Source of the DNA: Syntrophobacterales bacterium
Lineage (GTDB): Bacteria; Desulfobacterota; Syntrophia; Syntrophales; UBA2210
DNA: 55,275 nucleotides
Assembly: GCA_021163105.1 (NCBI GenBank)
Contig: JAGGXJ010000086.1
Span: 1 to 55,275, forward strand
Reading direction: 5' to 3'
Within the stretch, counting starts at the first letter, position 1. Every line of letters begins with the position of its first letter. Of the stretch, positions 1 to 55,275 are shown piece after piece. The notes beneath the pieces are model-generated. The model searched no databases. It was not told the origin of the DNA and worked only from the letters and a program-made list of their open reading frames with translations. Position numbers and translations under genes: made by a program.

Positions 1-159
1 GACTTCCAAGTAACTAGAATTTACAAAATCACCATAACTTATTGATACTTCTTAATATATGCCAAGTAATACACGAATTTAAATAACGCAAGTTACTTGC
101 AATTATAATGTCCCGATTCATCGGGGCATAGCGGAGTTTTTTACGAGTTTGTCAATTTT

Positions 160-1392
160 CTATCGTATCAACTGATTCATCTCAAAAATCGGCAGCAGTA
201 TGGAAATAACAATAAAACCGATCAGCAGACCCATAACCAGGATCATAACAGGTTCAAGCATGGATGTCAGCGTTGTTATATCCGATTCCACCTCGTTTTC
301 GAGACTGTCGGCAATCTTGTAGAGCATTTTCTCCAGCATTCCACTATGCTCACCTGCCGATATCATCTGAGTGGCAATGGGGGGGAAAAATCCGCTTCTT
401 AATAGTGTTGCCGACAGGCTTTGACCTTCCTCAACATCTCTGGATGCTTCGGCAATAGCGTCCGCAATCAGCCTGTTGTTGACGACATTCTTTACTATGG
501 AAAGAGCTGTAAGCATCGGAACACCGCTTTGCAGGAGCGTGCCGAGGGTTCGGCTGAAACGCGCCACGGCCATCTTATGAATCAGGGGTCCAAAGAGCGG
601 TATTTTCAGCTTGATTCTATCCCGGATATACTGCCCCCTGATCGTTTTCGTAAACAGATAATTCAATGTTGCAAAAGTTCCGATAACGATCAGGAGGATT
701 GCTATCCAGAAGGATTTCAGAAAACCGCTTACAGAGATGAGAAAAACAGTTATTCCGGGGAGTGTCTGGTGCATCTCGCTAAATATGCCTGTAATTTTTG
801 GTACGATAAAGGTTGTCAGGAAGAAAAGGACACCGCTGCCGATAAGAAACATGAACAGGGGGTAGGCAAGGGCGGCCTTCACTCTCCCTCGGAGCGCCTG
901 TTGGCTTTCATTGAAATCGGCCAGTCTTTCCAGTACGATATCGAGTGCCCCGGAGGCCTCACCCGCTCTTACCATATTGATGTAGAATTGCGAAAAAATC
1001 TTGGGATAATGTGAAATACTCCGGGCAAGGTCACTGCCTTCATTTATTTCTTCTTTTATCTGTGCCAGGGTTTTCTTCAGCCGGGGGTTGTTTGTCTGAG
1101 AGGTGAGCGCTTCCAGTGAAGAGACCAGAGGAAGACCCGCGCTCAGCAGGGTGGCAAGTTGTCTTGTCATAATGGAGACTTCCCGCAGGCCGACTCTCTT
1201 AAGAAGAAAGGCGCCGGCCGACCTGCCGGCTTGTGTTTTATCTTTTTCTCCCGCCGATGTTTCCCTCAGGTCAAAAGGGAAAAGGCTGGTCTCCCTCAGT
1301 CTCTGTCTTGCCGTGGATATGCTCTCGGCATTGATGATACCCTTTAGATTTTTCCCTCTGATGTCAAGGGCTTTGTATTCATAGACAGGCAT
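160..1392 (-). CDS. gspF: Type II secretion / type IV pilus inner-membrane protein GspF/PilC
   Basis: 410 aa; MPVYEYKALDIRGK start, two repeated T2SF domains, TM segments; GspF-type. Confidence 0.9.
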   Translation of the reverse strand: MPVYEYKALDIRGKNLKGIINAESISTARQRLRETSLFPFDLRETSAGEKDKTQAGRSAGAFLLKRVGLREVSIMTRQLATLLSAGLPLVSSLEALTSQTNNPRLKKTLAQIKEEINEGSDLARSISHYPKIFSQFYINMVRAGEASGALDIVLERLADFNESQQALRGRVKAALAYPLFMFLIGSGVLFFLTTFIVPKITGIFSEMHQTLPGITVFLISVSGFLKSFWIAILLIVIGTFATLNYLFTKTIRGQYIRDRIKLKIPLFGPLIHKMAVARFSRTLGTLLQSGVPMLTALSIVKNVVNNRLIADAIAEASRDVEEGQSLSATLLRSGFFPPIATQMISAGEHSGMLEKMLYKIADSLENEVESDITTLTSMLEPVMILVMGLLIGFIVISILLPIFEMNQLIR

Positions 1393-1496
1393 GGTTAATG
1401 ATTAGCATATTGAGGGTTCGATTTCAAGATCATACGCTTGCCGTAAATCCGTTGTCAAGAAGAGATGCAGTCAGATTCATCGGGACAGTTTCTTGA

Positions 1497-2708
1497 CTAT
1501 CTCGACGGACGCCGGAAGTCGAACTTGGACAGGAATCCCTTATGCCTTCTGTACCAGATATTGGGGAATATCCTGTACAGCAGTTTTGAAAAGGGGCCTA
1601 TGTATTCCTTGTTTCTTTTATCAAACTGGCAGGCCTGTATGACATGTTCCTTTATTTCATCTTTGTTTGTTTCTTCGTGGAATATTTTGTAGGCGCAGTG
1701 GAAGAGGGGACTGTACATATTTTTCTTTTCCAGATACCTGTATACACTCCTTATTGTATTTGGTCCTTCTGGAGTTCCATCTATCCTTTTCAGGGCATTG
1801 ATGCTTGTTTCTATGGAATTGCCATCAAATAATTCGTAGAAATACTTGCCATATCTATAATTTTTGCTGGCTTCCGATGAAACGGTGACATACATGTCAC
1901 CCACGCCGGCCTGGCTGTGGAATGCCTGAAAGCTTCCCCCCAGCAACTTTACCAGAGCCCTTATCTCAACGCCGGATCTCGCGAATATGGTTCCGGGCAG
2001 GGAACTTCCCAGGTTCAGACAATCGGCGGCTCCTTTTATGTTCGCTATGATGTTTTTCAGGGCTCCGCATGCCTCAATGCCTACAACATCAAAATTATAA
2101 TAGGAGTTTAACTCCCTGCGGTTCAGCCTGAGGAAGTTGAGATTAAAAAATTTTGCCACGTGTTTATCACCCGCCACAGTCACGCATACCGGTCTGCCTG
2201 TCGCTATATCTACATCGAAGAACGGTCCGCCGATACAGATAACATCAAATTTGTGTTTAAGGTCGAAGAGATGGCTTTTTATCATCTGAGATGGCGTTAT
2301 AAGTTCACGGGTCTTTTCGTTTGAAGCCAGGCCTTTTATCGGAGATACCAGACATGTCCCGCCCTTCTTTTTCGCTATCAGAGGTTTTATATAATCTAAC
2401 AATTCTCGGAGTCTGTTCATGGTTATCGAAAGTATGATAAAATCGTTTTCCTCAACAACCTTTTCCAAGTCATTTGTTGCCGTGACCCCCGATAATCTGG
2501 GGATGTTTTCCATGCCCCCCGACATCTTCGCGAGATCTTCTGTAAGGTGCCTGGGGTTTAAATGAGTTTGATTGATTTCTCTGCATATTTCGGCGTCGTG
2601 ATAATATATGGTTATATCTTTCCCATCGCGTCCGAACTTGTAGGCAAAAGCGGTTCCAAGTCTTCCGGGTCCAATGATTGCTATCTTGGATGGGTCCAGA
2701 TTTTTCAT
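1497..2708 (-). CDS. Divergent NAD-dependent glycerol-3-phosphate dehydrogenase-like protein
   Basis: Rossmann IGPGRLGTAFAYKFG; GpsA-like SPIKGLA, GPFF, ALKNIIANIKGAAD and GSFQAFHSQAGVGDMYVT motifs; extended C-terminus. Confidence 0.7.
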   Translation of the reverse strand: MKNLDPSKIAIIGPGRLGTAFAYKFGRDGKDITIYYHDAEICREINQTHLNPRHLTEDLAKMSGGMENIPRLSGVTATNDLEKVVEENDFIILSITMNRLRELLDYIKPLIAKKKGGTCLVSPIKGLASNEKTRELITPSQMIKSHLFDLKHKFDVICIGGPFFDVDIATGRPVCVTVAGDKHVAKFFNLNFLRLNRRELNSYYNFDVVGIEACGALKNIIANIKGAADCLNLGSSLPGTIFARSGVEIRALVKLLGGSFQAFHSQAGVGDMYVTVSSEASKNYRYGKYFYELFDGNSIETSINALKRIDGTPEGPNTIRSVYRYLEKKNMYSPLFHCAYKIFHEETNKDEIKEHVIQACQFDKRNKEYIGPFSKLLYRIFPNIWYRRHKGFLSKFDFRRPSR

Positions 2709-2904
2709 TTTCTCAAAAAGCTCTACTTTTTATTTTTTCGTGTCTTTGTGGCAGCCCCGACGAGTCGGGATTTACAAGGCATTTTAATCACAATCACGCT
2801 GTTTCAGGATAGTAAGATAACAGTGTTTTGTCAATAGCCAAAACAGACAATTTTTCGTACAGGTGATTCCAATAATCAAAACATGATTCATGAACTTTTC
2901 GCTA

Positions 2905-2933
2905 TTGACAATATGAATTCCGGAAAGTATAAG
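2905..2933 (+). promoter_or_regulatory. Sigma70-type promoter TTGACA-N17-TATAAG
   Basis: TTGACA 2905-2910, 17-nt spacer, TATAAG 2928-2933, just upstream of the ABC ATPase. Confidence 0.7.
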
Positions 2934-2963
2934 CTATAAATTACGTGTTAGGAGCATTTTACA

Positions 2964-3692
2964 ATGATTGCATTTAAAAACGTGAATAAGTGGTTCGGAA
3001 AATTTCACGTCCTTAGCGGTATCAATTTTCATGTAGCTGCGGGAGAAGTGGTTGTCGTATGCGGTCCGAGCGGATCGGGGAAAAGTACTCTTATCAGATG
3101 TATAAACAAGCTGGAACCAATACAAGACGGTGAGATTGTTGTTGACAACATACCCATACATGACAACCGTATAAACCTCACCCATCTAAGGGCTGAGATA
3201 GGGTTTGTTTTCCAGCAGTTTAACCTCTATCCCCATATGACTGCCCTCCAGAACATAACACTCGCTCCCATCAATGTCAGAAAAACCAAAGCGGAAGAAG
3301 CCGAGGCGCTTGGTCTTCAGCAACTGGAAAGAGTTGGCATTCGTGAGAAGGCCTATTCATATCCTGCCCAGTTGTCGGGAGGGCAGCAGCAGCGTGTGGC
3401 CATTGCGCGCGGGCTTGCTATGCAACCCAAGATCATGCTCTTTGATGAGCCCACATCGGCGCTGGATCCGGAGATGATAAATGAGGTTCTGGATGTCATG
3501 CGCAGTCTGGCGCGGGAAGGCATGACAATGATAGTTGTTACACATGAAATGGGGTTTGCCCGTGAGGTAGCCGACAGAGTGGTCTTTATGGATGAGGGGC
3601 AGATAATTGAAGAGGCAACACCGGACGATTTTTTTTATCGCCCGCAGAGTGAACGCACAAAGCTCTTTTTGAGTAAGATTTTAAAGCATTAA
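2964..3692 (+). CDS. Polar amino acid ABC transporter ATP-binding protein (GlnQ family)
   Basis: Walker [10 protein letters not shown], signature [15 protein letters not shown], Walker [14 protein letters not shown]. Confidence 0.95.
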
Positions 3693-3773
3693 TGGGTGGG
3701 TGTATCTCCCGTAGCGAGAAGCATCAGTATCGGGGGGTGTTTTGTTAACTACTTTAACAGGGGAGGTTATTCG

Positions 3774-4616
3774 ATGAAGAGAGTATGGAAGTCTGTATTA
3801 GCGCTGGCTGTGGTATTTATGCTTGTACCGTGTATCTGCTTCGCGGGGTCCACTTATGACAAGGTCAAGAAAGCGGGTGTTGTTAAAGCGGGTCTGATGT
3901 ACAATAGCATTCCCGCGGCGTATTTTAACGACAAGAATGAATGGGTTGGATTCGATGTCGATATAGCTTCGGAAGTGATAAAGCGTATCGGTCAATCGAT
4001 GGGCAAAGAACTCAAAATGGAAAAAACCAAGCTGAACAACAAAACCCGTATCTCGTTTCTGACATCGGGACGGGTCGATATGAGCACCGCCAATATGACC
4101 CACAAACGTGAGCGGGATAAGACGATCGATTTCTCCATAACCTATTTCTTCGATGGAGAGAAAATACTGGCCAAAAAGGGCAAATACAAAAGCCACAAGG
4201 ATTTTGTGGGGAAAAAGCTGGCATCCATGCAGGGTACAACCAGTGAGAAAAATGCCGTCAATCTCCTGAAATCGCTGGGTGACAAGAAACCTAAAGTTAT
4301 CAGCTTTCAGGATGAGCCCTCATGTTTCCTGGCGTTGCAGCAGGGCAAGGTAGCTGGCTGGGCGACTGACAGCACGATACTCATCGGCTATGCCGCGAAG
4401 GAACCGGGCAAATATGAACTTGTCGGTGATTTCTTCAGCGATGAACCCTATGGCATCGGACTCCCTGAGAATGACAGTGACTGGCGTGATGCCGTCAACT
4501 TCGCTATCCAGGACATGTGGAAGGACGGTACCTACATGAAGATATATAATAAGTGGTATGGTGCTGATACACCTTATTACTTCCCGATGACTGAAAAGAT
4601 TGAGATGTGGCCATAA
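3774..4616 (+). CDS. Amino acid ABC transporter periplasmic substrate-binding protein
   Basis: Start trimmed to ATG after GGGGAGG; signal peptide MKRVWKSVLALAVVFMLVPCICFAG; SBP family 3 fold (GFDVDIASEV, DMSTANMTHKRERDKTIDFS). Confidence 0.93.
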   Translation: MKRVWKSVLALAVVFMLVPCICFAGSTYDKVKKAGVVKAGLMYNSIPAAYFNDKNEWVGFDVDIASEVIKRIGQSMGKELKMEKTKLNNKTRISFLTSGRVDMSTANMTHKRERDKTIDFSITYFFDGEKILAKKGKYKSHKDFVGKKLASMQGTTSEKNAVNLLKSLGDKKPKVISFQDEPSCFLALQQGKVAGWATDSTILIGYAAKEPGKYELVGDFFSDEPYGIGLPENDSDWRDAVNFAIQDMWKDGTYMKIYNKWYGADTPYYFPMTEKIEMWP

Positions 4617-4643
4617 AAATTAATGTTTGTTTTAAGTGACGGG

Positions 4644-4681
4644 AACTGCGGCCCGGGAGCTGTTCGGGCCGCAGTTTTTTT
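4644..4681 (+). terminator. Rho-independent terminator between SBP and permease genes
   Basis: AACTGCGGCCCG / CGGGCCGCAGTT 12-bp perfect stem followed by T-run. Confidence 0.85.
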
Positions 4682-4708
4682 GTGTTGTCCTCCCCTTAGA
4701 AAGCGAAC

Positions 4709-6514
4709 GTGAGAATGATGGAACCTTGGAAACGCCAGGTTCAACAATTTGTGATAGTGGCCGGGATAGCCCTTGCCATATATCTTTTCTTTACGCACAT
4801 TGATTTCGGATATGATTTTCACTGGGCTGTGCTCTGGGAGATGAATCCCACCTATCAGGAGGTCTTCGGTGTCTGGTTACTGCGCGGTCTCCTGCTTACA
4901 ATAGAAATCTCTTTGATAAGTACTGTTATTTCTCTTTTGTTGGGTACATTCTTCGGTATAGCGCGTCTTTCCACCTTCAAGCCTCTCTACTGGTTCGCTA
5001 CGGCATATGTGGAGTTTTTCCGTAACACACCTCTCCTGGTACAACTCTTTTTCTGGTATTTTGCTTTTCCCCTGGGTTTACCGGATGCGGTGCGCGAATT
5101 CTTATACGACCATAACTATGAATTGATAGCCGCTACCGGTGGTCTTGCTATCTATACCACCGCCTTCATTGCCGAGATAGTACGCGCGGGTATACAGGCC
5201 ATTCCAAAGGGCCACCTGGAAGCTGCATCTTCATCCGGACTCAGCAGAGTTCAGGCGCTACGTTTTGTCATCTTGCCCCAGGCCTTTCGCATAATTATGC
5301 CCCCTCTTGGAAGTGAGCTTCTAAATAACATGAAGAATTCCTCACTTGCTATGACCATAGGAGTAGCTGATCTCTGCTGGCAGGCACAGCAGATTGAGTC
5401 TTTTACCTTTCGGGGGTTTGAAGCCACCACTGCGGCTACGGTCATCTACCTCAGTCTCTCCCTGATTATTAGTGTACTGATGAACAGCGTAAATCACCAT
5501 CTGGAGGTGGGGAAAGAGAAAAAACTGAGTCTCTTGGATAAGGCACTTGGCCTTATGGTAAGGCCTGCTTTGCTTCTGGTGTCGTGTGTCGCCAAAGGTC
5601 TGCGATGGGTTGCCGGATGTTTGAGGCCGGAGAGAGATGAATCACTGGAAGTGGAAACCACTTATATATCCAGCGGGGCTCAGTGGCTGGAACGTTTATT
5701 AGGTGTTCTTTCCATGGCAGGGAAAGCAACATTTCTCCTGCTGTTATTTGCTCTGCTCATTGCTTTGGGATACGGGATCTATGGTTTTAACTGGGACGTC
5801 ATATTCGACAACTTCCGTTCGCTCCTGATATGGACATTCCCGCATGGATTGGGTGGTGAGATCTTTTACGGTCTTGGAGGACTTTCCCTCAGCATAGTTC
5901 TGGCCTTTATTGCGCTTACTGCCAGCTTCGCCATCGGTCTGGCGGTGGGTCTGGGGCGCCTGAGTAAAAGCCCTCTGATAAGCACTCCCAGCGTTCTCTA
6001 TATAGAGCTTATACGTGGAAACCCGCTTATCATGGTGATATTCTGGATATATTTCTTTTCTCCCATTATAACAGGAATGCAGATAGATGTCTTCTGGAGT
6101 GCAACGATAGCGTTCACGATATTTTCGGGTGCATATCTGGCTGAGATTGTTCGTGCCGGTGTAAAGGCTATTCCCCCGGGACAGATGGAAGCGGCAACGG
6201 CATCGGGATTGAACTATTTCAAGGCGATGCGTCGAGTGATCCTTCCGCAGGCGCTCAAGATGATGATTCCCGCCATCGTGGGACAGTTTATCGCTCTTTT
6301 CAAGGATACGTCGCTTGCCTATATAATAGGGGTGTTTGAGCTTACTACGGTAGCTCAGACAATCAATAACCGGGTTATGATCTATCCGTTTGAAATTTAT
6401 ACAACGATTGCCGTACTATATTTCATCTGTTGTTACAGCATGAGTATGATGGCACGCAAGCTCGAACGCAAATACACACCCGCCGCCCACACTGAAATTC
6501 CGGATATGGCGTAG
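4709..6514 (+). CDS. Amino acid ABC transporter permease, fused tandem permease domains (GltJ-GltK-like)
   Basis: 601 aa; two EAA loops: EIVRAGIQAIPKGHLEAASSSGLSRVQALRFVILPQAF and EIVRAGVKAIPPGQMEAATASGLNYFKAMRRVILPQAL. Confidence 0.92.
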   Translation: MRMMEPWKRQVQQFVIVAGIALAIYLFFTHIDFGYDFHWAVLWEMNPTYQEVFGVWLLRGLLLTIEISLISTVISLLLGTFFGIARLSTFKPLYWFATAYVEFFRNTPLLVQLFFWYFAFPLGLPDAVREFLYDHNYELIAATGGLAIYTTAFIAEIVRAGIQAIPKGHLEAASSSGLSRVQALRFVILPQAFRIIMPPLGSELLNNMKNSSLAMTIGVADLCWQAQQIESFTFRGFEATTAATVIYLSLSLIISVLMNSVNHHLEVGKEKKLSLLDKALGLMVRPALLLVSCVAKGLRWVAGCLRPERDESLEVETTYISSGAQWLERLLGVLSMAGKATFLLLLFALLIALGYGIYGFNWDVIFDNFRSLLIWTFPHGLGGEIFYGLGGLSLSIVLAFIALTASFAIGLAVGLGRLSKSPLISTPSVLYIELIRGNPLIMVIFWIYFFSPIITGMQIDVFWSATIAFTIFSGAYLAEIVRAGVKAIPPGQMEAATASGLNYFKAMRRVILPQALKMMIPAIVGQFIALFKDTSLAYIIGVFELTTVAQTINNRVMIYPFEIYTTIAVLYFICCYSMSMMARKLERKYTPAAHTEIPDMA

Positions 6515-6548
6515 GGATAGAGAAGTCTCGCGGTATCTTTTAAAAGTG

Positions 6549-6592
6549 AAAGGGGGGTTAAAGATGATAATCCATCTTTAATCCCCCTTTTT
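6549..6592 (+). terminator. Rho-independent terminator downstream of ABC permease
   Basis: AAAGGGGGGTTAAAGATG / CATCTTTAATCCCCCTTT 18-bp stem, 6-nt loop, then TT. Confidence 0.88.
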
Positions 6593-6614
6593 AATCGTGC
6601 AGAAATGTTTTCTC

Positions 6615-6758
6615 TCAGGCAAATGCCGATGAGGTCGCAATCAGTATTCCCGCTGCAAATACGACCATTCCCAACCCCGCCCCTCCAGCTGTGGCCAGGA
6701 GGGGTGCCATTCCTAACAAAAGAAACCCAAATGCAAATCTTCCTTCTCTTGAATCCAT
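6615..6758 (-). CDS. 47-aa hydrophobic small membrane protein (not in ORF track)
   Basis: RBS AAGGAG-AACATT-ATG; MDSREGRFAFGFLLLGMAPLLATAGGAGLGMVVFAAGILIATSSAFA*. Confidence 0.6.
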   Translation of the reverse strand: MDSREGRFAFGFLLLGMAPLLATAGGAGLGMVVFAAGILIATSSAFA

Positions 6759-7032
6759 AATGTTCTCCTTAATCTTGATGGCTTTGTAAATTCCGATTCA
6801 TCGGGACTGCGTTCCACTGCATTCTTCCCCGGCTTTTGCTGGGGCAGGCTTACTGCGGCGTACCGTATGTACGCCTCATTCCTCATGATTTGCGCGCCTT
6901 GCCCGGGGGTGTCCCGAAGGGATGCAATATAATAGAACTATTCCTTACCGGGAAGTGCTCCACCAAGCGGGCGGCGCGCTTCCATTTGAAGCTTCTTGCT
7001 TTGCCATCTAATATTTACTTTCTACAAGTGCA

Positions 7033-7503
7033 TCAGTCTTCAATCCCTTTAACGCTTATAGCTGATATAATGAGTCTGTTTCTTGTCAGCAGATGTTTCA
7101 TTACAATTCCAACTGCCTCAACTCTGTCTCCCACAAATATTTTATTTGAGGGCGCAGTGAACATAATTACGCGTATACCTGCTGTTTCGTCCTTAATATG
7201 AAAGTGAGGTCGGTTCAACCATTTGAAGCTTATCTTCTGAACCTCACCCGATATCCTGACAACATCTCCAATCATCTTCTGATCTATCTTTCCAATCTCG
7301 CAGGCGCGCGCCTTTGAAGCAAACTGTTCATTCGCCTGCAGAAAGCTCCTGCGGCTCATCCACGCAAGAGTCATTGGAATGATAATAAGCATAATCAGGC
7401 CGGGAACAGCATACAACAGAAATCGCGAATCTCCCGTTGAGGTATAGTGCAAGGTTACGGCCACCGCACATATAGCGAATGCTACCCAGGCTAATGCTGA
7501 CAT
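7033..7503 (-). CDS. Membrane protein with N-terminal TM helices and C-terminal OB-fold-like domain
   Basis: 156 aa; two hydrophobic N-terminal segments, then VRISGEVQKISFKWLNRPHFHIKDETAGIRVIMF...VGDRVEAVGIV. Confidence 0.6.
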   Translation of the reverse strand: MSALAWVAFAICAVAVTLHYTSTGDSRFLLYAVPGLIMLIIIPMTLAWMSRRSFLQANEQFASKARACEIGKIDQKMIGDVVRISGEVQKISFKWLNRPHFHIKDETAGIRVIMFTAPSNKIFVGDRVEAVGIVMKHLLTRNRLIISAISVKGIED

Positions 7504-7518
7504 CTTATCGTATTTCCT

Positions 7519-8400
7519 TTAATCTGCCGGCAGGTCTTTTCTGAACATCAGGAAGTATGCAACCCCGATGAAGAGAAAACCGCCGAATATATTCCCTATC
7601 GTAACAGGAATAAGATTCCAGAGCCATATATCGGACCAGCTAAGGCCTCCGTTGGCAAGCAGGAGCCCGCCCTTCTTTGCTATTACGGCCGGATACCAGT
7701 CACTGAGAAACTTTCCTGCAGGCAGGAAGTACATATTGGCCACGCAATGCTCAAAGCCGGACGCCACGAATGCCATAATCGGGAACCAGATTCCGAAAAA
7801 TTTACCGACCACGTCGTCTGCCGTAATGGCGAGAAGGAGGGCAATATTGACCAGAAAGTTACAACCAATAGCCTTCATGAAACAGGACCACAGGCCCGCG
7901 ATCCCAACGGCCTTGTACCCCAGGATCTTTCCGGCCGCGATGCCGACCGCCGTCATACCAAAGGCATTAACTGCCATGGTGCCATCGGCCTGGCCGCTTA
8001 CAAACGGGCCGACCGCCATAAGATACGCATAAGCAAGTGAACCTACAAGGTTTCCTATGTAGACCCAGACCCAGTTTCTCATGACCGCGCTCCATGTGAT
8101 CTTTTTCATCATCGCGGCCATGGGAACGATCATGCAATCACCGGTAAAGAGTTCCATCCCGGTCAGGACAATAGCGATCAAGCCTACCGGGAATACGGCA
8201 CCGCCGATAAGCTTAGCGATTCCCGGACCAAGATGTGCCGCTACGCCCGTTACGCATACCGTGCAGAGCGCTCCTCCAATGGCGATATAGGCGCCTGCCA
8301 TAAAGCCTCTGAGAAGCAAGTTAAAAACCGAAAGTTTTGCTTTGCCGACTCCCGCATTGCCAACAAGAGCAACCATTTTTGCAGGGGGGTTAAAAGCCAT
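7519..8400 (-). CDS. Formate/nitrite transporter family channel (FocA/FdhC-like)
   Basis: FNT motifs LTGMELFTGD, SGFEHCVANMYFLPAG; directly downstream of fdhA; RBS AAGGAGG. Confidence 0.9.
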   Translation of the reverse strand: MAFNPPAKMVALVGNAGVGKAKLSVFNLLLRGFMAGAYIAIGGALCTVCVTGVAAHLGPGIAKLIGGAVFPVGLIAIVLTGMELFTGDCMIVPMAAMMKKITWSAVMRNWVWVYIGNLVGSLAYAYLMAVGPFVSGQADGTMAVNAFGMTAVGIAAGKILGYKAVGIAGLWSCFMKAIGCNFLVNIALLLAITADDVVGKFFGIWFPIMAFVASGFEHCVANMYFLPAGKFLSDWYPAVIAKKGGLLLANGGLSWSDIWLWNLIPVTIGNIFGGFLFIGVAYFLMFRKDLPAD

Positions 8401-8468
8401 AAATTAGTACCTCCTTCATTTAAATAATTTTTTTAATGTGGTCCCCTGTGGACCATTTATATTTTCAA

Positions 8469-11168
8469 TCAGGCTGCTTCTATCTTTACCGCGCAGACCT
8501 TGTATTCGGGAATTTTCCCGATGGGGTCGAGCGCCGGATTGGTAAGAAGATTTACGGCTGCTTCACTGAAATGGAAATTCATAAATATGGTGCCCTCAGG
8601 TGGGGTATCAACCACACTGGCTTTTACCTTAAGGCTGCCACGCCGCGATGTAACCGTTATAAAATCGCCTTCTTTAATTTTCAGTTTTTCCGCATCCCTT
8701 GAATTTATCTCTGCCAGGCTCTCAGGATATCGTTCGTTGAGTCCCTCGCTTCTTCTTGTCATAGTTGCCGTATGAAAGTGATAGAGAACACGCCCGGTTG
8801 TAAGAATGAAAGGATATTCATTATCGGGCAGCTCATCCGAAGGTCTATAATCTATTGCGGAAAAGAGTCCCAATCCTCTGGAGAACTTACCCTTATGCAG
8901 ATATCTGGTACCGGGATGGTCCGTGCTGGGGCAAGGCCACTGAATCCCTTCCTCCTCTATGCGTTCGTAGGTAATGCCCGCGTAGCTGGGAGCCAAGCCG
9001 TTTATCTCGTCCATAATCTCTTTAGCGGAAGAGTAGCTCATAGCGTAGTTCATCTTTGTCGCCAGTTCGGAGATTATCTGCCAGTCAGCTTTTGCCTCAC
9101 CAGGTGCATCAACGGCCTTTCTTATACGTTGAACTCTCCTCTCCGTATTGCTGAATGTGCCATTCTTTTCGGCAAAACATGCTGATGGCAGCACCACGTC
9201 GGCAAGTTGTCCCGTTTCGTTCAGAAAGATGTCCTGTACAACAAGGATGTCAAGATTTTTAAGGGATGCCTCAACGTGGGTGAGGTCAGGATCGCTGACC
9301 ATCGGGTTTTCTCCCATGATGTAGAGGCCTTTAAGGTCTCCATCATGTGCCGCGTTCATAATTTCCATGATGGTGAGGCCGGGTTTTGCCGGCAGTGAAA
9401 CGCCCCATGACTTTTCAAATTTGGTCCTGGCATCATCATTTGCTATAGGCTGATATGCCGGGAGAACATTTGGAAGCGCACCCATATCGCAGGCGCCCTG
9501 GACGTTGTTCTGGCCTCTGAGAGGATTGACCCCGCCACCTTCCACTCCGACATTACCGCACAGCATTGACAGATTTGCGCAGGATTTAACGGCGTCCGTT
9601 CCGTGCGAATGCTGTGTAATGCCCATAGCATACAGGATGGACGCACTGTTTGCCTCCGCGTATATGCGAGCGGCAATTCTGAGATCATCGGCTGGTACCC
9701 CTGTAATGTCTTCGACATGGTCGGGGGTATATTTTGCGACGGTCTCTTTCATGGTCTCAAAACCCTCTGTACGATTCGCCACGTATTCCTTCGCGTAAAG
9801 TCTCTCATCAATGATTGAGTTCATCAGACCATTAAGAACGGCCACATTTGTGCCGGGTTTGGGACGCAGCCATATATCGGCATAGTCCACAAGGCCGATC
9901 TTTCTGGGATCGATCACGATCAGTTTGGCACCATGCTGGCGGACAGCCCTCTTTACGCCCGAGCCTATCACCGGGTGATTCTCTGTTGTGTTAGTTCCTA
10001 TCGCGAGAATTGCATCCGTAAATTCTATCTCTTCTATGGAATTGGTCATTGCGCCTGATCCGAATGTGGCAGCCAGACCGGCTACCGTAACGGAGTGTCA
10101 GAGACGGGCGCAGTGATCGATGTTATTTGTACCGATCACCGCTCTCATGAATTTCTGGAAGAGATAGTTTTCCTCGTTGGTACAGCGTGCCGAGGAGAGC
10201 CCCGCAATACTGTCAGGCCCGTCTTTCTCTTTTATAGAGGCAAATTTTTCTGCGATATAGCCGTAGGCCTCTTCCCAGCTTGCCGCTTTCAACTCTCCAT
10301 CCATGCGAATAAGAGGCGTTTTTAGGCGATCGGAATTGTCTATGAAGTTCATTCCAAATCTGCCCTTGGAACAGAGCATTCCATGATTGGGCTTGCCATA
10401 ATCCATATTTGTTGTGACCTTGACAACTTTTCCATCACTGACATTGAGGTCCATCTGGCATCCTACTCCGCAATAGGGGCATGTTGTGCGCACCTTTTTC
10501 ATTTCCCACGGACGCCCTTTAAACCTTGCCTGTTTGAATGTCAGGGCCCCGACGGGGCACGCGTCGACACATGCGCCACAGAACACACATTCGGAATCTA
10601 TGTAATCTGCGTCGAAGGCAGGGCTGACCTTTGTGTGTGATCCGCGCATTGAGAAGTCGAGAACTTCGTGAACCTGTATCTCATTACAGACTCGGATGCA
10701 TCTTCCGCAGAGGATACACTTGTTGAGATCTCTCTGTATCATGGAATTGGTGTCTTCTATCTCATATCCCGGGAGATCGATCTCAAAGCGGGGTTTTTCA
10801 ATGCCCAGTTCGTATATGAGATCCTGAAGTTCACAGTCTCCGTTCTTTTCACATTGAAGGCAGTTGTGATTTCCTGATGACCACAGAAGTTCCGCCACCA
10901 TCCTGCGGGCATTCATAACCTTTTCGGTATTGGTCTGCACAACCATGCCCGGACTTACAGGTGTGCAGCACGAAGCTTCAAGTTTTCCAGCAGTTCCAAT
11001 CTCGACAACACATACGCGGCAGGCACCTGCTGGTTTGGTGTTGGGATAATAGCAAAGGGTTGGAATATGTATCCCATTTTCTTTAGCAATTTCCAGAATG
11101 GTTTGTCCTGAAGATGCCTCTATCTTTTTCCCGTCAATTGTTAATGAAATTTTGTTGCCCATCTTCAC
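8469..11168 (-). CDS. fdhA: Selenocysteine-containing formate dehydrogenase catalytic subunit with N-terminal NuoG-like ferredoxin domains; in-frame UGA(Sec) at 10098-10100
   Basis: ORF 10098-11168 ends ..[12 protein letters not shown]; same frame continues [25 protein letters not shown].. into ORF 8469-10049; MGD motifs throughout; N-terminal 2Fe-2S and multiple 4Fe-4S motifs. Confidence 0.95.
10068..10100 (-). promoter_or_regulatory. Sec UGA codon plus bacterial SECIS-like hairpin
   Basis: Minus strand: UGA CACUCCGUUAC [GGUAGCC] GGUCU [GGCUGCC]; 7-bp stem, GGUCU apical loop starting 18 nt after UGA. Confidence 0.9.
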
Positions 11169-11173
11169 TCCTC

Positions 11174-12895
11174 CTAACCCCTTTTTACGAGATCTTCAAA
11201 TTCACCCCTAAACTTTGCAACCATTGCTTCTATGGGCATTGCAAATGCATCGCCTGTAGGACACAATGTCAACCCTTTGATCGTGTCGCATGTATCAAGA
11301 ATAGTGTCAATATTTTCGATAGTTCCTTCACCGCTTGTCAGTTTCCCGAGCAAAACTTTGATGGTTTTTGAACCTTCTCTGCCAGGAACGCACTGCCCGC
11401 AGCATTCATGGGCATAAAAATTTATTGTCCGCAGGGCCAGCTCGGGAATAGACATGGTATCATTGATGACCATGATTCCACCGGAGCCAAGCATGGTGCC
11501 TGCTTTAGCACATGAATCGTAGTCCATCTTAAGGTCGCCTATTTCGTCAGCTTTTAAAATCGGCACAGACAGACCTCCGACAATAACAGCTTTCAAGTTT
11601 CCTTTTACCCCACCGGCTGTTTCGAGAATAACCTTAAGGGATGTTCCTAAAGGATACTCGTAAACCCCAGGTTTGTTGACATGACCGCTTACCCCATAGA
11701 GTTTAGGGCCAAAGTTTCCCTCAGTACCGATCTTTTTAAATTCCTGTACCCCTTTCTCCACGATAAAAGGAACACAGGAGAGTGTTTCTACATTGTTAAC
11801 AATGGTAGGAGAGCCATAAAGACCAACATTGGCAGGAAATGGAGGTTTGACTCTCGGGTTCCCTCTTTTGCCCTCTATAGACTCGATTAACGCTGTTTCT
11901 TCCCCGCAAACATATGAGCCGGCGCCCCGGTGAACTACAATATCAACATGATTGAGCTGGCCATCTTTTTTTGCCTGTCTTATGGCATTCTCAAGGATAT
12001 CCGCAATCCATCTAAATTCTCCCCGAATATAAATGAAGGCCTTTTCGGCTCCTATTGCATAAGCTGAAATGGCTATTCCCTCAATCATAAGATGCGGATC
12101 ATACTGCATGATTTGCCTGTCTTTAAAAGTTCCTGGCTCACCCTCATCCGCATTGCATATTAAATAGACAGGTCGAGAATTATCTTTAGGGAGAAACCCC
12201 CACTTCACTCCTGCGGGAAAACCGGCGCCACCACGTCCTCTAATCATCGATCCCTTAACCATGTCAACAATTTCAGATGGTTGCATCTTGAAGGTTTTTT
12301 TAAGTGCTTCATAACCACCACCCTTCTTATAAACGGTGATATCTGTAGCATCTGAAATGCCCCGATTTTTCAAAAGGATATTACACTCTGTCCCGAAGTT
12401 TGAAAACGTGTCAGGTTCAGGCATTTTACCGGACTTCAGCGATTCAACCAGTTCATCCACTTTCTCGATTGTTAAGTTTTCATAATACGTATCATTAACC
12501 TGAACCACAGGACAGGTGCCACAGGAACCAAGGTCTTCAACAGAGGAAAGGGTGAAGAGGCCATCGCCGGTTGTCCCCCCAACCTCGATTCCTAATTTTT
12601 TCTTGAGATGTTCAACAATTTCATATGCACCGGATAGGAAACCCGGTATATTTGTATCGACCTGCAGGTGATATTTACCTACCGGTTTAGTATTATACAT
12701 TGTATAATACGTCGTTACACCAAAAGCTCTGCTGTTAGGTACACCTACAATTTTAGCTACCTCTTTAATGTCTTCATTAGACAAAAAATTGTTGTTTTTA
12801 CGCTGGGCTATTTCTAAAGCAGGCATAAGGGCCGATTTTCTGGAAGGATAGAGATTAGCCAGCTCAGATACTCTTTCTTCTGTTTCTTCGTTCAT
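11174..12895 (-). CDS. NADH dehydrogenase-type NuoE-NuoF fusion (diaphorase subunit of formate dehydrogenase), with altered Fe-S ligands
   Basis: 573 aa: NuoE-like thioredoxin domain (1-~165), then NuoF with GRGGAGFPAG, NADEGEPGTFKDR, VCGEETALIESIEGKRG. Confidence 0.9.
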   Translation of the reverse strand: MNEETEERVSELANLYPSRKSALMPALEIAQRKNNNFLSNEDIKEVAKIVGVPNSRAFGVTTYYTMYNTKPVGKYHLQVDTNIPGFLSGAYEIVEHLKKKLGIEVGGTTGDGLFTLSSVEDLGSCGTCPVVQVNDTYYENLTIEKVDELVESLKSGKMPEPDTFSNFGTECNILLKNRGISDATDITVYKKGGGYEALKKTFKMQPSEIVDMVKGSMIRGRGGAGFPAGVKWGFLPKDNSRPVYLICNADEGEPGTFKDRQIMQYDPHLMIEGIAISAYAIGAEKAFIYIRGEFRWIADILENAIRQAKKDGQLNHVDIVVHRGAGSYVCGEETALIESIEGKRGNPRVKPPFPANVGLYGSPTIVNNVETLSCVPFIVEKGVQEFKKIGTEGNFGPKLYGVSGHVNKPGVYEYPLGTSLKVILETAGGVKGNLKAVIVGGLSVPILKADEIGDLKMDYDSCAKAGTMLGSGGIMVINDTMSIPELALRTINFYAHECCGQCVPGREGSKTIKVLLGKLTSGEGTIENIDTILDTCDTIKGLTLCPTGDAFAMPIEAMVAKFRGEFEDLVKRG

Positions 12896-13010
12896 TTTGA
12901 CGCCCCCCCCAATTTTTATATTTTTATTCGTTTACTTGTTTATATAATCGCGCTTCTGCTGAATATGGTATAGAGCATAGTGCTTACCCCCATACCTTTT
13001 AATTGTCTCT

Positions 13011-13715
13011 CTATCCTTCAAAACTCAGATTTCTTTCCTTCTCTTCTTCTTTGTCTGTCTTTCGCTGGTCAACAAAAAATATTAAGCTCTCTAATTCACA
13101 GGCCATATCAACATCGGAGATAAAAACATCATCGTTTGTTCTTAAAGCGACCGGTGCAAAATTCAAAATCCCTTTTATGCCTGCACCCATAAGTTTGTCT
13201 GCTACATCTTGGGCCACATCAGGAAGCGTCGCAATTATTGCGATTTCCATATTGTCTGTTTTAATAACCTCAGCCAGATTTTCCACGCTGTGAATTTTGA
13301 CACCGGAAAAATTTTTACCTATCTTATTGTTGTCAATATCAAAGGCACAGATAATCTTAAGATGAAACTTGGAAAAACCTTCAAATCTTAAAAGAGCGCT
13401 CCCCAAACTTCCCACGCCGACTAAAGCTACTCTCCACTCCTTATCTATACCCAAAATAGATTCTAACTCACTTATTAACCTCTCAATTTCATACCCTACT
13501 CCTCGTTTACCAAATTCTCCAAAATAGGAGAGGTCTCTTCTGAATTGTTCGGGAGAAACATTTGAGCACTTTGATATCTCACCTGATGAGATAATCTTTA
13601 CATTATTTTCCTTGAATCTTCTCAAGTTCCTGAGATAGAGACTCAGCCTTCTGATTGTTTCTGCAGAAAAGCATTTTTTCTTAGTGCAGATTGTATGCTG
13701 TGATAATTTTCTCAC
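13011..13715 (-). CDS. rex: Redox-sensing transcriptional repressor Rex
   Basis: N-terminal winged helix (ETIRRLSLYLRNL; SPEQFRRDLSYFGEFGKRGVGY) and Rossmann domain (VALVGVGSLGSALL); GTG start after AAAGGA. Confidence 0.93.
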   Translation of the reverse strand: MRKLSQHTICTKKKCFSAETIRRLSLYLRNLRRFKENNVKIISSGEISKCSNVSPEQFRRDLSYFGEFGKRGVGYEIERLISELESILGIDKEWRVALVGVGSLGSALLRFEGFSKFHLKIICAFDIDNNKIGKNFSGVKIHSVENLAEVIKTDNMEIAIIATLPDVAQDVADKLMGAGIKGILNFAPVALRTNDDVFISDVDMACELESLIFFVDQRKTDKEEEKERNLSFEG

Positions 13716-13716
13716 T

Positions 13717-13734
13717 TTGTTTATCCTTTCACAA
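13717..13734 (-). promoter_or_regulatory. Candidate Rex operator
   Basis: Minus strand TTGTGAAAGGATAAACAA resembles the Rex consensus TTGTGAA-N4-TTCACAA; adjoins the promoter and overlaps the rex SD. Confidence 0.6.
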
Positions 13735-13735
13735 G

Positions 13736-13764
13736 CTCATAACAAACGAATAAATCCATGTCAA
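13736..13764 (-). promoter_or_regulatory. Sigma70-type promoter of rex: TTGACA-N17-TATGAG
   Basis: Revcomp of 13759-13764 is TTGACA, of 13736-13741 is TATGAG, 17-nt spacing. Confidence 0.7.
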
Positions 13765-13835
13765 GTAAAAACATTGCATTTCACATTTTTTTCTTGACAA
13801 TTCAAATTATAAGGTTTATTCGGAAGATGACTCAT

Positions 13836-13850
13836 GGTCATACTTTGACC
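13836..13850. promoter_or_regulatory. Inverted repeat GGTCA-N5-TGACC upstream of tetR-family gene (candidate operator)
   Basis: Perfect 5-bp arms GGTCA tactt TGACC in the rex/tetR divergent intergenic region. Confidence 0.4.
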
Positions 13851-13922
13851 TTTGTTTAGTTATTGGCAACTGGCGGTAAATACAAAATCAGTTAAAACAA
13901 AATTGGAAACGGGAGTATAAAA

Positions 13923-14561
13923 ATGGCGCCTGGGGAACGTAGAAAGAGAGAAAAGGAGCAGAGAAGAAAGACGATTCTCAAGGCTGCCAGGAAACTGTTC
14001 TTTAAGCGAGGGTACAATCCAGTCACTGTTTCAGATATCGCGAAAAAGGTTGAATTGAGCAAAGGGGCGATTTATCTCTATTTCAGCAGTAAAGAGGAGA
14101 TATGTGCCCAAGTGCTGCTGGATGATATTGAAAAATTCCACGGTGAGGTGCTCCCGATATTCGAGGGAGGGGCCGGCGCGTCAGAAATATTTGCTGAGTT
14201 TGCCCATATGTATGTGGATTTTTTCCTGAAGGACAGGGAGCTGTTCAGGATGTTTATGAATTTCATGTTGCATGCCAATAATCTGAATCTGCCGGATGAT
14301 ACAAACAAGAGGATTATCCGGGAAACAAACAAGGCAGTCTCCGTTACTGAGAATATATTTCAATACGGAATTGACAAAGGTGAATTTACTCTCAGAAAAG
14401 AAGATATAAGAACCATGAGGAATACATTCTGGGGGATGCTTAACGGGATAATTTCACTTCACCTTTTCATAGGCAGAGAATCAACCAGAGAAGAGAGGAT
14501 ACGCTCCAATGTTAATAAATGTTTGGGCATTTTTATAGAGGGTCTAAAAAAAACTGAATGA
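13923..14561 (+). CDS. TetR/AcrR family transcriptional regulator
   Basis: ILKAARKLFFKRGYNPVTVSDIAKKVELSKGAIYLYFSSKEEI HTH. Confidence 0.92.
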   Translation: MAPGERRKREKEQRRKTILKAARKLFFKRGYNPVTVSDIAKKVELSKGAIYLYFSSKEEICAQVLLDDIEKFHGEVLPIFEGGAGASEIFAEFAHMYVDFFLKDRELFRMFMNFMLHANNLNLPDDTNKRIIRETNKAVSVTENIFQYGIDKGEFTLRKEDIRTMRNTFWGMLNGIISLHLFIGRESTREERIRSNVNKCLGIFIEGLKKTE

Positions 14562-14576
14562 GGAGGGTGCAGGATT

Positions 14577-16442
14577 ATGGGAAATACATTGGTTAACACG
14601 AGGGACCAGAGGTTCATTTTGTTTGAGCAGCTGGGTATCGAGGATCTTTTTACCGCCGGGAAGTATGAGGATTACTCGCAGGAAGTGGTTGACATGATGT
14701 TGACCGAGGCGGAGAAGATGGCTGTGGACGTCATTCTTCCCACCTACGATGTCGGTGACAGGGAAGGTGCTGTTTTCGCGGACGGAAAAGTTACCGTTCC
14801 GGCTTGTATTCATGATGCCCTTAAGAAGTTTAATGAGGGAGGGTGGGGCTGCGCCCCTGCGGATCCGGAAGTTGGAGGACAGAACGTGCCGCTCTGTGTG
14901 TGGAGCGCCTGTACGGAACTGCTTGACTCGGCAAATTTTGCGTTTATGATGTATCCTGGATTGACAATGGGAGCGGCTCATCTGATCTGGCTATACGGCA
15001 CGGAAGAACAAAAAAATACCTACATGTACAAGATGTTTGCCGGTGAATGGGGCGGCACCATGTGCCTGACAGAGCCGGGCGCGGGCAGTGATGTGGGGGC
15101 CACGAGGGCGATCGCAAAGAGACTGCCTGATGGTACCTTCAGTATCGAGGGTACGAAATCCTTTATCTCCTCCGGTGACAATGATCTTTATTCCAATATC
15201 ATCCATCCCGTTCTTGCCAGGATCGAAGGAGATCCTCCGGGGACAGGCGGGATTTCCATCTTTATCGTTCCCAAGTTCAAGGTGAATGAGGACGGGAGCG
15301 TGGGTGAATCCAATGATGTTATCACGGGCGGTATCGAGCACAAGATGGGTATAAAGGCATCAGCCACCGCTACGCTGAACTTCGGTGAAAACGGGAAATG
15401 TGTCGGTTACCTTCTGGGCAAGGAACGTGCCGGCATGAAGATAATGTTCGACATGATGAATAATGCCAGGTTGGAAGTAGGAATGCAGGGTCTCGGACAC
15501 GCGTCCGCATCTATGGAACATGCCGTTCAGTATGCTAAAGAGAGGATTCAGAGCAGGCACATTATGGAGATGACGCTTCCCGATGCGAAGGCAGTACCTA
15601 TTATCCAGCATCCCGATATCAGACGATCTCTCCTCTGGATGAAATCTCATGTCGAGGGCATGAGGGCGATGAACTATTTTGTTGGTTACTGCATCGATAA
15701 GGCAGAGACCACAACTGACGAAGCTGAAAAGAAAAAATGTAAAGGTTTCGTTGAAATCCTGACGCCCATCATCAAGGCCTATTGTTCTGACAAGGCCTGC
15801 GAGATCTGCTCGCTTGGCATCGATGTATATGGCGGTTACGGGTACATCCAGGAATATCCGATGGAACAGTATCTGAGAGACGCTAAAATTTCCTGTCTCT
15901 ATGAGGGGACAAACTATATCCAGGCACTTGATTTTGTTGGAAGAAAGATGGGTCAAAACAGGGGTATGAATCTTATGAACCTGTTTGGGCTGATTGATGC
16001 CGACATTAAGAAGGCCAAGGAGAACGATGAGTTAAAAGAATATGCAGAACATCTTGAGGAAGCCTACAATGCCGCTGTCGGCATTGCGATGCAGTTTGCC
16101 GAATGGGGCAAGAGCTCCAGCGTATTGCTTCCTATCATGAATGCGAGGCCGTACCTTATGGTTATGGGTGATCTTTTTGTCGGATGGCAGCTTATCCAGG
16201 CGGCGGTTATCGCTTCCGAAAAACTTGTTGCCATGTATGCCGAAGCCGGTGCGGAAGGTTCTCTGGCAAAGCAGAGGGCTCTTGCGCGGAAAAATGCGGA
16301 CGCCGCGTTCTATCAGGGAAAGATTGCATCAGCGAAATACTTTGCATGTAACGTCCTTCCGACAATTGAGGGCAGATGCAAATGTATTACACTGGCGGAT
16401 AAGACCCCCATTGAGATGCTGGAGGATTCTTTTGCGGTTTAA
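14577..16442 (+). CDS. Acyl-CoA dehydrogenase (large, C-terminally extended type)
   Basis: 621 aa; MCLTEPGAGSDVG, YGGYGYIQEYPMEQYLRDAKISCLYEGTNYIQ. Confidence 0.93.
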   Translation: MGNTLVNTRDQRFILFEQLGIEDLFTAGKYEDYSQEVVDMMLTEAEKMAVDVILPTYDVGDREGAVFADGKVTVPACIHDALKKFNEGGWGCAPADPEVGGQNVPLCVWSACTELLDSANFAFMMYPGLTMGAAHLIWLYGTEEQKNTYMYKMFAGEWGGTMCLTEPGAGSDVGATRAIAKRLPDGTFSIEGTKSFISSGDNDLYSNIIHPVLARIEGDPPGTGGISIFIVPKFKVNEDGSVGESNDVITGGIEHKMGIKASATATLNFGENGKCVGYLLGKERAGMKIMFDMMNNARLEVGMQGLGHASASMEHAVQYAKERIQSRHIMEMTLPDAKAVPIIQHPDIRRSLLWMKSHVEGMRAMNYFVGYCIDKAETTTDEAEKKKCKGFVEILTPIIKAYCSDKACEICSLGIDVYGGYGYIQEYPMEQYLRDAKISCLYEGTNYIQALDFVGRKMGQNRGMNLMNLFGLIDADIKKAKENDELKEYAEHLEEAYNAAVGIAMQFAEWGKSSSVLLPIMNARPYLMVMGDLFVGWQLIQAAVIASEKLVAMYAEAGAEGSLAKQRALARKNADAAFYQGKIASAKYFACNVLPTIEGRCKCITLADKTPIEMLEDSFAV

Positions 16443-16498
16443 GACATAATGAACGTGAATCAAGGCGCTTGTTTTATGCCTAATAAAGGAGGAATAAC

Positions 16499-18919
16499 AT
16501 GTCGTATAAAATCAAAAAAGCTGCCGTTATAGGGGCAGGAGTCATGGGCGCTACAATAGCGGCTCACCTTGCGAATGCGGGGATTGAGAGTGTGATGCTT
16601 GACATAGTGCCTCCCTTTGATCCGAGCGAGAAGGACTTGGAAAAAGGGCTGATAAAAGAGAGCAAAGCATGGCGGAACAGTTTCGCGGCGAATGGATTGA
16701 ACGGTGCGGTAAAATCCAGACCGGCGAGTTTCTATTCCAAAAAGTTTGCGTCGATGATCACAATCGGTAATCTTGAGGATGATCTTGATCTCTTGAAGGA
16801 TGTTGATTTTCTTCTCGAAGTAGTCGTCGAGAACCTGAAGATCAAGCAAGATCTCTTCGCGAAGGTGTTAAACATCACAAAACCGGACTGTATCATTGCC
16901 ACCAATACCTCCGGTATTCCGATTAAAGAGATCTCATCAAATATGAGTGCAAAGGACAAAGAGCGTTTTCTTGGTGTCCACTTTTTTAATCCACCCCGGT
17001 ACATGAAGCTTGTTGAGGTTATCCCCGGCGAGACAACAAAGAAGGAAATCGTTGATTACATGACGGATTTTCTCGAAAATGTCGTAGGGAAAGGTGTTGT
17101 TATCTGTAAAGACGTTCCCAATTTTATCGCAAATCGTATCGGTGTTTTTGATATATCAAACGCGGTTAAAACCATGCTTGGCAAGGGACTCACGATACCG
17201 GAACTGGATGCCATTATTGCCAAGGTTCTTGGCAGACCCGGTTCAGCGATCTGCGGAACGATCGATCTTGTCGGTATAGATACGGGTTATCATGTCATGA
17301 AGAATCTTGTCGAGGCCGTGCCGGACGATGAGATGATAGACACCTTTAAGCCACCTGAGTTCATGGACAAGATGGTGAAGAATAAATGGCTTGGCAACAA
17401 GACCAAGGGTGGCTTTTACAAAAAGACGAAGGATGAGAAGGGCAAAAGAGTCAAACTGGCGCTCGACTATAATACCATGGAGTATGTTCCATTCAAAAAA
17501 GCCAAATACGAATCAGTCAAGGAAGCGGGCAAGACTGAGGGCGGCTTTGATGACAAACTGAAAGCGCTCTTTTATTCCGAAAAGGATATTGCCGGTGAAG
17601 TCGTAAGGGAATATCTCTGCAAGAACTTCATATATTCGGCCAATCGTATCCCCGAAATATGCGACACAGTTTATCAGGTAGATAATACAATGAAGTGGGG
17701 TTACAACCACCAGAAAGGTCCCTTTGAGACATGGGATGCCGTCGGTGTGAAGGAATCGATAGAGGTGATGAAAAAGCTGAAGCTTAAGGTTCCCAAGAAG
17801 ATCACCGAGATGCTGAAGAAGGGTTGTGAGACGTTCTATGCAAAGAAGGAAGACGGTAAATATTACTACGACTTCGACAAGAAGGACTATGTGAAGATGG
17901 AGGATAATCCCAAGATTATCCTACTGCCGGATCTTAAAGCGGAGAATAAAGTAATCAAGGAAAATGCCGGAGCTTCTCTTGTGGATATAGGTGACGGTGT
18001 GGCATGCCTTGAGTTTCATACCAGAATGAACGCGATCGATGGTGACATTATAAGTATGATGTACGACAGCTGTGATATCGTGGAAAAGGATTTTGCGGGC
18101 ATGGTGGTTGCAAATCATGGCACTAACTTCTCTGTGGGCGCCAACATTTTCCAGGTGCTTATGGCGGTCCAGAATGCTGAATGGGATCTGCTTGACAACC
18201 TGATTCATGAACTTCAGTACGCCAACATGAAAATGAAATACTTGGAAAAACCGGTCGTAACCGCTCCGGCAGGCATGGCTCTGGGTGGCGGCTGCGAGAT
18301 ATCCATGCATGGTCAGAGGTGCCAGCCTGCTGGCGAGACATATATGGGACTCGTTGAAGTAGGAGTTGGTGTAATCCCAGCTGGCGGCGGATGCAAGGAG
18401 CTGATGGTGCGCTGTACAGAAGGTCTCCCGGAAGGCACAGGTGAAGTCTTGAACATGCAGCCCATTTATGAAAAAGTTCTGATGAATATAGGGCAGGCCA
18501 AGGTAGCCACCAGTGCGGTGGAGGCAATGGAGTTGGGTTACATTAGAAAAACGGAAAATGTGAGTCTCAACCGCGATCACCAGATTTGGGATGCCAAGAA
18601 ACTTGTTCTGGCAATGGCAAAAACCCATAAAAAGAAAAAGCCCGACATGATCCCGGTTATGGGTGAGAGTTTGATGGGTCTCGCGCATGCCGTTCTGTAC
18701 AATATGAAACATGGGAATTTCATGTCCGATTATGACGAACATGTCACAATGAAACTCGCATGGATACTTTCCGGTGGTCAGTGTATGGAAGGTACCTTTG
18801 TTACAGAGGATGCGATACTTGATCGAGAGCGAGAAGCTTTCCTCAGCTTGGCCGGTGAGCAGAAAACGCAGGATCGTATCATGCATATGCTCTCAAAGGG
18901 CAAGCCGCTTCGTAACTAA
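16499..18919 (+). CDS. 3-hydroxyacyl-CoA dehydrogenase / enoyl-CoA hydratase fusion (dehydrogenase domain first)
   Basis: 806 aa; AAVIGAGVMGATIAAHLANAG N-terminal HAD; C-terminal crotonase ALGGGCEISMHGQR...VGVIPAGGGCKEL. Confidence 0.93.
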   Translation: MSYKIKKAAVIGAGVMGATIAAHLANAGIESVMLDIVPPFDPSEKDLEKGLIKESKAWRNSFAANGLNGAVKSRPASFYSKKFASMITIGNLEDDLDLLKDVDFLLEVVVENLKIKQDLFAKVLNITKPDCIIATNTSGIPIKEISSNMSAKDKERFLGVHFFNPPRYMKLVEVIPGETTKKEIVDYMTDFLENVVGKGVVICKDVPNFIANRIGVFDISNAVKTMLGKGLTIPELDAIIAKVLGRPGSAICGTIDLVGIDTGYHVMKNLVEAVPDDEMIDTFKPPEFMDKMVKNKWLGNKTKGGFYKKTKDEKGKRVKLALDYNTMEYVPFKKAKYESVKEAGKTEGGFDDKLKALFYSEKDIAGEVVREYLCKNFIYSANRIPEICDTVYQVDNTMKWGYNHQKGPFETWDAVGVKESIEVMKKLKLKVPKKITEMLKKGCETFYAKKEDGKYYYDFDKKDYVKMEDNPKIILLPDLKAENKVIKENAGASLVDIGDGVACLEFHTRMNAIDGDIISMMYDSCDIVEKDFAGMVVANHGTNFSVGANIFQVLMAVQNAEWDLLDNLIHELQYANMKMKYLEKPVVTAPAGMALGGGCEISMHGQRCQPAGETYMGLVEVGVGVIPAGGGCKELMVRCTEGLPEGTGEVLNMQPIYEKVLMNIGQAKVATSAVEAMELGYIRKTENVSLNRDHQIWDAKKLVLAMAKTHKKKKPDMIPVMGESLMGLAHAVLYNMKHGNFMSDYDEHVTMKLAWILSGGQCMEGTFVTEDAILDREREAFLSLAGEQKTQDRIMHMLSKGKPLRN

Positions 18920-18990
18920 TTAACATGTTTAGCCGCGCAGGCTCAGTAGCGGAGAGCACTGTGCGGCATCAGACAATAAGGAGGATTATC

Positions 18991-20178
18991 ATGCGTGAAG
19001 CTGTTATTGTTGAAACAGTAAGAAGCCCGGGAGGGCGTTACAAGAGGGGAGGACTTGCCCAGACCAGAGCAGATGAGATAGGGATTCAGGTTGTGAAGGG
19101 ATTGATGGAGAAGGTTCCGCAGGTCAAACATGAAGAGGTTGATGATATAATCTGCGGTTGCTCGTTTCCCGAAGCCGAACAGGGTATGAATCTCGGCAGG
19201 GTTATAGCGCTGGGCGCCGGATTTCCCGTAACCACCTCGGGGATGACTGTCAATCGCTTTTGTTCTTCCGGTTTGCAGTCGATTGCTGATGCAACGGCTA
19301 AAATCAGAGCAGGATGGTCTGATATAATCATAGCCGGTGGTTGCGAAAGCATGTCCCATATACCGATGGGCGGTTGGATATTCCGTCCTCATCCTGACTG
19401 GGGTGACCTTCCGATGACCTATGTATCGATGGGAGTTACCGCGGAAAACGTGGCTGCTGATTATGGAATTACACGTGAAGATCAGGACAAAATGGGTCTT
19501 GAAAGTAACCGAAGGGCGCATGAAGCAATCCAGAAGGGATTGTGGAAGGAGCAGATAATACCAATTGATGCCTGGAAATACCAGAAAGACAGGGATGGCC
19601 AGTGGGTCCGGACAACGAAGACATTTGATATGGATGATGGTGTAAGATGGCCCTCAACAATGGAGAATATGGCAAAACTGAAACCGCCCTTCAAACAGGG
19701 TGGTTCCGTGACGGCGGCAAATTCGTCGCAAATGACCGATGGTGCCGCGTTCTCGATGATAATGTCGGCGGAGAAGGCGGATGAACTCGGACTGAAACCG
19801 ATTGCGAAACTGACCCACTATGCCGTAGAGGGCAACAAACCGGAAGAAATGGGTGTAGGTCCACGTTACGCTATCCCGAAGGTCCTCAAACTTGCAGGAC
19901 TCAAGATGAAAGATATAGACCTCTTTGAGATCAATGAGGCCTTTGCGTCACAGGCCATCTACTGCTGCAGGGAGCTTGGCATAGAGAAACGTTATTGGAA
20001 GGGTGAGGTCAACCCAAACGGAGGTGCCATTGCCATAGGTCATCCTCTGGGGTGTACTGGAGCGAAGCTGTCATGCCAGTTGATGCACGAGATGAAGAGA
20101 CGTAAAGTCAAGAGGGGAATTGTCTCCATGTGTATCGGTGGCGGTATGGGGGCTGCCGGCATATATGAGATGCTGTAA
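18991..20178 (+). CDS. Acetyl-CoA acyltransferase (thiolase)
   Basis: Start trimmed to ATG after AAGGAGG; NRFCSSGLQSI, NPNGGAIAIGHPLGCTGAKL, CIGGGMGAA. Confidence 0.95.
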   Translation: MREAVIVETVRSPGGRYKRGGLAQTRADEIGIQVVKGLMEKVPQVKHEEVDDIICGCSFPEAEQGMNLGRVIALGAGFPVTTSGMTVNRFCSSGLQSIADATAKIRAGWSDIIIAGGCESMSHIPMGGWIFRPHPDWGDLPMTYVSMGVTAENVAADYGITREDQDKMGLESNRRAHEAIQKGLWKEQIIPIDAWKYQKDRDGQWVRTTKTFDMDDGVRWPSTMENMAKLKPPFKQGGSVTAANSSQMTDGAAFSMIMSAEKADELGLKPIAKLTHYAVEGNKPEEMGVGPRYAIPKVLKLAGLKMKDIDLFEINEAFASQAIYCCRELGIEKRYWKGEVNPNGGAIAIGHPLGCTGAKLSCQLMHEMKRRKVKRGIVSMCIGGGMGAAGIYEML

Positions 20179-20203
20179 ACACAAAGATTATATTTAATCT
20201 GGG

Positions 20204-20238
20204 AAAGCCATGGTCCTTGTGACCATGGCTTTTTTGCT
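20204..20238 (+). terminator. Rho-independent terminator of beta-oxidation operon
   Basis: AAAGCCATGGTC cttgt.. GACCATGGCTTT 12-bp perfect stem plus T-tract. Confidence 0.88.
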
Positions 20239-20245
20239 TTAGGTT

Positions 20246-20352
20246 CTTCTCCAATCTAGTTGGAGAAGAGGGTTCAAAGATTCCAGGGGTCCAGGGTTGT
20301 CTTTCTTCCTTCCACTCGACCCCGTGGACCCTTGATTCCTTGAACCCTTCTG
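20246..20352. repeat. Intergenic mosaic repeat (palindrome CTTCTCCAA-N5-TTGGAGAAG plus degenerate TTGAACCCTT units)
   Basis: Same palindrome arms at 36908-36930; TTGTCTTTCTTCCTT block shared with inverse copy near 25818. Confidence 0.7.
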
Positions 20353-20512
20353 GTAATTGCAACTAATCGGGAGATGAGCCTTATTTTATAATAGTCACCG
20401 CCCAGGTTATTAGTCTGAAGGTTGAAGATTGGGGGAGGGTGTTAGTGTTTGAGCTCGGCAGCACAAATGTGATACGAGAGAAAATGAAAAATATTAGAAC
20501 GGAGTAATAACT

Positions 20513-21322
20513 ATGAAGACTGGTGCGATTCAGTTTGAACCGCTGTTTGGCGAGGTAGACAGAAATCTGGAACTGGCTGGAAATCTGATCATGAAATCTG
20601 ATGCAAACCTCCTGGTCCTTCCGGAACTGTTCAATACCGGATATCTGTTTACATCAAAGGAGGAGGTGGCCTCTCTTTCCGAGGAGATACCTCATGGCAA
20701 GACAACGCGGATGTTGTGCGATGTGGCGAAGGATAAGGGCATTTTTATTGTGGGTGGTATCGCCGAGAAAAGTGGAAACAGGATATTCAACTCGGCTGTG
20801 CTTGTTTCTCCTGAAGGTTATATCGGAAGATACAGAAAGGTACACCTCTTCTTTGAGGAAAAGCTCTGGTTTGACCCCGGGGATGAAGGTTTCATAGTTT
20901 ATGACGCAGGCACGTGCAAATTGGGAATGATGATATGCTTCGACTGGTTTTTCCCGGAATCGATGCGAGCGCTGTCACTTATGGGTGCTGATATAATCTG
21001 TCATCCGGCGAATTTGGTGATGCCCTTCTGTCAGTATGCAATGAAGACGAGATGTCTTGAGAACCATGTTTTTGCAATAACAGCGAATAGAACCGGAACT
21101 GAAAGCAGGGGGAAAAAATCACTCCATTTTACCGGTGGAAGTCAGGTGACCGGACCGGATGGTAGGATTCTCTGCCGTGCCGGTGAAGATTCGGAAGAGA
21201 CAGTAATAGCTCAAATCGATGTGAAGGCGGCTCGTGATAAGAAAATCAACTTCTACAATAATCTCTTTGACGACAGGAAACCTGAATTCTACAGGAGCCT
21301 TGCTGTTGAGAGAAACAAATAA
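20513..21322 (+). CDS. Carbon-nitrogen hydrolase (nitrilase superfamily)
   Basis: Catalytic E-K-C context: LPELFNTGY, RKVHLFFEEK, GMMICFDWFFPE. Confidence 0.92.
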   Translation: MKTGAIQFEPLFGEVDRNLELAGNLIMKSDANLLVLPELFNTGYLFTSKEEVASLSEEIPHGKTTRMLCDVAKDKGIFIVGGIAEKSGNRIFNSAVLVSPEGYIGRYRKVHLFFEEKLWFDPGDEGFIVYDAGTCKLGMMICFDWFFPESMRALSLMGADIICHPANLVMPFCQYAMKTRCLENHVFAITANRTGTESRGKKSLHFTGGSQVTGPDGRILCRAGEDSEETVIAQIDVKAARDKKINFYNNLFDDRKPEFYRSLAVERNK

Positions 21323-21346
21323 GAATTCCAGAGACCTCCATTTTTA

Positions 21347-21375
21347 TTGACATCCAACAGCTTTATCTTTACAAT
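21347..21375 (+). promoter_or_regulatory. Sigma70-type promoter TTGACA-N17-TACAAT
   Basis: TTGACA 21347-21352, TACAAT 21370-21375. Confidence 0.7.
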
Positions 21376-21449
21376 CAATTTCCTTAAAAAGGGGAGTATC
21401 ACTTGAAAGAGGGGGTATCAAAAAATTTATTTTTTATGAGGAGGTGTCT

Positions 21450-22490
21450 ATGAAAAGGAACAGATTTAAAACAGTATTTGTTGTATTTGCTGTTCTACTG
21501 TTTGCCGGTTGTGCCGGACAGCAGGTAAGGACGGATATGTCCCAGTTTACACCTGTCTCACTGGAGCAGGAAGGGTATAACTTGAAAGCGGATAGCTTTC
21601 TGGTGATCTTGGATACTTCAGCGTCGATGAATGAACGCTATAACGGTGTCAGCAAATTCGATCTGGAAAAAGAAGTGGTAACCCGTATGAATCAGACAAT
21701 AGCAGGTCTTGATGTAAAAGGGGCTCTGAGAGCGTTTGGACAGGGTCAAGACACTGTTTTGCTCTACGGGCTTACAGATTATACGGCTTCAGGCTTTAAA
21801 GAAGGACTCGACAAAGCTTCCTATGCAGATGGCAACAGTCCGCTTTATGCCGCTATCAATGGTGCAGGGGATGACCTTCAATCGGCATCCGGGACCGTTG
21901 TTTTGATCATTTTCAGTGACGCCAAAAAACTGGATAAAGCTTTCACAATAGCCTCGGCAAAAAAGATAAAGGAAGCCTTCTGGGACAGGATTTGTATTTA
22001 CACCGTGCTGATTGGAGATGATAAGGCCGGCGAAAAAGTTATGAAGGAAATCTCTGAAATAGGCTCATGCGGATTCGCGACCAATGCGGACAGCATTTTG
22101 AGTGCTCAGGATATGGCCGATTTTTCCAGAAAAGTATTTCTTGGCGGCCAGGCAGGTTGGGTTTTGACCGGTGTCGAGTTCGAGTTTGCCAGTTCTTCTA
22201 TTAGTTCTGACTCTTACTCCGTCCTTGACGAATCAGTAAAGATTCTAAGGAACAATTCTTCTGTGAATGTTCGCATTGAAGGGCATACGGATAGTATCGG
22301 CAACGAAACCTACAATCAGAAACTCTCTGAAAACCGGGCAAAGGCTATCATGAATTACTTTATCGAAAATGGAATCAGCGCTGATCGTCTTTCCGCGGTG
22401 GGTTACGGGGAGGCGCAACCTGTTGCCGGCAATGAAACATCTGCCGGCAGGGATAAGAATCGCCGGGTGGAATTAATTACAATTAAGTAA
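21450..22490 (+). CDS. Lipoprotein with VWA-like domain and C-terminal OmpA peptidoglycan-binding domain
   Basis: Lipobox LLFAGC; MIDAS-like LDTSASM; OmpA EGHTDSIGNETYNQKLSENRAKAI...RRVEL. Confidence 0.88.
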   Translation: MKRNRFKTVFVVFAVLLFAGCAGQQVRTDMSQFTPVSLEQEGYNLKADSFLVILDTSASMNERYNGVSKFDLEKEVVTRMNQTIAGLDVKGALRAFGQGQDTVLLYGLTDYTASGFKEGLDKASYADGNSPLYAAINGAGDDLQSASGTVVLIIFSDAKKLDKAFTIASAKKIKEAFWDRICIYTVLIGDDKAGEKVMKEISEIGSCGFATNADSILSAQDMADFSRKVFLGGQAGWVLTGVEFEFASSSISSDSYSVLDESVKILRNNSSVNVRIEGHTDSIGNETYNQKLSENRAKAIMNYFIENGISADRLSAVGYGEAQPVAGNETSAGRDKNRRVELITIK

Positions 22491-22512
22491 ACAACTTTTA
22501 AACAAACAAGAG

Positions 22513-22550
22513 AGGGCAGGGTGCGGGGAAATGCACTCTGCCCTTTTTTT
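22513..22550 (+). terminator. Rho-independent terminator after VWA-OmpA gene
   Basis: AGGGCAGggTGC / GCActCTGCCCT followed by TTTTTTT. Confidence 0.85.
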
Positions 22551-22624
22551 ATAATCCTTCGTATAACCTGTGGAATTTTCGGAGATACTTCTCTCTATCA
22601 AGCTTCAGATATAAAATTTGCCGG

Positions 22625-24697
22625 TTAAACGCTGGTCACAATCCTGGAGAAGTCAGCGATTCTGTGAAACAGTTTTGATATTTCTTCCAGGAGAGACAGT
22701 CTGTTAAACCTTATCTTTTCATCCTCTGCCATGACCATGACTTCATCAAAGAAACTGTCGACAGGTTTTCGGAGGGTTGCCATCTCGGACAGGGCGTCGC
22801 TGTATCTGCCTTTGTCTATGCACTCATTCGCTGTTTCCCTTATATCGATAAGTGTGTGATAAAGGTTGTCTTCGGAGCTTGAGTCAAAAACAGACGGATC
22901 GATGGAGCCGCCCTCAAAATCCTTGAGGATATTCACGACTCGTTTAAAGGCAATCGCCAGTGGCTCGAAATCGGGATGTTTCTTAAATGTTTCCATGGAT
23001 TCTATTCGCTTCAGAGACTGAACAATGTCGGATACACCCCCTGAAAGCACGGAATCAACTACATCATATGAATATCCCCGGGATATCAGCTGGTTTTCAA
23101 ATCTTCCCTTCAGAAAATTCATGACGTCCGATTTTGTCTCTTCCGGTGTCCGTTTCAGTCTCCCCGCGAGGATCGAAATGCTTTTATCCGCCAGCTTGTC
23201 AAGTTCGAGGCAATAGTCCCTGTCTATGACGACATTGATGATACCGAGAGCCTGCCGTCTCAATGCGTAAGGATCAGCCGTTCCGGTGGGGATCAGACCC
23301 ACGCCGAAGCAGCCCGTGATAGTGTCCATCTTATCTGCTATGCTGACGATGGAGCCTTCATCTGTTTCCGGGAGATTGCCTCCGGCGGAAACGGGCAGGT
23401 AATGCTCATAGATCGCCTTTGCCACGATGGGTTCTTCGCCCTGTATCAGGGCATATTCTCTTCCCATTATCCCTTGGAGCTCGGCGAATTCACATACCAT
23501 GAGCGTTTCCAGATCGGCCTTGCAGAGTAGGGCAACCCTGTCGACCTGTTGTGCGATTTGAGGTTTAATCTTTTCTGCAATGTATGATGCGAGGTCTTTG
23601 AACCGCATGATCTTTTCGTAGGATGTACCCAGAAGAGTGTGGAATATAACATCCTTCAGGTCTTCCAGCCGGTTCTCGAGAGGGGTTTTCTGGTCCTCTT
23701 CAAAGAAGAACCGGGCGTCGGCTAACCGTGCTCGTATCACCTTTTCATTACCACGTGTCACAACCGAAGGATCTCTGGCCAGCGTATTATTGATAGTAAT
23801 AAAGTATGGAAGCAGATTGCCATGCGTGTCGACAACGGGGAAGTATTTCTGGTGTTTCATCATGGCTGTGGTCAGGACCTCTTTCGGGAGCGCAAGATAT
23901 TCCCTGTCGAAACTCCCAAGTACCACGGAAGGATATTCGACGAGAAAACTAACCTCTTCCAGGAGATCCTCGTTTTCAAGGACAAAACCATTAACATTTC
24001 CGGCGGCATTTTTCAATTCGTCAGATATGATATTTTTCCTTTTGACAGGATCCACCACGACGAAATGTCCCTTTATTTTTTCAAGATAATCTTCAAATCC
24101 GTTGACCTCGAATGGCTCCGGAGCCATAAACCTGTGACCGTGGCTTATGTTCCCGCTGGCTATATTTTCCATATTGAAAGGGACAACTTCATCTCCGAAG
24201 AGCGCCAGTATCCAGTGAACCGGTCTCGCGAAACGCACATCCATATCCATCCAGCGCATCGATTTCCGAAAAGGAATGGCGAGGATAAATCGAGGTAGGA
24301 GATCTGTCAGAATGGTCTTTGTGTCTTCACCAATGATTTTCTTCCGCGAGCAGATCTGTTGTCCCTTTGGAGTTTCTATTTGTTCCAGATCAGAGACATC
24401 TATCCCCTGTCCCCTGGCAAATCCTATTGCCGCCTTCGTGGGTTTGCCACTTTCATCAAATGCCACCTTTGTTGAAGGTCCGATCTTTTCCAGGAGTTGA
24501 TCTTCCTGTCTTTCGTCCACATCCCTTACCGACAGGAGAAGCCTTCTCGGTGTGCCCATTGTTTTTATGCGACCATGGCCGATACGGTTTTCGGAAAACT
24601 CCCTTGTGATGTTTTGCTCCATATCCTTCAGCGCTTTCGGCAGGAAAGCGGCCGGGATTTCTTCTGTTCCTATTTCCAGCAATAATTCTTTGGCCAT
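22625..24697 (-). CDS. glyS: Glycyl-tRNA synthetase beta subunit
   Basis: MAKELLLEIGTEEIPAAFLPKAL; 690 aa; adjacent to glyQ. Confidence 0.97.
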   Translation of the reverse strand: MAKELLLEIGTEEIPAAFLPKALKDMEQNITREFSENRIGHGRIKTMGTPRRLLLSVRDVDERQEDQLLEKIGPSTKVAFDESGKPTKAAIGFARGQGIDVSDLEQIETPKGQQICSRKKIIGEDTKTILTDLLPRFILAIPFRKSMRWMDMDVRFARPVHWILALFGDEVVPFNMENIASGNISHGHRFMAPEPFEVNGFEDYLEKIKGHFVVVDPVKRKNIISDELKNAAGNVNGFVLENEDLLEEVSFLVEYPSVVLGSFDREYLALPKEVLTTAMMKHQKYFPVVDTHGNLLPYFITINNTLARDPSVVTRGNEKVIRARLADARFFFEEDQKTPLENRLEDLKDVIFHTLLGTSYEKIMRFKDLASYIAEKIKPQIAQQVDRVALLCKADLETLMVCEFAELQGIMGREYALIQGEEPIVAKAIYEHYLPVSAGGNLPETDEGSIVSIADKMDTITGCFGVGLIPTGTADPYALRRQALGIINVVIDRDYCLELDKLADKSISILAGRLKRTPEETKSDVMNFLKGRFENQLISRGYSYDVVDSVLSGGVSDIVQSLKRIESMETFKKHPDFEPLAIAFKRVVNILKDFEGGSIDPSVFDSSSEDNLYHTLIDIRETANECIDKGRYSDALSEMATLRKPVDSFFDEVMVMAEDEKIRFNRLSLLEEISKLFHRIADFSRIVTSV

Positions 24698-24705
24698 GAG
24701 AAAAA

Positions 24706-25587
24706 TTAACTCCTGTTGAACTTTCCGGTAAGGGGATATCCCATCGCTTCCCTCTGTTTAGAGTATCCTTCAGCGCTGAGACGCGCAAGATTACGCACCC
24801 TTCCAATATAACTTGTGCGCTCATTCACGCTTATGGCGCCTCGCGCGTCCAGTATATTGAATACGTGCGAGCACTTCAGGCAATAATCGTATGTAGGAAG
24901 AACGAGTTCCTTCTCCGCGGTTTTTATCGATTCCGCCTCGTACATATCGAAGAGCTTTCTCAGCATATCTGTGTCGGCTTCTTCGAACTGGTAGGTAGAG
25001 AATTCAATCTCACTTCTGTGATGGACATCTCCATATTTTATACCGTGCCCCCATTCAAGATCGTATACATTATCGATCTCCTGAAGATACATGGCGATTC
25101 GCTCTATACCGTATGTTATCTCGACAGATATTGGGTGCAGATCTATCCCGCCTACCTGCTGGAAATACGTAAACTGTGTAATCTCCATGCCGTCGAGCCA
25201 TACCTCCCAGCCTAATCCCCATGCACCGAGAGTTGGAGATTCCCAGTCATCCTCCACAAATCTTATATCGTGATCGAGCGGGTCTATGCCGAAACTCTTC
25301 AGGGAATCAAGATAAAGATCCTGAATATTAAGTGGGGATGGTTTCATTATTACCTGATACTGGTAATAATGCTGAAGTCGGTTCGGGTTTTCCCCGTATC
25401 TGCCGTCTGTCGGCCTGCGTGACGGTTCCACATAGGCGACATTCCATGGTTCCGGGCCAAGCGTTCTTAGAAAGGTTGCCGGGTTGAATGTGCCGGCACC
25501 CACCTCTATGTCATAGGGTTGCTGTACAATGCATCCCTGATCGGCCCAGTATTTTTCCAGGGCGAATATCAATTCCTGAAAGGTCAC
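24706..25587 (-). CDS. glyQ: Glycyl-tRNA synthetase alpha subunit
   Basis: Start trimmed to GTG (V)[38 protein letters not shown]. Confidence 0.97.
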
Positions 25588-25724
25588 TTTTACCCCCTTG
25601 GATTTTGTTGCAGTTGTACTTAAATGCGGGGGGAAAACTATCATTAAGGGGGGATGACTGTCAAGAAACAAAGTAGCAAAGGTTATAAAGACAGGATTAT
25701 CTCCCGTTATTGGTTGTAGTTACC

Positions 25725-25833
25725 AAGAGGGTTCAAGGGGTCAAGGATTCGAGGATTCAAGTGAAATGCTAAAAAACGACAAAAGAGGGTTCAAGGAGTT
25801 AAGGGTTTGAGTGAAAGGAAGAAAGACAATCCT
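25725..25833. repeat. Intergenic mosaic repeat (GGGTTCAAGG-type units), inverse orientation
   Basis: Revcomp contains TTGTCTTTCTTCCTTTCACT (cf. 20294-20320) and AGCATTTCACTTGAATCCTCGAATCCTT (cf. 36960-36990). Confidence 0.7.
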
Positions 25834-25969
25834 GAATTATATTAGAAGTTTTATTCACAATCCCGACGAGTCAGGACGTTTTTTGCACAGATGTTGGTAT
25901 AATTTCCAAAGAAGTTTGGAACACGGATTATATGAAAATCATAATAATCTGCGTTTATCTGCGTCCACT

Positions 25970-26737
25970 TTAAATCATTTTTCTGATTTCATCCAGCACC
26001 CGCAGAGATTTTAGTTCTCTTCCGAGAATGTGGCGTATGAAATGTCTGAAGATATACCGGCTTTCTTTAAGGGATCTTTCTGACAATACCAGCCTGTGCA
26101 TCCGGTTTATTTCTGTTTGTTTCCCCATGAGGAGCGTCTTGATAGTCCCGGTGGACACCGGTATACAGCTCTGATCATCCCGGTAGCACAGCGAGCACCT
26201 TATGCCGCCTCTTGTCGCGTCGAAGAATGCGGTGTTTATTTTATCGAGTGGTGTATTACAGATTACACATCTTTCAAACACAGGTTCATATCCTGAAAGC
26301 ATGAGCAGGCGCAGCTCGAAAAATCTTGTTGTCTCTTCCAGGCTGTTTCCCGTTTCCAGAAGTTTCAGAAAGTCGTCCAGAAGTTGAAAAATGCCAGAGC
26401 TTTTTTTGCCTTCCGCGGTAAACTGGTCTATGAGATCGATCATGTATGACGCGGTCATGATTTTCCCCAGATCAGACCTGATCCCCGGGTAATGGTTGAT
26501 TACATCGCAGTTCTCTATGATAGCCAGACCACCTTCACCCCTTCGGGAGAAGAGCAGTATGGAATGAGAGAATGGTTCGATGGCGTTGGAAAATCTTTTT
26601 CTGCTTCGTCTGGCCCCTTTGGCAATCCCCCTGAGTTTGCCGAATTCTCTGGTAAAGAACGTAACAATGCAGTCAGATTCTCCATAGTTGATGAAACGAA
26701 GGACAAAGGCCTGCGTTTTGAAGGACGGCCTTTTCAT
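25970..26737 (-). CDS. recO: DNA repair protein RecO
   Basis: MKRPSFKTQAFVLRFINYGESDCIVTFFTREFGKLRGIAKGARRS; C-rich insert CVICNTPL..CSLC; ATGA overlap with mgtE. Confidence 0.93.
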   Translation of the reverse strand: MKRPSFKTQAFVLRFINYGESDCIVTFFTREFGKLRGIAKGARRSRKRFSNAIEPFSHSILLFSRRGEGGLAIIENCDVINHYPGIRSDLGKIMTASYMIDLIDQFTAEGKKSSGIFQLLDDFLKLLETGNSLEETTRFFELRLLMLSGYEPVFERCVICNTPLDKINTAFFDATRGGIRCSLCYRDDQSCIPVSTGTIKTLLMGKQTEINRMHRLVLSERSLKESRYIFRHFIRHILGRELKSLRVLDEIRKMI

Positions 26738-28095
26738 TTCAGCAATTTCAGGAACATGGTTGCGAGACCCAGGAAGCAAAAAAATCCGAACGCGTCCGTG
26801 AAGCCCGTAACAAAGATGTTAGAGCCCAGGGCGGGATCAGCCTTCAACCACTTCAGGCCCAGAGGGATCAATGTTCCTATCAGTGTGCCCACGAACACAT
26901 TGATTATCATGGCGAGACCGAGGACCAGTCCCAGTACAGGCATTCCCTTCCAGAGATATGCAATGGTGCCGATGACTACACCTATCGCTATTCCGTTGAC
27001 AATCCCCACTACAACCTGTTTATAAAGCGCCTTCTTTGAATTTTCGAAGGTGACATCGCCGAGGGCCAACCCCCGTACGATAAGAGCAAGACTCTGAGCG
27101 CCGGCATTTCCTCCAAGGCCGGCAACTACCGGCATGAAAACCGTGAGGGTGACTACCATCTGTATGGTATTCTCAAAGAATCCTATAACCAGCGCAGATG
27201 CGAGCGCCGTCATAAGGTTGAGATAGAGCCAGGGGAGTCTTCGCCTTATGGATTGTACAGGATTATTGAAAAGGCTATCGTCTTCGTGGAGGCCGGCTAT
27301 GCGGTAGATGTCCTCCGATGATTCCTCCTCCATGACGTCGACGATGTCGTCTATCGTAATTCTGCCCAACAAGTGGTCTTCATTATCCACAACGGGGAGG
27401 TCAACAAGGTCGTACTTTTCAAACATCCTTGCGACCTCTTCCTGGTCCACATCGACATTTACACTCGGTATAGCCTTGTCGATGGCTTCTATGACAGGGC
27501 TGGTTCGTCTGGATGTGATCAGCTTCTGGAGTGGAATAGTGCCGACGAGCTTTTCATCTCTGTCCACAACAAATACGTTATATACGTTTTCAATTTCATC
27601 CGATGCCTGCACCACGGCGCTCAGGGCATTGTTGATGGTGGCGTCTGAATTGACAGAGACCAGCTCCGACTGCATAATACCGCCGGCCGTGTCCTCTTCA
27701 TATTTCAAAAGTTCCTTGAAGTCTTCTGATTCTTCAGGCTCTATCTCGTCAAGGACGGCCTTTGCCTGGTCTTCAGACAGTTCGGCGATGACGTCCGCCG
27801 CGTCATCCGATTCCATCTCATCGACAATCTCGGCGAGTTTTTTGTCGGATATACTCTCGAGTATCTGTTCTCTCGAGATGTCACTGAGTTCGGTGATGAC
27901 ATCGGATGCCTTTTCCACATCCAGGAGAGAAAACAGGCGGAGCTTCTCCTGCTCCTTGAGGTTGTCAATGAGGTCGGCAATATCGGCCGGATGTAGTATT
28001 GAGAACAGGTCGATGATGTCAAACTCCCTGTTCAAACGAATCAAATTCTTTAATTGGCTGAGATATTTTATCTCTTCTTCTCTTTGTTTTTTCAT
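26734..28095 (-). CDS. mgtE: Magnesium transporter MgtE
   Basis: N-domain, CBS pair, TM domain GLGGNAGAQSLALIVRGLALG. Confidence 0.96.
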   Translation of the reverse strand: MKKQREEEIKYLSQLKNLIRLNREFDIIDLFSILHPADIADLIDNLKEQEKLRLFSLLDVEKASDVITELSDISREQILESISDKKLAEIVDEMESDDAADVIAELSEDQAKAVLDEIEPEESEDFKELLKYEEDTAGGIMQSELVSVNSDATINNALSAVVQASDEIENVYNVFVVDRDEKLVGTIPLQKLITSRRTSPVIEAIDKAIPSVNVDVDQEEVARMFEKYDLVDLPVVDNEDHLLGRITIDDIVDVMEEESSEDIYRIAGLHEDDSLFNNPVQSIRRRLPWLYLNLMTALASALVIGFFENTIQMVVTLTVFMPVVAGLGGNAGAQSLALIVRGLALGDVTFENSKKALYKQVVVGIVNGIAIGVVIGTIAYLWKGMPVLGLVLGLAMIINVFVGTLIGTLIPLGLKWLKADPALGSNIFVTGFTDAFGFFCFLGLATMFLKLLK

Positions 28096-28224
28096 AATAG
28101 GCACCAGTCGATAAGCTAAAACAATATTTATTACCACGTCTTAGGGACCAAGGCAAGACCGAAATAAAACCTTGTTCCCCATTGCTGGCAGGCTGGGCGA
28201 AGGAATATGTTTCTGCAAAAAGCT

Positions 28225-28247
28225 CCCTCTCCCTTGGTGGGAGAGGG
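28225..28247. repeat. Palindromic REP-like sequence CCCTCTCCC-N5-GGGAGAGGG
   Basis: 9-bp perfect arms followed by TTGGGGTGAGGGTGA. Confidence 0.6.
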
Positions 28248-28272
28248 TTGGGGTGAGGGTGATAAATGTGGT

Positions 28273-29571
28273 TTAAAGCTCGGAGTCAGCGTACCTGACG
28301 TCTCCGCCGACTATGGTCATGACAGCTTTTCCCTTGAACTCCCAGTCGTTAAAAGGACAGTTGCGTCCCTTCGAGCGGAACTTATCCGCGTCAACTGTCC
28401 ATATTTTATTCATGTCTATAACCGTGATATCGGCGTCGGAGCCTGTTTTTAGAGAACCTTTTTTTATTTTCAATATGTTCGCGGGATTTACACTCATTTT
28501 TTCAACCAGCTGATTTATGGTGAGAATTCCGTCATGCACCAGTCTTAAAGAAAGAGCCAGTGAGGTCTCCAATCCTATGATGCCATTCGCGGCATACTCA
28601 AATTCTACATCCTTTTCAATGGGTGAATGGGGCGCGTGATCGCTGGCAATCGCGTCTATCGCGCCGTCCCGCAGCCCCTTTTTTATTGCCTCGACATCGT
28701 CTGAGCCTCTCAGGGGCGGATACATCTTGAAGTTTGTGGAGAATTCCTTCAATGCCTCATCTGTAAGCGTAAAGTAGTGGGGGGCGGTCTCAGCCGTTAC
28801 GTTGATTCCCGCGGATTTGGCCTCCCGGACTGCCTGAACGGAACCGGCCGTGCTTACATGGGCGATATGTACACGGGTCTTCGTGAAACCCGCAAGGCTT
28901 ATGTCTCTTATCACCATTATATCTTCCGCAATGCCGGGGATTCCGGGAAGGCCCAGCTGGGTGGATATAATTCCTTCATTCATCAAGCCGCCCGACGACA
29001 GACCCGTATCCTCGCAGTGCGAGATCACCGGCATATCGAAGGAGCAGGCATATTCGAGGGCGTGTCTCATCAATCCACTGTCTGTAACCGGATTTCCATC
29101 GTCGGAAAAGGCCACTGCTCCTGCGTCTTTAAGATCTCCGAATTCAGTAAGTACCTTCCCGTCCTGTCCCTTGCTGACCGCTGCGATGGGATATACATTT
29201 GCCATTGCTGCGAGTCGGGCCTGTTTATGTATGAATTCCGTCACGGAGCGATTATCATTAACCGGGTCGGTATTCGCCATACAGGCGATGGAGGTAAAAC
29301 CTCCGACCACCGCGGCTTCACTGCCCGTCCGGATGGTCTCTTTGTATTCAAAACCCGGTTCGCGCAGGTGGGTGTGCATATCGATAAAGCCTGGCGTGAT
29401 CATTTTATTTTTCAGGTCGAATATCTCTATATTATCTTTGGAATCTGCTTCAGAGATGGAAATATTCTTTTCCATTCTGGATATCTTTCCATCTTCTATC
29501 AGGATATCCATAACCGTATCTATATTCTGTGAGGGATCTATAACCCTGCCACCCTTGAGTATCAGTTTCAT
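28273..29571 (-). CDS. pyrC: Dihydroorotase
   Basis: 432 aa; [43 protein letters not shown]. Confidence 0.96.
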
Positions 29572-30491
29572 TTTCTGCCTCCTGATAAAAGATATAAAAG
29601 GGCCATTCTTACGGCAACACCATTTGTTACCTGCTCAAGGATAACGGAATGGGGCCCGTCGGCTATCTCCGGAGTGATTTCAACACCTCTGTTTATCGGT
29701 CCCGGGTGCATGACGAGTACATCATCCTTTGCCAGGTTAATATTGTCCCGGTTCAGAGAAAAATGGTTTGCGTATTCGCGGAGAGATGGGAAGAGGTTTC
29801 TTTCCTGTCTCTCAAGCTGCATGCGGAGCATCATAACAACATCCGCGTTTCTTATAGCATCTTCCATCTTGTAATAAACCGAGACGCCCATCTGATCTAT
29901 ATCCCTCGGTATCATCATTGCCGGCCCGCATATTGCCACATCCGCACCCATTTTTGTGAGACCGTATATATTGGAACGTGCCACCCTGCTGTGCGCTATA
30001 TCGCCGACTATGGCAATTTTGAGACCTTCCATGGCGCCCCTCTTCTCCCTTATTGTGAGCATGTCAAGAAGGGCCTGAGTGGGGTGTTCATGTGCGCCGT
30101 CCCCCGCGTTGATGATGGATTGTTCCAGCAGGCCGGATAGGATATGCGCCGCGCCGGCGGCGCTGTGGCGAATTATTATAATATCCGGATTCATCGATTC
30201 CAGATTCTTAGCCGTATCAATGAGAGTTTCTCCTTTTACTACACTGCTTGTGGACGCCGAGATATTTATAGTGTCCGCGCTCAATCTCTTTGCCGCGATC
30301 TCAAAGGATGTTCTTGTCCTGGTGCTTGCCTCGAAGAAGAGAGTGATAACCGTCTTTCCTCTGAGCGTTGGAACCTTTTTGATCTTCCTGGTCGAGATCT
30401 CCTTAAAAGATTCTGCCGTATCGAGTATAAGGTCGATCTCCTCTCTTGAAAGATCTATTATTCCCAGCATGTCTTTTCTTGATAAGTCCAT
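29568..30491 (-). CDS. pyrB: Aspartate carbamoyltransferase catalytic subunit
   Basis: [43 protein letters not shown] overlap with pyrC. Confidence 0.96.
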
Positions 30492-30553
30492 AATGTTTTG
30501 CAACCTCTCCCGATCTTGATCGGGACACACCAATACAAATGTCTGTGGATTTG

Positions 30554-31090
30554 CTAACTTTCTTCGATCACAACCTCGTCCGTATTCCTGCTGTCTGTAA
30601 GATTAACACTGATATTTTCCCACAGCGAGGAGGGGAGGGATTTACCTATAAAATCAGCCCTGATGGGAAGTTCCCTGTGCCCCCTGTCGATGAGGACGGC
30701 TAACTGTATCAATTCGGGTCTTCCGAAGTCCATAAGCGCGTCCATAGCGGCCCTTATAGTCCTGCCGGTAAAGAGGACATCGTCCACAATAACAACTTTC
30801 TTGTGATCAAGGGGGAAGGGGATATACGTCTTTTCAATCGCCGGTCTCTTGCTCGTCGTCAGTACATCATCCCGGTACAGCGTTATATCAAGTGTTCCGG
30901 ACATGATATCCGTACCTTCGATAGCAGATATTTTTTCGCGGAGCCTCTCCGACAGGAATATCCCACCTTTTCTTATGCCGATGATGGTAAGATTGTCCGT
31001 ACCCTTATTTCTCTCTAATATTTCGTAGGCAATTCGTGTAAGGGACCTTTCGATCTCTCCCGCATCCATAACCACTTTTTTCTCTTTCAT
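30554..31090 (-). CDS. pyrR: Bifunctional pyr operon regulator / uracil phosphoribosyltransferase PyrR
   Basis: 178 aa; [36 protein letters not shown]. Confidence 0.95.
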
Positions 31091-31110
31091 CTTTATTATT
31101 CCTTAGGAAT

Positions 31111-31256
31111 CAAGAATAAATAAGTTATACAGATTGCGCCGTAATTTTGTTTGTTTTCAAGGCGTGTTGAAGCGCGCATAACGAGTTATGTAAGCTTTGA
31201 CGCAACACAGAAAACAAGTAAAAGGCCAAGCAAGGTATATGAGTTATTTATTCTTG
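31111..31256. repeat. 146-bp imperfect inverted-repeat element (MITE/REP-like) upstream of pyrR
   Basis: Terminal CAAGAATAAATAA (31111-31123) / TTATTTATTCTTG (31244-31256); internal TTTTGTTTGTTTTC / GAAAACAAGTAAAA, GTGTTG / CAACAC, CATAAC / GTTATG. Confidence 0.75.
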
Positions 31257-31305
31257 CTGACTTAATTTGTTATCTGGAGGGAATGCCACTTCCAGAATTT
31301 GTCTC

Positions 31306-31341
31306 AAAAAAAAGCCTCCCCACAAAGTGAGAAGGCTTTTT
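31306..31341 (-). terminator. Rho-independent terminator downstream of lepB
   Basis: AAAAAGCCT / AGGCTTTTT stem; minus-strand T-run of 8. Confidence 0.75.
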
Positions 31342-31579
31342 AATACCATTTTTCAGCGAAGCATTTAAGAAGCATCGGGAATTCCTTTTCGTTGATTTAT
31401 ATATGGTTATAGATACCAGCGTTTATTCTTTGTGTCAAGATGTTAATTAGTGTCTGTCAGAAGCAGCTTCTTTCATAATCTCAGCGTCAATCTATGGGAT
31501 TCCCTGATCTTGCAAATCCCGATATATCGGTACTGAATTGAACTCTTGGTAATGTAATTATTCTATTTCCGGATGGACA

Positions 31580-32194
31580 CTAATGAAGGATACGGCCCAT
31601 CCTGCTCCACCTTACACCTTTGTTGTTCTTATCCCATGACCAGTATATGATGAATGCTTTGCCCAAGACGTCCTTTAGATCTACAAATCCCCAGAATCTG
31701 CTGTCATAGCTCTGATCTCTGTTGTCACCCATAACGAATATATGCCCGGCGGGAACGGTGACTGGTCCGAAATTATCACGTGGCTGTATCGAGGCCGGAA
31801 AGAGTATTCTGTCGGTATAAACCCCGTGACCGTCGTTGTATAAAGAACCGTTCAGATATATCTTTTTGTTTTTTATCTCTATAGTATCACCCGCTATGCC
31901 TACCACCCTCTTTATGAAATCCTTTGATCTATCCATCGGATATATAAAGACAACGATGTCTTCCCTCTTGGGATCATTTACGGATATCAGGGTTTTTCCT
32001 GTAAAAGGTATCTTTACGCCGTAGGTGAACTTATTGACGAGCAGGTGATCTCCTATTTGAAGAGTTGGTTTCATTGATCCGGAGGGTATCTTGAATGCCT
32101 GTACAACAAAAGTCCTGATGAAAAGGGCTATAAGTATAGCTATTATTATTGCCTCTGACCATTCCCTGATCACGGTCTTTCTGTTTTTGCTCAT
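31580..32194 (-). CDS. lepB: Signal peptidase I
   Basis: KIPSGSMKPTLQIGD (Ser), KDFIKRVVGIAGD (Lys), FVMGDNRDQSYDSRFWG. Confidence 0.96.
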   Translation of the reverse strand: MSKNRKTVIREWSEAIIIAILIALFIRTFVVQAFKIPSGSMKPTLQIGDHLLVNKFTYGVKIPFTGKTLISVNDPKREDIVVFIYPMDRSKDFIKRVVGIAGDTIEIKNKKIYLNGSLYNDGHGVYTDRILFPASIQPRDNFGPVTVPAGHIFVMGDNRDQSYDSRFWGFVDLKDVLGKAFIIYWSWDKNNKGVRWSRMGRILH

Positions 32195-32269
32195 GATAAT
32201 GTCCCTGACAGTTTTTAAGTTTTTACTTACAGTAAAGGGTTGAGGAGTATAGGACTAAAACTCTATCCC

Positions 32270-32848
32270 TCACGAATATATAGCAGACATTGCTATCACC
32301 ACCATCACAATGGCGAGAGACCCTTTAGCCAATATCCCGGCAATCCTTCCCAGCAGTGAGCCCCATCCCGCTCTAACAGCCGGTTTTAGTTTTTTCTGTT
32401 CCAGATATTCTCCCAGGAACGCCCCGGCAAACCCCCCAAGGAAGACGCCGATTACAGCACCCAATCCGAATAAAATCGGAGTCATCAAAATTGCACCGAT
32501 AATTCCTCCAATGATAGACAATGCCACGCTTTTCTTTGATGAACCATATCTCCTGGTGCCAGCGATTCCCAAAAGAAAATCTATAGTTTCTGCCAGTAGA
32601 GAAATAAAGACAAGCGCGATAATTATCTTAAAACCAATTTTCTCAAAACCTGTTATCCAGGAGTAGATAATAACATCTCCAAGAATCAGAAAAGTTCCCG
32701 GGAGACCGAATATAATGGAGAAGAGCCCAATAAATAATATAATGACGAATATTGTTAACACGGTTGCTTCGAAGAGAGGCAAACTATTTTTTCCTCTTTT
32801 CCTTTGAAGGACTGATGGATTCCCAGACCAGAACAGTTGGACTGGCAA
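32270..32848 (-). CDS. DUF456 family membrane protein (true start probably nearer 32782)
   Basis: Hydrophobic; repeated Gly-rich AVIGVFLGGFAGAFLGEYLE; N-terminal part of ORF overlaps secF. Confidence 0.75.
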   Translation of the reverse strand: MPVQLFWSGNPSVLQRKRGKNSLPLFEATVLTIFVIILFIGLFSIIFGLPGTFLILGDVIIYSWITGFEKIGFKIIIALVFISLLAETIDFLLGIAGTRRYGSSKKSVALSIIGGIIGAILMTPILFGLGAVIGVFLGGFAGAFLGEYLEQKKLKPAVRAGWGSLLGRIAGILAKGSLAIVMVVIAMSAIYS

Positions 32849-33707
32849 TAAATATGGAGGAGTAGGTTCCTACCAGTATCCCTACAAGCAGAGCAAAGGC
32901 GAAATCATGAATGACTGCTCCACCGAAAATAAACAGGGCAAGCACAACAAGAAGAGTCGTAACCGATGTAAGTACTGTCCTGCTCAGCACCTGGTTTATA
33001 CTTGAGTTTACGATATCCTTAAGCGATTGCTTTCTTATGCCCTTTATATTCTCCCTTATCCTGTCATATACGACGATGGTGTCATTGAGTGAATAACCTA
33101 TAATTGTCAGCAGCGCCGCGATTATGGGGAGCGTGAATTCCTTGCCCAAGAGGGAGAAAATTCCGACGGTGATGACGACATCATGAATGAGAGCTATAAC
33201 CGCCCCTACAGCATAGCGCAGTTCGAATCTCCAGGTAACATAAATCAATATTCCGATTACCGCGTAAAGCATAGCCAGCATGCCTTTTTCTCTCAGGTCT
33301 TTACCAACCTTCGGTCCTACGACTTCGACTCTTCTTATCTCAAAATCCCCCTTGTTGTAGGAAGAGTTCAAAGCCTCTTCAATCCTGTTCGAAAGTCCCT
33401 TGAGAGCGGAGCTGGACTTCTCTGTCTTGATCAGAAACTCGTTGTTATCATGATATCCAAAACGCTGAATGACGCTGTTCCCGAGATTGATGGTTTTTAG
33501 AGAATCCCTTATCCTGTCCGCGTTTGTTTCCTGAGAGAACTTTATCTGCACCAGCGTTCCTCCGGCAAAATCTATGCCCAGATTGGGTCCGCCGTGCAGC
33601 AACAGGGACAGTATGCTTATGATTATCACAGACAGCGAAACCACAAAAGCAATCTTCATCCTTCCGACAATATCAATATTTATTCCGGGCTTTATAATTT
33701 CCATCAA
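32784..33707 (-). CDS. secF: Protein translocase subunit SecF
   Basis: LGIDFAGGTLVQIKF; GYSLNDTIVVYDRIREN. Confidence 0.96.
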   Translation of the reverse strand: MMEIIKPGINIDIVGRMKIAFVVSLSVIIISILSLLLHGGPNLGIDFAGGTLVQIKFSQETNADRIRDSLKTINLGNSVIQRFGYHDNNEFLIKTEKSSSALKGLSNRIEEALNSSYNKGDFEIRRVEVVGPKVGKDLREKGMLAMLYAVIGILIYVTWRFELRYAVGAVIALIHDVVITVGIFSLLGKEFTLPIIAALLTIIGYSLNDTIVVYDRIRENIKGIRKQSLKDIVNSSINQVLSRTVLTSVTTLLVVLALFIFGGAVIHDFAFALLVGILVGTYSSIFIASPTVLVWESISPSKEKRKK

Positions 33708-33740
33708 CGTCTCCGTTCCAGTATAGATATTTAAATTTTG

Positions 33741-35339
33741 TTATATGCTTACTCTCTTGATATTTTTGTCCCATATGAAATAATCGTAAATGATTCTCGT
33801 CACAAAGATAGCGGTGAACATACTGCATATTATGCCTATGCTGAGCGTGACGGCGAATCCCTTGATGGCCCCTGTCCCGAACTGAAAAAGCACTAGAGCG
33901 GCGATAAGAGTGGTGACATTTGCATCCACGATAGTGAGCAGTGCCTTTGAGTATCCTCCTCCTATAGCAGCCCTTGGGGATTTGCCAAGTCTCAATTCCT
34001 CCCTGATCCTCTCGAATATGAGGACATTCGCATCCACGGCCATGCCTATGGTCAGCACGATACCGGCGATACCGGGAAGGGTGAGAGTTGCCTTGAATGC
34101 GGCAAGTGTTCCCAGAATCAGTACTATGTTCAGGAAGAGTGCGATATCGGCGACGATTCCCGACAGGCTATAGTACAGCACCATAAACAGTATAACCAGA
34201 ATGCTGCCCACGATTATGGACAGTATACCCTTGTTTATGGAATCCTGGCCGAGTGAGGGTCCCACGGTTCTCTGCTCTAATATTCTGACGGGTGCCGGCA
34301 GAGCGCCTGCCCGTAGAACGATGGCCAGATCGTGTGCTTCGTCCGTGGTAAAGCTTCCGGTAATCTGGGCATTGCCGCCCGATATTCTTTCCTGTATCAC
34401 AGGCGCCGAGTGAACCACGCCATCCAGAACAATTGCCAGGTGTTTCTTGACATTTGCTGCCGTTATCCTGTCGAAATCTCTCGCGCCCTGCGAATCAAAT
34501 TTCAGGGAGACATATGCCTCACCAAACCTGTTGCTGATTGATACCCTGGCATCCTCAAGGGATTCTCCTGTAAGGAGAGTCTTTTTTTTGAGCAGGTATG
34601 GTATTTTCGTTCTTCGTCCCGTCTCACTTTCTACCTTGTACCCGTAAGCTACAGCGTCTCCGGCGGGCACATTTCCCCTGAGCGCATCCTCCAGGCTGTG
34701 GCTTTCATCCAGCAGCTTGAATTCCAGAAGAGCTGTTTTCCCGATCAGGTTGATTGCCCTTTGCGGGTCTTTGATTCCCGGTAGTTGTATAAGGATGCGC
34801 TTCTTGCCCTGGGGGATTATTTCAGGTTCAGAAACACCGAATTCATCCACCCTGTTCCGTATTGTCTCAAGGCTCTGTTCGAGGGCAAACTTTTCTATCG
34901 AGGCGATCTGCTTATCCTTTATCTTTAGATAAACTTTTTCTTTTCCCTCTGTTATTTCTGAAGATTTAATGTCAAGGTTGGGGAAGTCGTTTTTCAGTAT
35001 CTTTTCGAACCGCGTGCTTGCCTCCTTATTGGGCAATTCAAGGGTAGTAACAGCTCCGCCTTCCCGATCCAGATGTTTAAACCGCACCCTTTTTTCCATG
35101 AGGGTATCTTTCAACTCATTCGAGATCCTTTCCATGGCACTCTCGACCGCCTTTTCGGTTTCCACCTCCAAAACCAGGTGCATTCCCCCCTGAAGATCCA
35201 GCCCAAGGTGGATCTTTTCCGTGTGGTTACTCCAGACAGAAGGAATTTTCTGTGTTATTGAGGGTATAAGAAAGAATAGCGCGGCTGCGATGATGACAAG
35301 CGTTACAATTCCTCTCACCTTGATATTTTTGTCGGACAT
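33741..35339 (-). CDS. secD: Protein translocase subunit SecD
   Basis: LGLDLQGGMHLVLEV; GMAVDANVLIFERIREEL. Confidence 0.96.
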   Translation of the reverse strand: MSDKNIKVRGIVTLVIIAAALFFLIPSITQKIPSVWSNHTEKIHLGLDLQGGMHLVLEVETEKAVESAMERISNELKDTLMEKRVRFKHLDREGGAVTTLELPNKEASTRFEKILKNDFPNLDIKSSEITEGKEKVYLKIKDKQIASIEKFALEQSLETIRNRVDEFGVSEPEIIPQGKKRILIQLPGIKDPQRAINLIGKTALLEFKLLDESHSLEDALRGNVPAGDAVAYGYKVESETGRRTKIPYLLKKKTLLTGESLEDARVSISNRFGEAYVSLKFDSQGARDFDRITAANVKKHLAIVLDGVVHSAPVIQERISGGNAQITGSFTTDEAHDLAIVLRAGALPAPVRILEQRTVGPSLGQDSINKGILSIIVGSILVILFMVLYYSLSGIVADIALFLNIVLILGTLAAFKATLTLPGIAGIVLTIGMAVDANVLIFERIREELRLGKSPRAAIGGGYSKALLTIVDANVTTLIAALVLFQFGTGAIKGFAVTLSIGIICSMFTAIFVTRIIYDYFIWDKNIKRVSI

Positions 35340-35360
35340 TTGAGTTCCTTTCGCTGTTAC

Positions 35361-35681
35361 TTATGAAGTTTCCTTTTGTATGATAGTCGCAATGTGGCCT
35401 CTTGAAACCTTGATTTTTACCTTGTCGGCTACTTCCAGGGTTACAACCTGTTCCGCAACGGCTGTAATCTTTCCGTGCAGTCCGCCCACTGTGATTACCA
35501 TGTCTCCATGGGCGAGATTACCCAGCATTTCCTTGGTTTCTTTTTGTTTCTTCTGTTGTGGTCTTATGAGAAGAAAATAAAAGATGGCGAAGATGGCGAC
35601 CATGACAACAATAAAACTCATGTCTCCTCCGGCTGCCCCACCTGCTCCACCTGCTCCCATCGCGTATGCTATGCCTGTCAT
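35361..35681 (-). CDS. yajC: Preprotein translocase subunit YajC
   Basis: FYFLLIRPQQKKQKE; GDMVITVGGLHGKI. Confidence 0.94.
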   Translation of the reverse strand: MTGIAYAMGAGGAGGAAGGDMSFIVVMVAIFAIFYFLLIRPQQKKQKETKEMLGNLAHGDMVITVGGLHGKITAVAEQVVTLEVADKVKIKVSRGHIATIIQKETS

Positions 35682-35729
35682 CTTATCTTTTCCCCCTTGA
35701 AATTTTTATTTGCTTTCAGCCCCCGTGTC

Positions 35730-37005
<1,276 letters not shown>

Positions 37006-38034
37006 TTACAATATCAGCATGCAATCGCCATAACTGTAAAACCTGAACTTCTCCTCGATGGCCTTTGCATATGCCCTGCGCATAAGATCTTTTCCGGCGA
37101 AGGCGCAGACAAGGAGAAAGAGTGAAGACGCCGGCAGGTGAAAATTTGTCAGTACCTTGTCCACAGCCTTGAAACGATAACCCGGATATATGAAAAGATT
37201 GGTGTTGCCTTTTCCCGGAGTTATCTTTCCCTCCGGGTCAGATGCCGACTCCAGTGTTCTTATGGAAGTTGTGCCCACAGCCACAACTCTCTCGGCACTA
37301 TTGATCTTTTCAGCCGTCTCTTCACTTACCTCAAAAGTTTCACTCTCCATTTTATGGTCTGTCACGAACTCTGATTCGATAGGAATGAAGGTTCCATATC
37401 CAACATGCAATGTTACTTGCGCAATATCGGTTCCCTTCTCGCGCAGCGTGTCGAGAATTTCTTCAGAGAAATGCAGACCGGCGGTAGGGGCTGCGACAGA
37501 CCCGGGATTTTTCGCGTAAACGGTCTGATATCTCAACAAATCACTCGGATCTTTAATCTGTCCTCTTTTCCTTTTTATATAGGGTGGCAGAGGCGCGCTT
37601 CCAAACTTTTCTAAAAAGGCATCGAATCCGGTCGCCGGGTGAAATCTAATTAGCCACTTCTTGCCGGAAATCCGTTTCGTTATCTCCGCCCATGAGCGGT
37701 CGTCAAAAGATATCTTTGTGCCAATGCTGACTCGCTTTGCCGGTTTCAACAGGACCTCCCATATCATGGGTGAATCTGTTTTTTCGAGCAGGAGCATCTC
37801 AATCGTGGCACCGGTAGATTTTTTTCCGGAAAGCTTCGCTGGAATTACCCTGGAATTGTTGATAACCAGGAGATCGTCTCTCTCCAGGAATTCGGGCAGT
37901 TCATAAAAATGCCTGCATTCGAAGGACCCGCGGCTTCTGTCCACCACCATCATCCTTGAATGATCCCTTGACTCACATGGCTTCTGCGCGATTAATTCTT
38001 TCGGGAGATTATAATAAAATTCTTCAGTTTTCAT
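37006..38034 (-). CDS. queA: S-adenosylmethionine:tRNA ribosyltransferase-isomerase
   Basis: FYYNLPKELIAQKP start; VAAPTAGLHFSEEIL, HVGYGTFIPIESE, NFHLPASSLFLLVCAFAG. Confidence 0.96.
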   Translation of the reverse strand: MKTEEFYYNLPKELIAQKPCESRDHSRMMVVDRSRGSFECRHFYELPEFLERDDLLVINNSRVIPAKLSGKKSTGATIEMLLLEKTDSPMIWEVLLKPAKRVSIGTKISFDDRSWAEITKRISGKKWLIRFHPATGFDAFLEKFGSAPLPPYIKRKRGQIKDPSDLLRYQTVYAKNPGSVAAPTAGLHFSEEILDTLREKGTDIAQVTLHVGYGTFIPIESEFVTDHKMESETFEVSEETAEKINSAERVVAVGTTSIRTLESASDPEGKITPGKGNTNLFIYPGYRFKAVDKVLTNFHLPASSLFLLVCAFAGKDLMRRAYAKAIEEKFRFYSYGDCMLIL

Positions 38035-38164
38035 AGTAAGCTCCGGGAAATAATCAAAAAAGTTCCTCAAAGTCAATAAATAAATACTGTCACTATTTAT
38101 ACGCAGGGCAGGGTGGATCAGGGGAAGCTAATTCGCCGAAACCGGACTTATTATAATTCGGCTA

Positions 38165-38350
38165 TCAGCTTCTTCCCAGATAGACGAGGAACAGACCAAT
38201 TATAACCGATGCGAGTCCCAGTATCCGGAGTGTTCTGCCGGGGGTCTCGTACACCATTATAAGATAAGATTTGATTTTCTCGGGGAAGGCAAAATAAGGG
38301 AGGCCTTCTATTATCAGAACCATTCCTATGACACAGAGGAAAAATTTCAT
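38165..38350 (-). CDS. DUF2065 family small membrane protein
   Basis: 61 aa MKFFLCVIGMVLIIEGLPYFAFPEKIKSYL...RILGLASVIIGLFLVYLGRS. Confidence 0.8.
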   Translation of the reverse strand: MKFFLCVIGMVLIIEGLPYFAFPEKIKSYLIMVYETPGRTLRILGLASVIIGLFLVYLGRS

Positions 38351-38356
38351 TGATTA

Positions 38357-39157
38357 TCAATTACCTTTCTCTATTTCTTTTGCCTTATTCCACAAATTAT
38401 CCATCTCTTTCAGAGAGGCATCGCGTGGAGACTTTCCTTTCTTTCTCAAACCCTCCTCAATAAATGAAAATCTCTCCGCGAATTTTCTCAACGAAAATTT
38501 GAGGGCATTCTCAGGATCCGTTCCGGTGAATCGGCACAGATTAACAAGTGAGAGAAACATGTCGCCTATCTCGTTTTCTATGCGATCTTTCTTTCCGCCT
38601 GAAACAGCCTCCCTGAGCTCCTTCATCTCTTCGTCAATTTTCTCCATGACGCCGTCTGTGTCTTTCCAGTCAAAACCTTCCCTGGATGCTCTGCCGGTTA
38701 CTTTATGCGCCGCCATAAGAGGGGGCATGGAGCGCGGTATGCCACGGAGAAGAGACTCATCCTTTATTTCTTTTTTCCCCTCGCGGTTTTTTATCTCTTT
38801 CCAGTTGGACAGGATTTCCTCCACATCGCGGACTTTTGTATCTCCGAAAACATGAGGGTGGCGGCGTATCATCTTTTCCGACACAATATCCACTACGTCC
38901 GATATATCAAATTCGCCCTTTTCGTCCGAGAGTGTTGCCAGAAACAATATCTGGAAGAGGACATCTCCGAGTTCCTCCTTCAGGGCATCCGGGGAACCGT
39001 CATCTATCGCGTCGATGACCTCGTATGCCTCCTCCATCAAATATCTTCCGACATCCTCTTTTTTCTGCTGTTGGTCCCACAGGCATCCGTCCGGGGCTCT
39101 TAGTCTGTCTATGATTTTGGTAATTCTGCTGAAGCTATATTTCTGCTGATCTTTCAA
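38357..39157 (-). CDS. mazG: Nucleoside triphosphate pyrophosphohydrolase MazG
   Basis: CLWDQQQKKEDVGRYLMEEAYEVIDAID; two MazG domains. Confidence 0.95.
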   Translation of the reverse strand: MKDQQKYSFSRITKIIDRLRAPDGCLWDQQQKKEDVGRYLMEEAYEVIDAIDDGSPDALKEELGDVLFQILFLATLSDEKGEFDISDVVDIVSEKMIRRHPHVFGDTKVRDVEEILSNWKEIKNREGKKEIKDESLLRGIPRSMPPLMAAHKVTGRASREGFDWKDTDGVMEKIDEEMKELREAVSGGKKDRIENEIGDMFLSLVNLCRFTGTDPENALKFSLRKFAERFSFIEEGLRKKGKSPRDASLKEMDNLWNKAKEIEKGN

Positions 39158-39539
39158 TCGGCCACTCCCCCCTTTCTTTCAGGACATCGCGGTAGATTGC
39201 GAGAGCTTCATTAACTGCGGGCATCCCCGCATAGGTAGCGAGCTGGAAGAAGATCTCTGCCAGCTTTCCGGGATCACAACCGACATTCAGAGCCGCGTTG
39301 ACATGCAGTCGCAGTTCATCTCCGGCACGAAGTGCAGCCAGCATGGCGCACGCGGCCATCTGTCTTTCCGGCAGGGTAAGCACGGTCCTGGAGTACATAT
39401 TGCCTGTTATAAATCTGGAAAAGTCATTGGCGAGATTTCTGTCAAATTCCTTCCACATGAAGTAGGGAGGGTCCATCTGTATGCCGTCGCCAAAGAGTTT
39501 TTTCGCTGTCTCCCGTGTTTTGTCCTCTGTTTTGCCCAT
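39135..39539 (-). CDS. Carboxymuconolactone decarboxylase family protein
   Basis: TLPERQMAACAMLAALRAGDELRLHVNAALNVGCDPGKLAEIFFQLATYAGMP. Confidence 0.88.
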   Translation of the reverse strand: MGKTEDKTRETAKKLFGDGIQMDPPYFMWKEFDRNLANDFSRFITGNMYSRTVLTLPERQMAACAMLAALRAGDELRLHVNAALNVGCDPGKLAEIFFQLATYAGMPAVNEALAIYRDVLKERGEWPIERSAEI

Positions 39540-39550
39540 AATATTATCCT

Positions 39551-40861
39551 TTATTTTACCAGAAATATATCTCTGTCTCTGTCCTGGAAATACACATAAT
39601 CATATGATCCCCCGGCTGTTGATTCAAAAATTTCTTCTCCCTTTTTTCTGCATGTGGGACAGCTCTGTCCCGGGATCATAACCGCAAAGATTCTGTTGCC
39701 TGTGCTTGCCTGGGAATCGATGGTTATCAGGCCTCCGCATTCGTCGCATATGCGGACAGTCTCTTTCTGCTGTTCGCTTATCCCGTCAGTATCGTAGAAT
39801 ATACTCTTGTCGCGGCGCATGTACTCTCCGCCCTTTGTCACACCGGCCCTTTGAGACCTGCGATTTCTCCACAGGTTGTAAATATGTGAAACCTGCTGTT
39901 CTATATACTGAGTTGTCTGAGGGGGCTGCCTGATGTTTTCGGGATTGTAGTCCGGTTCAGTAACATGGCTGTAGTCCAAGCCGGCCATGGCTAATATTAT
40001 ACCCACATTAACGTAGGGAAGGGCGCTTTCTATGGAGTATCCGCCCTCAAGCACGGCTATATCGGGCGACAGCCTGTCGTTCAAAATGGCATATCCCTGC
40101 GCGGAGAAAGCCATATTGGTGATCGGGTCGCTGTAATGATTGTCCTGTCCGGCCGAGTTGATAATCAGATCCGGCTTGAATTCATCCAGCATGGGAAGTA
40201 TCAGATTGTCCAGCGTGAACAGAAAGCCTTCATCCGAGGTATTGGGAGGAAGAGGTATGTTTATCGTGTAACCCAAGGCGTTCGGCCCTCCGAATTCGTC
40301 GGGAAACCCGGAGCCGGGATATAGCGTTCTACCGTCCTGATGCACCGATATGTACAAGGTATTGGGGTCATGCCAGAATATGTCCTGCGAACCGTCGCCA
40401 TGATGGCAGTCGGTATCAACGATGGCGATTTTCTTTGGGCCGTATTTGTGTCTTATATATTCGACCATGATAGCTTCAATATTTATATTACAGAACCCCC
40501 TGGCGCCGTGGACGATACGCATGGCATGGTGTCCGGGTGGGCGGACAAGCGCGAAGGCATTGTCGACCTCTTTCTGCATCACCTTTTCGGCGGCTGTTAT
40601 GGCTCCTCCCGCGGAGATGAGGTGAGACTGCGTAATAACACTTTCAGCGTCCGGCGCGCAGATATGGATGCGATTTATATCCTGAATAGTGGCAAGCCCT
40701 GGTTTGAACTCCACGATATTATCCAGATCGAGCAGTCCTTCTTCAAATACCTGGTCCTGTGTGTAGAGGAGGCGTTCTTCTCTTTCCGGGTGAGTTGGTG
40801 ATATCGCCCAGTCGAAGGCGGGGAAGAATATCAGTCCGGTTTTTTTCTTATTATCTGACAT
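39551..40861 (-). CDS. Histone deacetylase-family deacetylase with C-terminal zinc-ribbon-like domain
   Basis: RPPGHHA, DTDCHHGDGSQDIFW, LEGGYS; C-terminal CDECGG-x~30-CPTCRKKG. Confidence 0.9.
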   Translation of the reverse strand: MSDNKKKTGLIFFPAFDWAISPTHPEREERLLYTQDQVFEEGLLDLDNIVEFKPGLATIQDINRIHICAPDAESVITQSHLISAGGAITAAEKVMQKEVDNAFALVRPPGHHAMRIVHGARGFCNINIEAIMVEYIRHKYGPKKIAIVDTDCHHGDGSQDIFWHDPNTLYISVHQDGRTLYPGSGFPDEFGGPNALGYTINIPLPPNTSDEGFLFTLDNLILPMLDEFKPDLIINSAGQDNHYSDPITNMAFSAQGYAILNDRLSPDIAVLEGGYSIESALPYVNVGIILAMAGLDYSHVTEPDYNPENIRQPPQTTQYIEQQVSHIYNLWRNRRSQRAGVTKGGEYMRRDKSIFYDTDGISEQQKETVRICDECGGLITIDSQASTGNRIFAVMIPGQSCPTCRKKGEEIFESTAGGSYDYVYFQDRDRDIFLVK

Positions 40862-42533
40862 CCGATTCCTCCTTTTTAAAGCCCGCGACCAGCCCCGGTT
40901 TTACCTGGGCCTTAATCCTTATATTTTTGCCGGCACTATAACCCATTTCACTTACCATATTGAAGACCTGATCCTCTATTATCTCTATATCAAGATCGTC
41001 TTCCCGTGCTCCCATTCGCAGAGCCCTTTCACGCAGTTTGTCCTCGCATATATCGATCGCGTTCTCCCGCGTGAATCCACGTGGTATACTGGCCTGTATG
41101 CCTTCCTCCGCGATGGTCATCTCTCCTTTTTCAGTATCGGCGAGGAGGGTCAATTCGGTGGTTGTCCTTGCCAGGGCAGCCCCTATCGCGTTGGCGACCT
41201 GGGCATGTTCTGGAATAAAGGAGGGGAACCCCAGCATTTTATCTATATAGGACGCCATCGGCCTGGCTGGCCCCCCTACGACATATACCACCTCGGGATT
41301 TATCTTTTTCCCTTCAAAGATTTCGTGGACGGTGTAAACAGGTTTGTTGTTGATTTCGCTGAGCATCTCATTCACAGCAGATATTATTTTCCGGCAGGCA
41401 AGATCAAACATCTCCTTTGCCATCTCCTCGATGGAACAGTTCTTAATCCCGGCTATCTCTTCCACCGCCTTGAGAGCTTTTCCTCTGTCTCCTATATTGG
41501 TAAGGCTGAGGGCTATCATGGCATCTGTCGGAGTGGGGGAGGGACCTCCGAAGGCCGCTGCCGGGCCGTCTCTCTCCGGACCTATTACAAGTTGTCCGTC
41601 TTCATATCTGACACGGCTGTCGCCACCTATCCCTATGGATCTTGTCAGAAGCCCCCTGATAAGTGTTTTGTGTCCTTCTATGGTTACGCCAAGGGGTTCC
41701 AGAAGAGGTGTGCCGCCTGCGAAGATTGCTATATCCGTTGTGGTTCCGCCGATATCCAGAGCGACCGCATCTCTGTTGTCGTTTGTCAGGCTAAGAATGC
41801 CCATGACGCTGGCAGCGGGCCCGGAGAGTATTGATCCAACGGGGTACTCGGCGGACTGGCTGATACCGGAGGTGCCGCCATCCGCCTTCAGTATATAGAT
41901 GGGAGCGGTTGTATTTGTATGCCCCACATATTCCATGATGTTCTTGACGAAGATGTTGTATGTATTCCATATCGCGGCGTTGAGATATGTTGTTGCTATG
42001 CGCCTTGGGAAGTTCAGATTTCCCGACATGCGGTGGCCGAAAGACATGTGCCTGAATCTGCCGTCAATGATGTCTCCTATTTCCGTTTCGAGACGGGGAT
42101 TTCGTGTGGAAAACTTTCCGACGATTCCCACATGATCTATCCCTTCTTTCTCGAAAATATCCCCGATACCGGTGACCTCTTTCCTGTCTGTCCCGGCAAC
42201 TCTGATTCCGCGGTGGTTTACATAACCGGATATAAAGCGGGTATCTTCGTTGATCCTGAGCATTTCAGATGAAAGGCCGGGGCCGGCTGCGAGTATCATC
42301 CCCACCCTGTCTGTTTTGCTCTGGACTATGGCGTTGGTTGATATGGTGGTGCTGAGGACCACCTTTTCCAATTTACCGGGGTCCTCACCCTCGAAGATTT
42401 CTTCTGTGACCTCCATAAGTGACTTTATCAGGTTCTCCCGGTTTGTTATAACTTTTGCCGTTTTCTTTATCTCAAATCTGTCCAGTAAAACCGCATCAGT
42501 GTGTGTTCCCCCGACATCAATCCCTACGATCAT
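40851..42533 (-). CDS. Hydantoinase/oxoprolinase (HyuA-like) family protein
   Basis: MIVGIDVGGTHTDAVLL, LDIGGTTTDIAIF, VVGGPARPMASYI. Confidence 0.9.
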   Translation of the reverse strand: MIVGIDVGGTHTDAVLLDRFEIKKTAKVITNRENLIKSLMEVTEEIFEGEDPGKLEKVVLSTTISTNAIVQSKTDRVGMILAAGPGLSSEMLRINEDTRFISGYVNHRGIRVAGTDRKEVTGIGDIFEKEGIDHVGIVGKFSTRNPRLETEIGDIIDGRFRHMSFGHRMSGNLNFPRRIATTYLNAAIWNTYNIFVKNIMEYVGHTNTTAPIYILKADGGTSGISQSAEYPVGSILSGPAASVMGILSLTNDNRDAVALDIGGTTTDIAIFAGGTPLLEPLGVTIEGHKTLIRGLLTRSIGIGGDSRVRYEDGQLVIGPERDGPAAAFGGPSPTPTDAMIALSLTNIGDRGKALKAVEEIAGIKNCSIEEMAKEMFDLACRKIISAVNEMLSEINNKPVYTVHEIFEGKKINPEVVYVVGGPARPMASYIDKMLGFPSFIPEHAQVANAIGAALARTTTELTLLADTEKGEMTIAEEGIQASIPRGFTRENAIDICEDKLRERALRMGAREDDLDIEIIEDQVFNMVSEMGYSAGKNIRIKAQVKPGLVAGFKKEESDVR

Positions 42534-42547
42534 GATTTTCTCCTCAA

Positions 42548-44725
42548 TTACCTGTTCAGAAATCGGTAATATTCGTACATTTTGGACAGGGCCTTTACCG
42601 CCCTTTCCGGATTCGGGTAGAATACACTTTTGAAGGCACAGTTTTCAACATTATATACAGTATGATGCTTTTCATCCTCAAGGAGGCTTACACCCAGTAT
42701 GGGTTTCCCATATTTTTTCATCATGTGTGCCACACGAACGATATACTCTTCTTCGAGGCTATCTAGAAATTTTGCCCCGTCATTCAGGAACTCGTCGGAA
42801 TAGCTGGAGTCCGCTTGACGAACTGATTCGAACAGATGCTTCGTGAATATTCTTAATCCCAGTATACCAAGATTTATAATAGCATCGCAGCCATCCCACT
42901 TCAAAAATTCCTCCATCAATGCCAACGGTATGGTATTATCGCTTTCACCCACAATATCTGCCGGATTGGACCTGCTCCAGTAGGGTGGAAGGATTTTGTC
43001 CATGCGCTCCAGTATGTCATCCGGCAGGTCCGGCACATTAAGTCCTTCCCGGGCGCACATATCGGCGGTTATGACTCCCCACCCGCCTCCGAGAGTAACA
43101 ATGGCTATGCGGTTTCCCTTCGGCAGAGGCAGGGAAGAAAACGCGGCGGCAAGATCAAGAAGCTCCATTGATCGTTCCACCTTTATTATGCCCGCCTGTT
43201 TACATATGGCATCAAATACACGAGAGTCGGAGGATAATGCCCCTGTATGACTGGACGCGGCGCGATTCCCAGCCCTGCTTTGTCCCCCCTTTAGCAGTAC
43301 AATAGGTTTCTTTTTTCCTGTTTTTCTGGCACCTTCGAAAAACCGTCGGCCGTTTTTAACGCTTTCGACATAGAGGATAATAATCTTTGTGAGGGAATCG
43401 ATTCCAAGACCCTCAATAAAGTCTTCGACCGTAACTATTGCTTCGTTTCCAGAGCCACAGAACCCTCTGATTCCGATGCCCTGTTCTTCCGCAAAGGCAA
43501 GGAGCTGGACACCCAGATTTCCGGACTGGGAAACGATGGCCGTTGAACCCGCCATGGGTTTTGTGGTGGCACTGACGCAGTTAAGATTTCTGTGCGGGTT
43601 GCAAATACCCATGGTATTGGGACCAAGGATAACTATGCCCGCTTTTCTTCCCTCCATGACAAGCGCCTGTTCCAGGGCCTTTCCTTCCGTTCCTGTCTCG
43701 CTAAATCCGGAGGTGATGAGAAGCATATTTCTGATGCCTTTTTCTTTGAACTGAGGAATCAGATCCAGCACCATCTTCGCTGGTATTGTAACGACTCCCA
43801 GATCAACATCACCCGGGATTTCGGTAACCGATTTATAGACATGACGATCAGCTATAGTTCCCCCCTTCGGATTAACCAGGTATATTTTACCCTTGTAGCC
43901 GCCGCTTATTGTATTTACGACAAGCATATGCCCCCATTTTCCTATGGCCCCTGACGCGCCGACAAAGGCAATGGACTTCGGATAGAATAATGCGCGTATA
44001 GCAGTGGGGGCTACGGCCGGACGAGATTTTTCTTCGGCTTGTTTTCCCCCCGGTACAACCAGTGCGTCGACGGCTACGACATCACCGCCAGATGTAACTA
44101 CGAGGGGATTGATATCTATTTCCGATATTTCGGGAATCTCCATACCTATCCGCGACAGTCCCATCAATGTCTCTGTCAGTTTATCCCGATCAGCGGCCTT
44201 CTCTCCCCTGAATTCTCCAAGGAGTGATTTCGCCCTGATTTCATCGAACATTTCCGCCGCGTCGGTTTCAGTAAGCGGGGCAACCCGAAAGGTGACGTCG
44301 GAGAGTGCCTCGGTAAAGACACCGCCGATACCAAACATAATTACCGGCCCGAACTGTTCATCCCGGAACAGACCGGTGACAAACTCTCTCTTCCCCTGAA
44401 CCTGCGGCTGTACCAGCAACCCTTCAAGTTCATTACCTGCTTCCTGGGCGATCAGGGAGGCTGCGTTCCTGACAGCCTCATCATCGGTGAGATTAAGATG
44501 CACAAGCCCCCTCTCGGTTTTGTGCAGCAGCGTGGCACCGAGTCCCTTAAGTACCACAGGAAATCCCGTCTTTCGCGCGGCCTTCACGGCCTCATCTTCA
44601 CTGAGGGCAATTGTTTCACTGATAACAGGCACGCCATATGCTTTAAGTACCTGTTTTGATTCATTTTCTGTCAGGGCTTTGTTCTCCGACGTTCTGACTT
44701 TATCTAACAATTCCTCTATATTCAC
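42548..44725 (-). CDS. ADP-forming acyl-CoA synthetase (acetate-CoA ligase, NDP-forming), ATP-grasp domain N-terminal
   Basis: 725 aa; ATP-grasp YGVPVISE..GFPVVLKGLG; CoA-binding PKSIAFVGASGAIGKWG; SQSGNLGVQLLAFAEEQGIGIRGFCGSGNEA; SHTGAL. Confidence 0.93.
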   Translation of the reverse strand: MNIEELLDKVRTSENKALTENESKQVLKAYGVPVISETIALSEDEAVKAARKTGFPVVLKGLGATLLHKTERGLVHLNLTDDEAVRNAASLIAQEAGNELEGLLVQPQVQGKREFVTGLFRDEQFGPVIMFGIGGVFTEALSDVTFRVAPLTETDAAEMFDEIRAKSLLGEFRGEKAADRDKLTETLMGLSRIGMEIPEISEIDINPLVVTSGGDVVAVDALVVPGGKQAEEKSRPAVAPTAIRALFYPKSIAFVGASGAIGKWGHMLVVNTISGGYKGKIYLVNPKGGTIADRHVYKSVTEIPGDVDLGVVTIPAKMVLDLIPQFKEKGIRNMLLITSGFSETGTEGKALEQALVMEGRKAGIVILGPNTMGICNPHRNLNCVSATTKPMAGSTAIVSQSGNLGVQLLAFAEEQGIGIRGFCGSGNEAIVTVEDFIEGLGIDSLTKIIILYVESVKNGRRFFEGARKTGKKKPIVLLKGGQSRAGNRAASSHTGALSSDSRVFDAICKQAGIIKVERSMELLDLAAAFSSLPLPKGNRIAIVTLGGGWGVITADMCAREGLNVPDLPDDILERMDKILPPYWSRSNPADIVGESDNTIPLALMEEFLKWDGCDAIINLGILGLRIFTKHLFESVRQADSSYSDEFLNDGAKFLDSLEEEYIVRVAHMMKKYGKPILGVSLLEDEKHHTVYNVENCAFKSVFYPNPERAVKALSKMYEYYRFLNR

Positions 44726-44870
44726 ACCGGACTCCTTTTTATGGATAAACTTTTATGTGCATTCCGTAAATATGTTCTGTTGTCTATATCATTAAGCTGT
44801 GAAAGTGAAGAAAATTTATGATTCTGTACAATTTAGAAACACAAATTTTCCATTGCTGACAGACCTTTCA

Positions 44871-44899
44871 TTGACAATCTGTCTTCCCTTGTTTATAAG
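44871..44899 (+). promoter_or_regulatory. Sigma70-type promoter TTGACA-N17-TATAAG
   Basis: TTGACA 44871-44876 and TATAAG 44894-44899, upstream of HNH gene. Confidence 0.65.
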
Positions 44900-44958
44900 A
44901 AAAACATTATATACAAACCTTCACGTTTCGGCGGACTGAAAAGAGAGGATTACGGGTA

Positions 44959-45417
44959 TTGGCTAAGGTTTCTTTTGACGGCAGAACAGGGCGTGTAAGA
45001 TCAAGCGTCAGAAACGACGTACCGAAGACACAGAAGTCTGTCGGGGACGTTGTGCGGGAAATAAAAGAGGGCATGAAAAAGCCGGAGGGTGAAAACTACA
45101 GGGAACGCTCGCTCGCTATTCATGGTCTGGTGTGCGCGCGGTGCGGCAGGGAATTTAATCATACCAACAGACATCTTCTGACAGTTCATCACAGGGACGG
45201 CAACCATCACAATAATCCTCCGGACGGCAGCAATTGGGAAAACCTGTGCGCCTACTGCCACGAAGATGTGCACAGCCGGGAAGTTTTGGGTGAATATTTC
45301 GATGGCACCCGGGGTGGCAGAGACGATGTAGTGGTCTATGGTGATGATGACACAAACAGCGGGCCGGGGTCCCTGGGGGCTAAACTTCAGGAAGCCATGA
45401 AAAATAAAAAGAAGTAG
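44959..45417 (+). CDS. HNH endonuclease (YajD family)
   Basis: CARCGREF..LLTVHHRDGNHHNNPPDGSNWENLCAYCHEDVHSRE. Confidence 0.9.
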   Translation: MAKVSFDGRTGRVRSSVRNDVPKTQKSVGDVVREIKEGMKKPEGENYRERSLAIHGLVCARCGREFNHTNRHLLTVHHRDGNHHNNPPDGSNWENLCAYCHEDVHSREVLGEYFDGTRGGRDDVVVYGDDDTNSGPGSLGAKLQEAMKNKKK

Positions 45418-45544
45418 GAATTAACGGCTCTGACACACTCTTTTATGCCAAATTCTCTAACCAGCTTATTGATATGATAGGAAAAGAATTGCCCACAAAC
45501 ACATCAGAACAGTAAGAAAATACCACATTAAAATATCCGGTTAA

Positions 45545-46765
45545 ATGAATCTAACAAAGAAAATATCCAGACATAATTATTATGCACTTTTGTGGCATGC
45601 CTTGTTTCTCGCATTGGCTAAAAATTTCATGGATGTTGATACGATTATCCCCGCCATGATGATTGATGCCGGGGGTACTTCTGTGCATATTGGCCTGTTA
45701 ACGGCTATAATGCTTGGAGGTTCTCGTCTCAGCCAGTTGTTTTTTGCTCCATTCATTAATAATCGACCGATGAAGAAAGGTTCTCTTTTATTAGGAATAA
45801 ACACAAGAATATTTGCTTTGGTATGCCTGGTATTTCTTTTCTTTTTGTCTTCAAGGATAACGGGCAGCTTCTTAATCATACTGATTTTTTTGTTCATCTC
45901 TGTGTTCTCGATAAGCGGCGGATTTGCTAATATCAGTTATACAGATATATTAGGGAAATCAGTTTTGCCGGAGAGTAGAAAACCCTTCCTTTCAATCAAG
46001 CAGGTAATAGTAAGCGCCGGTCTGTTTGCTTCAGCTTATTTTGCCAGCAGAGCCCTGACACTAATTCCATATCCAGATAATTACGCGTATCTGTTTATTA
46101 TTGCAACCGTGATGCTTACAATTGCCTCTGCGGGTTTCTGGCGACTGAAAGAAGTTAAGATATCGAAACAAGAGACATATGAATATAAAAAATTTATCCG
46201 TATTATTTTGCAGGAAATTCGAGCGAATAAAAAATTAATGTATTATCTTCTGGTTACCAACACACAAGGTGTCTCTTTGGCTTTGATGCCTTTTTTAATA
46301 TTTTACGCAAAGGATGTTTTAAATGCCACCGGCAGTGATATTGGTAGTTATCTGATCTTTAAAGTAATTGGAGGAATTCTTGTTGGCGCGCTGCTTTTTT
46401 ATCATTCCAGGAAAATAAAATATCAGCACCTGTTGTATCTTACTTCAATATTAGCCCTCATTATCCCCTTGTTTGTGTTGATATTGCCGGGGCATTTTTT
46501 TCTTAGCCTTTCATTTTTAGCCGGTGGTATTGTTTTTACACTTCATACTATAACCACGAGCGGAGTTCTGCTTGAAGTATCGACTAATGAAAACAGAGCA
46601 TTATACACAGGAATAGTCGGAGCAGGGAGTGTGCTCCCGGTTGTTTTCCCTCTTGCCGGCAGCTGGATTATAAATCAGTTCGGGTTTTCAATGTTTTTCA
46701 TTACATTCATGTTCATAATCAGCTTTTCGTTTTATTTCATCTTTAAACTGGATTGTCGGGCATGA
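45545..46765 (+). CDS. Major facilitator superfamily transporter
   Basis: 406 aa, ~12 TM; MFS-like layout. Confidence 0.8.
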   Translation: MNLTKKISRHNYYALLWHALFLALAKNFMDVDTIIPAMMIDAGGTSVHIGLLTAIMLGGSRLSQLFFAPFINNRPMKKGSLLLGINTRIFALVCLVFLFFLSSRITGSFLIILIFLFISVFSISGGFANISYTDILGKSVLPESRKPFLSIKQVIVSAGLFASAYFASRALTLIPYPDNYAYLFIIATVMLTIASAGFWRLKEVKISKQETYEYKKFIRIILQEIRANKKLMYYLLVTNTQGVSLALMPFLIFYAKDVLNATGSDIGSYLIFKVIGGILVGALLFYHSRKIKYQHLLYLTSILALIIPLFVLILPGHFFLSLSFLAGGIVFTLHTITTSGVLLEVSTNENRALYTGIVGAGSVLPVVFPLAGSWIINQFGFSMFFITFMFIISFSFYFIFKLDCRA

Positions 46766-47688
46766 CCGTTCACGGTTGAATCGGTGGAAAAGGCAGCACG
46801 GTTTCTGCTCATAAGATTGGTGATGAAGACGGCGGCAAGCACCAGCGCTCCGCCCGCCAACTGGAGCGGGGTCAGGCGCTCACCCAGAATAATCCAGGCG
46901 CCAAGTGCCGTTACCACGGGGATACCGTTGATAAATATAGACGCCCGCGAGGCCGGTATTCTGGTGAGGGCGTAGTTGTAAAAGAAGAAGGCGGTCACCG
47001 TGGCAAAAACCGATAGGTATAACAGCGCTACAAGAGAGCGATGGTTGATCGCCGCCCAGGAGAGCGTTGGAATATCGAGGAATAGGGCGGGCGCGAAGAA
47101 AAGAGCCCCGTAGAAGCACTGCATACTGGTAATCGCCCGTGAGGAATACCGCCTGCCGAGGTTTCGGGCACTTACAATATAACAAGTTGCCGAGAGCACG
47201 GCCCCGAAGACGATGAGATCCCCCTTCAGTGATCCCTCCAGACCCCAGTTAAAATCGGGGTCGCCGATGACCAGGATAGCGATTCCCGCAAGAGAGAGAA
47301 AGATGCCGACGATACCAAGGCGATTTGTTTTCTCTTTCAGTATGATTGCCGAAAGGATCATTACTGTTATGGGAATGGTGGCAATAATAAGCGATACTTT
47401 AGCTGCTGAGGTGTATAGAAGCCCCTGGGTCTCGCAGAGAAAGTAGAGCCCCGGCTCGAAGATGGTCATAAGAAAAAGCTTCAAGTGATCTCTTGGCGTG
47501 AAGGATGGTACGCCGTGACGGATCATTATGGCGGCAAAAAAAAGGAATGCCAACATAAACCGGGCAAATATGAGCGTGAAAGCAGGAATACTTTCAAGAG
47601 CCACCTTGGTGGCCACAAAAGAAAGTCCCCAGAAGACAGTCGTTGCCACCAATGCTCCGTATGTTTTCAACTGTTCCTGTTCCGGCAT
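46732..47688 (-). CDS. EamA/DMT family transporter
   Basis: 10 TM; two EamA repeats (FWGLSFVATKVALESIPAFTLIFARF; RASIFINGIPVVTALGAWIILGERL). Confidence 0.92.
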   Translation of the reverse strand: MPEQEQLKTYGALVATTVFWGLSFVATKVALESIPAFTLIFARFMLAFLFFAAIMIRHGVPSFTPRDHLKLFLMTIFEPGLYFLCETQGLLYTSAAKVSLIIATIPITVMILSAIILKEKTNRLGIVGIFLSLAGIAILVIGDPDFNWGLEGSLKGDLIVFGAVLSATCYIVSARNLGRRYSSRAITSMQCFYGALFFAPALFLDIPTLSWAAINHRSLVALLYLSVFATVTAFFFYNYALTRIPASRASIFINGIPVVTALGAWIILGERLTPLQLAGGALVLAAVFITNLMSRNRAAFSTDSTVNGHARQSSLKMK

Positions 47689-47902
47689 AAATCCATTCCA
47701 TTCGTTTAAAAAAGAAAAGAATTCGTATCATATCGGCGTTTATTTGTATATGAGATGTTTGGCAAAACCTGCTGGAAAGATCTATTTCAGTCAGAGTTAA
47801 CCCGATTGATGATTCTATTACTGATAGCGGTAGGTTACCTATGTCGTGACACTTATCAGTCGTTTGTTAAAAACCACTTAGCATCCTGATTGTTGGCATT
47901 AT

Positions 47903-47933
47903 CATAATCGTACATCTACGATGAACGATTATG
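47903..47933. promoter_or_regulatory. Palindromic operator-like sequence CATAATCGT-a-CATC-tac-GATG-a-ACGATTATG
   Basis: 9-bp plus 4-bp nested perfect inverted repeat in intergenic DNA just upstream of the 32-aa ORF. Confidence 0.5.
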
Positions 47934-47946
47934 CGAAGTGAGAGCA

Positions 47947-48045
47947 ATGAAATATTCAGACAAAAAGATCAAAGGTATAGTCAGAAAAGAATACGCCGGT
48001 ATTGCGGTTTCGTCTTTTCTGACAGACCCTGAAGCCTTATCTTAA
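47947..48045 (+). pseudogene. 32-aa ORF resembling the N-terminus of ArsM-like SAM methyltransferases (possible relic)
   Basis: MKYSDKKIKGIVRKEYAGIAVSSFLTDPEALS*; IKxxVRxxYxxIA pattern. Confidence 0.35.
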
Positions 48046-49200
48046 CAGAACAGTCTGCGCGGCGGCGAGACCCACCCCATGGTCAAATTTATATCCCGCC
48101 TTTGCAAATCCTGACTCTATCGCGCCCACGGTGGAGAGGATATCAGAAGCGCTCACAACACCCATGTGTCCTACTCGGAAGTACTTAGCCTTGATTTTGG
48201 CGAGGAGACCTCCCGCAAGTATGACACCGGTCTCACCGACCAGCGGGAGGACGCTGCCGTCTACCCCTGCGGGGAAATAGGGGGCGGTCAGGGTGTTGGC
48301 CGCCTTGTCGGCGCTCACCGGGATCTGTTTCATGCCCAGAGCGGTCATGGCAGCCTTGAAGGCATCGCTCATGAGGCAGTGGCGGGCAAAGCGTTTGTCC
48401 ATCCCCTCGGCCAGGATCTGTTCGAGACTGACATCAAGAGCCCACACGAGGTTGACAGCCTGCGTTCCGAAGTAGGCGGCCTTACGATCCTCGTACGACT
48501 CCATGATAGGGAGCCAGTTGGCCCAGTCGGAATAGTAGCTCCCGACGGGTGTCCGGCGGTTTTTGAATGTCTCTATCGCTTTGGGGCTGGCAACAAGAAG
48601 TGCCAGTCCGGGGGGAACACCGATGGCCTTCTGACAGGCGGTGAGGACAATATCCACACCCCATTCTCCCTGACGCAGTTCTTCGCCGGCGACGGAACAG
48701 ACACCGTCCACGATGCACAAGATGCCGTACTTCCGGCACAACCCCGCCAAGCCTTTGACATCGGCGAGAACGGCGGTTGAGGTGTCAACATGTGTTACCG
48801 TCAACACCTTATACTTGGTCTTCTTGATCTCGGTCTCAACCTTGTCCAGAGAGGGGGCGTCTCCGATGGCCGCCTTCACGTGTGTGACTTGTGCCCCGTA
48901 GCGTTCCAGAATTGTTCCGAAACGGTCGCTGAAATAACCCGTATTCACCACCAGCGCATTGTCTCCCGGTTCGATGACGTTGCATGCGGCCATATCCATC
49001 GCCATCGATCCTGAACCGGCAACGATAAAGGGTTGTCCGTCAGGGGAGAGAAACACCTCGCGCATCCGTTCGAGCGCCTGCCCCATGCAGTCAACAAAGG
49101 CGGGAGCCACATGGCTCGTTGTGGGCATACCCATTGCCCGCATTACCTCGGGAGTAAACTCGATCGGTCCGGGGATCATAAGAAGTTTTCTGTGTTTCAT
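48037..49200 (-). CDS. Class V aminotransferase (alanine-glyoxylate / serine-pyruvate aminotransferase-like)
   Basis: IPGPIEFTPEVMRAMGMPTTSHVAP; VDGVCSVAGEELRQGEWGVDIVLTACQKAIGVPPGLAL; start after GGAGGTAACAACC. Confidence 0.92.
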   Translation of the reverse strand: MKHRKLLMIPGPIEFTPEVMRAMGMPTTSHVAPAFVDCMGQALERMREVFLSPDGQPFIVAGSGSMAMDMAACNVIEPGDNALVVNTGYFSDRFGTILERYGAQVTHVKAAIGDAPSLDKVETEIKKTKYKVLTVTHVDTSTAVLADVKGLAGLCRKYGILCIVDGVCSVAGEELRQGEWGVDIVLTACQKAIGVPPGLALLVASPKAIETFKNRRTPVGSYYSDWANWLPIMESYEDRKAAYFGTQAVNLVWALDVSLEQILAEGMDKRFARHCLMSDAFKAAMTALGMKQIPVSADKAANTLTAPYFPAGVDGSVLPLVGETGVILAGGLLAKIKAKYFRVGHMGVVSASDILSTVGAIESGFAKAGYKFDHGVGLAAAQTVLLR

Positions 49201-49420
49201 GGTTGTTACCTCCATTTTTAGTTAATGACACTCGCTGAAAACGAATGAAATGATGTTTCTCATCTGCGACTACTCCGCATCGGTATCATGTTTTGCCAGC
49301 TGAGGGAAGCTCCGGCGGCGTTTTTTTGTGCCGGCATTTATCCCTGCCTGAAATCCGCAATTTTCTCTTGCCGCGGGGTCTGAACTTTATTATAGGGGAT
49401 AATATAAGGAGGGAAACGAT

Positions 49421-50158
49421 ATGAAAGTCATATGTCACGAAGATTTTAAAGAGTCTTATTGTTCCGACCCCGCCGCAGCCGATGGACGGATCGAAGCCGT
49501 TATCGAAGTTATAGAAGGCAGGGTTGAATTTATTGACGCGATTCCCGCCGATGAAGAAGATATTCTTGCCTGCCATACGGATAATCATGTGGCCCATGTG
49601 AGAAGACAAGGTCTTTACGATATAGCTGCCCTTGCGGCCGGGGGTGCCATCCAGGCAGCCTTCAACGGTCTTGTCAAACCCTGCTTTGCCCTTATAAGAC
49701 CCCCGGGACATCATGCGTCTGCGAACAGCTCATGGGGTTTTTGTTTCTTTAGTAATATGGCCATTGCCATATCAAAACTGAAGAAAGAAAACAGAATAAA
49801 AAAGGCATTTATCCTGGATTTTGATCTCCATTTCGGTGATGGCACCGTAAACATACTGGGAAACTCTGATTATGTAACCATATACAATCCCCCGGAGTCA
49901 GATCCAGACAAATATCTCAAACATGTAGAGGAGATGCTTCCTGACGATGCGGATATCATTGGTATCTCAGCCGGTTTCGATAATCACAAGGAAGATTGGG
50001 GCGGCGTCCTCTCCACAGACAATTATCGGGAGATGGGGCGGATGGTTCGTAACGCGAGCCGGGAAAGCGGCGGAGGTTGCTTCGCCATACTGGAGGGAGG
50101 TTACAACCACAGAGTACTGGGGCAGAATGTCATGGCCTTGATAGAGGGGCTGGCCTGA
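49421..50158 (+). CDS. Short histone deacetylase / acetylpolyamine amidohydrolase-family protein
   Basis: RPPGHHASANSSWGFCFFSNMA, LDFDLHFGDGT, ISAGFDNH, LEGGYN. Confidence 0.9.
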   Translation: MKVICHEDFKESYCSDPAAADGRIEAVIEVIEGRVEFIDAIPADEEDILACHTDNHVAHVRRQGLYDIAALAAGGAIQAAFNGLVKPCFALIRPPGHHASANSSWGFCFFSNMAIAISKLKKENRIKKAFILDFDLHFGDGTVNILGNSDYVTIYNPPESDPDKYLKHVEEMLPDDADIIGISAGFDNHKEDWGGVLSTDNYREMGRMVRNASRESGGGCFAILEGGYNHRVLGQNVMALIEGLA

Positions 50159-50207
50159 CTGGCGGCTATCTGAATTTGATTCAATAGGGAATCATTATTG
50201 ACGACCC

Positions 50208-50264
50208 CGTAAAAAATCTCCTCAAGTTGTCATCCCGACGGGTCGGGACGAAAAATTTTTACGG
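50208..50264. repeat. Nested palindromic intergenic element (CCGTAAAAA..TCCCGACGGGTCGGGA..TTTTTACGG)
   Basis: Outer 9-bp arms 50208-50216 / 50256-50264; inner palindrome 50233-50248. Confidence 0.7.
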
Positions 50265-50560
50265 CGTAACACCTTGTAAATATAAGATTTCTCCCTGCAG
50301 TCGAAATTACAGATTCGCTGATCTTGACTTTTTACGAGTTCATCAACTATGGAATAGTTCGGTATGATGTACGGATCGGCCAGCGAGTATTTCCCCTTAT
50401 CTGTGTAAATGCATTTTGTGCATTTTGGGGTGGGTCCTTCAAATTTTCTTCCCAAGAGTATTCCCGGGCGCATTTACCTTGATAATTATCGGGTACATCC
50501 GCTACTATTGATGCCGCTGAGTTAACAACTCTTAATTCGTTACCGGGAAAGGAAGGTTTT

Positions 50561-50863
50561 ATGAGTACACTGATTAATTTTTCCATATTTCCCCTTGATA
50601 AGGGTGAAAGTGTAAGTGTGTATGTGGCCAGAGCGCTGAAAATTGTCGGAGAGAGTGGACTGGATTATAAGCTCAATCCTATGGGGACCACTATCGAAGG
50701 TGAATGGGACGAAGTTATGGGTGTTGTCAGCCGCTGCTTCGAGGAGATTAACAAAGATTGTGACCGTGTCTATGCCACGGTTAGTGCCGATTACCGGAAG
50801 GGTAAATCTGGACGCATTGAGAGTAAGGTAAAATCCGTAGAGGCAAAGTTGACATCTTCTTGA
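50561..50863 (+). CDS. MTH1187 family thiamine-binding protein
   Basis: 100 aa; FSIFPLDKGESVSVYVARALKIVGESGLDYKLNPMGTTIEGEWDEVMGVV. Confidence 0.9.
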   Translation: MSTLINFSIFPLDKGESVSVYVARALKIVGESGLDYKLNPMGTTIEGEWDEVMGVVSRCFEEINKDCDRVYATVSADYRKGKSGRIESKVKSVEAKLTSS

Positions 50864-50904
50864 GCTTTTTGCGAGTGCATCAAGCGTGATGTTGCTCCAT
50901 TGTT

Positions 50905-51105
50905 TTACAATGTTACTATCCTGGAACTGTCTCCGTTCGAGACGGTTTTATCGCCGATTGATGTCCCGCAGTAAACGCACGTATAATCATATCTGTCCTC
51001 GCTGGTCAGGACGAGGAGCAATCTTTTTCTTACCGGTACTGACCTTTTGCATTTGGGGCAGTACAGTTCTGTAGCGTCAAAATCGTTATAAGATTTTCCT
51101 GTCAT
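50905..51105 (-). CDS. Small zinc-ribbon protein
   Basis: 66 aa; CPKCKRSVPVRKRLLLVL...CVYCGTSIGDK; follows nadE by 5 nt. Confidence 0.7.
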   Translation of the reverse strand: MTGKSYNDFDATELYCPKCKRSVPVRKRLLLVLTSEDRYDYTCVYCGTSIGDKTVSNGDSSRIVTL

Positions 51106-51110
51106 CTCTT

Positions 51111-53165
51111 TTAATCATCCTTATCCGGTATTTTTTCAGCGTTTTCAAGCCATACGGTGGCTTCGCTGTCGCTGGGTGCCCTGTAATCCCCCCTTGGAGA
51201 GAGTGATCCTCCCGATCCGACCTTCGGGCTGTTGGGCACGCAGGATCGTTTGAACTGGCTGGTTTTGAAAAAGCGGTAGAGGTAAATCTGCAGCCAGTGT
51301 TTAATCTCACCTATTGTATATTGCGTTTTTTTGTGTTCCGGAACATCGGGCCATAGGCCCTTTTCCCTGTCTCTCCACGCGCAGTATTCCATAAAGGCAA
51401 TCTTTGTGGGGGCATATCCGAATCGCGTAGTGTAGAAGTTGTTAAAATCCTGCAGATCGTAAGGCCCTGTGGTCTCCTCTGTTACCTGCGCGGGCTGGCC
51501 TCCATTTTGTCCGGGAATCAGTTCAGGGCTTATCTCAGTCTCAAGGATGTCGATGAGGATATCCGATGTTTCATCGTCGAATTGACCCGATCGGGCCACC
51601 CAGCGGATCAGGTACTGTATCAGTGTTTTGGGGACGCTCGCGTTGACATTATAGTGGGACATGTGATCGCCCACCCCGTATGTACACCAGCCCAGGGCCA
51701 GTTCGCTAAGGTCTCCCGTTCCGACGACCAGAGCATTTCTCAGGTTGGCGATGCGGAACAGATGGGACGTGCGTTCTCCGGCCTGTACGTTTTCAAATGT
51801 TATGTCGTAGATTTTCTCTTCCTGCGCGAAGGGATGTCCGATATCTTTGAACATCTGCAGGCAGCTTGGCCGTATGTCAATCTCGTTGGCCTCTACACCC
51901 AGGGATTTCATCAGGGCGGTGGCACTGGCATAGGTTTTGTCTGACGTGGCGAAACCGGGCATTGTGTAGGCCTTGATGTTTGTCCGGGGAAGATCCAAAA
52001 GGTCCATGGTGCGCGCGGCCACTATCAGGGCGTGTGTCGAATCGAGACCTCCGGATACGCCTATGACGAGATTCTGTATGCCCGACGCCTTCAGCCTTTT
52101 GGCAAGGCCGTTTACCTGTATGTTGCAGGCCTCGTAGCATCTCTGGTCTCTTTTGGTCTGATCTGCCGGGATATAGGGATATCGGGGGTATTCTCTATTC
52201 AGGTACAGTTTTTTTTTTGGAATATCGATGTGAACGGGTACAGCGCGGAACCGGGAGACGATGTCTCTGTGGGTTCGCGCGTTCTGTCCGAAACCTGTCA
52301 TCCGCATCCTGTCCTGAACGAGGCGGTCCAGATCGATATCGGCGTAGATTATCTGAGATTTTTGCGAAAATCTTTCCGATTCAGCAAGAAGGTTTCCATT
52401 CTCACATATCATGGCGTGACCGTCCCAGGCCAGGTCGGTGGTGGATTCCCCGGGGCCTGACGCGGCGTACAGATAGGCGGCCAGTGAGCGGGCTGACTGG
52501 TTCATAACGAGACTGTTTCTGTATTCGGATTTTCCCACTGTAACATTGGAGGCGGAAAGATTGCCTATAACAGTGGCTCCCGCTAAGGCCGCGAAACTTG
52601 ACGGAGGTATGGAAACCCACACATCTTCGCATATCTCAATAAACAGTTTAAAATGTTTTATATTATCCACTTCAAAAATCAGGTCGGCGCCGAAGGGGAT
52701 ATCGCGCTGGCCGCATATATTGACCGTTTCTAATATGGCTTCTTCGGCTGGACTGAACTGTCGCCCCTCGTAGAATTCACGGTAGTTGGGGAGATAGGAT
52801 TTTACAGCGGCCCCCAGAATTTTCCCCTTGTATAGTATCAGCCCGCAGTTGAACAGAAGCGAATCGACCCGCAGGGGCACACCGATTGCCATGATCATGT
52901 TGAGGTCTCTTGTGGCATCGAGGATGATTTGCACCGCCGCGAGGGTGCCTTCCAGAAGGGCATCCTGATGGAAGAGGTCTTCGTTGGAGTAGGCCGATAT
53001 GCCCAATTCAGGGAATAATGAAAAAATGGCGTCATTTTTAGCGGCCTTCTGCGCGAGTTCTATGGTGCGCGCGGCATTGAAAGTGGGGTCTGCCACCCGT
53101 ACTTCCGGTACACATACGGCGGTTCTTATGAAACCCTGGTTGTAGAGATTGAAAAATTGTTCCAT
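51111..53165 (-). CDS. nadE: Glutamine-dependent NAD+ synthetase
   Basis: 684 aa; N-terminal CN-hydrolase ([17 protein letters not shown]), C-terminal [12 protein letters not shown]. Confidence 0.95.
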
Positions 53166-53349
53166 ATCTTTTTGCCATTGCGTATCAGTGTCGCTAAGAA
53201 CATATCAATAATATCAGTCGCCGTTCACGATTGTCGGGCCACAGTTTCTCAGCCGATCCCTGTGCAATATTTATAAACCTTCTATTTTTTCAACCGTAAA
53301 CCGATAACTGTAAACCATAAACGATTACTAATATGTAAGTAAACTTTTG

Positions 53350-53940
53350 TCAACGCCGTTTATTGTTGAGACATTCTTCGTACATGCGGACAGCAAGCTC
53401 CCCGGCGGATTCCATATCCGTGCCCAGGGCTATAAAGCCGTGGTTTCTCATGACGATGAAAAGATTATCATCTAATATTTCCAGAACACGTTGAACAAGG
53501 GCGGCTGACCCGAATGGCTCTTCTCTGTGCGTGACCGGGATATGCATATCTTCCGCCCGTTCCAGGATAGCGCCGCAGTGGCCGTGGAAGATCGCGTTGA
53601 TCCCGTTTCTCTTCCTGTATATCTCAAAGTGGAACATGCTTTCGGAGGAAGGTTCCCGCGTACCGCTCGCGTGAACGATTGCCCTGTCCGAATCACACGA
53701 GTGCACTTTTACGAACGCGTCTTCAGATAGATTATTTTTCAATTTCAGTTGAGAGGCGGTTATTATGAAGGCATTTTCATTCTTTTCCGGACGGAAGCTC
53801 AGATTGCCGAGGGAACTTCCCTCATAGACAGGTGTCAGACCCAGGTTGTGGAATCTAACGCACCAGCGTTTCAGATCTTCAATTGCCGGGTCCACTGGAG
53901 GGCGTTGGTCTGTAAAACTGGTTTTAAAACTGACTCTCAT
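53350..53940 (-). CDS. Class II aldolase/adducin family protein
   Basis: 196 aa; FHGHCGAILE, HVPVTH-like region, VMRNHGFIALGTDMESAGELAVRMYEECL. Confidence 0.85.
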   Translation of the reverse strand: MRVSFKTSFTDQRPPVDPAIEDLKRWCVRFHNLGLTPVYEGSSLGNLSFRPEKNENAFIITASQLKLKNNLSEDAFVKVHSCDSDRAIVHASGTREPSSESMFHFEIYRKRNGINAIFHGHCGAILERAEDMHIPVTHREEPFGSAALVQRVLEILDDNLFIVMRNHGFIALGTDMESAGELAVRMYEECLNNKRR

Positions 53941-54419
53941 ATTCCCACCCTTACCAGTCCGGGTTCAAGAATTCTTACAAGCTCCGCTGGTTGCATCTCG
54001 ATGAGAAGACCTCTGCGTCCGGCGTTTATGAATATACTTGAGAAATTCACAATGCTTTCTTCCATATATATCGGAATATCCCTCCTTATTCCAAAGGGAG
54101 AAGTTCCGCCAACCAGATACCCCGTGTGTTTCTGAGCCGTTTTGAGATCGCAGGGAACTACCGATTTTGTTCCGATTGCCCTGGCCAGTTCCTTTGTTGA
54201 TACCTGCATATCTCCGTGCATAAGTATGATGAAAGGTTTTTTGTGCTCATCTTCCATGACGAGCGTCTTGACCATCTGATGCTCGTCACATTTCAGTTCT
54301 CTGGTGGCCACCTTTGTGCTTCCTCGATCTTCATACCTGTAAGGACGGGGCGTGAAATCGACTCCGTTTTTTCTCAGAACGCGAATGGCCGGGGTTGAAG
54401 GGATTTTTTCTTTTATCAT
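53937..54419 (-). CDS. YbaK/EbsC family aminoacyl-tRNA deacylase
   Basis: MIKEKIPSTPAIRVLRKNGVDF; VKTLVMEDEHKKPFIILMHGD; YLVGGTSPFGIRR. Confidence 0.92.
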   Translation of the reverse strand: MIKEKIPSTPAIRVLRKNGVDFTPRPYRYEDRGSTKVATRELKCDEHQMVKTLVMEDEHKKPFIILMHGDMQVSTKELARAIGTKSVVPCDLKTAQKHTGYLVGGTSPFGIRRDIPIYMEESIVNFSSIFINAGRRGLLIEMQPAELVRILEPGLVRVGI

Positions 54420-54463
54420 TATTTTCGTTTTTGTTGAGACAGAGGACAAAGAAATGGAGGGGG

Positions 54464-54889
54464 TCATCTCTTGAATGCTTTTGACAACTTCAAAAGTAGC
54501 TTTTGGACGTGGCGGTTGTTCCAGAGGCCTCTGGATCTGATTACAGTTTTGCAGATCTGTAATTTTGCCGGATCTTTCATCAACTCTTCCAGAAAGGATT
54601 TCTGGCTCTTGACAAAGCTGTCAAACTTCAGCTGGACTGACTGCTCTTCGGAGAAGGGCATATTACTGAGTTTTTCCACCTCTTCGGGAGACAGTCCGAC
54701 CCCGCCCAGCATCTTGAGGAAATACTCACCGGTTATATTTCTGCTCTTCTGTGAGAACTCACTGAACCTCTGGGGAGAGAGCCCGGAGTCCATCATGAAC
54801 TTGCCCTTGCTTATCTTCTTCGACCGGGCGTGTCCCCACAGAAAATCAAAATACTCATTAAAATCTGTCTCTTTTTTTCTTGCTGCCAT
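54464..54889 (-). CDS. Uncharacterised 141-aa protein with HTH-like region
   Basis: KGKFMMDSGLSPQRFSEFSQKSRNITGEYFLKMLGGVGLSPEEVEKL; ATGA overlap with YbaK ORF. Confidence 0.55.
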   Translation of the reverse strand: MAARKKETDFNEYFDFLWGHARSKKISKGKFMMDSGLSPQRFSEFSQKSRNITGEYFLKMLGGVGLSPEEVEKLSNMPFSEEQSVQLKFDSFVKSQKSFLEELMKDPAKLQICKTVIRSRGLWNNRHVQKLLLKLSKAFKR

Positions 54890-54974
54890 GGTTGAAAATA
54901 TACCATTATTTTTGTTTTTGTCAAATTGAATCTTGGTTCATCCGGTTGACGTGTAAGAAGAACAGTGGCTTTCA

Positions 54975-55275
54975 TTACGGCGTTGGCACAAAAAGATCAA
55001 TTTCCGGAATATTAGTGGAATCGTTTGCACTTGCCCCAACAAACGAGTTAACCCAGTGAAAAATGTCATTTTTAGAAATAGCTCTTCTCAGCTTTTTCAT
55101 TCTTTTTCGTTTCTCATCTAATTCCATTGAAAATGCCTGATAAATTGACTGAGAAACATGTTCTATGTGGTAGGGATTGACCAGGAGCGCGACATTATGA
55201 AGCTCTGCAGCAGCCCCGGCAAATTCGCTTAGGGTCAAGACACCATTTCCATCAATGTTGCTTGCACAGTATTCC
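54975..55275 (-). CDS. Trehalose-6-phosphate synthase-like (GT20) C-terminus, truncated by window edge
   Basis: EYCASNIDGNGVLTLSEFAGAAAELHNVALLVNPYHIEHVSQSIYQAFSM; frame open to window end. Confidence 0.8.
   Translation of the reverse strand, partial: EYCASNIDGNGVLTLSEFAGAAAELHNVALLVNPYHIEHVSQSIYQAFSMELDEKRKRMKKLRRAISKNDIFHWVNSFVGASANDSTNIPEIDLFVPTP

Follow-up and report, generated by a model that had tools for sequence, protein, structure and literature searches.

Clade-wide loss of N1a ligands and a separate, probably genuine change at N3 in the fused NuoE-NuoF subunit of a putative selenocysteine-type formate dehydrogenase

Fusions of NuoE and NuoF, and the absence of the N1a cluster from them, have precedents among the relatives of complex I. 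HoxF of the NAD-reducing hydrogenase of Cupriavidus necator is a Nqo1-Nqo2 fusion without N1a (PMC3189943); it has a canonical N3 motif (SCGICVPC) and works with HoxU and HoxHY. In the W-dependent formate dehydrogenase (FDH) MeFDH1 of Methylorubrum extorquens (7vw6/7xqw/8j83), a two-subunit NAD-linked enzyme whose beta subunit is also a NuoE-NuoF fusion, the N1a-equivalent [2Fe-2S] cluster B2 lies outside the relay and the N3-equivalent B1 is on it (PMC10869683). The RcFDH and CnFDH enzymes (FdsGBA) are NAD-linked FDHs as well, built from Nqo1-3 homologues, and here the N-terminal thioredoxin-fold domain of FdsB cannot bind a [2Fe-2S] cluster (PMC7171172), while an N1a-type cluster is retained in the separate FdsG subunit. 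In the two NAD-linked FDHs of known structure it is the N3-equivalent that links FMN to the alpha subunit; gaps along the chain reach about 14 Å (PMC10869683, PMC7171172).

The window analysed here, which is the whole 55,275-nucleotide stretch of DNA from a Syntrophobacterales bacterium, encodes on its minus strand a fused NuoE-NuoF protein (11174-12895) of 573 residues with no stop and no frameshift. Its 2Fe-2S_thioredx, Complex1_51K and NADH_4Fe-4S domains all score above the curated Pfam cut-offs, and SLBB is present in addition. The features of the locus are as follows.

7033..7503, minus strand: small ORF that follows the gene for the FNT channel
7519..8400, minus strand: formate/nitrite (FNT) channel gene
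8469..11168, minus strand: fdhA, encoding the catalytic subunit, whose N-terminal Fe-S domains resemble those of NuoG; 900 codons including an in-frame TGA, Sec357 (profile match)
10098..10100, minus strand: fdhA codon 357, a TGA that is translated as selenocysteine (U357) and has a stable hairpin after it
11174..12895, minus strand: fused NuoE-NuoF diaphorase subunit, 573 residues (ORF and Pfam domains)
11192..11440, minus strand: NuoF C-terminal N3 [4Fe-4S] domain, residues 486-568 (Pfam)
11261..11263, minus strand: distal N3 ligand C545, kept (alignment)
11381..11404, minus strand: altered N3 motif CCGQCVPG, residues 498-505, with S498C and C505G; C499 and C502 kept (alignment and codons)
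11768..12259, minus strand: NuoF FMN/NADH-binding domain, residues 213-376 (Pfam)
12434..12865, minus strand: NuoE-like thioredoxin-fold domain without N1a ligands, residues 11-154 (Pfam and alignment)
12512..12535, minus strand: second N1a half-site DLGSCGTC, residues 121-128; D121 stands in place of Cys, C125 is retained and C128 is a gain of the clade (alignment)
12641..12658, minus strand: first N1a half-site DTNIPG, residues 80-85; Cys lost at D80 and G85 (alignment)
13011..13715, minus strand: Rex NADH/NAD+-sensing repressor, directly upstream of nuoEF

The genes for Rex, NuoEF, the selenocysteine-containing FdhA and the FNT channel apparently form one cluster; the small ORF that follows it (7033-7503, minus strand) had no match in Pfam or NCBIfam. 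FdhA scores 907 bits against TIGR01591 (cut-off 666), has every Fe-S ligand cysteine found in its relatives as well as an intact Sec357, and departs from them at one of 70 invariant positions. The hairpin 3' of the TGA (-23 kcal/mol over 66 nt) is a plausible bacterial SECIS element; a search of the whole window for RNA families gave no match. The gene for an FdhA with NuoG-like Fe-S domains and a selenocysteine active site adjoins a diaphorase gene, as expected of a NAD-linked metal-dependent FDH. Beyond rex, on the opposite strand, lie genes of beta-oxidation, encoding an acyl-CoA dehydrogenase, a hydroxyacyl-CoA dehydrogenase/enoyl-CoA hydratase and a thiolase. This gene context suggests a NAD-linked formate dehydrogenase that either disposes of NADH as formate or uses formate. 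Neither the six same-genus genomes sampled nor the 13 same-family ones (G001-G019 against G000) carry the fused nuoEF, and since the operon is absent from them it looks laterally acquired.

A predicted model of NuoEF (mean pLDDT 83.7) keeps both the NuoE and the NuoF fold, and its closest full-length solved matches in Foldseek are HoxF of Hydrogenophilus (5xf9, TM 0.81), the best match, and the MeFDH1 beta subunit (7xqw, TM 0.82). The protein shares with HoxF the fusion and the absence of N1a, but it is not a HoxF: the two lie far apart in the tree, and the partner here is FdhA instead of a hydrogenase. HoxF also retains Cys at the first and third ligand positions but not at the fourth, and with this different pattern and its distance in the tree its N1a loss is independent of the one described below. 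MeFDH1 resembles the window enzyme in fold, in the fused beta subunit and as a two-subunit NAD-linked FDH, but identity is only 28%, MeFDH1 keeps both B2 and B1, and its active site is W-Cys in place of selenocysteine.

The first-pass annotation had counted one remaining N1a ligand out of four, and the alignment agrees. VDTNIPG...VEDLGSCGTCP of the window lies over VCTTTPC...VECLGACVNAP of human NDUFV2 without a gap, the cysteines being replaced by D80, G85 and D121, so that only C125 is left. We extracted NuoE and NuoF from GTDB genomes and from the window's own order, and compared the ligand positions. At least two of the four N1a ligands (two to three) are missing in all 31 other fused proteins of the clade, as opposed to none of 46 split NuoE, which all keep the four cysteines. 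Within the fused clade the cysteines at 80 and 85 are missing throughout (31/31), and position 121 is Asp in 15 proteins and Cys in 16. Asp80, Pro84 and Cys125 are present in every one of the 31, and a new Cys128, forming C125-x2-C128, is found in 30 of them versus 0/46 split NuoE. The window protein carries the same marks: a single ORF with D80, P84, C125 and C128 and no Cys at 85.

Maximum-likelihood analysis places the N1a-less proteins in a single clade (29/29; SH-aLRT/UFBoot 66/94) nested within four-cysteine proteins, with the window protein sister to L004. Another fused protein, L037 (6001-7737), still has all four N1a cysteines and joins the N1a-less clade at 100/100. It is likely an intermediate, indicating that the fusion preceded the loss of N1a, which most simply happened a single time, in the ancestor of the N1a-less clade. 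The loss is therefore ancestral to the clade and not specific to the window. Given the HoxF and FdsB precedents, and the position of the N1a-equivalent outside the relay in MeFDH1, it is ordinary in mechanism, a further case of the known HoxF-like loss. What replaced the cluster is not random, as D80, P84, C125 and C128 are conserved, which argues for a retained role at the vacated site. That a conserved Asp/CxxC site has taken the place of N1a throughout the clade is relevant to the old question of what N1a is for, in anaerobes that should have less need of protection from reactive oxygen.

The N3 motif has a different history. The window reads HECCGQCVPGREG where L004 reads HESCGQCVPCREG, and the alignment through the motif is gap-free, so that here, as at N1a, the cysteines have not merely shifted. 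Cys498 replaces the Ser directly before ligand C499 and ligand position 505 is Gly, with C499, C502 and C545 kept; alignment and codons thus uphold the earlier reading of a third Cys turned into Gly, an extra Cys gained and the distal Cys retained. Codon 498 is TGC (TCC in L004) and codon 505 is GGC (TGC in L004). A pair of frameshifts was considered as the origin of the change and rejected, as these are two clean single-base substitutions. Ser498 and Cys505 occur in all 75 comparable NuoF proteins, including the closest relative L004 (81% identity), which points to strong selection for both residues. Of the 42 NuoF positions that are invariant elsewhere the window differs at exactly these two, and no other complete protein compared differs at either. 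One more position otherwise invariant in the clade is altered close to the motif, D528N.

The pair S498C and C505G is thus found in one genome only. Neither of two wider distributions that we considered holds: a pattern with C498-C499 matched in 8 of 396 genomes of the phylum, in a NuoF context only in the window's own genome, and an N3 loss shared with neighbours as a mark of the clade fails because L004, L083 and all others are canonical. The expectation that the losses define a clade is consequently borne out for N1a (31/31 fused proteins, monophyletic) but not for N3, which is altered in the window alone. Several independent losses had been read as one functional redesign; this does not hold, as the N1a loss is old and clade-wide and N3 changed separately, in this lineage only. 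The first-pass annotation had merged two unrelated changes.

Elsewhere the scan of the 396 genomes recovered two other proteins with a NuoF motif in which the third Cys is Gly, both reading ESCGKCTPGREG. They are orthologous NuoF-FAD fusions (NfnB/HydB-like; G310, G457) combining NuoE-like, NuoF and dihydropyrimidine-dehydrogenase/GltD-like domains, located as follows.

L120, 58-3033, plus strand: NuoF-FAD fusion with ESCGKCTPGREG
L121, 3-2978, minus strand: NuoF-FAD fusion with ESCGKCTPGREG

The orthologues come from two genera of one family, are 73% identical and have saturated dS, so loss of the third N3 ligand can persist. The third Cys is canonical in L125 and L126, which are closely related to them, and in the remaining NuoF-like proteins found in that family. 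The two orthologues share the Gly with the window protein but differ from it in their partner domains and taxonomic family and in keeping the Ser before the first N3 Cys. Their existence makes C505G of the window more credible, since it is not unique to one assembly; having no C498, they give no support to religation by that residue. In L120 two N1a cysteines are gone as well (ETGNDAFATLAPV versus ETGCNGFCAQGPV in L121), which could be a sign of decay.

How would such an enzyme work? In complex I and the enzymes related to it, N3 is regarded as a stepping stone that does not vary and cannot be spared. Three cysteines are enough for a [3Fe-4S] cluster or a site-differentiated [4Fe-4S] one, as in aconitase and the radical SAM enzymes. 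Judging from the sequences, the locus most likely encodes a functional NAD-linked formate dehydrogenase that lacks N1a and carries N3 on three cysteines, and we infer its cofactor content, electron route, direction of reaction and N3 assembly in the following scheme. The window gene would provide the diaphorase subunit of a NAD-linked, selenocysteine-type FDH, in which NADH/NAD+ would react at FMN in the NuoF part. Electrons would pass from FMN to N3, enter FdhA, where N1b- and N4/N5-like clusters take them up, and finally reach the Mo/W site, with the FNT channel presumably transporting formate. Lying off this path, N1a would be dispensable and the NuoE domain now mainly structural. Separately, in this lineage, the third N3 ligand would have given way to Gly (C505G) and a Cys would have appeared beside the first (S498C), with N3 still assembled on C499, C502 and C545; the fourth iron may be held by C498 or another ligand, or may be absent ([3Fe-4S]). 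For the three-cysteine N3 being functional we see about an even chance. The account as a whole, in which the diaphorase of a Sec-type NAD-linked FDH lost a dispensable N1a once and still assembles N3, is our best explanation, and one that we hold about as readily as we doubt it. If true, a natural enzyme running on three N3 cysteines shows how far N3 can change.

The strongest rival, unlikely in our view but a serious one, is that the double change at N3 is a recent loss-of-function allele, so that the diaphorase no longer passes electrons and decay is setting in across an operon acquired laterally. A stretch of eight residues with two substitutions, both at universally invariant sites, and with D528N close by, is what such decay might look like, and the operon, lacking in the same-genus and same-family genomes, looks like a dispensable acquisition. 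On the other hand, nuoEF has neither frameshift nor stop, and fdhA has kept every ligand with its single departure from the invariant sites. Comparison with L004 gives dN 0.126 and dS 1.60, hence dN/dS of about 0.08 for nuoEF, a value dominated by older history; the ORF is otherwise intact, as had been claimed, and apart from N3 the enzyme seems to be intact and under constraint.

Next comes the reading, also improbable, that the N3 changes are errors or a strain mixture in the metagenome consensus and that the real protein has ESCGQCVPC. The source is a single draft genome in 154 contigs, both changes are from another base to G on the coding strand, and the closest relative is canonical. The same genome departs, however, at only one of 229 invariant positions in RpoB, within the range of its relatives, and at one of 70 in FdhA, so a generally poor assembly finds no support, and the third-Cys-to-Gly change is seen in two other genomes as well. 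We regard the N3 change as probably real.

More doubtful is that both altered sites are functional, with N3 working as a three-cysteine or C498-religated cluster on a path that electrons must take, and with the N1a site, empty throughout the clade, turned into a new conserved one (D80, C/D121, C125-x2-C128), e.g. a dithiol/disulfide or a metal centre with other ligands close to FMN. Finally, the first-pass proposal that N3 is gone and FMN gives electrons directly to the ferredoxin domains of FdhA is very improbable, the motif changes being as described but three of the four N3 ligands remaining, the N3-equivalent being the FMN-to-alpha step in both solved NAD-linked FDHs, and removal of the whole of N3 leaving, to go by those structures, a gap beyond their maximum of roughly 14 Å.

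Among open-licence papers we found no published account of either the N3 variant or D80/CxxC in place of N1a; if borne out biochemically, both would be new variants. Gene neighbourhoods differ within the fused clade. In L004 (1023-4253), the closest relative, there is no fdhA beside nuoEF, which is followed by an AAA_14/DUF4143 gene on the other strand. L012 (4187-7719), which also belongs to the clade, has its fused N1a-less NuoEF after a [FeFe]-hydrogenase gene, in place of fdhA, so the NuoEF module serves other partners too.
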